Assembly (NCBI RefSeq): GCF_003010935.1
Contig: NZ_PGGN01000001.1
Span: 1,302,001 to 1,366,000, forward strand
Length of the DNA stretch: 64,000 nt
Direction of reading: 5' to 3'
Source: Phyllobacterium endophyticum
GTDB taxonomy: Bacteria; Pseudomonadota; Alphaproteobacteria; Rhizobiales; Rhizobiaceae
Part shown: positions 1-64,000 of the stretch, piece after piece
Numbering within the stretch: the stretch's first letter is position 1
Layout: each line of letters begins with the position of its first letter
Notes under the pieces: model-generated
Databases searched by the model: none
Told to the model about the DNA's origin: nothing
What the model saw: only the letters and a program-made list of their open reading frames with translations
Position numbers and translations under genes: made by a program

Positions 1-470
1 ATCGGCTCGGCACGCATTACGAAGCGCTTCCGGTCAACCAGCCGAAATGCCCCGTGCACCATTACCACAAGGATGGCCAGATGAATTTCTTCGGCCAGAA
101 GACCGGCAATGTGGATGCGTATTACGAGCCGAACAGCTTCTCCGGCGCAGCAGAACAGCCATCGGCGAAAGAGCCGCCGCTGAAGCTTTCCGGAGATGCC
201 GATCGTTACAATCATCGCCTCGGCAATGACGACTACGGCCAGGTGACTGCCTTGTTCAACCTCTTCGACGCCGGTCAGCGGTCGCGTCTGTTCTCCAACA
301 TTGCTGCGGCGATGGATGGCGTTCCGGGCGAGATCATCGAGCGGCAGCTCGTTCATTTTGCCCGTATCCACCCGGAATACGAAGCGGGTGTCCGTGCGGC
401 GCTGAAAGTAGCGCATGGCTATGAGGCGAGCGCTATCTCGCAGGAAGAAAAAGGCGTCGCTGCCGAGTAA
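1..470 (+). CDS. katA: Catalase, C-terminal part (5' end outside window)
   Basis: Partial gene entering from the left edge. Translated from base 3, it gives about 155 residues beginning [20 protein letters not shown]. That is the conserved segment of monofunctional haem catalases leading into the YHKDG motif and the catalase-related C-terminal domain. The protein would convert hydrogen peroxide to water and oxygen in the cytoplasm. The catalytic His/Asn and the haem-ligand Tyr would lie upstream of the window and cannot be checked. The gene ends at TAA and is followed about 30 bases later by a hairpin terminator. The family call is secure; the exact subgroup (small-subunit catalase) is inferred. 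Confidence 0.9.
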
Positions 471-500
471 TCGACACTGAAATCCATTCTCGTAACAATC

Positions 501-531
501 ACAAAGCCGGGGCTTCATGCTCCGGCTTTGT
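501..531. terminator. Hairpin terminator between katA and the toxin gene (copy 1)
   Basis: A near-perfect 13-bp stem (ACAAAGCCGGGGC against GCTCCGGCTTTGT, one G-T pair) closes a TTCAT loop. It sits between the converging katA and vapC-like genes and could stop both transcripts. Bases 503-529 are repeated exactly at 1225-1251. Confidence 0.7.
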
Positions 532-533
532 CA

Positions 534-920
534 TCAGATCTTCATGGCCAATGGATGGCCAGCAAGCGCCCGGTCTATCGTAGCAAGGACCAGGTTTTCG
601 ACAGAGCATTGCGCCAGCAGCAATCGATCGAATGGATCGCGCGTCGGAGGTTCGGGGTCGGCAGCGGCGATTACATGACCTGCCTGGATGGGCAGGATGG
701 AAAGTCCGGTCGCTTCGATATAGCCTGCGATGAGTTCCAGTGGCATGCCGGGATCAAGCTTCCCCAAGCGTGTCTTGATGGCTGTTTCCCAAAGACTTGC
801 GGCACTGACGAAGCCCTCGCTCGATGGGTCGGTCAAGCGGGACGCAATTTTGGGATGTTGCCTGGCCAAGCTTCGCTGAAGTAGGCTCAGCACGATATGC
901 GTATCTAGAAGGACGCGCAT
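534..920 (-). CDS. vapC: PIN-domain toxin of a type II toxin-antitoxin pair (VapC-like)
   Basis: This 128-residue protein has the PIN ribonuclease signature: an N-terminal LLDTH with Asp6, an acidic Glu45 in SLWETAIK, and DPFDRLLLAQ with Asp95 and Asp98, which together would bind the metal. PIN toxins cleave RNA (tRNA, rRNA or mRNA) to arrest growth and are neutralised by a cognate antitoxin. The ATG at 920 shares its A with the TGA of the upstream antitoxin gene, so the two are translationally coupled. The RNA target cannot be told. The module lies between two copies of the same terminator hairpin, which suggests insertion into this spot. Confidence 0.88.
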   Translation of the reverse strand: MRVLLDTHIVLSLLQRSLARQHPKIASRLTDPSSEGFVSAASLWETAIKTRLGKLDPGMPLELIAGYIEATGLSILPIQAGHVIAAADPEPPTRDPFDRLLLAQCSVENLVLATIDRALAGHPLAMKI

Positions 921-1186
921 CAGCTGCCGGACTGACTTTTCAGCAGGAAGTCTTCGGGAAGCGGTGCGTCGAAGTCTTCGGCAATGAAAGGTACCGGATT
1001 CGTAACACCCTTGGAACGGAGATAAGCCTCGCCGGAGGCCAGATCGATGCCGCCGCGTTTTTGATGCGGCACCAGATCAACGATAGGGCGTCCATTGCGG
1101 GTAACAACTATCGTCTCGCCCGCTTCGACTTCTCGCGCAAGTTCGGTCAAGTGATTTTTGGCGTCGCGGATGGAGACTATCTTCAT
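920..1186 (-). CDS. Phd/YefM-family antitoxin
   Basis: The 88-residue product starts MKIVSIRDAKNHLTELAREV and continues with GETIVVTRNGRPIVDLVP, the classic Phd/YefM antitoxin fold that binds DNA and the toxin. I start at the ATG at 1186, which begins the conserved domain. An in-frame start at 1213 would add nine unrelated residues. The gene precedes the PIN toxin with a one-base stop-start overlap, the usual antitoxin-first order. The antitoxin would bind the PIN toxin and autoregulate the pair. It ends with an acidic, likely toxin-wrapping C-terminal tail. Confidence 0.87.
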   Translation of the reverse strand: MKIVSIRDAKNHLTELAREVEAGETIVVTRNGRPIVDLVPHQKRGGIDLASGEAYLRSKGVTNPVPFIAEDFDAPLPEDFLLKSQSGS

Positions 1187-1223
1187 GACCGGAAAGTAGC
1201 TGCATGTAGCCACTTAGTCAATG

Positions 1224-1259
1224 AAAAGCCGGGGCTTCATGCTCCGGCTTTCTTTTCTT
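1224..1259 (+). terminator. Duplicate of the katA terminator hairpin (copy 2)
   Basis: The stem-loop (AAAAGCCGGGGC, loop TTCAT, GCTCCGGCTTT) is followed by CTTTTCTT, so it has the better U-tract of the two copies. Its 27-base core at 1225-1251 is identical to 503-529. It lies upstream of the antitoxin start and before rsmB. It may be the original katA terminator, displaced by insertion of the toxin-antitoxin module. Confidence 0.65.
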
Positions 1260-1305
1260 GTTACGGCCATGTATGCGACACTCTTGATTAAACAAAGGAA
1301 TGCAC

Positions 1306-2595
1306 ATGCGACTTGGTGGACGCCTGCAGGCGGCAATCGAAGTTCTGGAAGATATCGAGAACCGTAAGCGCCCGGCTTCCGATGCGCTGAAGGATTGGGG
1401 ATTGTCGCACCGCTTTGCCGGTGCTGGAGACCGTGCGGTCATCGGCAATATCGTCTATGACGCGCTTCGGCGGAAATTGTCGCTTGGCTGGCGCATGGAT
1501 AGCGACGCGGCGCGACACATCGCCTTTGGGGTCCTGCTTTCCGATGCTGAACTCGACATTGAAGACGTCAACACGGCTTTGGAAGGCGACAAATTTGCGC
1601 CTGAACCGCTGGAGGCCGACCGCGTGGCGCTTTGGGGCGAACGTGATCCGGCGTCCGCCCCGGATAATATCCGCGCCGACGTACCCGAATGGTGCATTCC
1701 GCATTTTCAGGCTGTCTTTGGAGACAAATGGGCAGACGAGGCTGCGGCACTCAGCGACCGCCCGCCCGTGGACCTGCGCGTAAATACTTTGAAGGCCGAC
1801 CGCGACAAAGTTCTCAAGGAACTCGCGAGAGCCGGTGCCAACCCTGCGCCGCTGCTTGAAACCGCAGTGCGCGTGCCGCCATTGCGTGCCATGGGTCGCC
1901 ATCCAAATGTCCAGGCAGAACCGGCCTTCCAGCGCGGACTGTTCGAAGTCCAGGATCTGGGCTCCCAATTGGCGGCAAAGCTTGGCAACGCCAAGGCCGG
2001 CGAACAGGTTCTGGACTATTGCGCCGGAGCAGGCGGAAAAACTCTCGCGTTGGCCGCGGAAATGGAAAACAAGGGGCAGATCCACGCCTATGACGCCGAA
2101 CGCGCGCGCCTTGCCCCCATATTCGACCGGTTGAAGCGGGCAGGGGTTCGCAATGCGCAGGCGCATGCCAATGTCGGCGATCTTCTGCCACTCGAAGCGC
2201 AGATGGATATGGTTCTTGTCGACGCACCTTGCACCGGTTCCGGCACTTGGCGGCGCAGGCCCGATGCGAAGTGGCGCCTCAGTGATCAGCAACTTGAGCG
2301 GCGCGAGGTGGAGCAGCGCGAGGTACTTGACGCGGCAAAAGCTTACGTGAAGCCCGGCGGCCGGCTGGTCTATATCACCTGCTCGCTCTTCGCGCCCGAG
2401 AATGGCGATCAGGTTGCGGCATTTCTTGCAGCAAACAGCAGCTACAGCGTCATCGATACGCAGCCACTGTGGGAGCAGGCGGTTTCAGCAAAGTCACGAT
2501 TCCGACCCTTGTTCAAGGACGGAACAGCGATTCTTTCCCCACTGTCCACGTCGACAGACGGGTTTTTCATTTCGGTTCTCAGACGCGAAAAATAA
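1306..2595 (+). CDS. rsmB: 16S rRNA (cytosine-5)-methyltransferase of the RsmB/Sun family
   Basis: An SAM-dependent rRNA m5C methyltransferase of 429 residues. The N-terminal third resembles the NusB-like RNA-binding region. The Rossmann catalytic part shows LDYCAGAGGKT (about 236-246, SAM binding), DAPCTGSGT with Cys309, and ITCS with Cys359; the two cysteines are the catalytic pair of this family. RsmB methylates C967 of E. coli 16S rRNA; the same site here is inferred. The ATG at 1306 is preferred because AAAGGA at 1294-1299 is spaced six bases from it and abuts the alternative ATG at 1300. Confidence 0.88.
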   Translation: MRLGGRLQAAIEVLEDIENRKRPASDALKDWGLSHRFAGAGDRAVIGNIVYDALRRKLSLGWRMDSDAARHIAFGVLLSDAELDIEDVNTALEGDKFAPEPLEADRVALWGERDPASAPDNIRADVPEWCIPHFQAVFGDKWADEAAALSDRPPVDLRVNTLKADRDKVLKELARAGANPAPLLETAVRVPPLRAMGRHPNVQAEPAFQRGLFEVQDLGSQLAAKLGNAKAGEQVLDYCAGAGGKTLALAAEMENKGQIHAYDAERARLAPIFDRLKRAGVRNAQAHANVGDLLPLEAQMDMVLVDAPCTGSGTWRRRPDAKWRLSDQQLERREVEQREVLDAAKAYVKPGGRLVYITCSLFAPENGDQVAAFLAANSSYSVIDTQPLWEQAVSAKSRFRPLFKDGTAILSPLSTSTDGFFISVLRREK

Positions 2596-2632
2596 AGCTA
2601 CATGAGTTGACGATCTAGAAGAGAGGCTACGC

Positions 2633-3088
2633 ATGTCCCGCTCCCAGGCGCTTCCGTTGTTTCTGGTATTGGTAGTCGGCGGCGGTCTCGCCATTGGCTA
2701 CGTCACGCTTCCCGGTGAATGGTATGCCGGCCTCGCCAAGCCTGCCTTCAATCCTCCAAACTGGGTTTTTGCCCCGGTATGGACGATACTGTACGTCCTC
2801 ATCGCCATCGCCGGGTGGCGGGTGTGGGACCGGGGGTTGAGCTTTCCGCAGGCCTTGTGGTGGGCGCAGTTGGCACTGAATTTCCTCTGGTCTCCGACAT
2901 TTTTCGGGTTCCAGCAGATGGGCCTTGCGCTCCTCGTCATCGTTCTTCTGCTTGTCACCATTGCGGGCTTCATCAAAGCGACGTGGAACGCCGAGCGGAT
3001 CTCGGCGGTCCTGTTCATTCCCTACCTGCTTTGGGTCGCGTTCGCGACGCTGCTCAATGCCTCGCTGTGGTGGCTCAATGCCAGCTGA
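2633..3088 (+). CDS. tspO: TspO/MBR family tryptophan-rich sensory protein
   Basis: A 151-residue integral membrane protein with about five hydrophobic helices. It carries the TspO hallmarks: NPPNWVFAPVWTILY near residues 40-54, WAQLALNFLWSPTFFG, and the terminal LNASLWWLN. TspO proteins bind porphyrins and related ligands in the cytoplasmic or outer membrane and affect tetrapyrrole and oxygen-linked regulation in alphaproteobacteria. GAGAGG lies six bases before the ATG. The nucleosidase gene follows after 19 bases, so the two are probably cotranscribed. The family call is very secure; the ligand is unknown. Confidence 0.92.
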   Translation: MSRSQALPLFLVLVVGGGLAIGYVTLPGEWYAGLAKPAFNPPNWVFAPVWTILYVLIAIAGWRVWDRGLSFPQALWWAQLALNFLWSPTFFGFQQMGLALLVIVLLLVTIAGFIKATWNAERISAVLFIPYLLWVAFATLLNASLWWLNAS

Positions 3089-3107
3089 TATGTTCGAGGA
3101 CATGGTC

Positions 3108-3728
3108 ATGATCGCTGGCAAACGCATCCTCTTCGTCATGGCTGTCGATGCCGAGTATGGCCCGCATTTGCAGCGGTTGTTTACGCCGCTGATAACTGGT
3201 GTCGGCCCGGTAGAGGCAGCGGTAAGCGTCTCGGCGACATTGGCAAGCCTGGCGGCGAACGGGTCGCTGCCGCACCTCGTCGTATCGCTGGGTTCGGCTG
3301 GCTCCCGCACGCTCGAGCAGACGGAAGTCTACCAGGCGACCAGCGTTTCCTACCGCGACATGGATGCATCGGCTCTCGGATTCCAGAAGGGCGCTACTCC
3401 ATTCCTCGATATCCCCGTCACCATACCGCTTCCCCTGCGCATACCAGGCGTCAAGGAAGCGTCGCTTTCGACCGGCGCCAATATCGTTTCCGGCAGCACC
3501 TATGACCACATCAGCGCCGACATGGTCGAGATGGAAACATTCGCCGTGCTGCGCGCCTGCCAGCGCTTCGAGCTTCCGCTCATCGGCCTGCGCGGCATTT
3601 CCGACGGCTCGGCAGACCTTCGTCATGTTGACGACTGGAAGGAGTATCTGCATGTGATCGATGAAAAGCTGGCGGGCGCTGTCGAGGCAATGGCGGCAGC
3701 AATTGAGGCGCAGGACATAATTGTCTAA
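3108..3728 (+). CDS. 5'-methylthioadenosine/S-adenosylhomocysteine nucleosidase-like protein
   Basis: A 206-residue nucleoside phosphorylase-fold protein. Landmarks are an early acidic residue (AVDAEYG, Glu16), STGANIVSGSTYDH, VEMETFAVL (Glu141/Glu143) and GISDGS (Asp166), which match the purine-ribose binding and catalytic acid positions of MTA/SAH nucleosidases. These hydrolyse MTA and SAH to adenine and a thioribose sugar in methionine salvage. I start at 3108 because GAGGA at 3096-3100 is spaced seven bases from it. A second in-frame ATG at 3102 is too close. At 206 residues it is shorter than the E. coli enzyme (232), so a related nucleosidase activity is possible. Confidence 0.78.
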   Translation: MIAGKRILFVMAVDAEYGPHLQRLFTPLITGVGPVEAAVSVSATLASLAANGSLPHLVVSLGSAGSRTLEQTEVYQATSVSYRDMDASALGFQKGATPFLDIPVTIPLPLRIPGVKEASLSTGANIVSGSTYDHISADMVEMETFAVLRACQRFELPLIGLRGISDGSADLRHVDDWKEYLHVIDEKLAGAVEAMAAAIEAQDIIV

Positions 3729-3894
3729 CCGTTCTTCTATATATCACAACGCTGGAACGTTCGATCTCCTGAAATCTGCGTCACCGCACCAGAATTGCAG
3801 TCGCCTCATCCATCTCGTGAACGATCGGAATCACTTTCGTCACAGGCGCCAGTAACCCATTGCGCCGACTCGTCATTTGCTTTAAATGCCCGCC

Positions 3895-5469
3895 ATGAAC
3901 ACTCCCACTCATCCAGATACAGTTCTCATCGTCGATTTCGGCAGCCAGGTAACGCAGCTGATTGCAAGGCGCGTGCGTGAAGCCGGCGTCTACTCCGAGA
4001 TCGTTCCCTTCCAGTCCGCAGGCGAAGCTTTCCATCGCATCGATCCGAAAGCCGTCATCCTCTCCGGCAGCCCGCACTCCACGGTTGACATCGGCAGCCC
4101 GCGTGCGCCGCAGGATATTTTCGATGCGAACATTCCCGTTCTCGGGATATGCTACGGCGAACAAACCATGTGCGCCCAGCTTGGCGGCAAGGTGGAAGCA
4201 GGACACCACCGCGAATTCGGCCGTGCATTTCTCGATATTCAGGAGGAATGCGCGCTGTTCGATGGCGTTTGGGCCAAGGGCACGCGCCATCAGGTTTGGA
4301 TGAGCCACGGCGACAAGGTGATGCAGATACCCGATGGCTTCAAGGTCGTCGGCACGTCCACCGGGGCGCCGTACGCTGCGATCGCCAACGAAGCGAAGAA
4401 ATATTACGCGGTACAGTTTCACCCGGAGGTCGTGCACACACCGGATGGGGCGAAGCTGCTTGAGAACTTCGTCCACCGCATTGCCGGGATCAAGGGCGAC
4501 TGGTCGATGTCGGCTTACCGTGAAAAAGCTGTAGACCTCATCCGCAAGCAGGTCGGCGACAAAAAGGTTATCTGCGCCCTGTCGGGGGGCGTCGACTCAT
4601 CCGTTGCAGCCTTGCTTATCCATGAAGCGGTGGGCGACCAGCTGACATGCATCCTCGTCGATCACGGCCTGATGCGCAAGAATGAGGCAGCGGACGTCGT
4701 TCAGATGTTCCGCGAACATTATAACCTGCCGCTTATTCTCGTGAATGCGCAGGATCGGTTCATTGATGCGCTCGAAGGCGAAGCCGATCCGGAAAAGAAG
4801 CGCAAGACGATTGGCAGGCTCTTTATCGAAGTCTTTGAGGAAGAAGCTAAAAAGCTTGCCAAGGATGGGGTGACGGCAGATTTCCTGGCACAGGGTACGC
4901 TCTATCCCGACGTGATCGAGAGTGTCTCCTTCACCGGCGGGCCGTCGGTGACGATCAAGTCGCATCACAATGTCGGCGGACTTCCAGAGCGCATGAACAT
5001 GAAGCTGGTCGAACCCCTCCGTGAACTCTTCAAGGACGAGGTACGTGCGCTCGGCAAGGAGCTTGGCCTGCCCGACCATTTCATCGGGCGTCATCCGTTC
5101 CCGGGACCAGGTCTGGCGATCCGCTGCCCCGGCGGCATCACGCGCGAGAAGCTGGATATCCTGCGGGAGGCGGATGCGGTCTATCTGGATGAGATTCGCA
5201 AGGCCGGTCTTTACGACGTCATCTGGCAGGCGTTTGCCGTATTGTTGCCGGTACAGACCGTCGGTGTCATGGGCGATGGCCGCACCTATGAATTCGTCTG
5301 TGCACTACGTGCCGTGACGTCGGTGGATGGCATGACTGCTGATTTCTACCACTATGACATGAGTTTCCTCGGCCAGGCCGCGACCCGTATCATCAATGAA
5401 GTCAAGGGCATCAACCGGGTTGTTTATGACGTCACTTCAAAGCCGCCGGGCACAATCGAGTGGGAATGA
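3895..5469 (+). CDS. guaA: GMP synthase (glutamine-hydrolysing)
   Basis: Converts XMP, ATP and glutamine to GMP. About 524 residues. The class I glutamine amidotransferase domain comes first (ILIVDFGSQ-like start, [10 protein letters not shown] with the nucleophilic Cys, FHPEV with the catalytic His). The ATP-pyrophosphatase domain follows ([11 protein letters not shown]-loop), then the dimerisation domain ending in the typical [10 protein letters not shown]. The start is taken at 3895 (MNTPTHPD); an in-frame ATG at 3886 adds three residues and neither has a clear ribosome site. The gene is monocistronic, 166 bases from the nucleosidase gene. Confidence 0.96.
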
Positions 5470-5533
5470 GTGGAGCCGCGGCAGTTATCTGCAACGAAGT
5501 CCACATCGAGTGATTGGCGTTCAAATCTGCTCC

Positions 5534-6409
5534 TCAAGTTTCCACCAGTCTTGAAGACAGGAATTCGATAAAGCGCTGCGTCTTGGCCGGGATAAGGCGA
5601 GTTTCGGTGACCGCGTAAATGCTGACCGGCGACCCCTCCCATTCGGGCAGGATACGCTGGAGCTTGCCGGAGGCGAGGTCATCGGCAACGATCCTCTCGG
5701 GAAGCAGGGCAATGCCCTGGTGGTTGACCGCCAATGCCCGGATCATTCCAACGCTGTTGACTGTGAAGCGGCCGCGAACGCCGACATCCATTCTGTCCGT
5801 CCCCTGATGTAGATTCCACGTCGCGGCTCGCGGCATGCAGATGCATTCACGCTCCGCGAGATCCGCCGGTGTTGCAGTCTCGCCTGTCGCTTGCAGATAG
5901 GCTGGCGACGCATAGAGATAGCGGGAATGCCGCCCGATCAGGCGAGCGATCAGACCGGAATCCTCCAGTTTTCCCATGCGGATCGCCACGTCGAACGGCT
6001 CGGCTATCAAATCGACGCGGCGTGGAGTGAGGTCGAATTCAAACGTGATGCCGGGATAGTGCTGGGCGAAATCGGCAATGATCGGCGTGAGATAGAAAAT
6101 AGCGAAATCGACCGGGAGCGAAACCCGCAGGACACCGCTTGGCTGTTCCAACATTGCCCCGAGCTGCTCGTGCGCGAGCCGCGCCTCCTCGACGATTCGC
6201 TTGCTTCGTTCATAATAAAGCTGGCCCGCCTCGGTGAGCTCAATCCTGCGCGTCGTGCGATGCAGCAGTCTCAAGCCGATCGCCTTCTCCAGTTCGCTGA
6301 TACGCCGCGACAGGGTGGAGTTTGGCATGCCGAGAGCCTCGGCCGCCTTCCGGAAGCTTCTTGCTCTCGCCACCTCCACGAACAGCGCCATGTCATTCAG
6401 GTGACTCAT
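5534..6409 (-). CDS. LysR-family transcriptional regulator
   Basis: A 291-residue regulator with an N-terminal winged helix (SFRKAAEALGMPNSTLSRRISELEKAIGL...LTEAG, residues about 17-55) and a C-terminal periplasmic-binding-like effector domain. The start at 6409 is backed by TGGAG six bases upstream. It resembles the subgroup that commonly controls divergent oxidoreductase genes. It is transcribed divergently from the Old Yellow Enzyme gene at 6507, with under 100 bases between the starts, so it probably regulates that gene and itself. The inducer is unknown; electrophilic enones or quinones would fit the target. Confidence 0.9.
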   Translation of the reverse strand: MSHLNDMALFVEVARARSFRKAAEALGMPNSTLSRRISELEKAIGLRLLHRTTRRIELTEAGQLYYERSKRIVEEARLAHEQLGAMLEQPSGVLRVSLPVDFAIFYLTPIIADFAQHYPGITFEFDLTPRRVDLIAEPFDVAIRMGKLEDSGLIARLIGRHSRYLYASPAYLQATGETATPADLAERECICMPRAATWNLHQGTDRMDVGVRGRFTVNSVGMIRALAVNHQGIALLPERIVADDLASGKLQRILPEWEGSPVSIYAVTETRLIPAKTQRFIEFLSSRLVET

Positions 6410-6506
6410 TGATTGCTCCATCAATGGAAAGATGATTTCAGTTTTGCTATATTTATCCCGATAACGGAATGGTGGACAAGAGGCTTCCAACGAATGGAGA
6501 ACCCCC

Positions 6507-7568
6507 ATGAATCCAGTTTTGAATCCGATCCGCATGGGCCGCTACATGCTTGCCAACCGGCTTGTCATGGCGGCCATGACCCGCAGCCGTGCGTCCTACG
6601 ACGGTACGCCGGGAGAGCTGGCTGCCGAATATTATGCCCAGCGCGCCGGTGTCGGCCTGATCGTCACGGAGGGCACACAGCCCTCGGATGACGCCCAGGG
6701 CTATCTCACCACCCCTGGCATCTACACTCCCGCGCACATCGCCGGCTGGCGGAAGATCACGTCCGCCGTACACGACAAAGGCGGCCACATCTTCGTCCAG
6801 CTCATGCACGCCGGACGCATGTCGCATCCCGACAACACGCCGCATCACCGCCAGGGCGTCGCGCCATCCGCGATCGCTCCGGGGACAGGCATGTTCACCG
6901 CGACCGGGATGCAGGACATTCCAGCTCCGCGCGAATTGACGACGGAAGAAGTGCGCCAGACCGTCGCCGATTTCCGCCGTGCGGCACGCTCGGCGATCGA
7001 AGCGGGCGCCGATGGCGTGGAGATACACGGGGCAAATGCCTATCTCGTGCAGCAGTTCTTCGCGCCGAGCGCCAACGCGCGCACGGACGAATATGGCGGT
7101 TCCATCGAGAACCGCGCCCGTTTCGCCATCGAAGTCGCCTCGGCGATCGCCGGGGAGATCGGCGCCGATCGCACCGCGATCCGTCTTTCCCCCGGCACGA
7201 CGACATGGGGTATTGACGAAGGCGCCGAAGGGCCGGACCTCTACCGGTATCTCGCTGCTGAACTCGACAAGCTCGGGCTCGCCTATGTGCACATCATGCA
7301 TCAGGGCAACGAGCCATTGCTGGCCGATATTCGCAAGCTCTGGCACCAAACGCTGATCCTGAACCGGCCAGGTCGTCCGCGCGACCAGATCGGAGCAGAC
7401 GTGGCTTCCGGTCTGGCCGATCTCGAAGCCTATGGCCAGATGGTCTTGGCCAATCCCGACTTCGTCTTGCGGCTGAAGACCAATGCAGCAATGAACGAAG
7501 CAGACCACAACACGTACTTCGGTGGCACCGCACGTGGCTACACCGACTACCCCGCCCTGAACGATTAG
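6507..7568 (+). CDS. Old Yellow Enzyme-family alkene reductase (NADH:flavin oxidoreductase)
   Basis: A 353-residue FMN-dependent TIM-barrel protein. Landmarks are MAAMTRSRA near the N-terminus, FVQLMHAGRM, EIHGANAYLVQQFF (His174 and Asn177 bind substrate in this family) and RTDEYGGSIENRARF. Such enzymes (NemA, OYE) reduce activated C=C bonds of enones, maleimides and nitro-esters using NAD(P)H. The divergent LysR gene is its likely regulator. A strong inverted repeat at 7584-7615 lies just after the stop. The physiological substrate is unknown. Confidence 0.93.
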   Translation: MNPVLNPIRMGRYMLANRLVMAAMTRSRASYDGTPGELAAEYYAQRAGVGLIVTEGTQPSDDAQGYLTTPGIYTPAHIAGWRKITSAVHDKGGHIFVQLMHAGRMSHPDNTPHHRQGVAPSAIAPGTGMFTATGMQDIPAPRELTTEEVRQTVADFRRAARSAIEAGADGVEIHGANAYLVQQFFAPSANARTDEYGGSIENRARFAIEVASAIAGEIGADRTAIRLSPGTTTWGIDEGAEGPDLYRYLAAELDKLGLAYVHIMHQGNEPLLADIRKLWHQTLILNRPGRPRDQIGADVASGLADLEAYGQMVLANPDFVLRLKTNAAMNEADHNTYFGGTARGYTDYPALND

Positions 7569-7583
7569 TATTTCGCCAGCCCA

Positions 7584-7615
7584 TCCAGCTCCAGCTCATG
7601 CGATCTGGAGCTGGA
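7584..7615 (+). terminator. Inverted repeat after the Old Yellow Enzyme gene
   Basis: Perfect 11-bp arms (TCCAGCTCCAG and CTGGAGCTGGA) enclose a 10-base loop, starting 15 bases after the stop codon. There is no T-run, so it may be a Rho-assisted or mRNA-stabilising hairpin. Confidence 0.55.
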
Positions 7616-7734
7616 CAACTCGCGTCTCCTTGCGCCCAATGTCGGAGAAATTTTGCACGACGATGTCGGTTTGTGTGGACTCCATTCGTCGTTCCAATGG
7701 CAGCCGGGAAGACGGCTTAAACAGGAGACAGGTG

Positions 7735-8103
7735 ATGCGTGTAATGGTGTTGGTAAAAGCGACAGTCGACAGCGAGAAGGGGTTTTTCCCGACGCCGGAG
7801 ACGATGGCGATGATGGAGGCGATGGGCACGTTCAACGATGAGCTGCGAAATGACGGCGTTCTGCTCGCCGGTGACGGTCTCAAGCCCTCGTCGGAGGGCA
7901 AGCGTGTCGCCTTCGACGGGCCCGGGCGTACCGTGATCGACGGGCCCTTTGCCGCGACAAGCGAACTGGTCGCCGGCTTCTGGCTCTGGGAAGTCAAGGA
8001 CATGGACGAGGCGGTTGCCTGGGTGAAGCGTTGCCCCAATCCGATGCCCGGTCCGAGCGAGATTGAAATCCGGCCGCTATACGAGATGGCTGATTTCCAG
8101 TGA
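7735..8103 (+). CDS. YCII-related (YciI/DGPF-like) domain protein
   Basis: A 122-residue single-domain protein starting MRVMVLVKATVDSE, with FDGPGRTVIDGPFAATSELVAGFWLW and the ending EIRPLYEMADF. These are the marks of the YCII-related family, a dimeric ferredoxin-like fold often annotated PhnB-like or DGPFAETKE. The family's enzymatic role is mostly unknown; some members sit next to ECF sigma factors, but none is seen here. AGGAG at 7723-7727 is spaced seven bases from this ATG, which decides the start over longer in-frame versions. It appears to be a single gene between the Old Yellow Enzyme gene and the sugar transporter cluster. Confidence 0.85.
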   Translation: MRVMVLVKATVDSEKGFFPTPETMAMMEAMGTFNDELRNDGVLLAGDGLKPSSEGKRVAFDGPGRTVIDGPFAATSELVAGFWLWEVKDMDEAVAWVKRCPNPMPGPSEIEIRPLYEMADFQ

Positions 8104-8167
8104 GGTTCTGACGCCGGGCTCGCGCATATCCAATGGTGACGCGCCAGATGCCCGGTCAGGCCACCGC

Positions 8168-8202
8168 ATGAATTAAAATTCATTGCTTGAATTATATTGA
8201 CA
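8168..8202 (+). promoter_or_regulatory. Candidate operator and -35 element before the sugar-catabolic cluster
   Basis: The palindrome ATGAATT-AA-AATTCAT (8168-8183) is followed by a further TTGAATT half-site at 8187 and a TTGACA hexamer at 8197-8202. It lies 130-165 bases before the first cluster gene, in an otherwise AT-rich patch. It is a plausible site for the SorC-type regulator encoded at 11991. No convincing -10 could be assigned. Confidence 0.4.
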
Positions 8203-8333
8203 ACTACCTCCCTTTGGGTTTGATTGATCGTTGACGGCATTCGAGGAGGATTGCCGGTCGTCATCACAAATAGTGGCCGCCTTTGATGGCACCACGGAAC
8301 CAACGGGAGGGGCTTCGGCCTCGAGGAGGACAC

Positions 8334-9362
8334 TTGCGCACTTTTTTAAGCACAACTGCCATGGCAGTTTTGGTCATGGCGTATTCCGCTGCTCCAGTGC
8401 GAGCTGCCGAAGAATCGCCGTTTCGCTGCGAGCCCGGCGAAAAATACGTCATGAACGTCATGGTTTCTGGCGTCGAATACTGGTTCCCCGTCTACGAAAT
8501 GTTCAAGCAGGCGGGCAAGCAGCTTGGTTGCGAAACGGCCTATACCGGAACACCGGAATATGACGTCAACAAGCAGATCGCCAGCTTCGACCAGGCGCTT
8601 GCGCAGAATCCCGCTGGCATTCTCGTGCACCCGATGAACTCGGATCCATTCATTGAACCGATCAACCGCGCGATCGGCCAAGGTACGGCGGTGGTGACAT
8701 TTGCGGCCGATTCGCCGCTATCCAAGCGGATTTCCTTCATCACGTCCGACAATATACGTGAGGGTACCTATGCCGCCGATGCCATTGCCGAGAAGCTCGG
8801 AGGCAAGGGCGAATACGCCGTTCTCGAAAATCCCGGCCAGGACAATCACGACAAGCGCGTCACGGCGTTCATCGACCGTATAAAGGCGAAGTGGCCCGAC
8901 ATGAAGCTCGTTGGCAGAGCGGCATCGAACCAGGATCCGACGAAGGCCTATCAGGGCCTGATGAGTATCATCCAGGCAAATCCCAACCTCGCGGCCGTGT
9001 TCATGCCGGAGGCGAACTCGGCCATCGGCGCCGCCCAGGCAAACAAGGAAAGCGGCGGCAAGATTCTCGTCATGTGTGCGGACGTCAACGCCAACATTCT
9101 GGACATGATCAAGGCCGGTGAAGTCTTCGGCTCGATCAATCCCAATCAGGGCATGCAGGGCTACATGGGCTTCATACTGCTCTGGCTGGCCAAGCATCCG
9201 GAACTGATCGATCCCATGAACGACGCCAAGCGTGCAGGGTTCAATCCGATGAGCATTCCTTTCGTGGACAACGGGCTTTCCATTGTCACCGCCGAAAATG
9301 CGGACGACTTCTTCTGGGACAAATACCTCAAGCGTCGGGGCACCAAGGGTATCGAGGAATAG
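8334..9362 (+). CDS. Sugar ABC transporter periplasmic-binding protein (RbsB/LsrB type)
   Basis: A 342-residue secreted solute-binding protein. The signal peptide ([20 protein letters not shown], cleavage near PVRA|AEES at residue 24) is followed by a two-lobed LacI/RbsB-like fold with [34 protein letters not shown] and [13 protein letters not shown]. It would capture a sugar or polyol in the periplasm and hand it to the permease encoded downstream. I start at the TTG at 8334: GAGGAGGA ends four bases before it, while the in-frame ATG at 8283 would put 17 non-signal residues first. It is the first gene of a plus-strand cluster running to 19744. The ligand is not evident. Confidence 0.88.
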
Positions 9363-9435
9363 GCATTGCAACCGGCTATCCGGACGGCAAGTCCGGGTAG
9401 CCATCCTTGCCCGAGCCAGTTGGAAGAAGTGCGCC

Positions 9436-10977
9436 ATGCGAAATCCGGTTCTCGATATCCGCAACGTCACAAAACATTTCGGTGCGGTGAAAGCACTGAC
9501 GGGTGTGAGTTTCAGCCTCGATCAGGGCGAGATTCATGCGATTTGTGGCGAGAACGGCGCAGGAAAGTCAACGCTCATGAACATCATCGCCGGCGTGTTG
9601 CAGCCGGATGATGGAGAGATTTTTGTCGAGGGCAATCCGGTCAAGATCGCTTCACCTTCGGCTGCGCAGGCGCTTGGTCTGGGACTGGTCCACCAGGAGA
9701 TCGCGCTCTGTCCGGACGCGAGCGTTGCGGAAAACATCTTCATGGCAACCACCAGCAGGCAGCGCTCGCTGCTCATGAACTACCGCAAGCTGGAGCGCGA
9801 GGCACAAGACGTCATGAACCGGCTCGCACCAATCGACGTTCGGCGCAAGGTCGGCGACTTGCCGATCTCCAGCCAGCAGCTGGTGGAGATCGCCAAGGCT
9901 CTGACGCTCGATTGCCGTGTCCTCATCTTCGATGAGCCGACCGCCGCGCTGACAGAAGCGGAAACGCGCATACTTTTCGAGATCATCCGCGGTTTGAAGG
10001 CCAACGGCATATCGGTCATCTATATCAGCCACCGCATGGCCGAAATATTCGAACTTTGCGATCGGGTGACCGTTCTGCGTGACGGCCGCTATGTGGCGAC
10101 CGGGCCCGTCGCCGATCTTACGCCTGATGACGTGGTCCGTCTCATGGTCGGTCGCGAGATCACCCAACTCTATCCATCCAAGCAGGCAGAAGGGGAGCGA
10201 TCGCACGAGATGGTTCTTTCTGTTCGCGCTCTGGGCGACGGCCAGCGCTTCCAGGGTGTGAACATCGACCTGACAAAGGGCGAAATCCTTGGCATCGGTG
10301 GTCTCATTGGCTCCGGCCGCACGGAAATCGCCGAAGGTATCTGCGGCCTGCGAGCCATTACGAGCGGCGAAATCCTGCTCCATGGCAAGCCGCAGGCGAT
10401 AAGAAACTATGCGGACGCGGTGAAGGCCGGCCTCGTGTACTTGTCGGAAGATCGCAAGGGCTCCGGTGTATTCCTGGATCTGTCGATTGCCCGGAATATC
10501 TCGGTTCTTGACCTCGACGCGCTTACCGGGCGCCTTGGGTTGATCGACGCCGGTGCTGAAGCAGCGCTCGCCAGCGACTTTGCCAGGAAACTGAACATCC
10601 GAATGGGCAGCGTCGATGCACCGGTGTCCTCGCTGAGCGGCGGTAACCAGCAGAAGGTTGCAATTGCCAAGCAGCTCGCGGTCCAGCCCAAGGTCATAGT
10701 GATGGACGAGCCGACGCGTGGCATAGACGTCGGCGCAAAATCCGAAATCCACTCGCTGCTGCGAGAACTTGCCATGTCGGGAATTGGAATTATCGTCATT
10801 TCTTCCGAACTCCCGGAACTGCTCGGGCTGTGTGACCGGGTGATTGTCATCCGCGAGGGCACGGTGGCTGGTGAATTGGATGCGGAAGCGATGAACGAAG
10901 AAGCGGTCATCCGGCTCGCGTCGGGCGTGAATGCGCAAAATGCACAAAACCGGCGGGCATCAGAACATGCCGCCTGA
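9436..10977 (+). CDS. Sugar ABC transporter ATP-binding protein (RbsA type, two ATPase domains)
   Basis: A 513-residue cytoplasmic ATPase with duplicated nucleotide-binding domains. The first has Walker [10 protein letters not shown] (38-46), an LSGGQ equivalent [13 protein letters not shown], and Walker [11 protein letters not shown] (Asp166, Glu167). The second has a degenerate Walker A ([10 protein letters not shown]), [15 protein letters not shown] near 400, and Walker [15 protein letters not shown]. This pattern is typical of RbsA/XylG/MglA/LsrA. It powers uptake with the adjacent binding protein and permease. GGAAGAAG precedes the ATG. The gap to the binding-protein gene is 73 bases. 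Confidence 0.93.
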
Positions 10978-10999
10978 GAACAGTATGGGAGACAAGCAA

Positions 11000-11989
11000 A
11001 TGCTGGCTGAGACGATGGGGACAAAGGCCGTGCGGGCTCCGTCCTGGAAAAGACTGGGTTCGATGCGGGAGGCAGGGCTGATCGCGATCATCCTGGCTCT
11101 TTGCATAGCCATGAGCTTTGCATCGCCGCATTTTCTGACACTCGGAAATTTCCGCGCGATGCTGATGAGCTTTTCCGTGGAAGGGATCGTGGTCGTCGGA
11201 ATGACGATCCTGCTTATCGTAGGCGGCATCGACCTTGCCGTCGGGTCCGTGGTTTGTTTCGCGATGGTCCTGTCGGGCTCGCTGTTCCTCGCGGGGCTCG
11301 ATCCATGGAGTGCTTCACTCATCGGTATTCTCGCAAGCGCGCTGATTGGCGCCGTCATGGGCTTTTTCGTCACCGTAGTCGGGCTCAATCATTTTATCAC
11401 GTCGCTCGCCGGCATGGTCATCGTGCGCGGCCTGTGCCTGATCATCACCAAGGGAACGCCGCTCTCGCTCTTTACGCTGCCCCCGGCATTCAAGGCAGTC
11501 GGCCAGGGCAGTTTCCACGGTCTGCCCTATGTCATCATCATATTCGTCGCCGTTGTCGTTCTCTTCGATTTTCTGCTCAGGCGTGCAACGGCGCTGCGCA
11601 AGGTGTTCTACACGGGCAGCAACGAGAAAGCCGCGCTCTATTCCGGCATCAGGACAAACCACGTGAAATTCTGGGTGACCGTGCTCTGTTCGACGCTCGC
11701 GGGTTTTGCCGGGGTGATTTACATGTCGCGCTTTGGCGCCGCGACGCCGACATTCGGCGTCGGGATGGAACTCAACATCATCGCCGCTGCGGTCATCGGC
11801 GGCGCATCGCTCAACGGTGGCTCGGGGACGATACTTGGCGCCATTCTTGGGATAGCATTGCTGTCGGTCGTGACCAGTTCTCTGGTCCTGCTCAATGTAT
11901 CGGTCTACTGGCAGGACATGATAAAGGGGTGCATTCTGCTTGGTGCCGTCTCAATCGATCATTTTCTGCACAAGCGCAAGGCTTCCTGA
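11000..11989 (+). CDS. Sugar ABC transporter permease (RbsC type)
   Basis: A polytopic inner-membrane protein of about 329 residues with eight to ten hydrophobic segments. It carries the RbsC-family motifs GGIDLAVGSVVCF, LNHFITSLAGM...RGL, FYTGSNEKAALYSGI and AAAVIGGASLNGGSGTILGA. A single permease gene implies a homodimer, unlike the LsrC/LsrD pair of AI-2 importers. The start at 11000 has GGGAG eight bases upstream; an in-frame ATG at 10985 is also possible. The gap to the ATPase gene is about 22 bases. The regulator gene starts one base after the stop codon. Confidence 0.92.
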   Translation: MLAETMGTKAVRAPSWKRLGSMREAGLIAIILALCIAMSFASPHFLTLGNFRAMLMSFSVEGIVVVGMTILLIVGGIDLAVGSVVCFAMVLSGSLFLAGLDPWSASLIGILASALIGAVMGFFVTVVGLNHFITSLAGMVIVRGLCLIITKGTPLSLFTLPPAFKAVGQGSFHGLPYVIIIFVAVVVLFDFLLRRATALRKVFYTGSNEKAALYSGIRTNHVKFWVTVLCSTLAGFAGVIYMSRFGAATPTFGVGMELNIIAAAVIGGASLNGGSGTILGAILGIALLSVVTSSLVLLNVSVYWQDMIKGCILLGAVSIDHFLHKRKAS

Positions 11990-11990
11990 C

Positions 11991-13001
11991 ATGACGATCG
12001 TCAGACTAAACACAAAACCGTCCTCGGCGCCCCGCGAAGAAATCGTTATCGCGCGGCAGATGCATCAGGCACTGGTACTGCATTTCCTGGAGGGTCTCAC
12101 CCAGGCGCAGATTGCGGACCAGCTCGGCGTTTCGCAACCGACAGTGAACCGCCTCATCAAGCGTGGCCGGCAGCTTGGTTTAGTGGAAATCAAGATCAAA
12201 TCCCCCGTCGAACCATTGATTGATCTGGAGGAGCGCTTGCTGGCACTCGGCGGGATCAACCGGGCCATCGTCGTGCCGACGGTTTCGGGCAATCCGCAGA
12301 CCGCGCTTCAGGCCGTGGGCGAGGCCGCAGCACGCCTGCTTCTCGACGAGATCGCCGATGGTGACACGATCTGCATCACCGGCGGCAAGGGCGTCAGCGC
12401 CGTCGTCGCCGGCCTGCGCGCACCACGTTCATTCAACGTGGAAGTTGTCCCGGCTACGGGATGCGTCCAAGGCAAGCATTATACCGACGTGAACCATGTC
12501 TCGACATCCATGGCGGACAAGCTCGGTGGTCGCGCCTATCAGATTCACGCGCCGCTCTTTGCTGACAGCGCCGCAGAACGGGCGATGCTGATCAACATGC
12601 GCTCGGTTTCCGATGTATTCAAACGGGCGCGAGAGGCGAAGGTGGCGCTTGTCGGCATCGGCTCGATCCTGACCGACGATTCAAGCTATTACGACCTGCA
12701 TCCATCCTCCAGCACCGACAGGCAGTCGATAGAGCAGTCAGGCGCGAGTTGCGAACTCCTGGCCCATCTGCTCGACGATCGGGGCGAGGTCTGCGCCTAT
12801 AGCCTCAATGATTGCCTTGTCTCCCTGACATTACGGGAGTTCGCCTCGATCCCAAGCAAGATCGGCGTTGCAAGCGGACCAAACAAGGCACGACCGATCC
12901 TCAGCATCATGCGTGGCAACCATCTGGATACGCTGGTCACAGATGAAGCGACTGGACAGCGTATTCTGGATATTGCGGCGGCCGAAGGAGCCTTGGCATG
13001 A
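11991..13001 (+). CDS. SorC-family sugar-responsive transcriptional regulator
   Basis: A 336-residue protein. An N-terminal helix-turn-helix (FLEGLTQAQIADQLGVSQPTVNRLIKRG, about residues 33-60) precedes a NagB/RpiA-like sugar-phosphate sensing domain with ICITGGKGVSAVVAGL, ALVGIGS and a GVASGPNKARPILSIM end. SorC, DeoR-type LsrR and EryD regulators share this layout and are usually repressors released by a phosphorylated pathway intermediate. It begins one base after the permease stop, and its own TGA overlaps the next ATG by four bases, so it is embedded in the operon it probably controls. A candidate operator lies at 8168-8202. Confidence 0.9.
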   Translation: MTIVRLNTKPSSAPREEIVIARQMHQALVLHFLEGLTQAQIADQLGVSQPTVNRLIKRGRQLGLVEIKIKSPVEPLIDLEERLLALGGINRAIVVPTVSGNPQTALQAVGEAAARLLLDEIADGDTICITGGKGVSAVVAGLRAPRSFNVEVVPATGCVQGKHYTDVNHVSTSMADKLGGRAYQIHAPLFADSAAERAMLINMRSVSDVFKRAREAKVALVGIGSILTDDSSYYDLHPSSSTDRQSIEQSGASCELLAHLLDDRGEVCAYSLNDCLVSLTLREFASIPSKIGVASGPNKARPILSIMRGNHLDTLVTDEATGQRILDIAAAEGALA

Positions 13002-13993
13002 GTGGTGATCAATTGGTGCGTTCGATAGGCAGATCAGGCGTGCAAGCCTCTGCGGTCGGGCTCGGGACATGGGCCATCGGTGGCTGGATGTGGGGCGGAA
13101 CCGATGAAAAGCAGTCAATCTCGGCCATTCACGCATCACTGGACGCGGGCGTTACTCTGATCGATACTGCACCCGCTTACGGGCTGGGACGGTCTGAGGA
13201 GATCGTGGGTAAAGCCCTTCAGGGCCGGCGCGACAAAGCGGTCATTGCCACAAAATGCGGTCTCGTCTGGCATACGGATAAAGGCCGGCACTTCTTCGAC
13301 CAGGATGAAAAGCCCGTCCACCGCTATCTTGGACGCGACGCGATTTTCCATGAGGTCGAAACCAGCCTGGCCAGGCTGGGCACGGACTATATCGATCTTT
13401 ACATCACCCATTGGCAGGACCCCACAACCCCGATCGAGGAAACCGTTCGGGCGCTGGAGGACCTGCGCAGTTCAGGCAAGATCCGCGCAATTGGAGCAAG
13501 CAATCTCAGCGCGGCCGAACTGGACGCCTACATTGCAACCGGCTCCCTTGATGCTATCCAGGAAAGGTTCAGCATGATTGACCGGGAGATGGCCAAGGAC
13601 TTGTTGCCAACGGCCCGCCAGAACGATGTCTCGACCTTGAGCTATTCCTCGCTCGCGCTGGGCCTGCTCTCGGGAACGGTGGATCCTGACCGCACATTTT
13701 CCGGCGACGATCAGCGGAAAGACAATGCCCGCTTCTCGGTCAATAACAGGTTGAAGGCCCGCGAGTTCGCTGAAGCGATTCAGCCGGTAGCCAGCAGGCA
13801 CGATGCGAGCATTGCACAGACGGTGATCGCCTGGACCCTGGCGCAGGAAGGGGTGACGTTTGCGCTGTGCGGCGCGCGCAATCCGGAGCAGGCGCTGGAG
13901 AATGCAAAAGCCGGGACAATTCGGCTCGGCAGAGAAGACCTTTCGGCCATCGACGCGGCCATCGCAGTGAAACTTGCAGATATGGACAGGTAA
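12998..13993 (+). CDS. Aldo/keto reductase
   Basis: A 331-residue NADP(H)-dependent TIM-barrel oxidoreductase. The catalytic tetrad can be traced: Asp and Tyr in TLIDTAPAYGLGRSEE (about 54-60), Lys in VIATKCG (about 84), and His in YITHWQD (about 131). GASNLSAAEL and the C-terminal cofactor region CGARNPEQ are typical of the AKR family. It would interconvert an aldehyde or ketone with an alcohol in the pathway. ATGA overlap with the regulator gene and 11 bases to the next gene indicate operon membership. The substrate is unknown. Confidence 0.92.
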   Translation: MSGDQLVRSIGRSGVQASAVGLGTWAIGGWMWGGTDEKQSISAIHASLDAGVTLIDTAPAYGLGRSEEIVGKALQGRRDKAVIATKCGLVWHTDKGRHFFDQDEKPVHRYLGRDAIFHEVETSLARLGTDYIDLYITHWQDPTTPIEETVRALEDLRSSGKIRAIGASNLSAAELDAYIATGSLDAIQERFSMIDREMAKDLLPTARQNDVSTLSYSSLALGLLSGTVDPDRTFSGDDQRKDNARFSVNNRLKAREFAEAIQPVASRHDASIAQTVIAWTLAQEGVTFALCGARNPEQALENAKAGTIRLGREDLSAIDAAIAVKLADMDR

Positions 13994-14004
13994 CGGGCTG
14001 CATC

Positions 14005-15810
14005 ATGAATCGTGAAGAGATATTCAACGGGCTTCGCCGGAGTCCGAAGGTGGACGTGTGTGTCGTGGGCGGCGGTATCAACGGTATCAGTGTGTTCCGT
14101 GAGCTTGCCCTTCAGGGTCTCGACGTATTGCTCGTGGAGAAGAACGACTATTGTTCCGGTGCCAGTTCCGCCTTGTCCCGGATGGTGCATGGCGGCCTGC
14201 GTTATCTTGAAAACGGCGAGTTCAATCTGGTGAGGGAATCGCTTGTCGAGCGCGATCGGCTATTGAGAAACGCGCCGCATCTTATCGCGCCCCTGCCAAC
14301 GATGGTTCCTGTTTTCGATATCTTCTCCGGTCTTGCAAATGGGCTGGTTCGCTTCCTTGGGCTCGGCCGCGAACCGAGCCGCCGTGGCGCTATCGCCATC
14401 AAGACAGGGTTGAGCATCTATGATTTCCTGACGCGCAAGCGTGCCCTGATGCCTCGTCATCGGTTTCGCGGACGGCAGGCAACACTTGCCAAATGGCCCG
14501 AGCTCAACCCTGCGGTAAAGAGTTCTGCAACCTACTACGATGCGTGGGTCAGGCACCCGGAACGTATCGGAATTGAATTGCTGCAGGACGGACTGTCCGG
14601 AGCACCGGGCGCTCATGCCCTGAACTATGCCGAGCTCCAGCACAATCCTGCCGGGGGCTTTGTTGTCCGGGACCATGTTGGCGGCACGACAACGGCTGTG
14701 GAGCCGGCACTCATCATCAATGCGACGGGCGGCTGGATCGACATCGCCAATGCCAGCCTGTTCTCGCCGGAAACCCGGCCCGCGCCGCTGATGGGCGGAA
14801 CCAAGGGCTCGCACCTGATTATCGACAATGCCGAACTCGCCAAGGCGCTCGATGGCCATATGATCTATTACGAGAATGAGGATGGCCGCGTCTGCATCCT
14901 GTTTCCCTATCTCGGCAAGGTGCTGGTCGGCTCCACCGATATCCGTATCGATGACCCCGCAACTGTGGTCTGCACTCCCGAGGAACGGGACTATATCCTG
15001 CAATCGCTCGCCTTCGTGTTGCCTGATATCCGGATTCGGCCGGAGGAAATCGTCTATCAGTTCTCCGGTGTCAGGCCGCTTCCCGCCAGCAAGGACAAAT
15101 TCACCGGGCGAATCCCGCGCGATCATTTCTGCACCTTCATCGAATCGGATGGCGGTCGCGCGGTCCTGTGCATGATTGGCGGCAAATGGACAACGTTCCG
15201 CTCCTTTGGAGAGCTCGCTGCGGACATGGCATTGGAGCGCCTGCGGAAAACCCGCCATCTGACCACGGCAGACCGTTCCATTGGCGGCGGGCGCAATTTC
15301 CCGGCTGATACCGGAGACTGGATAGCGCGCACGTCTTCCGCAACGGGCCTTGCGCCAGCGCGAACGATCGAACTCTTCGAACGATATGGCACCGCCGCCG
15401 CATTGATTGCCGGCTTCATCGCCAGCGGACCGGACGAGCCAATGCCAGGCTCCGGTTACTCCACCCGGGAGATGCTTTTCCTGATACGCCATGAATGCGT
15501 CGAACATCTCGATGATCTCCTGCTGAGACGAACAACCCTCGCCATCAGCGGACAATTATCGCTCGCCACGACGGATGTGGCCCTCGACCTGATCGCCGAT
15601 GAGAAGCACTGGCCAGCGGCACGCAAGGCTGAAGAACGGTCTCGGTTCCTCGATCTTCTCGCCACCCGACACGGCATAGACCTCGAAACACTTACAGCAC
15701 GCAATGAACAAGGAGTACGATATGCGAAACAACCGCAAGGCCCGGATGAACCGGCTGTTCGGCAACGGGCGCTGCCTCGACGTGGCGATCGATCACGGCG
15801 TGTGCAATGA
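14005..15810 (+). CDS. GlpD-like FAD-dependent dehydrogenase (polyol-phosphate dehydrogenase candidate)
   Basis: A 601-residue flavoprotein of the glycerol-3-phosphate dehydrogenase (GlpD/EryB) family. Features are the FAD-binding VCVVGGGINGISVFRELA near the N-terminus, ASSALSRMVHGGLRYLE, the substrate-region VGSTDIRIDDP, FSGVRPLPA, GGKWTTFR and a DAO C-terminal domain. Known relatives pass electrons to quinones while oxidising glycerol-3-phosphate or erythritol-4-phosphate. Beside an FGGY kinase and an aldolase, a phosphorylated polyol is the likely substrate. Oddly, the frame runs 89 bases into the following aldolase gene, giving a basic tail (RQRALPRRGDRSRRVQ) that looks non-conserved. Confidence 0.88.
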   Translation: MNREEIFNGLRRSPKVDVCVVGGGINGISVFRELALQGLDVLLVEKNDYCSGASSALSRMVHGGLRYLENGEFNLVRESLVERDRLLRNAPHLIAPLPTMVPVFDIFSGLANGLVRFLGLGREPSRRGAIAIKTGLSIYDFLTRKRALMPRHRFRGRQATLAKWPELNPAVKSSATYYDAWVRHPERIGIELLQDGLSGAPGAHALNYAELQHNPAGGFVVRDHVGGTTTAVEPALIINATGGWIDIANASLFSPETRPAPLMGGTKGSHLIIDNAELAKALDGHMIYYENEDGRVCILFPYLGKVLVGSTDIRIDDPATVVCTPEERDYILQSLAFVLPDIRIRPEEIVYQFSGVRPLPASKDKFTGRIPRDHFCTFIESDGGRAVLCMIGGKWTTFRSFGELAADMALERLRKTRHLTTADRSIGGGRNFPADTGDWIARTSSATGLAPARTIELFERYGTAAALIAGFIASGPDEPMPGSGYSTREMLFLIRHECVEHLDDLLLRRTTLAISGQLSLATTDVALDLIADEKHWPAARKAEERSRFLDLLATRHGIDLETLTARNEQGVRYAKQPQGPDEPAVRQRALPRRGDRSRRVQ

Positions 15811-16564
15811 ACCATCTTTCCTGAATGGTCTTGAGGATATGCAAGATGTTGTCGGGACGCTGGTTGCCGCCGCTCCGGATGCGATCCAGATGAACTATGG
15901 CCAGGCCGATCTTCTCCAGGACGTCGAAGGCAAGGAAAAGCCGGCTCTCGTCATGCGCATCGACATGGGCAACCCCTATAATCCTGTCCGCCATCGCGAC
16001 ATGTGGGCCGTTCTGCAAAATCAGGCCGAGCCGCTGGTCGGTGCTATCGAACTCGACGCGGCCTGCGTGGTGGTGAACCTGTTTATGCTGCCGGACGAGC
16101 CAGACCTGTTCCGTCAGTGCGTCGAGAACATTTCGCGTGTGCGTGCCGATTGCGAGAAATATGGCATGCCTTTGATGATTGAACCCCTCGTCATGCAGCC
16201 GGTTACCGAACGCGGAGGCTATATGGTGGATGGCGACGCGGACAAGATCGTCACGCTGACCCGGCTTGCCCGCGAGATGGGCGCAGATATCGTCAAGGCG
16301 GATCCGACGACGAACGCCGAGGATTTTCACCGGGTTGTCGAGGCGGCGCGTTGCCCGGTACTGGTGCGGGGCGGCGGAAAGGAAGATTTGCGAGCCGTCT
16401 TCGACAAATCGGCAGCCTTGATGCGGCAAGGCGCGATGGGAATGGTTTACGGTCGCAACATCTACCAGCACTCCAACCCGGGTGCCGTGGTGCGTGGACT
16501 CATGGCAATCATTCATGACGATGCCACAGGCGAGGACGCCTACGCGCGCTATCAGCAAGGCTGA
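15722..16564 (+). CDS. DhnA/LsrF-type class I aldolase (thiolase-like)
   Basis: A 280-residue TIM barrel of the DhnA family, which includes class I fructose-bisphosphate aldolase and LsrF. LDVAIDHG at the start, MIEPLVM, ADIVKADPTTN with candidate Schiff-base Lys192, PVLVRGGGK and GAMGMVYGRNIYQH match that family. It would cleave a ketose- or diketone-phosphate to a triose phosphate and a second product. AAGGAG at 15709-15714 is spaced seven bases from the ATG at 15722. An in-frame ATG at 15704 precedes that site. The start lies within the 3' end of the GlpD-like gene. Kinase, SorC regulator and RbsABC importer nearby parallel the AI-2 (lsr) system, but the other enzymes do not. Confidence 0.87.
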   Translation: MRNNRKARMNRLFGNGRCLDVAIDHGVCNEPSFLNGLEDMQDVVGTLVAAAPDAIQMNYGQADLLQDVEGKEKPALVMRIDMGNPYNPVRHRDMWAVLQNQAEPLVGAIELDAACVVVNLFMLPDEPDLFRQCVENISRVRADCEKYGMPLMIEPLVMQPVTERGGYMVDGDADKIVTLTRLAREMGADIVKADPTTNAEDFHRVVEAARCPVLVRGGGKEDLRAVFDKSAALMRQGAMGMVYGRNIYQHSNPGAVVRGLMAIIHDDATGEDAYARYQQG

Positions 16565-16592
16565 TAAACAAGGACCTGAGGAGGGGTTCGGA

Positions 16593-18122
16593 ATGGGAAA
16601 ATATCTTCTGGGGCTGGATGCCGGCAATACGATTATCAAGGCGGTGATCTTCGACCGGCAGGGCAATGAGATCGCCTCGGTTGCCGAGGAGGGGCATAGC
16701 AACATGCCCTACCCGGGCCATGTCGAACGGGGCCTTGATGAACTCTGGACTAATGCGAAGCTGGTCATTCGCACATGTATCGAACAGGCCGGCATTAAGC
16801 CTGGGGAAATCGCGGCCATCGGGTGCGCGGGCCATGGCAACGGGCTCTATGCGCTTGACCGGCAGGGGGAGCCGCTGCTCGCCATCCAGTCGCTCGATAC
16901 AAGGGCAGCCGGTCTTGTCGAGGAATGGCAGGCCGAAGGCGTCGGCGATCGTACATATCCCATCGGTCTGCAGCGCCCCTGGCCTTCCCAGACACCAACA
17001 TTGCTCGCCTGGATCAAACGGCATCGGCCGGAAACATTCGGGAGAATCGGTACGGTCTTCCTCTGCAAGGACTTCATCGTCAACCGGCTCACCGGCCAGC
17101 GCGTCAGCGAAGTGTCCGACATGGCGGGTTGCGGGCTGCTGAACGTCTCGGGGCGCGACTATGATCGTGACCTGATGGCCGCCTTCGGGCTTGGTGACTG
17201 CATGGATATGCTGCCGCCACTGATCGAAAGTGCTGACATAGCCGGAAGGGTGACGGAAGCGGCGGCGGCAGAAACAGGTCTCTCCGCGGGCACGCCGGTC
17301 ATCGGCGGGTTCTTCGACGTGGTCGCTTCGGCTATCGGCTCGGGCGTCACACGCACGGGCGCGGCTTCCATCATTGCCGGAACCTGGAGCATCAATCAGG
17401 TGATCATCGGCCAGCCCCGGCTGGAGGGGCCAGTCTTCATGTCATCGACCTTCGATCGCGATCGCTACATGGCAATTGAATCCAGCGCTACATCCGCCGC
17501 CAATCTCGAATGGTTCGTGCGCGAATTCTTTCCAGGCAAGCAGCCGGATGGACGCTCGCCATTCGATGTGTGCTGCGAACTTGCCTCCTCGGTTGAGCCG
17601 GCGATCAATGATCCGATCTATCATCCGTTCCTCTATGGAGCGCAGCAGGATGGCAATGCGCGAGCCGCGTTCTATGGAATTGCCGGCTGGCACACGAAGG
17701 CGCATCTGATCCGTGCTCTCTTGGAAGGTGTCGCCTTCGGCCATCGCCAACATATCGAAACCCTGCGCGCCGCGGGTGCCGGGTTCGACGGGGCTGTGCT
17801 GTCGGGAGGCGGTTCGCGCAGCCTGCTCTGGCCGCAGATTTTTGCGGATGTGCTGGGTGTACCCGTCACGGTCGCCCGCTCGAGCCAGACCGGCGCCCTC
17901 GGTGCGGCGATCGCCGCAGGAGCCGCCGTTGGCATGTTTGCCGATTTTGAGGCTGGCGCCAATGCGATGGTTTCAACTGACCGCCATTACAAGCCCGACG
18001 CACGGCGCTCGGCGCACTACGACTATCGCTACCGGCTCTACCTCGATATCGCCGATGCAATGGCACCGATCTGGCGGCGCATGGCAGGGAGCGGAGCATC
18101 CGCAACGGAGGTGGCAGCGTGA
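16593..18122 (+). CDS. FGGY-family carbohydrate kinase (L-xylulose kinase-like)
   Basis: A 509-residue sugar kinase of the ASKHA fold. It shows the phosphate-1 motif [64 protein letters not shown] and the adenosine motif [21 protein letters not shown]. The path [25 protein letters not shown] resembles E. coli LyxK (L-xylulose kinase) more than glycerol kinase. It would phosphorylate the imported sugar or its keto form. GAGGAGGGG sits five bases before the ATG. The gene ends in a GTGA overlap with the next gene. The exact substrate is unassigned. Confidence 0.9.
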
Positions 18123-19744
18123 ATTCGCGTGCCCAAGATGACGCGCGCGACGAAGGGGTCTACGACTTCATCATCATAGGAGCGGGATCGGCGGGCTGCG
18201 TCCTTGCTAACCGGCTGTCCGCCGATCCGAAAAATCGAGTACTCCTCCTCGAGGCTGGAGGCAGCGACCGCTACCACTGGATTCATGTGCCGATCGGCTA
18301 TCTCTTCTGCATGGGTAATCCCCGCACCGACTGGATGATGAGGACGGCGGTGGAGCCTGGTCTCAACGGCCGCTCCTTGCCCTATCCCCGCGGCAAGGTC
18401 CTTGGCGGATGCTCTTCGATCAACGGAATGATCTACATGCGTGGGCAAGCCGCCGATTACGACAATTGGCGGCAGGCGGGAAATACAGGCTGGGGCTGGG
18501 ATGACGTCCTGCCGTATTTCCTGAAGTCCGAGGACAATTATCGCGGGCGTTCTTCCATGCATGGGGCGGGTGGGGAATGGCGGGTGGAGAGGCAACGGCT
18601 TTCCTGGCCCATTCTCGACGCCTTCCGCGATGCCGCGGAAGAGCTCGGCATTCGCAAGACCGACGATTTCAATGCAGGCGACAATGAGGGCTCGGGATAT
18701 TTCGAGGTGAACCAACGCGGCGGATTCCGCTGGAACACGACGAGGGCGTTTCTGCGACCGGCGCTCAAGCGGCGCAACCTTCGCGTTGTCACCGGGGCCG
18801 AGGTCGAACGGCTCGAGTTCGATGGCAAGCGCGCGGTACGTGTCCGCTACCGCCTGCAGGGCAGAACCCGCATTGCGACGGCAGCGGGAGAAATCATCCT
18901 TTCGGCAGGAGCCATCAACTCGCCCAAGATTCTCGAACTTTCAGGGGTCGGAGATCCCGGCATTCTGGCGCGTGCAGGCGTCGAGCCGAACCATGAGCTG
19001 CGCGGCGTCGGAGGAAATCTGCAGGATCATTTGCAGATACGTACCGTGTTCCGCATCGAAGGTGCGAAGACGCTGAACCAGCTTTATCACAATCTTTTTT
19101 CGAGAGCCGCCATGGGCCTCGAATATGTTCTCCGGCGCTCCGGTCCGCTATCGATGGCGCCCAGCCAGCTCGGTATTTTCGCAAGAAGCGATCCGGCGCT
19201 GGCGACGGCTGACCTCGAGTACCACATACAGCCGCTCAGCACCGATCGCCTTGGCGAGCCCTTGCATCGCTATCCTGCAGTGACTGTTTCGGTGTGCAAT
19301 CTGCGTCCGGAAAGCCGGGGCACCGTCCATATTTCAGGGCCGGAGCCGTGTGTTGCGCCGGACATCCAGCCAAATTACCTCTCGACGGTCGGTGACAGGC
19401 TGCTCGCCGCAAGGTCCATCCGTCACGCCCGCAATCTCATGGCGGCAAAGGCCGTCATGAGGTACCGGCCCGAAGAGATGCTGCCTGGTCGCGAATATCA
19501 AAGCGATGAGGAATTGATCCACCGCGCTGGCGATATCGCAACGACGATCTTTCATCCCGTCGGAACATGCAGGATGGGCAGCGACGACCTCGCCGTAGTC
19601 GATAGTAATCTGAAGGTTCGCGGTCTGGAAAAGCTGCGTGTGGTCGACGCTTCCATAATGCCGTCGATCGTTTCAGGAAACACGAATTCACCTGTTATCA
19701 TGATCGCCGAAAAAGCAGCCAACCTCATTCTCGCCGATAAATAA
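18119..19744 (+). CDS. GMC-family FAD oxidoreductase (choline dehydrogenase-like)
   Basis: A 541-residue glucose-methanol-choline oxidoreductase. An N-terminal dinucleotide fold ([17 protein letters not shown], about residues 16-32) is followed by the GMC signatures [21 protein letters not shown] and [17 protein letters not shown]. The C-terminal catalytic region has HPVGTCRMG and [15 protein letters not shown]. Such enzymes oxidise an alcohol or sugar hydroxyl to carbonyl. The GTG start overlaps the kinase stop (GTGA). It is the last gene of the catabolic cluster. It could oxidise the imported polyol to the ketose used by the kinase; this is inference. Confidence 0.9.
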
Positions 19745-19906
19745 GACGCCGCGCGGAGAACTGACTCTGGTTTGGAACTTCCCTTGCGGCGAAAATGTCA
19801 ATCAGGGCCCGTTGCGTTGCGATGTTCAGACTTTGGTCCGATTTCCCGCTCCCCCGACAATTGTAAGTTGCCGCGTGTCAACTAGGGGCATGGAAGGAGA
19901 TTGAAA

Positions 19907-20452
19907 ATGATTATAATCAAGAGAAGTCTCGTCACAGCAGCCTGCCTGGGCTTGTTCGTTGCAGGCGTAGCTTTCCCGATCGATCATCCCGGTTCCATGG
20001 GTGCGGCCTTGGCCAAGGATGGTGGCGGCAATGGCAAGGGCGGCAGCGGCGGCGGCGAGGGTAATGGCAAAGGCGGTGGACAGGGCAAGAGCGCTGGAGA
20101 TCACGGCAAGTCGTCCGACCGTGGCAAATCAGCCAAGGCTCATGACAAGTCAAAAGTCGACAAGGCCTCTGTCGATGTCGACGATGACGACGATGGCGAT
20201 GATAACGGCCTTGGCGCGCTGAACGCTGCCCATGCGTCGGCGCGGGCCAGGGACCGAGCTGCGCCAAACTCCGCGGTCGGCAAGATCGCGACGTACGAGC
20301 GCAGCCGGGATGAAGCCATGGCTCTGACCGATCCGGCACTGCGCGAACAGGCGCTTGACGACGCTGTTGCGGACCTTGAATCAGCGTTTGGCCGCACCCT
20401 TACGGACGATCAGGTCGATCGTATCGATGCCCTTCTGGATGCGAGGCAGTAG
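19907..20452 (+). CDS. Secreted Gly/Lys/Asp-rich protein of unknown function
   Basis: A 181-residue protein. A signal peptide (MIIIKRSLVTAACLGLFVAG, probable cleavage near ALA|KDGG) leads into a low-complexity segment of GNGKGG-type repeats and Lys/Ser/Asp runs. An acidic stretch (DVDDDDDGDD) and a more ordered C-terminal half with helices (DPALREQALDDAVADLESAFG) follow. AAGGAG at 19894-19899 is seven bases from the ATG at 19907. I do not recognise a named family; similar small secreted proteins are common in rhizobia. The charged disordered region could bind metal or polyanions. It stands alone between the GMC gene and the next membrane-protein gene. Confidence 0.75.
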   Translation: MIIIKRSLVTAACLGLFVAGVAFPIDHPGSMGAALAKDGGGNGKGGSGGGEGNGKGGGQGKSAGDHGKSSDRGKSAKAHDKSKVDKASVDVDDDDDGDDNGLGALNAAHASARARDRAAPNSAVGKIATYERSRDEAMALTDPALREQALDDAVADLESAFGRTLTDDQVDRIDALLDARQ

Positions 20453-20498
20453 GGCATCCCCCTGAACAATCCATGTGGCGGATCGCGGCCGGGAAGCA

Positions 20499-20516
20499 TT
20501 CCGGCTGAAGCCGGAG
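20499..20516 (+). terminator. Hairpin after the secreted Gly/Lys/Asp-rich protein gene
   Basis: The short stem CCGGC-TGAA-GCCGG, extendable by flanking T-A and T-G pairs, lies about 45 bases after the stop. There is no T-run, so activity as an intrinsic terminator is doubtful. Confidence 0.35.
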
Positions 20517-20551
20517 CGGGTAGCAAAGGGTGCTGCTCGCCCCAGCTTTGT

Positions 20552-20576
20552 GGAACCTTGAATGGAGCTGCGGGTT
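20552..20576 (+). promoter_or_regulatory. Candidate EcfG (general stress sigma) promoter
   Basis: GGAAC at 20552-20556, a 16-base spacer, then GGTT at 20573-20576. This is close to the GGAAC-N16/17-CGTT pattern of alphaproteobacterial EcfG promoters, with one -10 mismatch. It lies 30 bases before the preferred start of the downstream gene, which would be transcribed from about 20583. Confidence 0.4.
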
Positions 20577-20606
20577 TACCAAGCCTACGATAAGGACCCG
20601 ATCCGC

Positions 20607-21017
20607 ATGACACGTCCCAATGTATTCCACCGCTATGCTTACGCTTGGCTGACCCTGCTTTTCTTCGGGGTCAGCATATTCCTTCATTGGCTATTCGGCT
20701 GGTACGCTTACGTTTCGGAAACTGCCGAGCACGGCCAAAGCCCGATCGTATCGGACTATCTGGTCACGATGCTGCGCGACACATTCGAGAATTGGCAATC
20801 GGAATTCCTTCAATTGCTATGGCAGGTCGTCGGCCTGGCATACTTTCTTTACCTCGGCTCGCCGGCATCGAAAGAAAATGACGACCGCATGGAAGCAAAG
20901 ATCGACGCTCTCATCCGTCTGAATGGTGGAGAAAAGGCAGAAAAGCTGCTGGCTGAGATCGATGAGACATATTTGCGAAAACATGGTCACGCACAGCCCC
21001 ATCCTGAGTCCGCTTGA
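20607..21017 (+). CDS. Small two-helix membrane protein (DUF6766-like)
   Basis: A 136-residue inner-membrane protein. A first hydrophobic helix (YAYAWLTLLFFGVSIFLHWL) and a second near residues 68-86 (LLWQVVGLAYFLYLGSPASK) are followed by a charged cytoplasmic tail. The pattern NWQSEFLQLLWQ between the helices matches a family of uncharacterised proteins common in rhizobia (DUF6766, from memory). I start at 20607, which has AAGGA ten bases upstream. An in-frame ATG at 20562 would lie inside the candidate EcfG promoter. The function is unknown; a stress role is suggested only by that promoter. Confidence 0.75.
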   Translation: MTRPNVFHRYAYAWLTLLFFGVSIFLHWLFGWYAYVSETAEHGQSPIVSDYLVTMLRDTFENWQSEFLQLLWQVVGLAYFLYLGSPASKENDDRMEAKIDALIRLNGGEKAEKLLAEIDETYLRKHGHAQPHPESA

Positions 21018-21083
21018 GACGGCGCGCCGCGGCACCGCAGAAGTTCAGGTGCCGCAATCTGCAGGAACGTTATTGCTGCACCC

Positions 21084-22313
21084 TTACCGCTCATCTTGCC
21101 GTCGCTGGAGCCGGGCGATCAGCGCGAATGACACGGCAGCCATTATTCCGAATCCGACGCATATTGTCAGGGATAGGCTGATACCGGCCCGATGCAGGAT
21201 GAATGCGAAGACAAAGGGCGCGGCCGACGATGCAATGAGCCTGACTGCAGTGGATTTGCCGATGCGTTCGCCATAGCCGTGACTGCCGAACAGGGCGAGC
21301 GGAAGTGTTCCCTGCGCGATACTCGAGAGGCCGCTGCCGAGGCCGAACAGAATGGCAAAAGCCACCGCTCCAGTCAGCGCGCTTCCGGTCCATAGCAGAA
21401 GTGCAACTGCCCCCGACATCAAACCCGTGGAGATGAGCGCCAGGGCAAGAGGGCGCAACTTATTGCCACTCAGAAGGCTGATCAGCCGGCTTGCCACCTG
21501 TGCCGGACCGAACAGGGTGCCTACCAGGACACTGACGCCCCCAAGTCCCAGCGCCGCCAGAATGGGCAGCATGTGGATAAGGATTGCCGCGTTGACAAAT
21601 CCGAGGAACGCAAAGCCACAGACCATAAGGATGAACCCGGCGCGAATATGCTCGCTTGAGAGCATGGGTTCGACTGTCGACGCCATTGTTCTGTTCGCGA
21701 GCCTTCTTTGGCTGCGTGATAGCATTGCCAGCCATGAATGCACCGGCAGGCAAACGACGATATGGGCGGCTGCAAAGACATCGTAGACCTCGCGCCATGA
21801 GAGGTAGGCATGAAGTTCGGTCGTCACGGGCCACAGGATAGTTGACGCGAACCCGGCGATCAGCGTGAGGTGAGTAATGCGAATCCGCGCCGTTTCCGGG
21901 TCCATCTGCACCAGCAGGGCAAAGGCTGCGTTGTAAAGAACGAAGGTCGATGCGAGATGGATCGCCACAAGGCCGATGAAAAAGCTTGGTATGTTCGCCG
22001 AATGGGCGCACAGCACAAGGGCGGCGGCGGCAGCCACCGATCCAGGTGCCATGATGGCGCCGGCGCCGTACCTGTCGATCCACCGTCCGGCCCACGGAGA
22101 GGCCAGGCCGCTGACAAGCAGCGATGCGGAGAACGCTCCGAACACCCAGTCGGAGGCAAGGCCGTAGTCCGCCCCCATGGACGGTGCGAGAACGCTGAAG
22201 CTGTAATAGAGCGTGCCATAGCCGATGATTTGCGTCACTCCTAGTCCCGCTACGGCGAGCCGGCTTTGGGTGAAAAGCCTGAAGATACCATGAAACGCCG
22301 TTCGTGCGTTCAT
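21084..22313 (-). CDS. Major facilitator superfamily transporter
   Basis: A 409-residue transporter with about 12 hydrophobic segments in two halves, beginning GLGVTQIIGYGTLYYSFSVL. It resembles the monocarboxylate/oxalate-type MFS group, which has SPWAGRWIDRYG between helices 2 and 3. Its ATG overlaps the TGA of the upstream ArsR gene by four bases, so the regulator and transporter form one operon. Coupling to a Cys-rich ArsR makes efflux of a metalloid or metal-linked compound likely. This is inference; the substrate cannot be read from the sequence. Confidence 0.85.
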   Translation of the reverse strand: MNARTAFHGIFRLFTQSRLAVAGLGVTQIIGYGTLYYSFSVLAPSMGADYGLASDWVFGAFSASLLVSGLASPWAGRWIDRYGAGAIMAPGSVAAAAALVLCAHSANIPSFFIGLVAIHLASTFVLYNAAFALLVQMDPETARIRITHLTLIAGFASTILWPVTTELHAYLSWREVYDVFAAAHIVVCLPVHSWLAMLSRSQRRLANRTMASTVEPMLSSEHIRAGFILMVCGFAFLGFVNAAILIHMLPILAALGLGGVSVLVGTLFGPAQVASRLISLLSGNKLRPLALALISTGLMSGAVALLLWTGSALTGAVAFAILFGLGSGLSSIAQGTLPLALFGSHGYGERIGKSTAVRLIASSAAPFVFAFILHRAGISLSLTICVGFGIMAAVSFALIARLQRRQDER

Positions 22314-22639
22314 GCTTCGCAGGTTTCGGCACAGGCATTGCCTGCAGGATCGCACCGTCCCTGACAGCAATCCTTCATGAGAAATTCGATCAGGCCGGAG
22401 AGGGCAGGGTAGGCGGCGCTGTAGATGATCGAGCGTGCCTCGCGCCTTGACCGGATCAGTCCCGCCCGTTCGAGATGGCTGAGATGGAAAGAAGTTTTCG
22501 ACGACGACGCGCCCATGGCCTCGCCGACCGCGCCAGCGGCCATTCCATCCGGTCCCGCTTTGACGAGCAAGCGAACAATTCGAAGCCGGGTTTCCTGCGA
22601 AAGCGACCCAAAGGCGGCGAGGGCTTGCAATTCGTTCAT
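22310..22639 (-). CDS. ArsR-family regulator with a Cys-rich metal-sensing tail
   Basis: A 109-residue winged-helix repressor. The DNA-recognition region is MGASSSKTSFHLSHLERAGLI followed by the wing SRREARSIIYSA. The C-terminus carries Cys91, Cys92, Cys96, Cys103 and Cys107 (DCCQGRC then CAETC). Paired plus nearby cysteines at the C-terminus are the As(III)-site arrangement known from Acidithiobacillus ferrooxidans ArsR. The usual N-terminal ELCVCDL sensor is absent. GAGG is five bases before the second of two tandem ATGs, which I take as the start. An operator-like palindrome sits just upstream at 22648-22667. Confidence 0.88.
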   Translation of the reverse strand: MNELQALAAFGSLSQETRLRIVRLLVKAGPDGMAAGAVGEAMGASSSKTSFHLSHLERAGLIRSRREARSIIYSAAYPALSGLIEFLMKDCCQGRCDPAGNACAETCEA

Positions 22640-22647
22640 CATTACCT

Positions 22648-22667
22648 CAATATCTCAAAAGATGTTG
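22648..22667 (-). promoter_or_regulatory. Candidate ArsR operator
   Basis: The near-perfect inverted repeat CAATATCT-CAAA-AGATGTTG (seven of eight positions pair) lies immediately before the ArsR ribosome site. Its position and size fit autorepression of the arsR-MFS operon. Confidence 0.5.
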
Positions 22668-22872
22668 AAATACTGGTAGCCGATCATGAAGAGGATGACC
22701 ATCCCTTCGCGCACGGATTTCCGCAACGAGGCCGCGGCTCCTTCGTCCTGCTGCCTTCCTGCTGTTGATAAGGCCGGCTGCTGCTCCTAGACGCGCAAGG
22801 GCTGTATCAGGGGCGAAGTCAGGTTGGAACCATATGCGCCTGCCGCCGTTTGGCAGGCGGAGGCCGCCGACC

Positions 22873-23211
22873 ATGACTGTTCTAGCGCGCTTTACTCGCA
22901 TCCTCATCGCCTGCCTTATGGCAGTTGCGCTATCTGCCGGCGCGGTGACGGTGCGGGCCGATGGCCACGATGCGGCTTCGCGCAATACTGTTGCCGATTG
23001 CGTGAGCCAACAGCGGATTGATGGCGGGCACAAGCATCCTTCCAATTACCAGATCCATTGCTGTTCGATCGCCCACTGCTGGGTTGCGGCAGAAATCGAT
23101 GCGCCGCCATTTGTTATTGCCGCGGCAGGCCTGCGGGTTGGTGACCTTACCAACACGTTGAACGTCGGCCCGGCGACAAACCGGCTCGATCGGCCCCCGC
23201 AGGTAATCTGA
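22873..23211 (+). CDS. Small secreted Cys/His-containing protein (DUF2946-like, uncertain)
   Basis: A 112-residue protein. A signal peptide (MTVLARFTRILIACLMAVAL, cleavage near VRA|DGHD) is followed by a short mature part with CVSQQRIDGGHKHPSNYQIHC and CSIAHCW, ending LDRPPQV. The Cys/His-rich centre and the RPP ending recall small DUF2946 proteins found near copper-resistance genes. I am not certain of that family. In-frame ATGs at 22765 and 22834 are possible, but only 22873 puts a signal peptide at the N-terminus. The copper-storage protein gene follows 177 bases downstream. A metal-related periplasmic role is inferred. Confidence 0.6.
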   Translation: MTVLARFTRILIACLMAVALSAGAVTVRADGHDAASRNTVADCVSQQRIDGGHKHPSNYQIHCCSIAHCWVAAEIDAPPFVIAAAGLRVGDLTNTLNVGPATNRLDRPPQVI

Positions 23212-23388
23212 TCGGTAGACGGATTCAAACCTGCGCGCCACCTCTCTGGCGATGGCACGCTTCAACGGAAATTACGCAATGATTATCCAATATGCACATG
23301 CTCGCGCCAGCAAGCCGGACTGCTGCCCCGCAGGCACTGACGGCGGGGCTGGACAAGCAGGCACACTGGAAACACAAGGAGAACTGTC

Positions 23389-23724
23389 ATGACACATCAT
23401 TTGAACGCTGAGATGAAGGCTTGCATCGACGAGTGCCTGTCCTGCTATGCAACTTGCCTTTCCACGGCAACCGGATACTGCCTTGAGATGGGCGGCGAAC
23501 ACACACAGAAGGAGCACTTCACTTTGATGCTCGCCTGCGCGGAAATCTGCCGGACTTCGGCGCACTTCATGCTCATCGGCTCCCCGCATCATACGCACGT
23601 CTGCCGCGAATGCGCTGAGATATGTTCCGAATGCTCCGACGATTGCGAGAGGATAGGCGACATGCAGGAATGTGTCGACGCCTGCCGCCGCTGCGCTGAG
23701 TCCTGCAGAAGGATGGCCGCCTGA
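23389..23724 (+). CDS. Four-helix-bundle copper-storage protein (Csp family)
   Basis: A 111-residue protein with 16 cysteines arranged along helices as CxxxC and CxxC pairs (Cys12, 16, 19, 23, 31, 50, 54, 72, 75, 79, 82, 86, 95, 99, 102, 106). It is rich in Glu and His and starts MTHHLNAEMKACIDECLSC. This is the pattern of Csp1/Csp3 copper-storage proteins (DUF326), whose bundle core binds many Cu(I) ions. No signal peptide or Tat motif is visible, so a cytosolic Csp3-like form is likely. AAGGAG precedes the start. A strong terminator follows at 23731-23768. Confidence 0.9.
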   Translation: MTHHLNAEMKACIDECLSCYATCLSTATGYCLEMGGEHTQKEHFTLMLACAEICRTSAHFMLIGSPHHTHVCRECAEICSECSDDCERIGDMQECVDACRRCAESCRRMAA

Positions 23725-23730
23725 CCTGAG

Positions 23731-23768
23731 AGAGAACCGCACGGGTGGCGCCGCCCGTGCGTTTCTCT
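23731..23768 (+). terminator. Terminator after the copper-storage protein gene
   Basis: The stem GCACGGG/CCCGTGC (23739-23745 with 23754-23760) is extended by outer arms AGAGAA (23731-23736) and TTCTCT (23763-23768). The 3' arm is T-rich. It starts about seven bases after the stop codon. Confidence 0.7.
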
Positions 23769-23966
23769 ACTTGAATTCCGATCGTCCAAATAGTCCCAAA
23801 CAGCGCAATCGCTGAAATCCGAATTGTACCTTCCTGTATCCGGCGCTGCCTGCGTACATGAAGTTACAATGGTCCGGCTCGCCCGACACATCAGCCATAC
23901 ATTTCCTCGTTTTAAGTGCGCCGTGATCAGTGGATTCGCCACTTTAACGCATGGAAGGACGATCGC

Positions 23967-24368
23967 ATGAGAGTTACCCGCATTATCGCTGCCGCCTTGA
24001 TGATCGCCGGCAGTGGACTATCGCTGGATCATTCATCCGCGCAGCAACAGCAAGTTCAGCGAACCGATCTGCTACAAAGCGATATCAGCATACCTGGGCG
24101 GGAGGTCAGTCAGGTTCGCGTCGACTTCGAACCGGGAGCAGTCTCGATAAAGCACTCTCACCCCGGTGAAGAGGTCGCCTATGTTATCGAGGGCTCGCTC
24201 GAATATCAGCTCGAGGGCAGGCAACCGGTAACCCTCAAGGCCGGCGAAACCTTGTTCATTCCGGCGGGAACCGTTCACCTGGCGAAGAACGTCAGCAACG
24301 GAAAATCGTCGGAGCTTGCCACCTACATCCTCGAAAAAGGAAAGCCCACCGTGGTGCCTGCCAAGTAG
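23967..24368 (+). CDS. Secreted single-domain cupin protein
   Basis: A 133-residue protein with a signal peptide (MRVTRIIAAALMIAGSGLSL, cleavage near SSA|QQQ) and one cupin barrel. Cupin motif 1 is seen in HSHPGEEVAYVIEGSLEYQLEG and motif 2 in AGETLFIPAGTVHLAKN. The His, Glu and second His that bind metal are in place. Cupins of this type are often periplasmic with unknown substrates. AAGGA is seven bases before the start at 23967; an in-frame start at 23916 would hide the signal peptide. It sits between the copper protein and the epoxide hydrolase operon with its own flanking gaps. Confidence 0.85.
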   Translation: MRVTRIIAAALMIAGSGLSLDHSSAQQQQVQRTDLLQSDISIPGREVSQVRVDFEPGAVSIKHSHPGEEVAYVIEGSLEYQLEGRQPVTLKAGETLFIPAGTVHLAKNVSNGKSSELATYILEKGKPTVVPAK

Positions 24369-24476
24369 GTCCCACATTCAGCCCCATCGCGATCGCGGAC
24401 GGGGCATCGCTTTCGGCATTTGCAAAGTCTTGGCCAGGTCGGTCGGGGGACCTCTCCCGGCTTCGGCATCGGTTCG

Positions 24477-24542
24477 CTTCAGAATATTTCAGATATCCTA
24501 ATATCGCTTAAGTCGACGCTGAGAACCCCGCGCCATACCCTT
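24477..24542 (+). promoter_or_regulatory. 66-bp promoter element shared with 29479-29544 (copy 1)
   Basis: Block 1 is CTTCAGAATATTTCAG, in which TTCAG recurs ten bases apart. A 13-base divergent stretch follows, then block 2 GCTTAAGTCGAC, an 11-base divergent stretch, and block 3 CGCGCCATACCCTT. The same three blocks with the same spacings occur before the minus-strand operon at 29384. It ends 39 bases before the epoxide hydrolase start. A 10-bp direct repeat upstream of a core promoter fits an OmpR/PhoB-type winged-helix activator, such as the one encoded at 29669. Confidence 0.75.
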
Positions 24543-24581
24543 TGCTTGCCGATTTCTATTCCGATGCCAAAGGAGAAAATC

Positions 24582-25862
24582 ATGTCAGCAATATCACTAT
24601 CCTCCACACGGCGGGAACTGCTTGCCTCGATGGCAGCTGCCGCAACCCTCAGCCTGCTTCCAAAGTCACTGCAGGCAGCCACCCCGGACACTAATATCCG
24701 TCCTTTTACCGCCCAAATCCCCGAAAAAGAGATCGTCGAACTTCGCCAGCGCGTGGCGGCGACCCGCTGGCCTGATCGCGAAACGGTCACTGACCGGTCC
24801 CAGGGCGCGCAATTGGCCAAAGTCCAGGATCTCGTTCGCCACTGGGGAACGGCCTATGACTGGCGCAAGGCCGAGGCAAAGTTGAATGCTCACCCGCAGT
24901 TCATCACCGAGATCGACGGGCTCGACATCCACTTCATCCATGTCCGTTCCCGGCATGCCAATGCCATGCCTTTGATCATGACCCATGGATGGCCGGGGTC
25001 GGTGTTCGAGTTGCTCAAGACGATCGGTCCGCTGACCGATCCGACAGCGCACGGCGGAAGCGCGGATGACGCCTTCCATCTGGTGCTCCCGTCCATGCCG
25101 GGCTACGGCTTCTCGGGCATCCCGAGAGAGACGGGATGGGGTCCCGACCGCATCGCCCGCGCATGGGACGAACTGATGCGCCGCCTGGGTTACGACCGTT
25201 ACGTCTCGCAGGGCGGCGATTGGGGTTCGGTCATCTCGGACGTGATGGCACGGCAGGCTCCGAAGGGGCTGCTCGGCATTCATGTCAACATGCCGGCAAC
25301 TGTTCCGCCCGACATTGCCAAGGCACTCGCCGATGGTGAGCCGGCGCCTGCCGGACTTTCCGCCGAAGAGAAAGCCGCCTACGAGCAGATGGACAACCTC
25401 TACAAGAAGGGGTCCGGCTACGCGCTCATGATGGTCACCCGCCCGCAGACCCTTGGCTATGCGCTGAACGACTCGCCCGTTGGCCTCGCCGCATGGTTTT
25501 ACGACAAGTTCGCGGACTGGACAGACAGCGGCGGCGATCCCGAACGCGTGCTCACCAAGGACGAGATGCTCGACGATATTTCCCTTTACTGGTTTACGGG
25601 AACGGCGACGTCCGGCGCTCGCCTCTATTGGGAAAACAACGCCAATAACTTCAATGCCGTCGACATTTCCATCCCCGCTGCCGTGACGGTGTTCCCGGGT
25701 GAAATCTACCAGGCGCCGAAGAGCTGGGCCGAGCGCGCCTATCACAACCTCATCTATTTCAACGAGGTCGACAAAGGCGGTCATTTCGCGGCGTGGGAAC
25801 AGCCGCAGCTTTTCAGCGCCGAGCTCAGGGCCGCATTCAGGCCGCTGCGCCAGTCGATCTGA
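24582..25862 (+). CDS. Exported (Tat) epoxide hydrolase, alpha/beta-hydrolase fold
   Basis: A 426-residue protein. It starts with a twin-arginine leader (SSTRRELLASMAAAATLSLL), followed by the epoxide hydrolase N-terminal domain (IRPFTAQIPEKEIVELRQRV..TRWPD). The hydrolase domain has the oxyanion HGWPGS, the nucleophile Asp213 in GGDWGS and His401 in KGGHFAAWEQP. Such enzymes open epoxides to diols. AAAGGAG is six bases upstream. It is the first gene of a four-gene plus-strand operon preceded by the shared 66-bp element. The substrate is unknown; export suggests detoxification or processing of an external compound. Confidence 0.9.
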   Translation: MSAISLSSTRRELLASMAAAATLSLLPKSLQAATPDTNIRPFTAQIPEKEIVELRQRVAATRWPDRETVTDRSQGAQLAKVQDLVRHWGTAYDWRKAEAKLNAHPQFITEIDGLDIHFIHVRSRHANAMPLIMTHGWPGSVFELLKTIGPLTDPTAHGGSADDAFHLVLPSMPGYGFSGIPRETGWGPDRIARAWDELMRRLGYDRYVSQGGDWGSVISDVMARQAPKGLLGIHVNMPATVPPDIAKALADGEPAPAGLSAEEKAAYEQMDNLYKKGSGYALMMVTRPQTLGYALNDSPVGLAAWFYDKFADWTDSGGDPERVLTKDEMLDDISLYWFTGTATSGARLYWENNANNFNAVDISIPAAVTVFPGEIYQAPKSWAERAYHNLIYFNEVDKGGHFAAWEQPQLFSAELRAAFRPLRQSI

Positions 25863-25923
25863 TCGATCAGGGACGCGCCCGACGGGTGCGCGTCCTCCCC
25901 CCGCAACTCTAGAGGAGGCTAAA

Positions 25924-26648
25924 ATGGCTACTCAGAAAACAATTCTCATTACGGGTGCATCCCAGGGCATTGGCGCTGGGCTCGTGAACACCTTTCTCGA
26001 ACGTGGTTACAACGTTGTTGCGACCTCCCGCAGAATAACCGGGTCAGGACGTTTCCGGGAGGCGGGGCATCTCGCCCTGGTCGATGGCGATATCGGCGAA
26101 GCGGCAACCGCCGCCAAGGTCGCACAGACGGCGATCAGTCGTTTCGGCTCTATCGATGCGCTGGTCAACAATGCCGGACTGTTTCTGACGAAACCGTTTC
26201 TGGAATTCACGCCGGACGATATGCGCAAGCTCTCGTCGACGAATATCGACGGGTTCATCCATCTCACGCAACTGGCCATAAAACAGATGCTGGCACAGAA
26301 ATCCGGCGGCAGTATCGTAAGCATTACGACATCGCTGGCGGACCACCCGATAGCAGGCGTCAACGCTTCATTGTCCATGGTGACGAAGGCGGCATCAACG
26401 CCATCTCGAAGAGCCTTGCGATGGAGTTCGTCAAGGAGAAGATACGGGTAAACGCCGTTGCTCCGGGTATCGTCGACACGCCCTTGCACGACAATGACCC
26501 GAAGGAATTCCTGCAAGGTCTATCTCCGATGGGTGCCATATCCTCCGTGCAGGAAATCGTCGACGCCGTCGTTTTCCTGACCGAAGCGCCACATGTGACC
26601 GGGGAGGTGCTGCACGTCGATGGCGGCGCACATCTGGGCAAATGGTAA
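25924..26648 (+). pseudogene. Short-chain dehydrogenase/reductase gene with a one-base deletion
   Basis: The reading frame from ATG 25924 (AGGAGG five bases upstream) encodes a normal SDR start: ILITGASQGIGAGL cofactor site, VNNAG and SIVSITTS. Near 26386-26391 (GAAGGCGGC) the homology jumps frame. One missing G restores TKGGINAISKSLAMEFVKEK, which continues to TAA at 26648 with VNAVAPGIVDTPL and VDGGAHLG. As written, translation stops at 26451. It may be a true frameshift mutation or a sequencing error. The usual catalytic YxxxK appears as SMVTK, so Tyr is missing even in the repaired protein. It is the second gene of the operon. Confidence 0.85.
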
Positions 26649-27535
26649 GCGCCGCGGATCAATCGGCGAAAACCGTCGAGGCAGGCGTCAAACAAGAAAT
26701 GCTGTCGGCCAGACGGCAGGTCCGCGTGGATCGCCGCACGCCCGAATACTGGCGCGTAACGTTCGACAATCCGCCGTTCAACATTTTCGGCCCGGACACG
26801 ATACCCCAGCTCAATGAAGTCATTACGGCAATCGAGACGGATCCGCATGTAAGGGTGGTCGTGTTTGACAGTGCCGTGCCGGGTTTCTTCATCACCCACT
26901 ATGACTTCGTCCCGCCTCTGTCCGAATCCACGGGCTTGCCGTCGGGGCCCACGGGCCTGCATCCGCTACCGGACATGCTGGTAAGGTTGAGCCGCTCGCC
27001 AGTGGTCTCGATCAGCCTCATCCGCGGGCGGGCGACAGGCGTTGGAAGCGAACTCGCATTGGCTAGCGACATGCGTTTCGCCAGCCGTGAGAACGCTGTC
27101 CTTTCCCAATGGGAGGTCGGCGCCGCTCTTGTTCCCGGCGGCGGTCCGATGGCCCGCCTTCCGACGCTGATCGGCCGCGGCAGGGCGCTTGAGGTGCTTC
27201 TGGGCGCGGAAGACATTGGTGGCGATCTGGCGGAGAAGTATGGCTACGTCAACCGGTCGCTTGCCGATGCGGAACTCGATGGATTTGTTGATGCGCTCGC
27301 CACAAGAATTTCGAGGTTCGATCGTCATGCGATCGCAGAGACGAAACGTCTTGTCGACGTGGCAAGCCTGCCATCCGACACGGAGATCGGAGCGGGGTGG
27401 GATGCATTCATAACCTCGGTACAACGTCCCGAGGCGCAGGAAAAGATTTCGCAGCTGATGCAGCTCGGACTGCAAACCAACCGGGAAATCGAAGCGAAAC
27501 TGGGTTACTACACGGGGACGTTGGCTCCGAGGTAA
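26642..27535 (+). CDS. Enoyl-CoA hydratase/isomerase family protein
   Basis: A 297-residue crotonase-fold protein. After about 28 N-terminal residues it shows WRVTFDNPPFNIFGPDTI, VVVFDSAVPGFFITHYDF (in place of the usual GFSAGAD loop) and RGRATGVGSELALASDMRFAS. QWEVGAALVPGGGPMARLPTLIGRGRALEVLLG follows, the hydratase core with the oxyanion Gly positions. Classical enoyl-CoA hydratase glutamates are not clearly in place, so the reaction could differ. The ATG at 26642 overlaps the SDR stop; an in-frame ATG at 26699 is an alternative. It is the third gene of the epoxide hydrolase operon. Confidence 0.85.
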   Translation: MVSAADQSAKTVEAGVKQEMLSARRQVRVDRRTPEYWRVTFDNPPFNIFGPDTIPQLNEVITAIETDPHVRVVVFDSAVPGFFITHYDFVPPLSESTGLPSGPTGLHPLPDMLVRLSRSPVVSISLIRGRATGVGSELALASDMRFASRENAVLSQWEVGAALVPGGGPMARLPTLIGRGRALEVLLGAEDIGGDLAEKYGYVNRSLADAELDGFVDALATRISRFDRHAIAETKRLVDVASLPSDTEIGAGWDAFITSVQRPEAQEKISQLMQLGLQTNREIEAKLGYYTGTLAPR

Positions 27536-27599
27536 CCAGATCTGGAGAAGGCCGCCACCGCGGCCACTCTTCCCATTTGATGACAGGAGGTCTGAACCG

Positions 27600-28082
27600 A
27601 TGACAGAACATCTTCTTCAAATTTCCGGCGACGAGCCGCAGGCCGGGGACGGCAGTCCGTTGGATGCCATCACAGGATTTTACCGGGCGTTCAACGCTCG
27701 CGATATGAATGCGCTTGCCACCAGCTGGCTCGACGACGAAAGAGCCAGCATGGACAATCCGATCGGTGGCATACGTCTGGGCTGGAATGCCATCAGGGAA
27801 GGTTATTCGATCCTGTTCGAGGGCAAGGCAGAGGTAAAGGTGGCCTTCGAGGCCCATTCGACCCAGGGCGGCCAAGATTGGCATCTGTTCGTCGGGCGCG
27901 AAAGGGGTTTTTGCAGAACTCCGGAGGCTAATCTCGAGCTTCGCATCAGAACCTCAAGGCTCTTCATCCGGGTCGATGGCAACTGGCGGCAGTTTCACCA
28001 TCACGGTTCCATCGAGGAGCCGGCACTTCTGGCCGAGTACCAGCGCATGATATTCGGCGCGCCTTTGTCGGCGCCGGCTTGA
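27600..28082 (+). CDS. SnoaL/NTF2-like protein
   Basis: A 160-residue small alpha+beta protein. DAITGFYRAFNARDMNALATSW is the typical first helix of the SnoaL-like/NTF2 fold, and RTSRLFIRVDGNWRQFHHHGS is the closing sheet. The family includes polyketide cyclases, ketosteroid isomerases and limonene-epoxide hydrolases, and many members have unknown roles. AGGAGG is nine bases before the start. It is the last gene of the plus-strand operon and converges on the minus-strand operon at the terminator at 28131-28160. Confidence 0.82.
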   Translation: MTEHLLQISGDEPQAGDGSPLDAITGFYRAFNARDMNALATSWLDDERASMDNPIGGIRLGWNAIREGYSILFEGKAEVKVAFEAHSTQGGQDWHLFVGRERGFCRTPEANLELRIRTSRLFIRVDGNWRQFHHHGSIEEPALLAEYQRMIFGAPLSAPA

Positions 28083-28130
28083 GCCGCATCAGGCGAGGCA
28101 GTCCAAGGTTTGCGGCGCCGCAAACAAATG

Positions 28131-28160
28131 AGAGGCGGTCTCCATTCGGGGACCGCCTCT
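28131..28160. terminator. Bidirectional terminator between the two converging operons
   Basis: Perfect 10-bp arms AGAGGCGGTC and GACCGCCTCT enclose a 10-base loop. It lies between the SnoaL-like gene (ends 28082) and the isochorismatase-like gene (ends 28182), where it can serve both directions. Confidence 0.7.
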
Positions 28161-28181
28161 TCCATGAATACCATTGTGCGC

Positions 28182-28820
28182 CTATTGCGCATCGACAGCA
28201 GTGGGCAAGGCTGCGACCAGTTCGGCGGTCGTCAATATGGCGTGCGCATAGGTGGGACCGTTCAGTTCGTGCGCGGCATGCATCATTTCATGGGTGAAAG
28301 CAGCTGTTGCGTCCCGCACCAATGTGACGTGAAAACCCAGCTCCATCGCGTAGCGTCCCGTGGACTCGATGCAGGTGTTGGCAAGAAGTCCCACGACGAT
28401 GACATGCGTAATGCCGTGCTGCCGCAATTGCTGGTCGAGGTCTGTATTGGCGAACCCGCTTTGCGCCCAGTGTTCCTTGACGACGATATCGCCCGGTCTC
28501 GGCGCGAAATCGGGGTGCCAGTCGCCGCCCCATTCTCCCCGCGCAAAGGAATGCCTTTTCATGATTCCCAACTGGGTCGGATTGGGGTGGCACCAGCATT
28601 CATAGTCCCCTGGCTCCCAGCGGCGGTGGGGCACGATGAAGACCCGCATTCCTGACTCCCGCACGGTGCGATTGATGGTCTTCAGGTTCTCGATGAGCCC
28701 TACCTCCTCGGCGACCTCTTTCACGCGCGGCCAAATCTTGCCACCCTCGGAAAGAAAGTCATTGTACGGGTCGACAAAGAGGAGAGCCGTCGATTGCTTG
28801 CTATAAGTTGCCTGTGACAT
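28182..28820 (-). CDS. Isochorismatase-family cysteine hydrolase
   Basis: A 212-residue protein with the cysteine-hydrolase triad: Asp17 in LLFVDPYNDF, Lys115 in DIVVKEHW and Cys150 in GLLANTCIESTGR. A cis-peptide region lies before the Cys. Relatives hydrolyse isochorismate, nicotinamide, N-carbamoyl compounds or ureidoacrylate. The loop ECWCHPNPTQLGIMKRHSF is unusually long and may define the substrate. The gene starts 39 bases after the unknown 174-residue gene ends, so the two likely form one minus-strand operon under the shared 66-bp promoter element. Confidence 0.88.
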   Translation of the reverse strand: MSQATYSKQSTALLFVDPYNDFLSEGGKIWPRVKEVAEEVGLIENLKTINRTVRESGMRVFIVPHRRWEPGDYECWCHPNPTQLGIMKRHSFARGEWGGDWHPDFAPRPGDIVVKEHWAQSGFANTDLDQQLRQHGITHVIVVGLLANTCIESTGRYAMELGFHVTLVRDATAAFTHEMMHAAHELNGPTYAHAILTTAELVAALPTAVDAQ

Positions 28821-28859
28821 TCTTGACTCCTGTCATTGTTTCTTGATCATGGACCGCAC

Positions 28860-29384
28860 TCAATTCCTGAGCGCGGCGCGTTCGATGCTGGCGGCGAAGA
28901 ACGGCGTCTCGCCTTTGTTGTGCGCTATGGACATCGGCTGGCGCTGGGCACGGAAAATATCGAACGGGATGCCCTGGCGATCGAGGAAGTCCTTGAACTC
29001 GTCGGTCGCCTTCGAGCGAACGTGATTCGTGAATTCACACGTGCGACTGTCGATTGGCCTGACGCTCAGTTCCCAGAGGATGTCGAGCGTCGTTCTGCCC
29101 GTCGGGGTGAAGATGTCGGATACGGACTCCAGGATCAGGTGGTCCTTTTGTCCAAGCGTTTCGACATAGTGCTGGACCATCAGGCTGCCACCGATGATTT
29201 CCACGTTGATCGACATCCGCCTGCCATCCGGCGCAGTGGTGAAGCCGGCGGCGATATGGGCCGGCGAGCAGCCCTGATATTCTTTCTCGGACAGCGAGAA
29301 GCACCATTTTGGAATGTCGATCTTTTCGATTGGCGCGTTGATGAGTGCTGTGAAACTTGAATCAACGACTTCATATTCGCTCAT
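28860..29384 (-). CDS. Conserved hypothetical protein, possibly SRPBCC-like
   Basis: A 174-residue soluble protein starting MSEYEVVDSSFTALINAPIE. Alternating strands (MSINVEIIGGSLMVQHYVE, LILESVSDIFTPTG, ELSVRPIDSRTCEFTNHVRS) and a C-terminal helix would fit a helix-grip (SRPBCC) barrel. I do not recognise the family. AAGGAG lies seven bases before the ATG at 29384, deciding against a start at 29480. It is preceded by the second copy of the 66-bp promoter element and followed by the isochorismatase-like gene. The function is unknown; the context suggests binding or modifying the same compound handled by the opposite operon. Confidence 0.75.
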   Translation of the reverse strand: MSEYEVVDSSFTALINAPIEKIDIPKWCFSLSEKEYQGCSPAHIAAGFTTAPDGRRMSINVEIIGGSLMVQHYVETLGQKDHLILESVSDIFTPTGRTTLDILWELSVRPIDSRTCEFTNHVRSKATDEFKDFLDRQGIPFDIFRAQRQPMSIAHNKGETPFFAASIERAALRN

Positions 29385-29478
29385 GTCGTGCTCCTTGATC
29401 TCGAAGAGGGTTACTGCGTGCCATGGGAACGACGCTGGCCGGATGTTCTCCAGGCGCGTCGGCCAAGTTGGCAAAATC

Positions 29479-29544
29479 AAGGGTATGGCGCGATGAATTG
29501 GCGGTCGACTTAAGCACTATTGCGATTGCTGAAATATCCTGAAG
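29479..29544 (-). promoter_or_regulatory. 66-bp promoter element shared with 24477-24542 (copy 2)
   Basis: Read on the minus strand from 29544, the order is CTTCAGGATATTTCAG, 13 variable bases, GCTTAAGTCGAC, 11 variable bases, CGCGCCATACCCTT. Block sequences and spacings equal copy 1, with one difference in the conserved blocks. It ends 94 bases before the 174-residue gene. The regulator gene at 29669 is transcribed away from it. Confidence 0.75.
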
Positions 29545-29668
29545 CAGCCAGGTAAATGCCAGCCTGGATCGGGCGGTATTGGGCAGTCGATAACTCCTTT
29601 GTGCGCTTGCCCATAAAAGTCTTCTCAACTAAAAATAAAAAGACCCAGGGGTGAGATCGCTAATTGCA

Positions 29669-32521
29669 ATGCAGCAGAACAATCCACTCGTATTCGAGTC
29701 CAGCGGATGGGAGGTTGATCTCGCTCAGCGGGAGCTCCGTGCGCGCGGATTGACCGTTCCACTCGGTAGCCGTGCTTTCGAAATCGTCGAAATTCTCGTC
29801 CAGTCAGGGGGCGAGCTGGTAACCAAAGACGATCTCATGCGGCGCGTCTGGCCGGGTCTCAACGTTGAGGACAATACTATCCAGGTTCACATATCGGCCA
29901 TCCGCAAGGCATTAGGCCCGGATCGTGGCATGCTGAAAACGGACTCCGGACGGGGCTATCGCCTGCTCGGCGATTGGGTAATCCGGCAGGAGAACCAACC
30001 CCGGCATGTCGAGCCGGTCAACAGACCGCGGGCCGCAATCCATCCGTTTCTCACCAATGTGCCCGTTGCGGCTTCCGCTCTTATCGGCCGGGAAATGGCC
30101 GTTCAGCATCTGTGTGATCTGGTTTCGGCCTACCGGGTGGTGACCCTGACCGGTCCAGGCGGCATAGGCAAGACTGTCCTGGCATCCGAGGTGGCTCGCA
30201 GGGTCTTTCCGACCGTCGAGAGCGACGTTCTGTTCGTCGAGCTGGTTTCTCTGTCGGATCCGGATCTGGTGCCATCCACGGTCGCAAGTGTGCTCAACCT
30301 GCAGCTGCGCGGCGGCGATGAAATGTCACCGGAATCGGTGGCACGTGTCGTAGGTGACCGCAAGGTCCTGCTTGTCCTAGACAATTGCGAGCACGTAATC
30401 GATGCGGCCGCGAGAATGGCAGAAGCCCTTGTGCGCCTGTGCCCGCATGCGACAGTCCTTGCGACCAGCCGGGAAGTTTTGCGCATAGAGGGCGAATATG
30501 TCTACCGCGTGCCGGCGCTGGACGTTCCGGCACAGCAGGTCGAGGCAGAGGGCAATGTGCTCGAACATAGCTCTGTACAGCTGTTCATAGCGAGGACGCG
30601 GTCGCTGCAGGCGGATTTCGGACCGCAGGCTGAAAAGCTTCCCCTCATCGCGGCGATTTGCCGGCAGCTCGATGGCATTCCGCTCGCGATAGAATTCGCC
30701 GCGGCAAGAGCCGCCAGCCTTGGCATTCAGCAGGTTGCCGGACGCCTCGACGACCGTTTTGCATTGCTGACCGGCGGACGGCGCACCGCGCTGCCACGGC
30801 ACCAGACGCTGCGCGCCACGCTGGACTGGAGTTATGAGCTGCTGCCCGAGACGGAACGGCGCCTGCTGCGGCAACTTGCAATCTTTCCCGCCGGTTTCAC
30901 GCTCGAAGCTGCAACTGCCATCGCGAACCAGACGGAATCATGGGTCGCACTTGGCATTTCAAACCTTGTGTCGAAGTCGCTGGTGGCGCTGGATGGAACG
31001 GAAGCCGCCCAGCGCTGGCGGCTCCTCGAGACCGTCCGCGCCTACTCGCTCGAGAAACTGGCAGAGAGCGGCGAACATGAACAGGTCGTGCGCCGCCTCG
31101 CGCGATTCTGTGTGGCCTTGTTCGCGCCCTTCGCGACCGATGATCAGCTTCAGTCCGCCATAGATGAACTTGGCCGCTATCGCCGGGAAGTCGACAATCT
31201 TCGCGCCGCCCTGAACTGGGCGTTTTCCCCGGGTGGTGACGCTGCCCTCGGGGTCGAACTCGCCGCTATCGCAAGTGACTTCTGGGTAGCCCTGTCGCTC
31301 GTTGCGGAATCCAGCGAGTGGGCCGACACGGCATTGGCGCAGATCGGTGACGCCGCTGGTACACGCTCGGAAATGGTTCTGAGATGCAGTCTCGGTTTTG
31401 CATTGATCTATACGAAAGGAATGAGCGCCCACGCTCGCGATACTTTGACACGTGCGCTGGCACTCGCGCGCCAGTTTCAGGATTTCGACTATCAGCAGCG
31501 CCTGACTTGCGGCCTGTGGCTCTTTTCTGCCCGCTCGATGGCCTTGAATGACGCGCTGGCCTTCGCCCGCGAATATGAAGAAGTCACCCGGGGTCGCGAT
31601 CTTCAGTTCCGGGCGACGGCTGCCTGGCTGGTCGGGATACCGCAGACCTATCTGGCGGAGCACAACGAGGCCAGCGAGCGGCTTCAATGGGCTGTTGGAC
31701 AATATCCTGTCGTAAGACGGCGTATCGATATGATGCGGCTCGGGGCTGACGTACGTGCCTCGGCCCTGGCTCACGACACAGTCAACCTCATGTCGCAAGG
31801 CCGTCTGGACGCCGCGTCCCGCGCATCGCAAAGCGCCATCGAAGAGGCCCGCGCCACCAATCAACCCTTCGTCCTGTGTGTCGCTCTCGCCTGGGCGGCG
31901 GGGTTCGTTTCCCTTGGTCTGGGTGAGCTGGACAGGGCGAGGGAATATGGCGAGGAGCTTGTCGATCATGCCTACAAGCACGCGCTGCGCCCGTTCTATG
32001 CTGCTGGCCTTTGTGTAAGGGGTAGTCTCCTGGCGAGGCGTGGCCAGCCGGAAGCAGGCGTCGGGCCCTTGCGCTCCGGTCTCGCCGAAATGCAGGAAGC
32101 GGTGTACCTGCTGTTCTATCCGTTTTTCCGGGCAGAACTCGCCGCGGCACTCGGCGCGATGGGCCGCGTCGATGATGGGCTTTGCGAAATCGAGGCGTCA
32201 CTTCGCTTCGCGATAGAGACGGATTACCGGTGGTTCGTGCCGGAAATGTTGAGGACAAAGGGCGATCTTTTGGCACTGCGTGATACGGATCATCCATCGG
32301 TCATAGAGGATATGTACCGTCGTTCGATGCAACAGGCGAATGACCAGAAAGCGCTCTATTGGGAACTCTCCGCGGCGACCAGTCTCGCCGGGCATTTGCA
32401 GAGGCAACGTAAAGATGCCGAGGCGCTCGCGGTCCTTGCTCCGGTCTATGGGCGAATGACTGAAGGCTTCGCCGCTCCGAGTGTGAAGCGGGCCAAGAGC
32501 ATACTGGACCAGTTGAGCTGA
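29669..32521 (+). CDS. Winged-helix transcriptional regulator with NTPase (STAND/NB-ARC-like) and helical-repeat domains
   Basis: A protein of about 950 residues. An N-terminal OmpR/PhoB-type DNA-binding domain (EVDLAQRELRARG..ELVTKDDLMRRVWPGL..VHISAIRKALG..GRGYRL, residues about 10-105) is followed by an ATPase module with Walker A GPGGIGKT near 162 and Walker B LLVLDNCEHV near 234, plus TSREVLRIEGE. A long C-terminal helical, TPR-like region completes it. Such regulators couple ligand sensing and ATP-driven oligomerisation to activation. A GTG at 29651 is an alternative start. It is divergent from the minus-strand operon and is the best candidate to bind the two shared 66-bp elements. Confidence 0.87.
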   Translation: MQQNNPLVFESSGWEVDLAQRELRARGLTVPLGSRAFEIVEILVQSGGELVTKDDLMRRVWPGLNVEDNTIQVHISAIRKALGPDRGMLKTDSGRGYRLLGDWVIRQENQPRHVEPVNRPRAAIHPFLTNVPVAASALIGREMAVQHLCDLVSAYRVVTLTGPGGIGKTVLASEVARRVFPTVESDVLFVELVSLSDPDLVPSTVASVLNLQLRGGDEMSPESVARVVGDRKVLLVLDNCEHVIDAAARMAEALVRLCPHATVLATSREVLRIEGEYVYRVPALDVPAQQVEAEGNVLEHSSVQLFIARTRSLQADFGPQAEKLPLIAAICRQLDGIPLAIEFAAARAASLGIQQVAGRLDDRFALLTGGRRTALPRHQTLRATLDWSYELLPETERRLLRQLAIFPAGFTLEAATAIANQTESWVALGISNLVSKSLVALDGTEAAQRWRLLETVRAYSLEKLAESGEHEQVVRRLARFCVALFAPFATDDQLQSAIDELGRYRREVDNLRAALNWAFSPGGDAALGVELAAIASDFWVALSLVAESSEWADTALAQIGDAAGTRSEMVLRCSLGFALIYTKGMSAHARDTLTRALALARQFQDFDYQQRLTCGLWLFSARSMALNDALAFAREYEEVTRGRDLQFRATAAWLVGIPQTYLAEHNEASERLQWAVGQYPVVRRRIDMMRLGADVRASALAHDTVNLMSQGRLDAASRASQSAIEEARATNQPFVLCVALAWAAGFVSLGLGELDRAREYGEELVDHAYKHALRPFYAAGLCVRGSLLARRGQPEAGVGPLRSGLAEMQEAVYLLFYPFFRAELAAALGAMGRVDDGLCEIEASLRFAIETDYRWFVPEMLRTKGDLLALRDTDHPSVIEDMYRRSMQQANDQKALYWELSAATSLAGHLQRQRKDAEALAVLAPVYGRMTEGFAAPSVKRAKSILDQLS

Positions 32522-32548
32522 TCGTTGAGGTCGCAGACGCTCCTATAA

Positions 32549-32582
32549 ATTAGTGTTGACTAATGAATTAGTGACGGCTAAT
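32549..32582 (+). promoter_or_regulatory. Tandem operators of the first ArsR-AHSA1 module
   Basis: Two 16-bp palindromes stand 18 bp apart: ATTAGT-GTTG-ACTAAT (32549-32564, perfect) and ATTAGT-GACG-GCTAAT (32567-32582, one mismatch). The second ends eight bases before the ArsR start, ideal for autorepression by the encoded regulator. Confidence 0.75.
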
Positions 32583-32590
32583 GTAATGGC

Positions 32591-32920
32591 ATGACACAAA
32601 CAACCGCCATAGATGCCGTTATGCGAACTTTGGGCGATCCGACACGACGCGCCGTCTTCGAACGGATCGTCACCTCCCGTGAGATAACGGTTGCCGAGCT
32701 GACGCGGGGCAGCGGCGTGACGCAGGGCGCCATCTCCCAGCATCTTAAATCGTTGAAACAGGCCGGGTTGGTCGCCGAGCGTCCGGAGGGGCGCAATGTC
32801 TACTACCGCGCCGAGCCCGAAGGTCTGGAGCCGCTCGTCGACTGGATGAGCCACTACGGTCTCTTCTGGCGCGAGCGCTTTGCCGACCTCAGAACACTAT
32901 TGAAGGAGATGGATCCATGA
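32591..32920 (+). CDS. ArsR-family (SdpR-like) repressor, module 1
   Basis: A 109-residue winged-helix regulator with MRTLGDPTRRAVFERIVTSRE, the recognition helix VTQGAISQHLKSLKQAGLV and the wing ERPEGRNVYYRAEPEGLEPL. No metal-binding cysteine motif is present, so it belongs to the metal-independent SdpR-like branch that is usually paired with an AHSA1/SRPBCC partner. It overlaps the following AHSA1 gene by four bases (ATGA). The duplicated palindrome at 32549-32582 directly precedes it. Confidence 0.9.
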   Translation: MTQTTAIDAVMRTLGDPTRRAVFERIVTSREITVAELTRGSGVTQGAISQHLKSLKQAGLVAERPEGRNVYYRAEPEGLEPLVDWMSHYGLFWRERFADLRTLLKEMDP

Positions 32921-33402
32921 ACGATGCCGCTGTGAAGTCGGGCACTCGGGAAATTGCGGTCGAAGAAGTTCTTCCGCATTCGCCCGAGACCATCTGGAAG
33001 GCGTTGACGACCGGCGATTTGATCACCCGTTGGCTGGGAATGCCGACAACGGGTTTTGAGGCGGTACAAGGCAAACGCTTCACGTTCCAGACGACGCCGG
33101 CCGGCAAATGGGACGGCCTCATACGATGCGAGGTGTTGGAAGTGGTGCCAAACGAGCGGCTCGTCTATTCCTGGCAGAGCGGCCATGCGGACAATGTCGG
33201 ATATGGCTCGCCGTTGGACACCGTCGTCACGTGGGTTCTTGCCCGGGTGGAGAACGGCACGCGCCTTGGCCTTGTCCATTCGGGATTCGTGCTCCCGAAC
33301 AACGATACCGCTTTCAGGAATATGAGCGCGGGCTGGAAGAAGGTGGTTCCTGGTATCGGCGCTCTCGTCACTGACGAGGTTTCATCCAAAAAATTGAACT
33401 AG
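32917..33402 (+). CDS. AHSA1/SRPBCC-domain protein, module 1
   Basis: A 161-residue helix-grip protein of the AHSA1 family. The typical VEEVLPHSPETIWKALTTGDLITRWLG opening precedes [16 protein letters not shown] and the closing amphipathic helix FRNMSAGWKKVVPGIGALV. These domains bind hydrophobic ligands. Paired with an ArsR repressor by a four-base overlap, it may act as a ligand-binding partner or effector in the same operon. The DUF899 gene follows 28 bases later and could be cotranscribed. The ligand is unknown. Confidence 0.88.
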   Translation: MNDAAVKSGTREIAVEEVLPHSPETIWKALTTGDLITRWLGMPTTGFEAVQGKRFTFQTTPAGKWDGLIRCEVLEVVPNERLVYSWQSGHADNVGYGSPLDTVVTWVLARVENGTRLGLVHSGFVLPNNDTAFRNMSAGWKKVVPGIGALVTDEVSSKKLN

Positions 33403-33430
33403 CGGAGACACGACAACGAGGAGGTTTGCC

Positions 33431-34180
33431 ATGCAACACAAGGTCGTTTCGCGTGAAGAGTGGCTCGACGCGAGGCTCAAGCTGCTCGAGGAGGAAAAAG
33501 ACCTGACACGCCGCAGCGACGAGCTGGCGCAGCGAAGGCAGGAACTGCCCTGGGTCAGGATCGACAAGCAGTACCGCTTCGAGACCGACGAGGGAAGCGC
33601 TTCGCTCCCCGATCTCTTCCAGGGCCGCTCGCAGCTCCTCATCTACCATTTCATGTTCGGGCCGGACTACACCGCCGGGTGTCCATCCTGCTCGGCAATA
33701 GCCGACGGCTTTGACCGTTCCGTCGTCCACCTCGCCAATCATGATGTGACGCTCGGTCCTGTTTCGCGGGCACCTATGGCAAAACTTCAGGCCTACAAGA
33801 AGCGGATGGGATGGACTTTCCCCTGGGCATCCTCGTTCGGCAGCGACTTCAATGCGGATTTCAGTGTCACGTTTACCGAGAAGCAACAGCGCGAAGGCAT
33901 CGAATATAATTATGTCCGCGAGCCGAAGCTGGAACCCGCAACCCCCGACGAGATCGCTTTCGCTGCCATGTCGGGAACAGGTGCCGACGAGTATGCGCGC
34001 GAGCGGCCGGGCATGAGCGCCTTCGTGCTGGAGGATGGCGTGATTTACCACACCTATTCCGCTTATGCGCGTGGTCTCGATGGCCTCTGGGGCATGTACC
34101 AGTGGCTCGATCGTGCTCCGAGGGGACGCAACGAAGATGGTGTCTGGTGGCGCCGCCACGACGAATACAGCAGAACCTGA
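33431..34180 (+). CDS. DUF899 (thioredoxin-like fold) family protein
   Basis: A 249-residue protein with the DUF899 signatures VSREEWLDARLKLLEEEKDLTR, ELPWVRIDKQYRFETDEG, LIYHFMFGPDYTAGCPSCS (the CxxC of the thioredoxin-like core) and GLDGLWGMYQWLDRAPRGRNE near the end. The family is widespread in proteobacteria and thought to be redox active, without a settled function. GAGGAGG lies six bases before the ATG. It sits downstream of an ArsR-AHSA1 pair and upstream of a GFA protein, probably in one transcription unit. Confidence 0.9.
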   Translation: MQHKVVSREEWLDARLKLLEEEKDLTRRSDELAQRRQELPWVRIDKQYRFETDEGSASLPDLFQGRSQLLIYHFMFGPDYTAGCPSCSAIADGFDRSVVHLANHDVTLGPVSRAPMAKLQAYKKRMGWTFPWASSFGSDFNADFSVTFTEKQQREGIEYNYVREPKLEPATPDEIAFAAMSGTGADEYARERPGMSAFVLEDGVIYHTYSAYARGLDGLWGMYQWLDRAPRGRNEDGVWWRRHDEYSRT

Positions 34181-34209
34181 ACAGCTATCCTTCAAACGGG
34201 AGATGAAAA

Positions 34210-34626
34210 ATGAGTGAGCCCTACAGGGGCGGATGTGCTTGTGGCGCGATCCGTTACGAAATTTCCGCAGATCCGATCTTCATGAACGACTGCCAGTGCC
34301 TCGACTGCCAGCACAAGAGCGGCACGGGTCATGGTTCGTACCTGACCTTTGCCGGCAGGCAGAATGTGATGGTGGAGGGCGAAGCCAGCCATTGGAAAGT
34401 CGCCGGCGACAATGGCAACGTCAAGACCCATTCCTTCTGCCCCACCTGCGGTTCGCCGGTCTATCTGACCTCCGTCGCGAACCCTGATTTCTTTACCGTG
34501 CATGCCGCCAGTCTCGATGACCCGGGCCGGTACGTGCCGCACGCCGTGACCTATACGGTGCGCGGCCACGCATGGGACCGCGTCGATCCCTCGCTGCAAC
34601 ATTTCGAGAAAATGCCGCCGAGGTAG
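34210..34626 (+). CDS. GFA-family (glutathione-dependent formaldehyde-activating enzyme-like) zinc protein
   Basis: A 138-residue protein with the GFA zinc-cysteine pattern: GGCACGAIRYE at the start, NDCQCLDCQHKSGTG, and SFCPTCGSPVYL later. The cysteines bind two zinc ions in the CENP-V/GFA fold. The archetype was proposed to aid formation of S-hydroxymethylglutathione; most members have unknown substrates. It follows the DUF899 gene by 29 bases with a weak ribosome site (GGGAG). A role in thiol or aldehyde chemistry is plausible but unproven. Confidence 0.9.
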   Translation: MSEPYRGGCACGAIRYEISADPIFMNDCQCLDCQHKSGTGHGSYLTFAGRQNVMVEGEASHWKVAGDNGNVKTHSFCPTCGSPVYLTSVANPDFFTVHAASLDDPGRYVPHAVTYTVRGHAWDRVDPSLQHFEKMPPR

Positions 34627-34728
34627 AGACAGGGCCCGGCACAATCATGATCAGGATTCCGATTTGATAATCGTGCAGGTGTGATGTATCGCCAGTATGA
34701 TTCTGTCTCCACCAATCGAATGACGATC

Positions 34729-35745
34729 ATGAAAAATTCCCATCGACGCGTTGTTGTTACGTCCCCATTCTTTGATGATGGCGCCGTCGCTTATCTGAAG
34801 GAGCACGGGTGCGAGGTCGAAGTCGTCCAATGGCACAAAGGCCAGGGCGATGGCGGCCTTGCAACGCCGCAGCTGGTAGACCTGCTCCAGGGCGCGAGTG
34901 GCTGGATCGTCGGACAGGCTTACGTCACGCGTGAATTGCTGGCTGCGCTCCCCGCTCTTCAGGTGCTCGCCCGGCGCGGGGTGGGCTATGAGCGCGTGGA
35001 TGTCAGCGCGGTGAAAGACCTTGGGCGTGTCCTGACGATTGGTGCCGGCGGCAATGACGCCTCGGTCGCCGACCACACGATCGGCCTGATCCTCGCAGTC
35101 GCGCGCCGCCTGCGCGAATCGCAGAACCGCATGCTGTCAGGCAACTGGTCCATTCTGATCAGCTCCGATCTCTCGGAAAAAACCGTCGGCATCATCGGCC
35201 TTGGCCGCATCGGCAAAAGTCTGGTGCAACGCCTGAAGGGTTTCGAAACGCGCATTCTTGTCTGCCATCCACGTCCCGACCGGGAATATGGTGAGGCCAA
35301 TGGCATTACCTATGTGGATATGGAGACGTTGCTGCGCCAGAGCGACTATGTCAGCGTTCACGCGCCCCTGACGCCCGAAACGCGCTTTCTGATCGACAAA
35401 GCTGCGCTCGCGCTCATGAAACCCACCTCAGTGCTGATCAATACCGCGCGCGGCGGGCTGGTCAATGACAGCGATTTGCTGCATGCGCTAAAATCCGGCC
35501 GGATCGCCGGAGCTGGTCTCGACGTCTATGTCAGCGAAAGTGATCCCGGGTTCAAACCCGTGTCGGACGAACTTATCGCACTGCCGAACGTCGTCGCCAC
35601 GCCCCACTCGGCGGGATCGTCCGCCGAGGCACTGGCGCGAACCAACATGGTCGCGGCACGAACAGTCGTCTCCGTCTTCGACGGCGGCGATCTGCCCGCT
35701 GCCTGCGTCATCGCCGATGGACGGCGCTCGGTTTCGGTACGCTGA
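34729..35745 (+). CDS. D-isomer-specific 2-hydroxyacid dehydrogenase (phosphoglycerate dehydrogenase-like)
   Basis: About 338 residues. The catalytic domain carries the substrate-side RRGVGYERVDV. The Rossmann domain has VGIIGLGRIGKSLVQRL (NAD binding), the Arg in INTARGGLVND and a C-terminal His in NVVATPHSAG. GNDASVADHTIGLILAVARRL is the dimer helix. It would reduce or oxidise a 2-keto/2-hydroxy acid with NAD(P). No ACT domain is present, so it is not full-length SerA. The start is uncertain: ATGs at 34684, 34720 and 34729 are in frame and none has a good ribosome site. Confidence 0.88.
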   Translation: MKNSHRRVVVTSPFFDDGAVAYLKEHGCEVEVVQWHKGQGDGGLATPQLVDLLQGASGWIVGQAYVTRELLAALPALQVLARRGVGYERVDVSAVKDLGRVLTIGAGGNDASVADHTIGLILAVARRLRESQNRMLSGNWSILISSDLSEKTVGIIGLGRIGKSLVQRLKGFETRILVCHPRPDREYGEANGITYVDMETLLRQSDYVSVHAPLTPETRFLIDKAALALMKPTSVLINTARGGLVNDSDLLHALKSGRIAGAGLDVYVSESDPGFKPVSDELIALPNVVATPHSAGSSAEALARTNMVAARTVVSVFDGGDLPAACVIADGRRSVSVR

Positions 35746-35751
35746 GTTGGC

Positions 35752-36234
35752 TCACATCGTCTTCACGTGAGCCACCAGCTGGTCGAGCGCTTTTCCCCAG
35801 CCGTCGTGAAAACCCATTTCCTCGTGCTGCTTCCTTCCCGCTTCGTCGCGGTGGATGGCGATGGCGGTGTAACGGGTGCCGCTTCCCTCGGTCGCAAATG
35901 AGACGACGCCCGTGAAGAACGGGTTGTCCGAGGGCCTGTAGCCGGGCAGCAGCGCGTCGGTAAACACCAGCCTTTCATTCGGCACCACCTCCAGATAGCA
36001 GCCGAGGTTGGGAAACTCCTGTCCCTCCGGCGAAACCATGATCGTGCGAAACATCCCGCCGGGCCGCAGGTCGATCTCGCATTCCTTCGTCGACCAGGGT
36101 GCAGGGGTGAACCATTTGACGATATGTTCGGGCGTGGTCCATGCCTTCCACACGAGATCGCGCGGCACATCGATGACCCGTTCGAGGACGAGATCAAGCT
36201 TGGGATCGGGCTGGATGATCGAAGTCGTGTTCAT
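35752..36234 (-). CDS. AHSA1/SRPBCC-domain protein, module 2
   Basis: A 160-residue helix-grip protein: [66 protein letters not shown] and the final helix [17 protein letters not shown] are typical of AHSA1 (ATPase-activator homologue) proteins. The ATG at 36234 overlaps the upstream ArsR stop by four bases. It is a distant paralogue of the 32917 gene, in the same gene order but on the other strand. The ligand is unknown. Confidence 0.9.
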
Positions 36235-36590
36235 GTGTTCTGCTCCTTCAAGGTCATGAGATAGTCGTCGAGTTGGTCGAGGCGGCGTTCCCATAGCTGA
36301 CGTTGCTTCGCCAGCCAGTCTTCCACCGGTTTCAGCGGTTCCGGCGCGAGCCTGTATGTCCGCACCCTTCCTTTCTTTCTGGAGATGACGAGCCCGCATC
36401 CCTCGAGGATTTTCAGGTGTGCGACAAAAGAGGGCAGGGCCATGTCGAAAGGCTCGGCAAGCTCGCTGACGGAGGCGGGGCTGTTGCCAAGACGTTCCAG
36501 GACATGGCGCCGGGTAGGGTCCGACAAAGCGCGGAAAATTCCGTCCAGTGGCGGTACTTGAGATAATGCTCCAGTTGCGGGGCCGCTCAT
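36231..36590 (-). CDS. ArsR-family (SdpR-like) repressor, module 2
   Basis: A 119-residue winged-helix repressor: [47 protein letters not shown] (recognition helix) and [17 protein letters not shown] (wing). It has no metal-site cysteines. The start at 36590 has AGGGA seven bases upstream. It is translationally coupled to the AHSA1 gene and preceded by a perfect palindrome at 36629-36648, which differs from the operators of module 1, so the two repressors probably do not cross-regulate. Confidence 0.9.
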
Positions 36591-36628
36591 TGGTCGTTCC
36601 CTGTGTCGCGAGGTTCGGTCGTCATAAC

Positions 36629-36648
36629 ACTTAGGATAATTCCTAAGT
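36629..36648 (-). promoter_or_regulatory. Operator of the second ArsR-AHSA1 module
   Basis: The perfect palindrome ACTTAGGA-TAAT-TCCTAAGT has 8-bp arms and a 4-base centre. It lies 38 bases upstream of the ArsR start and is the obvious autoregulatory site. Confidence 0.75.
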
Positions 36649-36772
36649 AATGGCAAGCGGCGGGCAAAATTTCGTCGCCGGTTGCAAAAGGCCGCAATGT
36701 TTGCGCAATTGAGGCCGCTGATGCCCGCGCCGCCGGGCGAATCAGGCAGCGAACACGGGTTGGAACAGTTTC

Positions 36773-37363
36773 ATGACGACAAACGATGTGTGGACCTTTA
36801 TTCGTGCTCTGGTCACCAATCCGTCCAGGGTCAGCGCGATCGCGCCGTCGGGCGCGGCATTGGCAAGGCTCATCACCAGCGAGATCGGCGCTGCATCAGG
36901 TCCCGTGCTCGAACTCGGGCCGGGCACCGGCGTCTTTACCGATGCCTTGCTGGCGCGCGGCGTGACCCCCGGCAACCTGACGCTGGTTGAATACGGCGCC
37001 GAGTTCGCGCGATTGCTGCAGAGGCGCTTCCCGGGCATGCGAGTCCTGCAGATGGATGCATGTCAGCTCGGCGGACGGGACTTGTTCAAGGCTGAGCCCG
37101 CGGGTGCTGTCGTCAGCGGCTTGCCATTCCTCAGCATGCCCGACAAGGTCGCTTCGATCCTCGGCGGAGCGTTCAGCATTCTGCGCGGCGATGGCGCGTT
37201 CTATCAGTTCACCTACGGCTTCCGCTGTCCGGTGCCTAAAGCCGTGCTGGAGGATCTGGACCTTGAAGCCGTGTGCATTGGCCGCGCCTTCTGCAATCTG
37301 CCACCGGCAGCGGTCTATCGGATCACCCGTCGCGGCGCGGAAATCAGGCAAACGCTTGGATGA
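36773..37363 (+). CDS. SAM-dependent methyltransferase, PmtA-like (phospholipid N-methyltransferase family)
   Basis: A 196-residue class I methyltransferase. VWTFIRALVTNPSRVSAIAPSG is the N-terminal membrane-associating segment seen in rhizobial PmtA. VLELGPGTGVFTDALLARG is the SAM-binding motif I, and VVSGLPFLSMP is motif IV. PmtA methylates phosphatidylethanolamine to make phosphatidylcholine. Similar short proteins have also been annotated as rRNA adenine methyltransferase-like, so the lipid role is probable rather than proven. It stands alone between the module 2 operator and the MFS gene. Confidence 0.75.
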   Translation: MTTNDVWTFIRALVTNPSRVSAIAPSGAALARLITSEIGAASGPVLELGPGTGVFTDALLARGVTPGNLTLVEYGAEFARLLQRRFPGMRVLQMDACQLGGRDLFKAEPAGAVVSGLPFLSMPDKVASILGGAFSILRGDGAFYQFTYGFRCPVPKAVLEDLDLEAVCIGRAFCNLPPAAVYRITRRGAEIRQTLG

Positions 37364-37550
37364 CCATCCCAGGGTGGCAACAGCATGAGAGACGCGGTTT
37401 GATCCGATAGCGCAGCGACTGCGACATCGGTCATCGCGAGCGGAAGGCGTACCGCGCACAGCCAATCCTTACTCGACCGATCACTTGAAATTGCCAATCG
37501 ATCAAATTTATTGGCTTGTCAGCAGGCGGTGCGGCGATAATGTCCGGCGC

Positions 37551-38711
37551 ATGAATCCAGCCGCTCCATCTCCCGTTCGCTTCGCTCTTGGGGGGCTCGT
37601 TGCCATGGCGGTCGGCATGGGCATCGGCCGGTTTATCTTCACGCCTATCTTGCCCGGCATGATGAGCGATCTTGGGCTCACGCCCGGCGATGCGGGAGTG
37701 ATCGCGTCGGCCAACTATGGCGGCTATCTCCTCGGTGCAGTCATCGCAGGCTTCGGCTGGGCGTCCGGCATCGAGCGCCCGCTGGTCTATGCATCCGTGA
37801 CCGCAAGCGCTGCGCTTTGCCTCGCCATGAGTGTCGCCGATGGCGTGATGCTCTTTTCCGTCATCCGCTTCCTCGCTGGCATCGCCAGTGCATTCATGCT
37901 GGTGTTTACCGCCACCATTGTCTTCAGCCACCTCGCTGCCGCGAACCGTCAGGACCTGCAGGCGGTGCATTTCGGCGGCGTTGGCACGGGGATAGCCGTT
38001 TCCTCCGTGCTTGTTGCCGCAAGTTCCGCCAGCGGTCATGGCTGGCGCGAAGACTGGGTTGGCGCGGCCATTCTTTCACTTGTCGGACTTGTCGCGGTTT
38101 TCGCGCTGATCCGCGAAGGCCCGGTGCGCGAGGGAGCGGCGAGGGCGGAACCGCCTGTCGCCTGGACGCCGGAATTCATCAAGATCAACATCGCCTATGG
38201 CCTTTTTGGCTTTGGCTACATCATCACGGCGACATTCATCATCGCTATCGTGCGCTCGAGCCATGGCGGCCCATTGCTGGAAGCATTGGTCTGGTTCGTG
38301 ACGGGAGCAACGGGCGCAATATCCGTCTTTTTGTGGGCACCGCTCTTGCGGCGCGCCGGCCCGTTCGTGTCGCTGGCGCTCGGCTGCGCCGTCCAGGCCA
38401 TAGGTGTCGCGGCAAGCGTCGTCCTGCCGTCGCCTGGAGGGCCTCTCATCGGCGGCCTTCTGCTCGGCGTCACCTTCATCGTCATCACGGCCTTCGGCTT
38501 TCAGGCCGGGCGTGTGCTGCTTCCCCATTCGCCCCGCCGCGTCATGGCGGTGATGACCGCCGCCTTCGGCGTCGGCCAGATCATCGGCCCCTTGATCGGG
38601 GGGTATGTCGCCAATATCACCGGCGACTTCACCCTTGCCACACTCGCAGCCGCGGCGGGTCTGGTGATCGCCGCTCTGTTTGCCTATTCGGCTGGCCGGC
38701 AAAAGCGTTGA
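37551..38711 (+). CDS. YbfB/YjiJ-family MFS transporter
   Basis: A 386-residue transporter with about 12 hydrophobic helices. It starts FALGGLVAMAVGMGIGRFIFTPILPGM, the signature of the YbfB/YjiJ family, and later has IRFLAGIASAFMLVFTATIV and MTAAFGVGQIIGPLIGGYVA. These proteins are uncharacterised secondary transporters of the inner membrane, predicted to export small compounds. The start at 37551 begins the conserved region; longer in-frame versions lack support. No linked regulator is evident. Confidence 0.88.
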   Translation: MNPAAPSPVRFALGGLVAMAVGMGIGRFIFTPILPGMMSDLGLTPGDAGVIASANYGGYLLGAVIAGFGWASGIERPLVYASVTASAALCLAMSVADGVMLFSVIRFLAGIASAFMLVFTATIVFSHLAAANRQDLQAVHFGGVGTGIAVSSVLVAASSASGHGWREDWVGAAILSLVGLVAVFALIREGPVREGAARAEPPVAWTPEFIKINIAYGLFGFGYIITATFIIAIVRSSHGGPLLEALVWFVTGATGAISVFLWAPLLRRAGPFVSLALGCAVQAIGVAASVVLPSPGGPLIGGLLLGVTFIVITAFGFQAGRVLLPHSPRRVMAVMTAAFGVGQIIGPLIGGYVANITGDFTLATLAAAAGLVIAALFAYSAGRQKR

Positions 38712-38756
38712 TGATTGGCGTGTGTTTTGGTTGTTCACATCGCATGACACGTGTGC

Positions 38757-38775
38757 TTGTTCGACAAGCTCACCA
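38757..38775 (-). repeat. Inverted partial copy of the 39.4-39.9 kb repeat
   Basis: Read on the minus strand it gives TGGTGAGCTTGTCGAACA, matching the TGGTGAGCCTGTCGAACC core of the repeat array with one internal change. It lies in the intergenic space after the MFS gene. Confidence 0.55.
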
Positions 38776-38849
38776 AAGCGAGCCGCCCTGTGGGCAAGGG
38801 CGGATAATCGATCCTCAACGGCTGTGCGGCAGCTGAATGCAAACAGCTA

Positions 38850-39251
38850 TCATGCCGTTGGTTGAGACGGTCGCTCGAAAATGGCTTTTATAGCCATCAC
38901 CGATCCGTCCTTCTTCCGAACAAGCATTTTCATGAACAAGCGGGAATCCACAATCTCGAAGAATGCCCTGAACGGCGAAGCCGCCAGATGACCAGCGTCC
39001 TTGCTCCAATGGCCGTTCGCAGATGCCGACCTGGACGACTCTGAAACATTTTGGGCAGTGGCCTTCCATCCATTGTTCGCATTCACGCTGAGCAATGTGC
39101 CCGCGAATTTGAATTCAACTGCGCATGTACGGCATGCGCCGGCGTTGGAAGCAATCTGGTGCCACGTCCCTTCGAATGACGTGCCGCCCGCGTGGGCGGG
39201 ACCTGTTTGCAATGCGATATATGCGAAGGACATCAATAGATAGCGAACCAT
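38850..39251 (-). CDS. Small secreted protein of unknown function
   Basis: A 133-residue protein with a signal peptide (MVRYLLMSFAYIALQTGPAH, cleavage near AHA|GGTS). The mature domain opens FEGTWHQIASNAGACRTCAVEFKF, a pair of close cysteines in a beta-rich fold that could form a disulphide. Strands around WKATAQNVS and FFEIVDSRLFMKMLVRKKDGS follow. GGAG about nine bases before the ATG supports the start. I do not recognise the family. The opening FEGTW recalls lipocalin-like or DUF-type secreted beta-barrels, but this is only a shape resemblance. Confidence 0.65.
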   Translation of the reverse strand: MVRYLLMSFAYIALQTGPAHAGGTSFEGTWHQIASNAGACRTCAVEFKFAGTLLSVNANNGWKATAQNVSESSRSASANGHWSKDAGHLAASPFRAFFEIVDSRLFMKMLVRKKDGSVMAIKAIFERPSQPTA

Positions 39252-39410
39252 TCTTCAAACTCCGTTGAGCGTGGCCAGCTTAAAGCGGTCGTTTCCAAAA
39301 GGCCTTGCGAAAATGCCGAGCATTTTACCGATATGCAAAATTGCAAGGAATGGGCCACATTCAGCCCACGCCACAGGACGGCATTTCGCAACCTCAACCC
39401 AACCCACCCA

Positions 39411-39460
39411 CCTCCCTCATGGTAAGCCTGTCGAACCACGCACATCGGCGATGCAGCGAT
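39411..39460 (+). repeat. Intergenic repeat, copy 1
   Basis: It starts CCTCCCTCATGGTAAGCCTG and continues through TCGAACCACGCACATCGGCG to ATGCAGCGAT. It is one of four related elements in this intergenic region and has one change in the GGTGAG core. Confidence 0.75.
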
Positions 39461-39535
39461 CGCTTGGCCCCACGCGAGACCATTTCGGACCCTTGTCCAT
39501 GGCAATCCGGCTTCTTCAACAACTCGATTCAGCTC

Positions 39536-39560
39536 AACCCAACCCAACCCAACCCAACCA
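39536..39560 (+). repeat. (AACCC)n microsatellite
   Basis: Four perfect AACCC units plus a final AACCA. Similar AACCC units precede copy 1 of the larger repeat near 39394, which suggests slippage-prone spacer sequence. Confidence 0.7.
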
Positions 39561-39581
39561 TCTCTATTCACCCCAGCTCAA

Positions 39582-39632
39582 CCTCCCTCATGGTGAGCCT
39601 GTCGAACCACGCACAACAGCGATGCAATGATT
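39582..39632 (+). repeat. Intergenic repeat, copy 2
   Basis: CCTCCCTCATGGTGAGCCTG then TCGAACCACGCACAACAGCG and ATGCAATGATT. Preceded by CAGCTCAA as in copies 3 and 4 (CAGCTCAA/CAGCTCGA), so the repeated unit extends a little upstream. Confidence 0.75.
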
Positions 39633-39729
39633 GCTGGCGCCTCGCGAGACCGTCCCGTAGTCATGGCATCCTGACTCCAGCAATGAACTTAACTCATCTC
39701 AATCATCATCCCATCTAACCCCAGCTCAA

Positions 39730-39780
39730 CCTCCCTCATGGTGAACCTGTCGAACCACGCACAACGGCGATGCAACAATT
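39730..39780 (+). repeat. Intergenic repeat, copy 3
   Basis: CCTCCCTCATGGTGAACCTG then TCGAACCACGCACAACGGCG and ATGCAACAATT. It begins 148 bases after the start of copy 2. Confidence 0.75.
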
Positions 39781-39864
39781 CCTTCCACGCGTGACCTATT
39801 TGCGGCTCCCCAATCATAGCATCCTGGCTCCTGCAATCACCCATCCCATCTAACCTCAGCTCGA

Positions 39865-39915
39865 CCTCCCTCATGGTGAGCCTGTCGAACCACGCACATC
39901 GGCAATGCAACAATT
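39865..39915 (+). repeat. Intergenic repeat, copy 4
   Basis: CCTCCCTCATGGTGAGCCTG then TCGAACCACGCACATCGGCA and ATGCAACAATT. It begins 135 bases after copy 3 and ends about 100 bases before the TetR gene. Confidence 0.75.
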
Positions 39916-39992
39916 ACTGCCCCCACACCAGACCAGCGCCGTAACCCCCTTGGCCAAGTTGCCCCAACCCGCATTTCCCCTCTTGCATTGGC

Positions 39993-40010
39993 GAGACGAC
40001 TGGTCTACTA
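39993..40010 (+). promoter_or_regulatory. TetR operator-like 18-mer upstream of tetR
   Basis: GAGACGACTGGTCTACTA contains the inverted repeat AGAC-N5-GTCT and ends eight bases before the TetR start. An identical 18-mer occurs at 40632-40649. The AGAC/GTCT layout resembles the operators of NemR/AcuR-like TetR repressors. Confidence 0.65.
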
Positions 40011-40017
40011 TATACCC

Positions 40018-40608
40018 ATGAGCAAGATTGACACACGCGAGGTTCTGATTGCCGAGGGGCTGACGGCGCTTCTGTCCCATGGCTATGAGGGGGCGGGTAT
40101 AGGACCCATCCTCAAGTCGGCGGGCGTGCCGAAGGGTTCGTTCTATCATTTCTTTGCAAGCAAGGAGGAGTTCGCCTCGGCGGTGCTCGCCTCCTATTGC
40201 AGCGACAATCAGAAAATCAGGACGAGACTTCTGCTTGCCGACAAAACAAAGTCGCCGCTTCGCCGTTTGCGCGACTATTTCGAATATTATGAAGCGGAAT
40301 ATGGGACTGGCGATCCAACCTGCGGTTGCCTGCTGGGCAACCTGTCCCAGTCCATCGCCGCCCATAGCGAGGTTCTCCAGCGGGAGTTGCATCGCTCGTT
40401 CACTGCCTGGCAGAATGATTTCACGGCGGTGCTGCGCGAGGCCCGCGACACCGGAGAATTGCCGGAGCATCTTGATCCGGACGAGACTGCCGCCTTCCTG
40501 ATCGACGCCTATGAGGGCGCCTTGGTCAGAATGAAGGGGGAAGGAAGTATCAAGCCTCTTCAACGCTTCAAGACCACGATATTCGATGGTCTCCTGGCCC
40601 AAAGATAG
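40018..40608 (+). CDS. TetR-family transcriptional regulator (AcuR/NemR-like)
   Basis: A 196-residue repressor. The N-terminal helix-turn-helix is in LIAEGLTALLSHGYEGAGIGPILKSAGVPKGSFYHFFASKEEF (residues about 8-50). The C-terminal ligand domain contains CGCLLGNLSQSIAAHSEVLQ, a Cys-bearing segment typical of the AcuR/NemR group that senses electrophiles. The start at 40018 lies directly behind the operator-like 18-mer. The DUF1127 gene follows 11 bases later and contains the same 18-mer, suggesting the regulator acts on both. The inducer is unknown. Confidence 0.88.
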   Translation: MSKIDTREVLIAEGLTALLSHGYEGAGIGPILKSAGVPKGSFYHFFASKEEFASAVLASYCSDNQKIRTRLLLADKTKSPLRRLRDYFEYYEAEYGTGDPTCGCLLGNLSQSIAAHSEVLQRELHRSFTAWQNDFTAVLREARDTGELPEHLDPDETAAFLIDAYEGALVRMKGEGSIKPLQRFKTTIFDGLLAQR

Positions 40609-40619
40609 GAGCTATTATC

Positions 40620-40883
40620 ATGGCCCATTCAGAGACGACTGGTCTACTAGAGTTCGACCGCAATTATTGGGCCCGCCGCGGCCTCTCCTCCCGCGACAGA
40701 AGCCGGACAGTCCTGCTGCAAGGGGTTGCGGACTACATACGCAGCGTCTTCGCAACCAGGCTTTCGGCCCGCACAAAAGACGCCCCGCTGGCGAACTTGA
40801 GCGACCGCATGCTTGAGGATATCGGCATTTCGCGTGCGCAGGCGATTGAGCTGGATGGGCGCCGTAGTAAAGCCGGTGAATGA
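40620..40883 (+). CDS. DUF1127 (YjiS-like) small protein
   Basis: An 87-residue protein. The C-terminal LANLSDRMLEDIGISRAQAIEL is the DUF1127 signature (LSDxxLxDIGLxR). Members are small, often RNA-binding, and in alphaproteobacteria affect small-RNA turnover, phosphate and carbon metabolism. AGGAG is eight bases before the ATG. Its codons 5-10 are the same 18 bases as the operator-like sequence before tetR. A shorter product starting further in would also keep the signature. It probably shares a transcript with tetR. Confidence 0.8.
   Translation: MAHSETTGLLEFDRNYWARRGLSSRDRSRTVLLQGVADYIRSVFATRLSARTKDAPLANLSDRMLEDIGISRAQAIELDGRRSKAGE
40632..40649 (+). promoter_or_regulatory. Second copy of the TetR operator-like 18-mer, inside the DUF1127 gene
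   Basis: An exact repeat of 39993-40010 (GAGACGACTGGTCTACTA), here forming codons 5-10 (ETTGLL). Such identity over 18 bases between a promoter and a coding start is unlikely by chance and points to a regulator site or a local duplication. Confidence 0.6.
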
Positions 40884-41141
40884 TGCCGCGCGGCAGCAAT
40901 GCCGCAGCGTCAACCCAAGTTCTCTTTAGACGCAGTCATCGCAGAAATTCTATCGCAATGGGCCCATGAGCACCCGGCATTGTAGACATCGCCGCTGGTG
41001 TTCATCCCGGTTATTCCGCAACGATCTCTGATCATTACAGCAATTTAATTACCGTGGCTTCTTCTTTGCCCTATTCATGCTGTTAGGTTCGTGCAAGTCG
41101 TAACACGAGCTATTGCATGACTTTCATTCGAGGAATCCACC

Positions 41142-42395
41142 GTGTTTGTCTCATTTTTCCCCAGGCCAAAGCTATTCTTCACCTCCGCCGTGCTTTGGGC
41201 GCTAGCGGCTGTTCTCTTCTGGTTCTTCGTAGGCGAAGGTCTAGGTGCCCATTTCGGTTTGCCACCCGCAGCCCCCGACGCCCCGCCCATCATCGGCATA
41301 ACCAGCTTTTGGTCGCCGGCATTCATCTGGTTCTACATCTATTTTGCAATCGTCGTCGCAATCTTCGCTGCTTTCTGGGCGTGGTACTCGCCGCACAGAT
41401 GGCAGCACTGGTCGGTCCTAGGATCGGCGTTCATCCTTTTCGTCACCTACTTCCAGGTTCAGGTCAGCGTTGCCGTCAACAATTGGTATGGGCCGTTTTA
41501 TAATCTCATCCAGGCTGCAGTGTCCAAGTCGGCACCTGTAACCTACGAACAGTTCTATGAGGGTGTACGCCAGTTCCTCGGCGTTGCTCTTGTCGGCGTC
41601 ACCGTCAGCGTGTTGCTGGCGTTTTTTGTCAGCCACTATATCTTCCGCTGGCGCACGGCCATGAACGAATTCTACATGTCGCACTGGAGCCAATTGCGGC
41701 ACATCGAGGGAGCGTCACAGCGCGTTCAGGAAGATACGATGCGCTTTGCCGAAACGATGGAGGGCCTCGGCGTAAGGCTCATCGACTCGTTCATGACCCT
41801 CATTGCTTTCGTACCCGTCCTGATCGCCCTGTCTGCAAATATCACTGAGTTGCCCATTGTCGGGGAAGTACCGCACCCGCTTGTTTTCGCCGCGGTCTTC
41901 TGGTCGATATTCGGAACGGTGGTGCTTGCTGGTGTCGGCGTGAAATTGCCGGGCTTGCAGTTTCGCAACCAGCGTGTGGAAGCAGCATACCGCAAGGAAC
42001 TCGTCTACGGCGAAGACCACGAAGACAGGGCTCAGCCACCTGTTGTGGCGGATCTTTTTGCCAATGTTCGTCGCAATTACTTCCGGCTCTATTTCCACTA
42101 CATGTACTTCAACGTCGCTCGATATCTCTATCTGCAGACCGACAATATCTTCTCGCTGATCGTTCTGATCCCGTCGATCGTCGCAGGCAAGATCACTCTT
42201 GGCACCATGAACCAGATCAGCGGTGCGTTTTCACAAGTTACGTCTTCATTCCAGTATCTTGTGAATTCCTGGACGACGATCGTCGAACTTATCTCTATCT
42301 ATAAGCGTCTACGCGCTTTTGAAGCGGTGATTTACGATGAGCCGCTGCCTGAGATCGACCAGCACTATCTGCGAACGCAGACCGAAGAGGCCTGA
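41142..42395 (+). CDS. bacA: BacA/SbmA peptide-antibiotic transporter
   Basis: A 417-residue inner-membrane protein of the SbmA/BacA family with about seven to eight helices. Typical stretches are [67 protein letters not shown] and [22 protein letters not shown]. It imports proline-rich and nodule-type antimicrobial peptides and affects very-long-chain fatty acid modification of lipid A. It is needed for chronic infection or symbiosis in Brucella and Sinorhizobium. GTG is the start, with GAGGA about eight bases upstream. It is monocistronic and converges on the deacetylase gene. Confidence 0.93.
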
Positions 42396-42414
42396 CCTTT
42401 GATTGCGGCGGCGG

Positions 42415-43449
42415 TCAGATCCCGCCGCTCGCTGCCGGTTTCACGAGTTCCGCTCCCGCCACCGGCGTTAAGCCGCCGGTCTCCTTGAGATATTCGCTAT
42501 AGGTCGTGCAGCGCACATCCGTTCTCACGCAAACCTCGCTGGTGAATCGCTCCAGCGCGCGCCAATAGGCGTCGCCGTTCATCAGCGTGAAATGCAGGCC
42601 GATCTGCAACGGAATGCGCTTGTCATCGTACTGGCGCTCGAAGGCGCCCCGGAAGGCGTGGTAGGCGCGGTTCTCGAATTCATCCGTGTGATCGGGGCGC
42701 TCCACCGCGCCCGAATGGCGTACGAAGAGATTATAGTCCATGGCGATCACCGGCTTGTTCTTCGGCCCCTCGTCTATCGTCGGCAATCCGAACTGGTAGA
42801 GCCCGCCGGCATGCAGCGGCAGGGCCGGGCCGCGCGATACGCCGCTGCCGTCGAACACATATCCCTTGTCCCTCAAGGCTGAAAGCAGCGCTGGACTTTC
42901 CGAAAGGTAAGGCGCGCGGAACCCGCGTATTTCCGTGTCGACGAATTTTCTCCAGCCTTCGGGTTCCGGCCCGTCGCCATACTTGCTCCAGGCATCGCCA
43001 AGCACCTGTTTGTATGTCGTCAATTCTTCTTCCCAGTCCGCCTTCGACCATACCTTGCCGTCGAAATGCCCACAGGCATGGCTTGCGATCTCGTTGCCCT
43101 CGTTGCGGGCACGCCAGATATTGTCGAGCCGCCGGGCAATATCCTCCTTCGAGGCGGCAAAGCCGATATTGGAGCGCCCGGCAGGTTCGTTCGGCGCTTT
43201 GTAGGATTTGCGGTCGTTGCGGTCGATCAGGAATACGCAGGAGAGGAAATAGGTGAACTTCGCATTGGAGCGCTGCGCCAGCGCGCGGCTGCGGTCCCAC
43301 AAGTCATTGTTGCCCGAATTGTCGAATGAGATCAGCACATATTGCGGCCTGACGCCGATTGAACCGCGCAATTCCGCGCCGCCATTCGCCAGGGCGGACA
43401 GGGACAGGAACGCGGCGGACGCGGCGAGGACGGTGCAGATCGAACGCAT
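42415..43449 (-). CDS. Exported polysaccharide deacetylase-family protein
   Basis: A 344-residue protein with a signal peptide (MRSICTVLAASAAFLSLSAL, cleavage near LANG|GAE) and a NodB-like deacetylase barrel. Motif 1 is seen as ISFDNSGNNDLW, motif 2 as EIASHACGHFDG, and a later RGFRAPYLSESP. The catalytic first motif reads FDNSG rather than TFDDG, so the metal-binding Asp pair is altered and activity is uncertain. The context gives no substrate. It converges on bacA, with only 19 bases between the stops. Confidence 0.83.
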   Translation of the reverse strand: MRSICTVLAASAAFLSLSALANGGAELRGSIGVRPQYVLISFDNSGNNDLWDRSRALAQRSNAKFTYFLSCVFLIDRNDRKSYKAPNEPAGRSNIGFAASKEDIARRLDNIWRARNEGNEIASHACGHFDGKVWSKADWEEELTTYKQVLGDAWSKYGDGPEPEGWRKFVDTEIRGFRAPYLSESPALLSALRDKGYVFDGSGVSRGPALPLHAGGLYQFGLPTIDEGPKNKPVIAMDYNLFVRHSGAVERPDHTDEFENRAYHAFRGAFERQYDDKRIPLQIGLHFTLMNGDAYWRALERFTSEVCVRTDVRCTTYSEYLKETGGLTPVAGAELVKPAASGGI

Positions 43450-43601
43450 GATGGGGAAGACGAAGGCTCCGGGGAGGGAGCATGTTGGCTAAAGGTCAAA
43501 TGTGGCGATGATCGGACGCGGCGATGCACCGCAAGCAATATTGCTTCTAACCGGACCCGCATGGGTTTATCTTCCGGTCGTTACATTGGGGGAGGACGGC
43601 C

Positions 43602-44183
43602 ATGCTCATATTCATCCTTGGGATCATTGTTTTTCTTGGTGTTCATTCGGTGCGTATCGCCGCGCCTGAATGGCGTCTCGCGAAGATCGAACAATGGGGC
43701 GACAATACGTGGAAGGGCCTCTACTCGGTCATCTCGCTCATCGGTTTCGTCCTTCTCGTGTGGGGCTATGGAATGGCACGGCCCGACGCGCCGGTGCTGT
43801 ACGAGCCGCCGGTCTGGATGAAGCATATCACCGCGCTGCTCATGCTCTTTGCCTTTATTTTCCTCGGCATCTTCATCGCCAGGCCGGGACGCATGAAACC
43901 GGCGCTCAAGCACCCGATGCTGATCGCCATCAAGACATGGGCGCTGGCGCATCTCCTCGCCAATGGCGATCTCGCCTCCCTCATCCTGTTCCTGTCGGTT
44001 CTCGCCTGGGCAGTGGTCGATCGCATCGCCATCAAGCGGCAGGAGCGGGCAGGGCTTGCGGCGCCTTACATCGTTCCAGGTCCGGTCTCGAACGACGTTA
44101 TCGCCATCGCCATCGGCCTCGTGCTCTACGTGCTCTTCGTGTGGAGATTGCATGAGCTTCTGATCGGCGTTCCGCCACTATGA
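43602..44183 (+). CDS. nnrU: NnrU family membrane protein
   Basis: A 193-residue protein with about five to six hydrophobic helices. ILGIIVFLGVHSVRIAAPEWR, WKGLYSVISLIGFVLLVWGYG, MKPALKHPMLIAIKTWALAHLLANGD and the closing VLYVLFVWRLHELLIGV define the NnrU family. NnrU was described near nitric oxide/nitrite reductase genes in denitrifiers; many carriers, as here, have no linked denitrification genes, so the role is open. GGGGGAGG precedes the ATG. It is divergent from the deacetylase gene. Confidence 0.9.
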   Translation: MLIFILGIIVFLGVHSVRIAAPEWRLAKIEQWGDNTWKGLYSVISLIGFVLLVWGYGMARPDAPVLYEPPVWMKHITALLMLFAFIFLGIFIARPGRMKPALKHPMLIAIKTWALAHLLANGDLASLILFLSVLAWAVVDRIAIKRQERAGLAAPYIVPGPVSNDVIAIAIGLVLYVLFVWRLHELLIGVPPL

Positions 44184-44335
44184 TGATCAGGGCTGCGTCG
44201 ATATTTGCGTAATTTGCGTTTGCCACTTACATCCTGCGAAGTTTCCGACTAAAAGCGCCTATTCCATGCGCGGGGCAGCATTGCTTTCGCGCGTCTAGCA
44301 ATTGACAAGGTGGCGCAAGGCCATCCAGAGGCACC

Positions 44336-45016
44336 ATGACTGACGACGGCTTTTTCCGTGAGGTAAATGAAGAACTGCGCTCCGACAAGGCAAAGGCGAT
44401 CTGGAGCCGCTATGGCTCGCTGCTGATCGGTGCGGTCGTGGCTCTCGTTGTCGGCACGGCGGTCTTTGCCTTTTACGAATACTGGACCGAAAAGCAGGCC
44501 TCGCAGTCCGGTGACCAGTTTCTCGCTGCCTTGAACCTTGTGCGCGACGGCAAGAACGACGAAGCGTTGAAGACGCTCGATCAATTGGAAAAGGATGGCT
44601 ACGGCGCTTATCCGGTGCTGGCGCGCATGCGCGCTGCCGGCGTCATCGCCCAGAAGGGTGATCTTGCCGGTGCCGTCGCGGCGTTCGACAAGGTCTCCGC
44701 AGATACGTCCGTCCCGCAGTCCATTCGCGATCTTGCCAAGCTGCGCGCCGCCCTCATCCTCGTCGACACCGGCTCCTATGATGACGTGGCGTCCCGCGCC
44801 GAGGCGCTCGCGGTAGACAGCAATCCGATGCGCCATTCCGCTCGCGAAGTGCTGGGCCTCGCCGCCTGGAAGGCCGGGCGCGGTGCAGATGCGACCAAGC
44901 TGTTCCAGCAGATTTCGGACGATCAGGCTGCACCGGCCAATGTGCGCCAGTTTGCCGAAACGATGCTCGATCTGTTGAAGAGCACCGGCGCCACACCTGC
45001 CGCTGCGGCGGGCTAA
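44336..45016 (+). CDS. Membrane-anchored tetratricopeptide-repeat protein upstream of der (YfgM-like)
   Basis: A 226-residue protein. A short cytoplasmic N-terminus (DDGFFREVNEELRSDKAKAIWSRYG) precedes one transmembrane helix (about 27-49). A periplasmic helical-repeat region with KNDEALKTLDQLEK and AREVLGLAAWKAGRGADA follows. Gene order (TPR protein then der) mirrors the yfgM-bamB-der region of other bacteria, where YfgM works with the SecYEG/chaperone network. That role is inferred. It is 19 bases from der and probably cotranscribed. Confidence 0.83.
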   Translation: MTDDGFFREVNEELRSDKAKAIWSRYGSLLIGAVVALVVGTAVFAFYEYWTEKQASQSGDQFLAALNLVRDGKNDEALKTLDQLEKDGYGAYPVLARMRAAGVIAQKGDLAGAVAAFDKVSADTSVPQSIRDLAKLRAALILVDTGSYDDVASRAEALAVDSNPMRHSAREVLGLAAWKAGRGADATKLFQQISDDQAAPANVRQFAETMLDLLKSTGATPAAAAG

Positions 45017-45035
45017 GATAGGAATTTGAGAGCCG

Positions 45036-46505
45036 ATGAGCTTTAGTGTCGCAATAATCGGCCGTCCGAATGTCGGTAAATCGACCCTGTTCAACCGGCT
45101 CGTCGGCCGCAAGATTGCGCTCGTCGACGATCTTCCCGGTGTCACGCGCGACCGCCGCGTCCATGGCGCCAAGCTTTATGACCTGAAGTTCGATGTCATC
45201 GATACGGCGGGGCTCGAAGAAGTGGACAGCGAATCGCTCGAAGGCCGCATGCGCGCCCAGACCGAGCTTGCCATTGGCGAAGCCGATCTCATCCTCTTCC
45301 TTGTCGATGCCAAGGCAGGTATCACGCCGACCGACGTCACCTTTGCCGATCTCGTGCGCCGCTCGGGCAAAAAGGTGATCCTCGTCGCCAACAAGGCCGA
45401 AGCGCGCGGTGCAGAATCCGGCATGTATGATTCCTATGCGCTCGGTCTCGGCGAGCCTACGCCGATTTCGGCGGAGCACGGCCAGGGCTTTCCAGACCTG
45501 CGCGATGCAATCGTCGAGATCATGGGCGAAGAGCGCGTCTTCCCCGATGAGCACAGGAAGGACGAAGCAGACGACAGCGTCGCCGTCAACATACCTGCCG
45601 TTCCCCGCGCCCTCGATGAACTGATCGGCGACGATATCGACGATCCTGACGCTGAGGATATCCCGGCCTATGATGCGTCCAAGCCGCTGCGCATTGCGAT
45701 TGTCGGCCGTCCCAATGCCGGCAAGTCCACCCTTGTCAATACGATGCTCGGCGAAGACCGGCTGCTGACGGGGCCGGAAGCCGGTATCACCCGCGACTCC
45801 ATCTCTGTCGATTGGGAATGGAACGGCCGCAAGATCAAGCTTTTCGATACTGCCGGTTTGCGGCGCAAGTCGCGCGTTCAGGGCAAGTTGGAAAAGCTGT
45901 CGGTGGGCGATGCGCTGCGTGCCATTCGCTTTGCCGAAGTCGTCATTATTGTGCTTGACGCGACCATACCCTTCGAGAAGCAGGACCTGCAGATCGCCGA
46001 TCTCATCATTCGCGAAGGCCGCGCTCCGGTCATAGCGTTCAACAAGTGGGATCTCGTCGAAAACCGCCAGATGGTCCTCGCCGATCTGCGCGAGAAGACC
46101 GAACGTCTGTTGCCGCAGATCCGGGGCATCCGTGCCGTACCGATTTCAGGCGAGCGCAACCAGGGCATCGACAAGCTCATGGCCGCTGTTGCCTCGACGG
46201 ACGAGATTTGGAACCGCCGCATTTCCACCGGCCGCCTTAACCGCTGGCTGGAAGGCGTTCTGGCGCATCATCCGCCTCCCGCCGTCGCTGGCCGCCGTCT
46301 CAAGATCAAGTATATAACGCAGGTCAAGACCAGACCCCCGGGCTTCGTCATTTCCTGCTCGCGTCCGGACGCGTTTCCAACATCCTATGTGCGCTATCTG
46401 TCCAACGGGATACGGGAAACGTTCGATATCCAGGGCGTGCCCATCCGCCTTGTGCTCCGCACCTCGGACAATCCTTTTGCCGGACGGGCGAAGAAGAAGC
46501 GTTAG
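45036..46505 (+). CDS. der: Ribosome-associated double GTPase Der (EngA)
   Basis: A 489-residue protein with two tandem Era-like GTPase domains. The first has [16 protein letters not shown] and NKAE; the second has [16 protein letters not shown] and NKWD. A C-terminal KH-like domain ([20 protein letters not shown]) completes the hallmark architecture. Der is essential for 50S subunit maturation. The acidic linker between the GTPases ([18 protein letters not shown]) is typical of alphaproteobacteria. It follows the TPR gene directly. Confidence 0.96.
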
Positions 46506-46541
46506 GGCGGCGCCCCTATCTCCCCCTTTGGGGCCGAAGGC

Positions 46542-46563
46542 GGGCGAGATCCGTGGCTCGCCC
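46542..46563 (+). terminator. Hairpin downstream of der
   Basis: GGGCGAG and CTCGCCC pair around an eight-base loop about 37 bases after the der stop. No T-run follows, so intrinsic termination is uncertain. Confidence 0.35.
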
Positions 46564-46780
46564 AGGTAGCGATTTCGGCATCTTGGCACTTGCTCAGTGC
46601 TAGAAATCGCCAGAGAGGGGATTTGCCCCCCGGAATTATCCCCTCACTTGGATTTTCCAAGGATCTAGGAAGAGGCTAAATCCAAGAAAATCCTTTCTCG
46701 CCCACAAGGGGAGAGATAATTGGCATGGACCATTGAGCCCCAGGTTGAACTGTCGCTTCGATCGAATTCTCCCCACTTCG

Positions 46781-46801
46781 TTAACCCTCCATCAAGGTTA
46801 A
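46781..46801 (+). promoter_or_regulatory. TTAACC-N9-GGTTAA inverted repeat, possible CtrA-type site
   Basis: Perfect TTAACC and GGTTAA half-sites face each other about 44 bases before the cell-wall hydrolase start. TTAACC is a known CtrA half-site core in alphaproteobacteria, but the spacing is not the canonical TTAA-N7-TTAA, so the assignment is tentative. Confidence 0.35.
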
Positions 46802-46844
46802 TGCTTCATTTTTACAACCAGAATTATTCGGTTGCGAGTGGGGT

Positions 46845-48077
46845 ATGGGCGTGCGTTTGTCTGGGTTGTTGCGGGCGGGTTCCCGGCTGAAAGCTCTAAC
46901 GGAAATTCAAGCCCGCGGTTGGGCTCGGAAGAAGCATACGGACCGCAAGATCATCGGGCCACTGGTCATCGGAGCCGCAATTTACCTTCTGTCGCCGACC
47001 GTCACCGCTTATCAGGACATGGCGAGTATGTTGTCCGGGGCAGAATCCGGTAAGGGCCGGTGGACGGCCTATCTCGAAAAGTCTCCCGCCGGATCGATCC
47101 AGAAGGCCAATATGTCCTTCGTTGATGAAAAGGCGATCACGTCCAGCATTCCCGCGAGTGGTATCAATGCTCCCGGTATTGGCCCGATCGTCATCAATGG
47201 CTCGCACAAGGCACCGGGCGCCACGCCGGACGAAGATCGCATCAATCGTGCTGAAAAGCAGGGACGCATTGTCTCGATCAGCAAGAAAGCTCCGCCCAAG
47301 GCCTTCAGCGCCGGTTCGATTCTGCAGCGGCAGAGCATGCTGATGCGTCCCACTCACGGCGTGGAGGTCGAGATGGCCTTCGCCAAGCCGAAGATCGCGG
47401 GCAAGGAAATCGAGATTGCACTCGCGTTTCACAATCGCGCCCCGGAGAAGCTGGAGCAGGATCTCCCGCCGATGCTGGCGAGCCTCGTCACCAACAACCA
47501 GCCGGACATACTCGCCCTCGGTTATGCGCCGGCGGCTCCGGATTATTCCAAGACATCTCCCTTTGATACGATCCTGAACGAACCGAAAACCACGGGCCGC
47601 TTCATTCCGCAACTCGGCGCGGGCGATCATGACTGGCTGGCGACGCCCTTGCCTGCCGTCGTGTTCAGCAAGGAAGAACAGAAGTGCCTGGCAACCGCCA
47701 TCTATTTTGAAGCGAGAAGCGAGAGTGTCAAAGGTCAGGCGGCCGTCGCGCAGGTCATTCTCAATCGCGTGCGCAATCCCGCCTATCCGAAAACCATCTG
47801 CAAGGTCGTTTATCAGAACGATGACTGGATCAACCGGTGCCAGTTTTCCTTTGCCTGCGAAGGGCGAAAGCTGAACGTAACCGAACCCAAACAATGGAAA
47901 GTGGCGCAGGAAGTTGCCATGGCCGTCACCTCAGGACGAATATTCCTGCCCGAGATCGGTTCAGCCACGCACTATCACGCAGTCTACGTGCGGGCGATGT
48001 GGGCTCATACGATGAAGCGTATCGACAAGATCGGCCAGCACATATTCTACCGCACTTACGGTGGCGGCTGGATTTGA
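46845..48077 (+). CDS. SleB-type cell-wall hydrolase
   Basis: A 410-residue protein with an N-terminal membrane anchor (IIGPLVIGAAIYLLSPTVTAY, about 36-56) and a long low-complexity linker. The C-terminal hydrolase domain (about 285-410) has LATAIYFEARSESVKGQAAVAQVILNRV, with the catalytic Glu in YFEAR, then CQFSFACEG and ATHYHAVYVRAMWAH. SleB-family enzymes are lytic transglycosylases or amidases acting on peptidoglycan. Non-spore-formers use them in cell-wall remodelling. The upstream TTAACC/GGTTAA element could tie it to the cell cycle. A strong terminator follows at 48173. Confidence 0.9.
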   Translation: MGVRLSGLLRAGSRLKALTEIQARGWARKKHTDRKIIGPLVIGAAIYLLSPTVTAYQDMASMLSGAESGKGRWTAYLEKSPAGSIQKANMSFVDEKAITSSIPASGINAPGIGPIVINGSHKAPGATPDEDRINRAEKQGRIVSISKKAPPKAFSAGSILQRQSMLMRPTHGVEVEMAFAKPKIAGKEIEIALAFHNRAPEKLEQDLPPMLASLVTNNQPDILALGYAPAAPDYSKTSPFDTILNEPKTTGRFIPQLGAGDHDWLATPLPAVVFSKEEQKCLATAIYFEARSESVKGQAAVAQVILNRVRNPAYPKTICKVVYQNDDWINRCQFSFACEGRKLNVTEPKQWKVAQEVAMAVTSGRIFLPEIGSATHYHAVYVRAMWAHTMKRIDKIGQHIFYRTYGGGWI

Positions 48078-48172
48078 TTTTCGGACGCTTGGAAACAACG
48101 GCAAAGCTGCTATATTGCTTCTGGAGTGGGGAACGAGCTTTCGCGCGTCCCCCGTTCCTGATTATCTGAATT

Positions 48173-48214
48173 GAACCCGGGACACGACTTGCCAGCCTGT
48201 CCGGGTTCTTTTCA
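48173..48214 (+). terminator. Terminator after the cell-wall hydrolase gene
   Basis: GAACCCGGGACA (48173-48184) pairs with TGTCCGGGTTC (48199-48209) with one bulged base, and CTTTTC follows. It is about 95 bases beyond the stop codon. Confidence 0.7.
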
Positions 48215-48594
48215 TTATCAGGGTGACGCTCAGCGGTTTATACCACATCACTCACCTCCAGATTTGAGGGCAGGGCCTGCCCAAAGGTCGAAGTGGCCAT
48301 CCCTTCGATGCACCGGCTGGCTCGGTGCTTTCTGCTCTAACCCCCAAACTCCTTCATGCCGTCCGTTTTCATTTACGGTTGGTTCGGTGCGACCTGCAAG
48401 AAACGCAGGGTTGAACCAGACTGCGCGACATCGGAAAGTGTCGTGGCCGGGCGGCGTTCAAATGCTCCATATCGGCATGATCGGCAGGGATTCGGGTGCA
48501 AAACTTCGATCAAGAGGTGAGACATATAGTCATATTTGGCTAATATATTGAATTTTCCCGGTTAAATTACCCTCCAGACTCTCGGGTCTGCGCC
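48215..48594. other. 380-bp intergenic stretch before the F0 operon
   Basis: No gene or RNA signature recognised. Frames open here lack a start signal and family resemblance. The right end is AT-rich (around 48520-48570) and leads into the atpI promoter. Confidence 0.4.
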
Positions 48595-48623
48595 TTGACT
48601 AGCGCGGATCGTAACAATATGTT
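48595..48623 (+). promoter_or_regulatory. Candidate housekeeping promoter of the F0 ATP synthase operon
   Basis: TTGACT (48595-48600), a 17-base spacer and TATGTT (48618-48623) fit a sigma-70 promoter about 50 bases before atpI. Confidence 0.55.
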
Positions 48624-48673
48624 GCGCGCGACTTCGAAGCGGGGGTGAAGCCTCGCATCAGCGTGTAAAGGAC

Positions 48674-49090
48674 ATGCCATTGGCCACGGGTAAGGATCCC
48701 GATAAGTCAGGTTCTGTCGGTAGCACGCCGGATGCCGGGAAGATGCTGACTTCGGAGGAACTGGAGAGCCGTCGCCGCTCGCTGGAAGCAAAACTTGTTT
48801 CCAGCCATGCAGCGCGAAAGTCCGGTTCAAACGACAAGGGGACGGAAACCGCCTCCGGTGTCGCGCAGGCCATGAAATTGTCGAGCGAGTTTATCGCCGG
48901 TGTTCTGGTTGGTGCGGGGTTGGGCTGGTTAGCTGACCGATTTTTGGGTACTTCACCTTGGGGGCTGATCATTCTGCTCCTCCTGGGTTTTTGTGCTGGG
49001 ACGCTGAATATCCTGCGCTCCGCAGGACGGGTGGCGGAGAACCGTGGTTTGCAGTCCATAAAGGACTCAGAGCGCGACAAACCGGAATAG
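48674..49090 (+). CDS. atpI: ATP synthase protein I (AtpI)
   Basis: A 138-residue protein with a hydrophilic N-terminal half and two transmembrane helices (SSEFIAGVLVGAGLGWLADR and PWGLIILLLLGFCAGTLNIL). This matches AtpI, an assembly helper for the c-ring of F1F0 ATP synthase, and its usual place before atpB. AAGGA is very close (two bases) to the ATG at 48674, so a TTG two codons later at 48680 could be the true start. It is the first gene of the F0 operon. Confidence 0.88.
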   Translation: MPLATGKDPDKSGSVGSTPDAGKMLTSEELESRRRSLEAKLVSSHAARKSGSNDKGTETASGVAQAMKLSSEFIAGVLVGAGLGWLADRFLGTSPWGLIILLLLGFCAGTLNILRSAGRVAENRGLQSIKDSERDKPE

Positions 49091-49139
49091 ATCTTGCGGG
49101 CGATGCCTGCGGGAATGATGCAAGAGAGACGAGGTTAGC

Positions 49140-49892
49140 GTGTCCAACGATCCGATTCATCAATTCCATATCGCCAAGTGGATTCCCATCAACGTGGGCG
49201 GAATTGATCTATCCTTTACCAACTCGTCGGCTTTCATGGTTGCGACGATCGGTGTCGCTTCCGCCTTCCTCTATATGACCTCGTCCAATCGTGGCCTCAT
49301 TCCAACCCGTCTACAGTCCATTTCTGAAATGGCCTATGAATTCGTCGCTTCGACATTGCGCGAATCGGCAGGCAACGCCGGAATGAAGTTTTTCCCGTTC
49401 GTGTTTTCGCTGTTCATGTTCGTGCTCGTTGCCAACATGCTCGGCATGTTTCCCTACTTCTTCACGGTCACCAGCCAGATCATCGTCACCTTTGCGCTCG
49501 CCGTCCTCGTTATCGGGACCGTGCTTGCCTATGGTTTTGCAAAGCATGGCTTCAAGTTCCTTGGCGTGTTCATCCCGTCAGGCGTGCCCGCGCCGCTGCT
49601 GCTTCTGGTGGTGCCCATCGAGATCATCTCGTTTCTCTCCCGTCCAATCAGCCTTTCGGTTCGTCTCTTCGCCAATATGCTTGCTGGTCACATCACGCTC
49701 AAGGTGTTTGCCGGCTTCGTTGCCTCGCTCAGCGCGTTCGGCGCGCTCGGCATAGGCGGCGCGATTCTGCCGCTTGCGATGACCGTGGCGTTGACCGGTC
49801 TCGAATTCCTGGTGGCTTTCCTTCAGGCCTACGTCTTCACAGTGCTTACCTGCATGTATTTGAACGACGCAGTTCATCCTGGCGGCCACTGA
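49140..49892 (+). CDS. atpB: F0F1 ATP synthase subunit a
   Basis: A 250-residue integral membrane subunit forming the proton half-channels next to the c-ring. The essential Arg lies in [16 protein letters not shown] (about residue 180), and [26 protein letters not shown] is the conserved C-terminal helix. GTG start with GAGACGAGG upstream. It follows atpI by 49 bases in the operon atpI-atpB-atpE-atpG-atpF; the F1 genes are not in this window, which is normal for alphaproteobacteria. Confidence 0.96.
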
Positions 49893-50006
49893 CTTCAGAA
49901 TTGGTTCTTGCCCGACTCCGATAGCCTGGCATGGACCAAAGACTTCACCGGCGGTTTCCGCCAAATGCAATCTATCAATGATGAATCGATCTAAAAGGAG
50001 TTTAAT

Positions 50007-50234
50007 ATGGATCCGGTAGCAGCAAAGTACATCGGTGCAGGTCTTGCCTGTTTTGGTATGGCCGGAACGGCCCTCGGCCTCGGCAACATTTTCGGCAGCT
50101 ATCTCTCCGGTGCGTTGCGCAACCCATCAGCAGCCGATGGCCAGTTCGGCCGTCTGGTATTCGGCTTTGCCGTTACCGAAGCTCTGGGCATCTTCTCGCT
50201 GCTCATCGCTCTTCTGCTTCTCTTCGCTGTTTGA
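50007..50234 (+). CDS. atpE: F0F1 ATP synthase subunit c
   Basis: A 75-residue hairpin of two transmembrane helices. The first has [20 protein letters not shown], the loop has the conserved RNPSAADGQ, and the second carries proton-binding Glu58 in [13 protein letters not shown] ring of these subunits rotates to drive ATP synthesis. A very strong ribosome site (AAAAGGAG) precedes the ATG, consistent with the high copy number needed. Confidence 0.96.
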
Positions 50235-50338
50235 TCACGACGGCTTGATACTGGCTGCGCCTGGCGCGGCCAGTTTCTTATTTGCAGCAGGCTACACTGC
50301 TGATTCTGGGAAACGCCCGATTTCAAGGGGATTACATA

Positions 50339-50977
50339 ATGTTTGTGTCTTCGGCCTACGCCGCATCCACAACGGAAACCATCGCTCAGACCGACACGCA
50401 TGGGGCAGCCGAAACGGCCGTTCCGGGCGCGACGCCTGATGCTCATGCTACCGATACGCATACTGAAACCGGTGTGCCGCATCAGCAAGGCGTTTTCCCG
50501 CCATTCGATTCCAGCCATTTTGCATCGCAGATTCTGTGGCTGGCACTGACATTTGCTGTCTTCTATCTGTTCCTGTCGCGCGTGATTCTGCCTCGAATTG
50601 GCGGCATCATCGAGACGCGGCGTGATCGCATCGCCACCGATCTTGATCAGGCTGCTCGCATGAAGCAGGAATCGGACGAGGCATTTGCTGCCTACGAGCA
50701 GGAATTGGCCGACGCCAAGAAGAAGGCGGGCGGCATTGCCCAGACAGCCCGCGATGAAGCCAAGGCGAAAGCCGACGCTGAACAGGCAGAAGTCTCTGCG
50801 GCTCTCGAAAAGAAACTGAGCGACGCCGAGGCCAGCATTGCCGCCATCAAGGACAAGGCGATGAACGAAGTCGGAACGATCGCCGAAGATACCGCTTCCG
50901 AGATCATCAGAAAGATCCTTGGCGGAAGCATCGACAAGGCGAGCATTTCCGCTGCGGTCAAAGCTGTCCGGGGCTGA
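50339..50977 (+). CDS. atpG: F0F1 ATP synthase subunit b' (second b-type subunit)
   Basis: A 212-residue peripheral-stalk subunit with a Thr/Ala/His-rich N-terminal extension, then one transmembrane helix ([20 protein letters not shown], about 63-82). The long charged coiled coil [23 protein letters not shown] follows. The ATG at 50339 has AGGGG upstream; a longer in-frame start at 50282 is unlikely. Photosynthetic and alphaproteobacteria carry separate b and b' genes, and this is the b' form by order. The symbol usage varies (atpG or atpF2). Confidence 0.9.
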
Positions 50978-50988
50978 GGAGAATCACA

Positions 50989-51474
50989 ATGGAACTCGAC
51001 GCAACATTCTATGCCCTCGTAGGCCTCGTCATCTTCCTCGCGCTGCTGGTCTACCTCAAGGTTCCCGCTGTCGTCAGCAAGTCTCTCGATGGCCGCGCCG
51101 AAAAGATCCGGGATGAACTGGAAGAAGCTCGCCGCCTTCGCGAGGAAGCACAATCCCTGCTCGCCGAATTCCAGCGCAAGCGCAAGGAAGCCGAAAAGGA
51201 AGCGGGCGAGATCGTCGCCGCTGCCGAACGCGAAGCGCAGGGCCTTCTTCAGGAAGCCAAACAGAAAACCGAAGAATACGTTGCCCGCCGCAACAAGCTC
51301 GCCGAGCAGAAGATCGCCCAGGCCGAGACCGAGGCAGTCAACGAAGTTCGGGCTTCGGCCGTCGATATCGCAGTCGCCGCGGCTAGCCGTATTCTGGCCG
51401 ACAAGGTGGATGCCAAGACGTCCGCCGACTTCTTCAAGTCATCACTGACTGAAGTAAAATCCCGCCTTAACTGA
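50989..51474 (+). CDS. atpF: F0F1 ATP synthase subunit b
   Basis: A 161-residue peripheral-stalk subunit. The N-terminal membrane helix (FYALVGLVIFLALLVYLKVP) precedes a coiled coil rich in Glu/Lys/Ala (EELEEARRLREEAQSLLAEF-like pattern) that dimerises with b' and reaches F1. It is 11 bases after b', with GAGGA before the ATG, and is the last gene of the operon, closed by the strong terminator at 51501. Confidence 0.95.
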   Translation: MELDATFYALVGLVIFLALLVYLKVPAVVSKSLDGRAEKIRDELEEARRLREEAQSLLAEFQRKRKEAEKEAGEIVAAAEREAQGLLQEAKQKTEEYVARRNKLAEQKIAQAETEAVNEVRASAVDIAVAAASRILADKVDAKTSADFFKSSLTEVKSRLN

Positions 51475-51500
51475 GAACGGGAAAATTGAACTTGGACCAG

Positions 51501-51525
51501 GCCGCCGAAAGGCGGCTTTTCTTTT
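51501..51525 (+). terminator. Intrinsic terminator of the F0 operon
   Basis: The perfect stem GCCGCC-GAAA-GGCGGC is followed by TTTTCTTTT. It starts 27 bases after the atpF stop. It is a textbook Rho-independent terminator. Confidence 0.92.
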
Positions 51526-51665
51526 GCTATGGCTTGATCTCGCACAGGTTCTGACGCGGAAAACGCCTTCTTAGAATCAGAATCGAAGGTTTTGGCAGCA
51601 AAAGGCCAGGTTTTGGCTCTAAAAAATCAACCGGCGCGGGAAGTTTGCGTGTATCAGGTTGAATA

Positions 51666-52325
51666 TCAGACCTGACGCTCTTTCAGAGGCGAGAAGCTGA
51701 ACCGGTGTAGTCCGACGACTGGTCCGTGCGTCTCCATGGCATTGCGATGGAACTCCGTTGCATAACCGACGTGCGTTTCCAAACCGTAAAGAGGGAAATA
51801 CTTGCCGGTCTGCGCCATCATTCGATCGCGTGTCACCTTGGCGAGAATCGACGCCGCAGCGATCGAAACTGAACGTTGATCGCCCTTGATCAGGGCCGTC
51901 GCCGGACAGGGCAGCCCCGGAGCCACGTCGCGGCCGTCTATGAGTGCATGACCAGGCTGGATCGCCAGCCCGCATACTGCCCGGCGCATAGCCTCAAGCG
52001 CAGCTTTCAATATGTCGGATGCATCGATCATCGGCGCAGACACACTCGCGACGGCGCAGGCAAGTGCCTTATCTACAATGATATCAAAGAGTTCTGCTCG
52101 CCGTTGCGGTGTCAGCCGTTTCGAATCGTCGAGCCCGTCGGGGACTTTTCTCGGGTTCAGAATGACAGCGGCGGCGACAACAGGACCTGCCAGCGGACCC
52201 CGTCCGGCTTCGTCGATTCCCGCCACAAATTCGATTCCGCTGCGGATAAGCTTCCGCTCACTGGCAAAATCCGGTTTGCCAGGTTCATGAGGAATAAGCA
52301 GAGAATCAGAACGCAATCGAGCCAT
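51666..52325 (-). CDS. rnhB: Ribonuclease HII
   Basis: A 219-residue enzyme that removes ribonucleotides from RNA-DNA hybrids. [15 protein letters not shown] with Asp38 and Glu39, the later Asp in ALIDGRD and the Asp in [10 protein letters not shown] form the DEDD active site. [13 protein letters not shown] is the substrate-binding tail. The start region lies in the loop of a perfect 16-bp inverted repeat (52298-52361). The gene converges on the F0 operon, with the terminator between. Confidence 0.94.
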
Positions 52326-52361
52326 GTTGCGACGAGCCTCGCATTCGTTCTGATTCTCTGC
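52298..52361 (-). repeat. Perfect 16-bp inverted repeat around the rnhB start codon
   Basis: GCAGAGAATCAGAACG (52298-52313) and CGTTCTGATTCTCTGC (52346-52361) are exact complements 32 bases apart. The ATG of rnhB is in the loop. In rnhB mRNA the arms could pair the 5' leader with codons 5-10. Confidence 0.7.
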
Positions 52362-52400
52362 AAGTCCTTGGGCAGGGATGGGGTCTGCTACCCAAGGTCA

Positions 52401-52428
52401 CGTCAGGCTAGGGGGGCAATGCCTGACG
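52401..52428. terminator. Hairpin between the radical SAM and rnhB genes
   Basis: CGTCAGGC and GCCTGACG pair around a 12-base G-rich loop, 60 bases beyond the radical SAM stop on the minus strand. There is no T-run. It may separate the two minus-strand genes. Confidence 0.4.
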
Positions 52429-52489
52429 GAGGTAAGTTACTGTTATTGTTGCTGCTTCCTCGTATGTTTTCTTCGGTCATGCACCTTGC

Positions 52490-53641
52490 CTAGAACAGCG
52501 ACAATTGTTCGGTCCCAGGCGTTGCGGCAAAAAGATCAGTCCGCAGCCGCCGCTTGTTCACATTGATGCCGAGCCGCTTGGCCGCTATTTCAAACCGTCT
52601 GCCGATCTGCCAGGCGTAGGGACCTTCACCGCGCATGCGCTTGCCCCATTCCGCGTCGTAGTCCTTCCCGCCACGCATCGAGCGAACGAGCGAGAGCACA
52701 TGACGATAACGGTCCGGATAGTTGCGCAGCAACCAGTCCTTGAATATCGGGCTGACCTCCAGCGGCAGGCGCAAAAGCACATAGCCCGCCTCCAGCGCGC
52801 CCATGGCATGAGCGCTGTCGAGAATTCGTTCGATCTCGTGGTCGTTGAGACCCGGGATGACCGGTGCGACCATCACGCTGACCGGGATCCCAGCGTCCGA
52901 CAAACTGCGCAGTGCTTGCAAACGCCGCGTCGGTGTAGAAGCGCGGGGCTCCATAGTGCGCGCAAGTTTCCCGTCCAGTGTGGTGATGGACAGTGCTACC
53001 TTGGCGAGACCTTTCTCCGCCATGCGGGCCAATATATCCTGGTCGCGCATGACAAGTGCAGATTTCGTAACAATTCCAACGGGATGCTGATGTGCCTCCA
53101 GTACCTGAAGGATATCCCGCATGATTCGCCATTTTTTCTCCACGGGCTGGTAGGGATCGGTGTTGGTGCCAATGGCGATCGACTTCGCCGTATAGCCGGG
53201 CTTCGAGAGTTCCTTGTCCAGCATCTTCGCCGCGTCCGGCTTGGCAAAGAGTTTCGCTTCAAAATCGAGCCCCGCAGAAAGTCCCATGTAAGTATGGGTT
53301 GGACGCGCAAAACAATAGACACAGCCATGTTCGCAGCCGCGATAGGGATTGATTGAGCGGTCAAAGCTAATGTCGGGCGAGTCATTGCGGGTAATGATCG
53401 TGCGTGGCTTCTCGATCTGAACCTCGGTCTTGAACGGCGGTAAATCTTCGATGGTTTCCCAACCATCATCGTAGACATGGCGGGTTTCAGCTTCGAACCT
53501 GCCGGTTGGATTGATGCCTGCTCCTCGTCCGCGCCGGCGTTCCTGACCTACCCGCATCCCAGCTTCTTCGATCAGTGAATTGGCATGCTGTGCGCGGCCT
53601 TGCCCAAAGGCCGCCTTGTCCGCCTGCATCACGATGTTCAT
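52490..53641 (-). CDS. Radical SAM protein of the PA0069 / SplB-like group
   Basis: A 383-residue protein with a radical SAM iron-sulphur motif in YRGCEHGCVYCFARPTH (CxxxCxxC). IAIGTNTDPYQPVEKKW, VTKSALVMRDQDIL and VSVMVAPVIPGLNDHEIERIL follow. This is the PA0069 family, related to spore-photoproduct lyase-like enzymes but with no proven reaction. The ATG at 53641 has AAGGAG seven bases upstream. Upstream in-frame codons to 54115 overlap the glycosyltransferase gene and are not counted. A role in nucleic-acid repair or modification is inferred from relatives. Confidence 0.88.
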   Translation of the reverse strand: MNIVMQADKAAFGQGRAQHANSLIEEAGMRVGQERRRGRGAGINPTGRFEAETRHVYDDGWETIEDLPPFKTEVQIEKPRTIITRNDSPDISFDRSINPYRGCEHGCVYCFARPTHTYMGLSAGLDFEAKLFAKPDAAKMLDKELSKPGYTAKSIAIGTNTDPYQPVEKKWRIMRDILQVLEAHQHPVGIVTKSALVMRDQDILARMAEKGLAKVALSITTLDGKLARTMEPRASTPTRRLQALRSLSDAGIPVSVMVAPVIPGLNDHEIERILDSAHAMGALEAGYVLLRLPLEVSPIFKDWLLRNYPDRYRHVLSLVRSMRGGKDYDAEWGKRMRGEGPYAWQIGRRFEIAAKRLGINVNKRRLRTDLFAATPGTEQLSLF

Positions 53642-53749
53642 CCGTGTTCTCCTTGGCAAAGTGCGAGCGAGTCGCGATTGGCCGAAACATGAATGTATTC
53701 CTAGCAAACTTATGGAACAAAGCAAGAACAATCTGCGCCGAAAGGAGTG

Positions 53750-54298
53750 ATGGAATTTGTTCTGATTATGGGATATTGGCTCCTCATGATTTCCGTCCTG
53801 ATTGAAACCCATAATTCGGATGAGGCTTTGGCGAGGACGCTTGGCGGCCTGGTCGGAGGCGCTGTCGAGGGTGTTTTGAGCGATGTGATCATCATCGATC
53901 ACGGCTCCGTCGATCAGACCCACCGTGTGGCCGATGCTGCTGGCTGTATCTTCCTCCAGGATCAGACGCTTATCGATGGCTTCAGGCGCGCGAGAAGCGA
54001 GTGGTTCCTGTTTCTCGAGCCGGGGGCGAGGCTTCTGGACGGGTGGATCGAGCCGGTGGCCGTTCACGCCGAGCGGATGCAAGGGCCAGCCTGTTTCACC
54101 CGCTCCCATACCCATCGCAGGCCTTTTCTCAGCCGCGTGTTCTCTCCGGGCAGTCCCCTCGCTGACGGGTTGCTCATCTCAAAGCGTCAGTCGATGGCTT
54201 TGTTCAGCCCAGGTAAAAAAACGTCCGATATTGCTCGCGGCCTTGCCATGAAGCGGCTTCGCGCGGAAATCATACCGGCCCCGCTGAAGAAAAGTTAG
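53750..54298 (+). CDS. Short glycosyltransferase family 2-like protein
   Basis: About 182 residues. MISVLIETHNSDEALARTLGGLV and VIIIDHGSVDQTHRVADAAGC are the nucleotide-sugar-binding half of a GT-A fold, with DHGS in place of the usual DDGSxD. SEWFLFLEPGARLLDGWIEP resembles the DxD region, but no clear DxD is seen. The protein is much shorter than most GT2 enzymes, so activity is doubtful. The start is uncertain (53750 with AAAGGAG only two bases away, or 53786). It is divergent from the radical SAM gene and converges on moaB. Confidence 0.75.
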   Translation: MEFVLIMGYWLLMISVLIETHNSDEALARTLGGLVGGAVEGVLSDVIIIDHGSVDQTHRVADAAGCIFLQDQTLIDGFRRARSEWFLFLEPGARLLDGWIEPVAVHAERMQGPACFTRSHTHRRPFLSRVFSPGSPLADGLLISKRQSMALFSPGKKTSDIARGLAMKRLRAEIIPAPLKKS

Positions 54299-54846
54299 TC
54301 TTTGCCGCCGCGCGCCAAATGTTCGTCCAGTCGCGGCATGATCTCAACGAAATTACATGGCATATGGCGGTAGTCCAGCTGGTATTGCAGGATATTGTCC
54401 CAGGCGTCCTTGCAGGCGCCTGGTGAGCCCGGCAACACGAAGACGAAGGTAGCGTTGACGACGCCGCCCGTTGCCCGTGACTGGATGGTGGACGTGCCGA
54501 TCTTGTCGTATGACACACGGTGAAAAACTTCGGAAAAGCCGTCCATGCGTTTTTCGAAGATGGGCTCCAATGCTTCCGGCGTCACATCGCGGCCCGTAAA
54601 GCCGGTGCCGCCGGTGGTAATGATTACATCGATTGCCGGGTCTTTAGACCAGGAGACAACTCGGTTGCGAATTTTATCGCGGTCGTCAGTGACAATGGCC
54701 CGGTCGGCCAGTGTATGACCTGCGGCGAGAAGCCGTTCAGCCAAGGTGCTCCCCGACTTGTCGTCTTCCAATGTGCGCGTATCGGAAATGGTCAATACCG
54801 CGATATTTACAGGCAGGAAAGGGCGTGTCTCATCGATCCGGGCCAA
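54295..54846 (-). CDS. moaB: Molybdenum cofactor biosynthesis protein B
   Basis: A 183-residue protein of the MoaB/Mog fold. It opens ARIDETRPFLPVNIAVLTISDTR and continues with ITTGGTGFTGRDVTPEAL, FVFVLPGSPGACKDAWDNIL and the C-terminal CNFVEIMPRLDEH. It binds molybdopterin and acts in its adenylylation. I start at the TTG at 54846: AGGAGG (54853-54858) is spaced six bases from it and lies in the end of ispE. The upstream in-frame ATG at 54870 is inside ispE and less likely. The gap to the ispE stop is two bases. Confidence 0.92.
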   Translation of the reverse strand: MARIDETRPFLPVNIAVLTISDTRTLEDDKSGSTLAERLLAAGHTLADRAIVTDDRDKIRNRVVSWSKDPAIDVIITTGGTGFTGRDVTPEALEPIFEKRMDGFSEVFHRVSYDKIGTSTIQSRATGGVVNATFVFVLPGSPGACKDAWDNILQYQLDYRHMPCNFVEIMPRLDEHLARGGKD

Positions 54847-54848
54847 GG

Positions 54849-55727
54849 TCAACCTCCTTCCGCAGCGCAATATGTGGCGGCGACGAACCAGTCCGGGTGG
54901 CGCTGCCGGAGTGCCGCAGCCGCACGCTTCGCATCTTCATCGCTGTGATAAATCGCAAAACATGTACCGCCCGATCCCGACATGCGGACAAGGCGTGCGC
55001 CGGTGCCTTGCAGCGCAACCAGCGTAATGCCGATGCTCGGGCAGAGCTTTTCGGCAGCGGAAAAAAGGTGGTTCTCAGTCGCTGCTAGATAGGCACAAAC
55101 GTCATCGGCGCAGGGGCTTGACCTCAGCGGGGGCAGGGGCGGATTGTCCCTTCTGTCCAGGGCTGCAAACACCTGTGGTGTCGAAATAGAAATGCCGAAG
55201 TTGACGAGCACCATTGGAAGGTGGGGAAAGGCGGCGATCGGTTCGATCTCGTCTCCAATACCGCGCGCGATCAGCGGCTTGCCCTCAAGGCACATGGGCA
55301 CGTCTGCGCCAAGGCGCAGGCCGATTTCGCTCAAACCATCCGGTTCGATGTTCCAATGTGCCGCCAGCGCTCGCAAGGCCGCAGCCGCATCACTCGATCC
55401 GCCGCCAATGCCGGAACTGATCGGAAGATGTTTCTCGAGGTGAATGGAAACAGGATCAGCCTTGTCGGGAAAGCGGGCACGAAGCGCGTTCCTGGCCCTG
55501 ATCACAAGATTTGTCTCGTCTTCGGGCAGGTCGCCGCGAAATGGACCTGATATTTCGAACCTGTCGACCAGCGATCGTTTGACGCTTACCCGGTCGCCGA
55601 AATTGGCAAACACGACGAGGCTTTCAAGAAGATGATAGCCGTCATGTCTGCGCCCGGTCACGTGCAGCGCCAGATTGATCTTGGCGGGTGCAATCAGGCT
55701 GGTCGTACGCTCCACACTGTCCAGCAT
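54849..55727 (-). CDS. ispE: 4-diphosphocytidyl-2-C-methyl-D-erythritol kinase
   Basis: A 292-residue GHMP kinase of the MEP isoprenoid pathway. The opening APAKINLALHVTGRRHDGYHLLESLV carries the substrate-binding Lys and conserved HDGYH. The ATP-binding PISSGIGGGSSDAAAAL and a C-terminal MSGSGGTCFAIY complete the GHMP signatures. It supplies precursors that the polyprenyl synthase at 58104 would use. It is cotranscribed with the small membrane-protein gene upstream (5-base gap) and moaB downstream. Confidence 0.95.
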   Translation of the reverse strand: MLDSVERTTSLIAPAKINLALHVTGRRHDGYHLLESLVVFANFGDRVSVKRSLVDRFEISGPFRGDLPEDETNLVIRARNALRARFPDKADPVSIHLEKHLPISSGIGGGSSDAAAALRALAAHWNIEPDGLSEIGLRLGADVPMCLEGKPLIARGIGDEIEPIAAFPHLPMVLVNFGISISTPQVFAALDRRDNPPLPPLRSSPCADDVCAYLAATENHLFSAAEKLCPSIGITLVALQGTGARLVRMSGSGGTCFAIYHSDEDAKRAAAALRQRHPDWFVAATYCAAEGG

Positions 55728-55732
55728 TGCAA

Positions 55733-55918
55733 TCAGTCTTCGCGCAGGCGGTATTCGCCGGTCTCGGGATCCTGTACCAAAGTTCCCTGCGCACGGTTCT
55801 GCACTTCCTTCTCAGCCTCGCGCACGCGCTCCGAAACGCGTTGCGCTTCTTTCTTGAACGAGCGGTACCCGTAGAAGGCAGCAAAGCCGACAAGGGCAAA
55901 AAAGATTAGCTGTGGCAT
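55733..55918 (-). CDS. Small single-helix membrane protein
   Basis: A 61-residue protein. One N-terminal transmembrane helix (MPQLIFFALVGFAAFYGYRS) is followed by a charged coiled-coil-like stretch (EAQRVSERVREAEKEVQNRA) and the end DPETGEYRLRED. The YRSFKKEA boundary and the DPxTGxYR ending are conserved in rhizobial relatives, from memory. The function is unknown. It ends five bases before ispE and starts the ispE-moaB unit. A role as an assembly or scaffold factor is speculative. Confidence 0.75.
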   Translation of the reverse strand: MPQLIFFALVGFAAFYGYRSFKKEAQRVSERVREAEKEVQNRAQGTLVQDPETGEYRLRED

Positions 55919-55997
55919 CGTCCCAACCTCGAAAACCAGATGTTCCGCCTATCAATAGCACGGCGCGAAGAGCTTGCCAAAACTGGCAATGCTCAGA

Positions 55998-56855
55998 TCA
56001 TAATCCGAACCGCGCCCAAAGTGCGCGTTCCTCGGCAGCGGTAACTACGCCGTCGGCCAGATTGGAGGCGAGCGACTCAACTCTGGTTTCTGTGGAAGGC
56101 AGCTTGCGTCCAAAGATGCCGCGCGGTTGCGTGATCAGTTTCAAACGGGTTTTAGGTCCGTACTGTGCCTTGAGATACGACCTGATATCGCCAAGGCCAT
56201 CAACCAGTCCGAGCTCTAGACCCCGGGTTCCAGTCCAGAAAAGCCCAGTGAACAGATCTGGATTGTCGCTCAGCTTCTCGCCGCGCCTCTCCTTGACAAG
56301 ATCGATGAACGTCTCGTGAATCTCGAGCTGAAGCGCCTTCAGATGCTCGATATCCTCCTTGTTCTCGGGGCGGAACGGGTCGAGCGTGGCCTTGTTCCTG
56401 CCGGCTGTATGCACTCGGCGCTCGACGCCGATTTTCTTGATGAGTTCAGTAAATCCGAAACTTGCCGTGACCACGCCGATAGAGCCGACGATCGACGACG
56501 GGTCGGCAATAATTTCATCACCCGCCACAGCGATCATGTAGCCGCCCGACGCCGCGACGTCCTCGACAAACATGTAAACCTTTTTGTTCTTCTCCGTCGC
56601 CAGATCGCGAATGCGCCTGTAGATCAGCCGCGATTGCACTGGCGAGCCGCCTGGGGAATTAATGGAGATTGCCACGGCAGGTGCGTCTTTTTCGTCGAAG
56701 GCTTTTTCAAGTACGGCTGCCGTCGATGACAGGCAAAGATTCTGCCGGAAGGGACCGCCGCCGGACATGATCGTACCGTGCAATCGAACAACCGGAATTT
56801 CCTGATAGTCGGGACGCCAGCGACGGGGCAATAATTTCCGGATGAATCGAGCCAA
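55998..56855 (-). CDS. S49-family signal-peptide-peptidase-like serine protease (SppA/SohB type)
   Basis: A 285-residue protease of the Ser/Lys type. AISINSPGGSPVQSRLIYRRI, VEDVAASGGYMIAVAGDEI with nucleophile Ser103, GSIGVVTASFGF and AGRNKATLDPF with general-base Lys155 reproduce the 52-residue Ser-Lys spacing of Bacillus SppA. It has no clear N-terminal transmembrane helix, unlike full SppA, which suggests a peripheral or cytosolic form. It would degrade cleaved signal peptides or membrane peptides. It is an independent minus-strand gene. Confidence 0.9.
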   Translation of the reverse strand: MARFIRKLLPRRWRPDYQEIPVVRLHGTIMSGGGPFRQNLCLSSTAAVLEKAFDEKDAPAVAISINSPGGSPVQSRLIYRRIRDLATEKNKKVYMFVEDVAASGGYMIAVAGDEIIADPSSIVGSIGVVTASFGFTELIKKIGVERRVHTAGRNKATLDPFRPENKEDIEHLKALQLEIHETFIDLVKERRGEKLSDNPDLFTGLFWTGTRGLELGLVDGLGDIRSYLKAQYGPKTRLKLITQPRGIFGRKLPSTETRVESLASNLADGVVTAAEERALWARFGL

Positions 56856-56929
56856 GCGTGTCTCCTCTCTTGAGAATAGTCGTCAGGACCATGTAGGCCG
56901 TGCGCAGGAAATCACAATGGTAACAAAGT

Positions 56930-57703
56930 CTAAATCAGCGACGTCAGCCCATTATTGATAGCAATAGCCCTGTCGGTAAATTCGTTTCCGGTCTCATGGT
57001 GCAGAACAAGTGCAGGATACAAGGACAGCCCCGCGCGGCTGCCCATGATACCTTTGACGACAATACGAATGGCGGCATCCTGTGGCCTTGGCTGAACCGG
57101 GACGATAATCAGGCCGCCAAAACGACCCTCAAGGGCGTCAAGCAGATCGGTGATCGATGTTGGGCGGGCTATAATCCCGATAAATCCGCCAGGCCTGACG
57201 ATAGCAGCGGCTGTCCTTATCCATTGCTCCATCATGTCTTTCGTCATCACATGAGCCTCGGCCTTAACAGGGTCCGGGGTCGCGCGGTCAGTTGGCATAT
57301 TGAATGGCGGGTTCATGATGGCAAAATCGAAGCTGTTGTCGACAAGGCCCGCCTCCCCACGCGCCTTGCCCGTCAAGGCAACATCTGCCTGGACGACTTG
57401 CGTACGATCCAAGAAAGCGTTGTTTTCGGGCAGTGCAAGTGAACTCCGCGCAAATTCGGCCATGAAATTGGAACGTTCAATCAAGACCGCGGTGGAGGCC
57501 GGGCAGCGTGAGAGGACCGCAAGGCCCGCAGCGCCAGCGCCGGCGCCAAGATCGGCAATACGACCGGCAAAATCATTCGGCACCACACTGGCAAGGATCA
57601 TTGCATCGACGCCCGAGCGGTGACCCTTGGCTGCGGGTTGCAACAGATAAAATCTGCCGCGATGAAATGCGTCCTTGGTATGCGGAGCGTCTGTTACACT
57701 CAT
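56930..57703 (-). CDS. tRNA1(Val) adenine-N6 methyltransferase-like protein (TrmN6/YfiC family)
   Basis: A 257-residue class I SAM methyltransferase. GRFYLLQPAAKGHRSGVDAMILA is the family's N-terminal motif, IADLGAGAGAAGLAVL is the SAM-binding motif, and FAIMNPPFN is the NPPF/Y catalytic motif of N6-adenine enzymes. Relatives methylate A37 of tRNA1(Val). The target is inferred. The DUF2007 gene ends three bases before its start, so the two are coupled. Confidence 0.88.
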   Translation of the reverse strand: MSVTDAPHTKDAFHRGRFYLLQPAAKGHRSGVDAMILASVVPNDFAGRIADLGAGAGAAGLAVLSRCPASTAVLIERSNFMAEFARSSLALPENNAFLDRTQVVQADVALTGKARGEAGLVDNSFDFAIMNPPFNMPTDRATPDPVKAEAHVMTKDMMEQWIRTAAAIVRPGGFIGIIARPTSITDLLDALEGRFGGLIIVPVQPRPQDAAIRIVVKGIMGSRAGLSLYPALVLHHETGNEFTDRAIAINNGLTSLI

Positions 57704-57706
57704 AGG

Positions 57707-57928
57707 TTAGTTGCGAAGCTCCTGCTCGATGCCGGCATCTATCAGCAATTGCCGGACTTCATTCTCGCGATTGCTATCGACCATGACACGGCGGCCGAGA
57801 ATGCCCAGCGAGCCTTCAAGAACGCTCATATTGGAGTCTGCAATAAAGTGATTGATATTGGCTTCTTTCAACAGCGATTCGACAAAAGAGATTAGAACCG
57901 GGTCATTGGTGCGCAGGATTTCGATCAT
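57707..57928 (-). CDS. DUF2007 domain protein
   Basis: A 73-residue protein: MIEILRTNDPVLISFVESLLKEANI, then DSNMSVLEGSLGILGRRVMVD and a C-terminal helix. This matches the DUF2007 family, small ferredoxin-like putative signal-transducing proteins. Start at 57928 by resemblance to relatives; in-frame ATGs at 57940 and 57955 are possible. It is the upstream partner of the methyltransferase gene (three-base gap). The function is unknown. Confidence 0.85.
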   Translation of the reverse strand: MIEILRTNDPVLISFVESLLKEANINHFIADSNMSVLEGSLGILGRRVMVDSNRENEVRQLLIDAGIEQELRN

Positions 57929-58103
57929 TTTGACTACCATTTTGGGGTGACGCACTGCGCCACGGCCTATTTGTAGGGCTGGGTTGGCTTATCACGAATT
58001 TACAGCGATCACGTAAAATTTGCGCGCCAATTCGCCGCTTGCGGGATAAAGCCTGTCAAAATAAGGTGTCGCCGCATCATGGCCGAACCGCAGGAGTTTC
58101 GTT

Positions 58104-59120
58104 TTGGGCGTCGTTGTCAGTCTTGACGATAAGAAAAACAATAACGGATCGGTTCAGCCGCTGATCGATCTGACTACCGCCGATATGAGCCGTGTCAACG
58201 AACTGATCCTGTCCAAAGCCGGATCAGACGTCGAGATGATTCCGGAGGTTGCAAACCATCTGATCTCTTCGGGCGGCAAGCGCCTGCGTCCGATGATCAC
58301 CCTCGCGGCAGCACGCATGTTCGGCTACAGGGGCGACGGTCATGTCAAGCTGGCGACCAGCGTGGAATTCATGCACACCGCTACGTTGCTGCACGACGAT
58401 GTGGTTGACGAAAGCGATCTGCGCCGCGGAAAACGCACAGCCCGCATGATCTGGGGCAATCAGGCCAGCGTTCTTGTCGGCGACTTTTTACTTGGCCAGG
58501 CATTCAAGATGATGGTGGATGTCGGCTCGCTGGAGGCGCTCGATGTGCTCGCGACGTCCGCGTCCGTCATTGCGGAAGGCGAGGTCATGCAGCTTGCGGC
58601 CGCAAAAAATCTCGAAACCACCGAAGACGAATATCTCGCAGTAATCAAGGCCAAGACCGCAGCGCTTTTCTCAGCCGCAGCTGAAGTCGGACCGATCATA
58701 GCTTCCGCGTCGCGTACGGACCGACAGGCGCTTCGTTCCTATGGCCTCAATCTGGGACTTGCCTTCCAACTCGTGGACGATGCACTTGACTATGGCGGCA
58801 ATGCCCGGGACCTTGGAAAGAATACCGGCGACGATTTCCGTGAGGGCAAAATCACCCTGCCGGTTGTGCTCACCTACCGGCGCGGAACACCCGATGAGCG
58901 CCTCTTCTGGAAGGAGGCACTGGAAAATGGCGCCAATGACGACAAGGGTCTGGAAAAAGCCAAAGGATTGATGACTCGTTACGGTGCATTAAGTGATACT
59001 ATCCAGCGGGCCCGGCATTTTGGCGGCATTGCCCGGGATGCGCTCGCTCCACTCGATCAGTCGCCGCAGAAGGATGCGCTGCTTGAAGTCATCGATTTCT
59101 GCATCAGCCGGGTCAATTGA
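58104..59120 (+). CDS. ispB: All-trans polyprenyl diphosphate synthase (ubiquinone side chain)
   Basis: A 338-residue trans-prenyltransferase. The first Asp-rich motif is LHDDVVDESDLRRGKRT (Asp98, Asp99, Asp102), GGKRLRP sits upstream, and the second Asp-rich motif is FQLVDDALDYGG (about 222). Such enzymes extend farnesyl diphosphate to the C40-C50 tail of ubiquinone; alphaproteobacteria usually make Q10, so decaprenyl (DdsA) is likely. I start at the TTG at 58104 because AGGAG (58092-58096) is seven bases upstream. It is divergent from the DUF2007 gene. Confidence 0.9.
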   Translation: MGVVVSLDDKKNNNGSVQPLIDLTTADMSRVNELILSKAGSDVEMIPEVANHLISSGGKRLRPMITLAAARMFGYRGDGHVKLATSVEFMHTATLLHDDVVDESDLRRGKRTARMIWGNQASVLVGDFLLGQAFKMMVDVGSLEALDVLATSASVIAEGEVMQLAAAKNLETTEDEYLAVIKAKTAALFSAAAEVGPIIASASRTDRQALRSYGLNLGLAFQLVDDALDYGGNARDLGKNTGDDFREGKITLPVVLTYRRGTPDERLFWKEALENGANDDKGLEKAKGLMTRYGALSDTIQRARHFGGIARDALAPLDQSPQKDALLEVIDFCISRVN

Positions 59121-59249
59121 CGGAACTCCCGAGGGAGAGAGCCATAATCCGGGAACTTTGGATCGATCTTGAGCGAAAACCGTAAAAAGGCCATGGTTTT
59201 CTTGAGGATTCGTACAATCATCTCGATTTGAGAATAAAGAGGTTTTGTT

Positions 59250-61052
59250 ATGCAGCGTAGTAAATTGCTTGGCTCGGTTATGGGCGCAACGCTCGCTGCG
59301 TTTGTCGCCGGGGCCGTGCCGGCGCATGCGGCAACCAACAGCACGCCGACCTTGAATGCCGGGACGCTATCCGGCGCGTTTCTCTCGGCGCGCACCGCCG
59401 AGCGCAGCAATGACTTCGATAGCGCCACCTCGTTCTACCGGCAGGCACTGGCCTATGATCCCAAGAATACCGAGCTGCGCCAGAGCCTGATGCTGGTTCT
59501 CCTGACCAACGGCCAGTTCAAGCAGGCGTTGCCGCTTGCCGAGCAGCTCAAGTCGGTGCCTGAGATCGAGCGGTTTTCACGGCTGGCGCTGGGTATCGAC
59601 GCCCTCAACAGGAAGCAGTACCGTCAGGTCGACACGTTGATGATGCTGTCGCTGCAATCTGATCTCGACCGCATGATAACCGGCCTCATTGCCGCCTGGG
59701 CCAAGGCGGGCACCGGAAAGCCGAACGAAGCGCTTGCGATGATCGACAAGCTGCAGGGTCCTGAAGGATTCACGCTCTTCAAGACCTACAATTCTGCACT
59801 GATTGCCGACATGGCGGGTCAGAAAAACAAGGCCGAGAAATTCTACCAGAGCGCAATCGACGACAAGGCAAATGTTGCTGCTGCCCCAGACACGTACGAA
59901 CGTCTCGTCGAAGCCTATGCATCGTTCAAGATGCGCTCGGGTGACAGGGACGGCGCCCAGGCGCTGGTCAAGCAAGCTTCGGAAGTGCTTTCTGGCCGCA
60001 TGGTGCTGACCGAATTCGGCAAGCAACTTGCCGTTGCGAAAGCAATCAAGCCACTGATACAAACGCCGCAGCAGGGTGCTGCCGAAGTGCTCTATACGGT
60101 AGCGACGGCCATCAATCGCAATGGTGGTGAAGCGTTCTCGAAACTCTATCTGCAAATGTCATTGCCGCTCAGACCCGACCACGACGCTACGCTGTACCAG
60201 CTCGGCGACATCAGCGCCAAGCTTGAACAGCAGGAAAAAGCTATCGATTATTTCGGCAAGATTTCAGCTGATTCTGCCTATAGCCGCGACGCGCAAATGC
60301 AGCTCGCCATCAATCTGGCGATCATGAAGCGCAATGATAAGGCGATTGAGCACCTCGACGGCCTGCTCAAGAGCGAGCCAGGCGATATGCGCACCTATCT
60401 TGCGAAAGGAAGCATATATTCGCAGGCCAAGAACTATAAGATGGCAGCGGAAACCTACGATCAGGCTGTCAGCATGTTGAAGGAGCCTAACCGCAACGAC
60501 TGGACGATTTTTTATCAGCGCGGGATCGCTTATGAGCGTCTGAAGCAGTGGGACAAGGCCGAGCCGAATTTCCTCAAGGCGCTTGAACTCTATCCTGACC
60601 AGCCGCAGGTGCTGAATTATCTCGGCTATTCCTGGATCGACATGAATATCAAGCTCGAGCAGGGCCTTGGACTTATCAAGAAGGCGGTGGAAGCCCGTCC
60701 CCAGGATGGCTATATCGTTGATTCCCTTGGATGGGCATATTATCGGCTTGGCCGCTATGACGAGGCCGTTACACAGCTCGAGCAGGCAGTGAAATTGCGC
60801 GCCGAAGATGCGACGATCAACGATCACCTGGGAGACGCCTACTGGCGCGCGGGCCGCAAGCTGGAAGCAACGTTCCAGTGGGCGCATGCACGCGATTCCA
60901 AGCCCGAGCCGGAAGATTTGGTGAAGATCGAGGAAAAACTCAAGAACGGCCTTCCTGATGAGAAGGATCCCGGCGTCGCCAGAAATGGCAACGATGTCGT
61001 AAAACCGCCTGCCGAACCCGCACCGGCGCCTGCTCCCGACAAGAAGGGCTGA
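59250..61052 (+). CDS. Exported tetratricopeptide-repeat protein
   Basis: A 600-residue protein. A signal peptide (MQRSKLLGSVMGATLAAFVA, cleavage near AHA|ATN) is followed by many TPR-like helical pairs. Examples are DFDSATSFYRQALAYDPKN near the start, LKQWDKAEPNFLKALELYPDQPQVLNYLGYSWID and YRLGRYDEAVTQLEQAVKLRAED near 500. The end is Pro/Ala-rich. It would be a periplasmic scaffold; relatives have been linked to cell-envelope assembly, but no specific role is known. It lies between ispB and glyQ as in other rhizobia. Confidence 0.88.
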   Translation: MQRSKLLGSVMGATLAAFVAGAVPAHAATNSTPTLNAGTLSGAFLSARTAERSNDFDSATSFYRQALAYDPKNTELRQSLMLVLLTNGQFKQALPLAEQLKSVPEIERFSRLALGIDALNRKQYRQVDTLMMLSLQSDLDRMITGLIAAWAKAGTGKPNEALAMIDKLQGPEGFTLFKTYNSALIADMAGQKNKAEKFYQSAIDDKANVAAAPDTYERLVEAYASFKMRSGDRDGAQALVKQASEVLSGRMVLTEFGKQLAVAKAIKPLIQTPQQGAAEVLYTVATAINRNGGEAFSKLYLQMSLPLRPDHDATLYQLGDISAKLEQQEKAIDYFGKISADSAYSRDAQMQLAINLAIMKRNDKAIEHLDGLLKSEPGDMRTYLAKGSIYSQAKNYKMAAETYDQAVSMLKEPNRNDWTIFYQRGIAYERLKQWDKAEPNFLKALELYPDQPQVLNYLGYSWIDMNIKLEQGLGLIKKAVEARPQDGYIVDSLGWAYYRLGRYDEAVTQLEQAVKLRAEDATINDHLGDAYWRAGRKLEATFQWAHARDSKPEPEDLVKIEEKLKNGLPDEKDPGVARNGNDVVKPPAEPAPAPAPDKKG

Positions 61053-61091
61053 GCGGTTCGTTTCGCTTGACCGGCTGTTGTGCAGGTCTTA

Positions 61092-61131
61092 GAGCATGAT
61101 CCCGCATGACTTTCCGGATAAGGTCATGCTC
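61092..61131 (+). repeat. Short palindromic GAGCATGA repeat element
   Basis: GAGCATGA (61092-61099) and TCATGCTC (61124-61131) pair across a GC-rich centre. Elements starting GAGCATGATCC and ending in ATCATGCTC are widespread dispersed repeats in Brucella and Mesorhizobium genomes (from memory). It lies just upstream of glyQ. Confidence 0.55.
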
Positions 61132-61179
61132 GAAAACGAAATCATGCCCTCTGTTTCCTGTCGTCGAAAAGGCCGTCCT

Positions 61180-62139
61180 GTGACCGCTTCACTTCCTGAA
61201 AATTTGCATCCAACCCGTTCATTTCAGGGTCTGATACTCACGCTTCACAACTATTGGGCGGAGAACGGCTGCATCATTCTGCAACCCTACGACATGGAGG
61301 TTGGTGCTGGCACCTTTCATCCGGCGACCACCCTGCGTTCGCTCGGACCAAAGCCATGGAAGGCGGCTTATGTGCAGCCTTCCCGTCGGCCCAAGGACGG
61401 ACGTTACGGCGAAAACCCCAACCGATTGCAGCATTATTATCAATATCAGGTGATCATGAAGCCTTCACCGCCTGATCTGCAGGAATTATACCTCGGCTCT
61501 CTGCGCGCAATAGGCCTTGATCCTCGCCTGCACGATATCCGCTTTGTTGAGGATGACTGGGAAAGTCCGACGCTGGGGGCCTGGGGGCTCGGTTGGGAGT
61601 GCTGGTGCGATGGGATGGAGGTCTCGCAGTTCACCTATTTCCAGCAGGTATGTGGCATTGAATGCGCTCCCGTTTCCGGCGAGTTGACCTACGGCCTCGA
61701 ACGCCTCGCCATGTATGTGCAAGGTGTCGACAATGTCTATGACCTGAACTTCAATGGTCTGGAAGGCGACGAGAAAGTCACTTACGGCGATGTGTTTCTT
61801 CAGGCTGAGCAGGAATATTCACGGCACAATTTCGAACACGCCAACACAGCGGTCCTCCTGCGGCATTTCGAGGATGCAGAGGCCGAGTGCGAGGCGCTCT
61901 TGCGTGCGGGAGCGCCCAAAAGCGGAGATAACGCTCCGCTGCACAAGATGGTGCTGCCCGCCTACGATCAATGCATCAAGGCTTCGCATGCCTTCAATCT
62001 CCTGGACGCTCGCGGTGTTATTTCCGTGACCGAACGCCAGAGCTATATCTTGCGCGTGCGCAATCTCGCTCGGCAATGTGGCGAGGCCTTCCTGCTGACG
62101 GAGGCCGGCGGCGCCAATCTTAGAAGCGAGTCTGTGTGA
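61180..62139 (+). CDS. glyQ: Glycyl-tRNA synthetase alpha subunit
   Basis: A 319-residue class II synthetase subunit: [45 protein letters not shown] (motif region), [29 protein letters not shown] and [14 protein letters not shown]. With GlyS it charges tRNA-Gly. I start at the GTG at 61180 (AAAGG eight bases upstream), just before the conserved region. An ATG at 61096 would take the protein through the palindromic repeat. Its stop TGA shares a base with the glyS ATG. Confidence 0.93.
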
Positions 62140-64000
62140 TGCCTGATCTTTTGCTTGAGCTTCGCTCGGAAGAAATTCCTGCCCGTATGCAGCGCAAGGC
62201 AGCCGGCGATCTAAAGAAACTCGTGACCGACGCGCTGGTCGAGGCCGGTCTTACTTACGAGGCTGCTGGGCACTACTGGACGCCGCGCCGCCTTACGCTG
62301 GACATACGCGGGCTGACAGCTCGGTCCAAGGACGTGCATGAGGATCGCAAGGGGCCGAGCGTCAACGCCCCGGAGCAGGCCATTTTGGGCTTTCTTCGTT
62401 CAGCCGGTCTCGCCGATATCTCGGAAGCGCACGTACACACTGATCCGAAGAAGGGTGATTTTTACGTCGCTCATCTGACAAGGCCCGGTCGCAACGCAGA
62501 AGAGATCATCGCAGAAGTCATACCGAAGATCGTAACCGCATTTCCTTGGCCAAAATCGATGCGCTGGGGCAGAGCTTCGTCCAAGCCCGGAAGTCTGCGC
62601 TGGGTGCGTCCACTACAGTCGATCGTCTGCACATTTGGTCCCGAAACCGAAGAGCCCGTCGTTGTCGAGTTCGAAGTCGATGGCCTACGGGCAAGCAACG
62701 TCACCTATGGCCATCGCTTCTTGAGCGACGGTCAACCGATAATCGTGCGCCGTTTCGACGATTATGTCGCCAAGCTCGAAAAGGCCAAGGTTGTACTCGA
62801 CGCGGATCGCCGCAAGGAAATAATCCTGTCCGATGCGCAGAACGTTGCATTCGCGTCCGGTCTTGAGTTGGTCGAAGATGACGCGCTTCTCGAAGAAGTA
62901 TCCGGACTCGTTGAGTGGCCGGTGGTGCTTATGGGGGAATTCGAGGAGGAATTCCTGGCGATCCCCCCGGAAGTCATTCGCCTGACCATCAAGACCAACC
63001 AGAAATGCTTCGTCACACGCAAGCAGGGCGAGACCGACAAACTATCCAACAAGTTCATTCTCGTTTCGAATATCGAAGCGTCGGATGGCGGCCGGGAAAT
63101 CGCGCACGGCAATGGTAAAGTCGTGCGTGCGCGCCTTTCTGACGCGCTGTATTTCTGGAACACGGACCAGCATGATTTGCCCGACATGCACACGCTCGCC
63201 CCGGCCGCAATCAAGTTCGATCTTGATCTCGAGAAACCGCTGGACCAACGCATGGCGCGGCTCGATGCACTGAACGTTACTTTTCATGCCAAGCTCGGTA
63301 CACAGGGCGAACGTGTCACCAGGATCAAGGGCCTCGCGCGTGAAATCGCCCCGCTGGTCGGTGCCGATCCTGTCCTGGCCATGCGGGCCGCGGTTCTGGC
63401 GAAAGCCGATCTTACAACCGAAATCGTCGGAGAGTTTCCGGAACTACAAGGTGGCATGGGCCGTAAATATGCGCTGTTGCAGGGGGAAAACCCTTCTGTT
63501 GCGGCGGCCATAGAGGAACATTACAAGCCGCAGGGGCCTTCGGATTTTGTGCCAAGCGACCCGGTCTCAGTCGCCGTTGCCCTTGCCGACAAGCTGGACA
63601 CGCTCGTCGGCTTCTGGTCTATCGACGAAAAGCCAACGGGATCGAAAGATCCTTTCGCTCTCCGGCGCGCGGCGCTTGGTGTAATCCGTCTGCTGCTTTC
63701 AAGCGAATGGAAAGTCGAGCTGCTGCCATTATTTCAATCCGCGTTCATTCAGATGCGCGAAGAGAAGATTGAACAGCGGATCGAACATTTTGAGGAAGAC
63801 CAGGCGGCACAGAATTCGGGTGATGTCGACGGGGAGGAGGATGTCACCAATGCCATCTCCGGTTTCGAAAAGCGGATACGAGGACAGCTCTCCGAGAGGT
63901 CACAGCCGATTCTCCTTGATCTCCTTAGTTTTTTGCATGAACGACTGAAGGTGCACCTTCGCGATCTTGGCGCGCGACATGACCTGATCGATGCCGTACT
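62139..64000 (+). CDS. glyS: Glycyl-tRNA synthetase beta subunit (3' end outside window)
   Basis: Partial gene; 620 residues are visible, running open to the right edge. It starts [20 protein letters not shown], followed by [37 protein letters not shown] and [32 protein letters not shown]-type segments of the GlyS family. The C-terminal anticodon-binding (DALR) domain lies beyond the window. ATG overlaps the glyQ stop by one base, so the two subunits are translationally coupled. Confidence 0.95.

Follow-up and report, generated by a model that had tools for sequence, protein, structure and literature searches.

A direct-repeat promoter element associated with an adjacent winged-helix STAND-type regulator in Phyllobacterium endophyticum and its relatives

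This paper describes a promoter element with four tandem half-sites that occurs in front of two converging gene clusters of Phyllobacterium endophyticum, within a 64,000-nucleotide stretch of contig NZ_PGGN01000001.1 (here called the window). The large regulator encoded beside it (REG) is the likely binder of this element, and it is considered highly probable, from sequence comparison, that REG activates four predicted operons of its own genome as a class II activator acting on a sigma70-type promoter. No description of a regulon of this regulator and element was found in the literature searched. The features of the region are as follows.

24478..24541, plus strand: promoter/operator 1, heading the predicted epoxide hydrolase operon; half-sites at 24478 (TTCAG), 24488 (TTCAG), 24498 (CTAAT) and 24508 (TTAAG); -35-like TCGACG at 24513-24518; -10-like TACCCT at 24536-24541
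24591..25862, plus strand: epoxide hydrolase (EHN and alpha/beta hydrolase; Pfam)
25924..26451, plus strand: short-chain dehydrogenase (SDR; Pfam), frame broken near 26390
26642..27535, plus strand: enoyl-CoA hydratase/isomerase family protein (Pfam)
27600..28082, plus strand: SnoaL-like protein (Pfam)
28182..28820, minus strand: isochorismatase-family cysteine hydrolase (Pfam)
28860..29384, minus strand: conserved 174-aa protein with homologs, first gene of predicted operon 2
29480..29543, minus strand: promoter/operator 2, heading the predicted 174-aa protein/isochorismatase operon and divergent from REG; half-sites starting at 29543, 29533, 29523 and 29513; -35-like TCGACC at 29508-29503; -10-like TACCCT at 29485-29480
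29669..32521, plus strand: REG, a 950-aa regulator with winged helix (Trans_reg_C), STAND/AAA core and helical repeats (Pfam, PDB profile)

Re-reading of both sites confirmed the places, blocks and spacing reported by the first-pass annotation, as well as the convergence of the two clusters, which start with the epoxide hydrolase gene (ATG at 24591, plus strand) and the gene for the 174-aa protein (ATG at 29384, minus strand), the latter followed by the isochorismatase-type hydrolase gene. The four gene groups carrying the element are treated as putative operons on strand and short gaps only. The remaining homology of the short-chain dehydrogenase continues in another frame to about 26645, a Pfam scan of the 174-aa protein gave no match, and an Rfam search of 23800-30000 for an RNA leader was likewise without a match. 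By eye, the N-terminus of the epoxide hydrolase appears twin-arginine-like.

The earlier proposal gave the element a length of 66 bp and three conserved blocks; its core was upheld, and the third block, being mostly unconserved, was not. Block 1 covers half of a series of four 10-bp steps, which continues into block 2, and block 3 is common to the two window copies only; at other sites just its TA recurs, as TAnnnn at a fixed distance. The layout consists of one half-site per 10 bp, a -35-like TCGnnn, 17 bp, and a -10 starting with TA in all 23 unique sites. This TA was located at offset 58 in each of these sites, which represent 13 spacer groups, and all other offsets from 40 to 129 scored fewer than five. 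The 10-bp repeat series was seen at 26/26 sites, TTCAG, CTTAA and the next T having been fixed in the search patterns; the species-wide pattern did not fix the T at offset 9, A at 23, G at 37 or the TA of the -10, and these were invariant among its matches. Close relatives contribute many of these sites, which are not independent. Judged by this geometry the element is a promoter, apparently of the sigma70 type with a weak -35 and four tandem half-sites 10 bp apart upstream, and the earlier interpretation of the TTCAG repeat as a direct-repeat operator of the winged-helix type is well supported at the sequence level.

Blocks 2 and 3 separated by 11 bases were found twice in the window without mismatches, and 100 dinucleotide shuffles gave no match at up to three mismatches. 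At the mismatch levels used, block 2 alone (4 found, 3.4 expected) and block 3 alone (8 found, 7.3 expected) were not enriched, and block 1 alone displayed a mild excess (7 found, 2.7 expected); with single blocks little or no more frequent than expected, the evidence lies in their combination. Both of the copies that had been counted originally are present, but the complete genome contains four at up to three mismatches (reversed-pattern control, 0), the further two being located on other contigs, before a glyoxalase-SDR pair and before a second epoxide hydrolase; three of the four are not beside REG. Pairwise identity among the four copies was 72-88% in the 40-bp core, 42-62% in the next 24 bp, and 21-34% in the 100-bp flanks, so no long duplicated stretch lies behind them. 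The proposal that selection has kept the operator is well supported at the sequence level.

The suggested tie between the element and the neighbouring regulator was borne out by comparative genomics, as judged from co-occurrence. Among 394 family genomes, the element (at most 2 mismatches) and a close REG (E up to 1e-200) were found in the same two genomes, an overlap with a chance of 1 in 77,421 if the genomes are independent; the reversed pattern matched once in the 394 genomes (G472). Scanning of a species-genome collection gave 16 exact element matches, and all 12 of those in Rhizobiales adjoin a REG ortholog. Starting from the regulator instead, an upstream element on the opposite strand was present at 9/9 plasmid REG genes. 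A search of 13 other genomes and 8 plasmids gave one copy in each, and this adjoins REG at each locus examined. A stricter pattern built on own-genome bases matched only 1/99 genomes (its own) and was relaxed because it missed the Rhizobium form. The winged helix is 70-81% identical to that of the window REG in 12/12 aligned element-bearing REGs. For REG homologs at 37-52% identity (winged helix 59-68% identical, four aligned), the element was absent genome-wide at up to three mismatches (0/10 genomes) and no strict footprint was found beside their genes. The own genome encodes two further full-length REG paralogs (34% and 30% identity), beside which no element was found.

The winged-helix domain of REG, as had been read from the sequence, was detected at residues 29-99 by Pfam Trans_reg_C (PF00486; 55.9 bits, cut-off 26.2) and by a PDB profile search, in which PhoB chains matched (E about 6e-10). 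ATPase-domain matches begin at residue 138, with AAA_22 at 28.1 bits (cut-off 27) and NB-ARC at 21.5, under its cut-off of 23.5; the Walker A sequence GPGGIGKT is invariant across 9/9 aligned REGs. Pfam detected no Response_reg receiver domain at E up to 0.001 and no TPR repeats. The AlphaFold model displays 23 successive helices past residue 490, mostly with pLDDT >70 from about residue 510; pLDDT is <50 across the winged helix, so no structural support was gained for that domain.

By profile, REG has the same DNA-binding domain as OmpR/PhoB-family response regulators, which use tandem half-sites upstream of the -35, but it lacks a match to their receiver. The PhoP repeats are 7-bp units with a 4-bp spacer (available part of PMC4832192), as compared to the 10-bp steps of the REG element. 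AfsR of Streptomyces is described in the part of PMC10936776 consulted as a SARP-NOD-TPR activator, the afs box of which has two 11-bp repeats that overlap the -35 and the spacer and are centred at -29.5. AfsR and REG are alike in having an N-terminal OmpR-type DNA-binding domain and a nucleotide-binding core, and in a direct-repeat operator (putative for REG) at a poor -35, from which AfsR activates and REG is proposed to do so; the repeat sensor of AfsR may have a counterpart in the modelled helices of REG. They differ in that the winged helix of AfsR is followed by a BTA domain, for which Pfam gave no match in REG, and in that the afs box overlaps the -35, whereas the four 10-bp steps of the REG element end upstream of it. 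The DNA-binding domain of MalT is LuxR-type and C-terminal; that of REG is OmpR-type and N-terminal. For MalT and other STAND regulators, a switch has been proposed in which the inducer-bound sensor opens the ATPase core, which then assembles (PMC4381067 and PMC6468293, each in part). A similar switch is proposed for REG: an inducer would meet the C-terminal helical-repeat part, the ATPase core would let REG assemble, and the assembled protein would occupy the four half-sites via its winged helix and recruit RNA polymerase as a class II activator. This would turn on at once the epoxide hydrolase-SDR-enoyl-CoA hydratase-SnoaL, 174-aa protein-isochorismatase, glyoxalase-SDR, and second epoxide hydrolase groups.

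Other readings of the element were weighed against this model. It is unlikely that REG binds but represses, or mainly controls itself and its neighbour: such a role would fit the single, REG-adjacent copy in other genomes and plasmids, but the own genome has distal copies, and the half-sites stop at a poor -35 and leave the -10 uncovered, which is the layout of an activator. An operator owned by a DNA-binding protein encoded elsewhere, its closeness to REG reflecting control of REG and its neighbours, is improbable. The element lies between divergent genes and could equally control REG expression, and REG paralogs are available in the own genome; against this, element presence tracks close REG exactly in the 394 genomes, albeit with two positives only, most own-genome copies are away from REG, and the repeat form suits the domain of REG itself.

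The spacing fixed up to the -10 would also suit a promoter read by an alternative sigma factor, with no activator site involved; this is very improbable, as about 40 conserved upstream bases in 10-bp steps exceed a two-box sigma promoter, and the neighbours annotated in 8 plasmid regions include no sigma-factor gene (the ninth record is unannotated). Hardly credible, and already largely refuted, is a recent duplication or small mobile repeat that was copied with its promoter and has no present function: block 3 is identical at 14/14 bases in the window copies and not in others, but the flanks are unrelated, there are four copies only, and unselected bases and the -10 spacing were kept over 26 sites. 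Activation by REG is the preferred reading.

The small, self-contained regulon outlined earlier did not hold up, since two more putative operons lie on other contigs and the element appears to drive a LuxR-type response regulator gene instead at 20 of the 22 REG loci outside the own genome. Genomes of this relay type have a second, putative motif (GGTATCGnnGACACCnTnGnACAAT) before enzyme genes, found in a scan run partly without shuffled control. R. etli CFN42 belongs to this type, its REG gene being RHE_RS29200 and its LuxR-type gene RHE_RS29205. Both Response_reg and GerE were above cut-off in the 3/3 relay proteins scanned, the others being assigned by similarity or record annotation. FixJ/NarL-type response regulators share this composition; the relay gene differs from them in apparently being a transcriptional target of REG and in its proposed relay to the enzymes through a predicted motif of its own. 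A weight matrix, trained on 17 of the 26 sites that it scored, detected no weaker element copies before the relay-locus enzyme operons (best non-site -4.0, sites at least 44.6). Three genomes (the own one, G782 and that of R. leguminosarum WSM2304) have the element directly on putative enzyme operons and no response regulator gene adjoining REG. G782 and pRLG201 have one such site each, as compared to four in the own genome, and in both, genes for epoxide hydrolase, enoyl-CoA hydratase, SDR and glyoxalase are headed directly by the element.

We give slightly less than even credence to the short-circuiting of a two-step cascade, in which an ancestral REG acted on a LuxR-type regulator and this in turn on enzyme operons via GGTATCGnnGACACCnTnGnACAAT, the relay being lost and the REG operator now located directly on enzyme operons in the own genome, G782 and WSM2304. 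That the relay is ancestral is weakly suggested by outgroup G062, where only a TTCAG-N5-TTCAG pair precedes a response regulator gene, a resemblance that is suggestive at best. The relay-first reading is weakened by the doubtful ortholog status of this response regulator, which may not be an ortholog. A single origin of direct wiring had a support of only 53/10 in the REG tree, which leaves out the own-genome paralog parA (34% identity).

Among published networks of R. etli CFN42, the main text of PMC11387232, as far as available, contains no epoxide hydrolase, isochorismatase, winged helix, RHE_PF00, TTCAG or p42f; apart from general mentions of p42f, these subjects are also absent from the available main text of PMC9611204.

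The analysis matches a large candidate regulator of the STAND type to a putative operator and to a list of predicted targets, AfsR and MalT being the worked examples in the literature as far as it was searched and available. The epoxide hydrolases, dehydrogenases and glyoxalase suggest, as a guess, that the cell deals with a compound that is reactive or comes from plants, and the inducer of REG would also point to the function of the regulon. If true, the swap from relay to direct control would be a small example from nature of how a network is rewired, with both operator sets readable from sequence: the Rhizobium clade would have kept the ancestral relay state hinted at in G062, and the same kinds of enzyme would have stayed under control through the replacement of the middle tier and its operators.

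Both window copies of the element were confirmed as annotated at first pass, and their combination of blocks lies far above chance, since none of 100 shuffles of the window matched it. A scan of the whole genome recovered both copies; the pair proved incomplete, as two additional copies were found on other contigs of the same genome (C5 and C6), giving a total of four.

24478..24541, plus strand: window copy, upstream of operon 1 (24591 onward, plus strand)
29480..29543, minus strand: window copy
Contig C5: third copy, preceding a glyoxalase-short-chain dehydrogenase (SDR) pair
Contig C6: fourth copy, preceding a second epoxide hydrolase

The four copies have unrelated flanks (21-34% identity); identity is 72-88% in the 40-bp core and 42-62% in the following 24 bp. 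Four copies in this genome compare with a single one in every other element-bearing genome scanned (13 genomes, up to 3 mismatches; reversed control 0 of 14). Of the nine plasmid records, 8 were searched, with one copy in each. The SDR of operon 1 (25924-26645) is frame-broken near 26390, which is either a pseudogene or a sequencing error; the SDR under the C5 copy has a single open frame throughout. Overlapping the end of the second epoxide hydrolase gene, the gene after it encodes a protein that looks cyclase-like by eye (L006:5631-7421, L006 being a fetched stretch) and may share its operon.

Alignment of 26 sites, 23 of them unique, placed TTCAG at offset 0, T at 9, TTCAG at 10, A at 23, CTTAA at 29-33, T at 35, G at 37 and TA at 58-59. 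As the search patterns fixed TTCAG, CTTAA and the T at 35, constancy of those bases is no evidence on its own; the A at 23, the G at 37 and TA were left free in the species-wide scan. TA was found in 23 of 23 unique sites, every other offset from 40 to 129 being below 5 of 23. We read the element as putative half-sites at 10-bp steps, a -35-like TCGnnn (in genome G782, TGGnnn) and, after a spacer of 17 bp, a -10 sequence. The third block, previously described as conserved, turned out to be common to the two window copies only.

The proposed binder, REG (29669..32521, plus strand, 950 aa), combines a Trans_reg_C winged helix with a STAND-like ATPase core, and by sequence profile the nearest solved DNA-binding domains are of the OmpR/PhoB type. 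Two of 394 family genomes contain the element (up to 2 mismatches), and these are also the only two with a close REG (E up to 1e-200); the reversed pattern gave one match, in G472. A species-genome collection (84,980 genomes according to the tool, possibly excluding records very close to that of the window) yielded 16 exact matches, 12 in Rhizobiales and 4 in unrelated organisms. A REG ortholog (57-65% identity) adjoins the element in all 12 Rhizobiales matches, 11 in the original fetch and one, at locus L041, in wider sequence (L073). The other four were judged to be chance matches, no REG homolog being found in the fetched 1.6-8 kb. Searching by REG returned nine plasmid records (E up to 1e-150), all nine with the element upstream on the opposite strand; some of these loci are closely related to the 12 Rhizobiales loci and are therefore not fully independent. 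Among the matches listed from the open-access literature, no description of the element or regulon was found, and the main text of two R. etli network papers contained no mention by term. AfsR was the closest worked example among the matches listed. Downstream of REG (32591-34180) lie an ArsR-type regulator (by eye), an AHSA1-family protein and a DUF899 protein (both by Pfam), and 23389-23724 encodes a small Cys/His-rich protein resembling, by eye, four-helix copper-storage proteins.

Two wirings were encountered. A LuxR-type response regulator gene stands on the other side of the element in 12 of 12 Rhizobiales matches (8 by comparison at the locus, four more by place) and, by annotation, in 8 of the 9 plasmids, an arrangement referred to here as relay. 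Besides the window genome, the element directly heads enzyme operons in Rhizobium leguminosarum WSM2304 (plasmid pRLG201; epoxide hydrolase-SDR-glyoxalase) and in G782 (enoyl-CoA hydratase-SDR-glyoxalase-epoxide hydrolase-SDR), and in none of the three is a response regulator gene found next to REG. Their best relay-gene matches elsewhere scored 115 bits (39% identity) in the window genome, 96 bits (37%) in G782 and 114 bits (36%) on pRLG201, where the search covered the plasmid only. In the 11 relay genomes covered by the search, the element-adjacent genes scored 148-232 bits; identities overlapped marginally, one of these genomes standing at 40%. By sequence comparison, an ortholog of the relay gene is likely absent from the three direct cases.

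Comparison of enzyme-gene upstream regions within 11 relay loci, made on unshuffled sequence only, revealed an inverted repeat, approximately GGTATCGnnGACACCnTnGnACAAT, that recurs in front of genes of the SDR, epoxide hydrolase, glyoxalase and SnoaL types.

L074-L076, L078, L081, L082, L092, L095, L098 (relay loci): second motif, candidate LuxR-type response regulator site, before enzyme operons

With up to 5 mismatches, this motif was present in 14 of 15 relay loci (all except L099) and in none of five direct stretches (the window, L005, L006, L072 and L091); reversed controls gave one match each in L075 and L092. Genome-wide, with up to 3 mismatches, all 12 relay genomes carried 2-7 matches, counts in which a palindromic site can score on both strands and some matches lie far from the cluster, and each had at least one match with 2 or fewer mismatches; two of the eight relay plasmids, those scanned, carried 4 and 3. 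At the same threshold there were none in the window genome, pRLG201, four same-genus relatives or the outgroups G062, G228 and G092; G782 had one match (3 mismatches), located on a contig that does not carry REG, outgroup G432 had two (3 mismatches each), one about 15 kb from its REG, and reversed controls gave one match in G010 and three in G794. We infer that the response regulator would bind the second motif. Several relay genomes have another, similar response regulator gene on the contig that carries the first, and its product could bind the motif instead.

The relay REGs form a single clade in the REG tree (100/100), support for the placement of the direct three is low (53/10), and G062 branches outside both groups; long branches were flagged by the tool for G432 and G062. 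G062 encodes REG with a neighbouring response regulator, and several of the enzymes have homologs there. In the promoter of this response regulator, TTCAG-N5-TTCAG is retained without the remaining parts of the element (L135:13156, minus strand), and the epoxide hydrolase promoter of G062 carries a second-motif-like sequence that has diverged beyond the 3-mismatch scan. A TTCAT-N5-TTCAG pair also lies just upstream of the G062 REG (L135:9373, minus strand). The G062 response regulator may not be the relay ortholog, because its score against the relay protein (78 bits) is below those of two others in G062, and as its orthology is doubtful, the relay wiring is favoured only weakly as the ancestral state. 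At offset 22 all four sites of the window genome have A, whereas the others have C, as would be expected if the copies spread within the window lineage.
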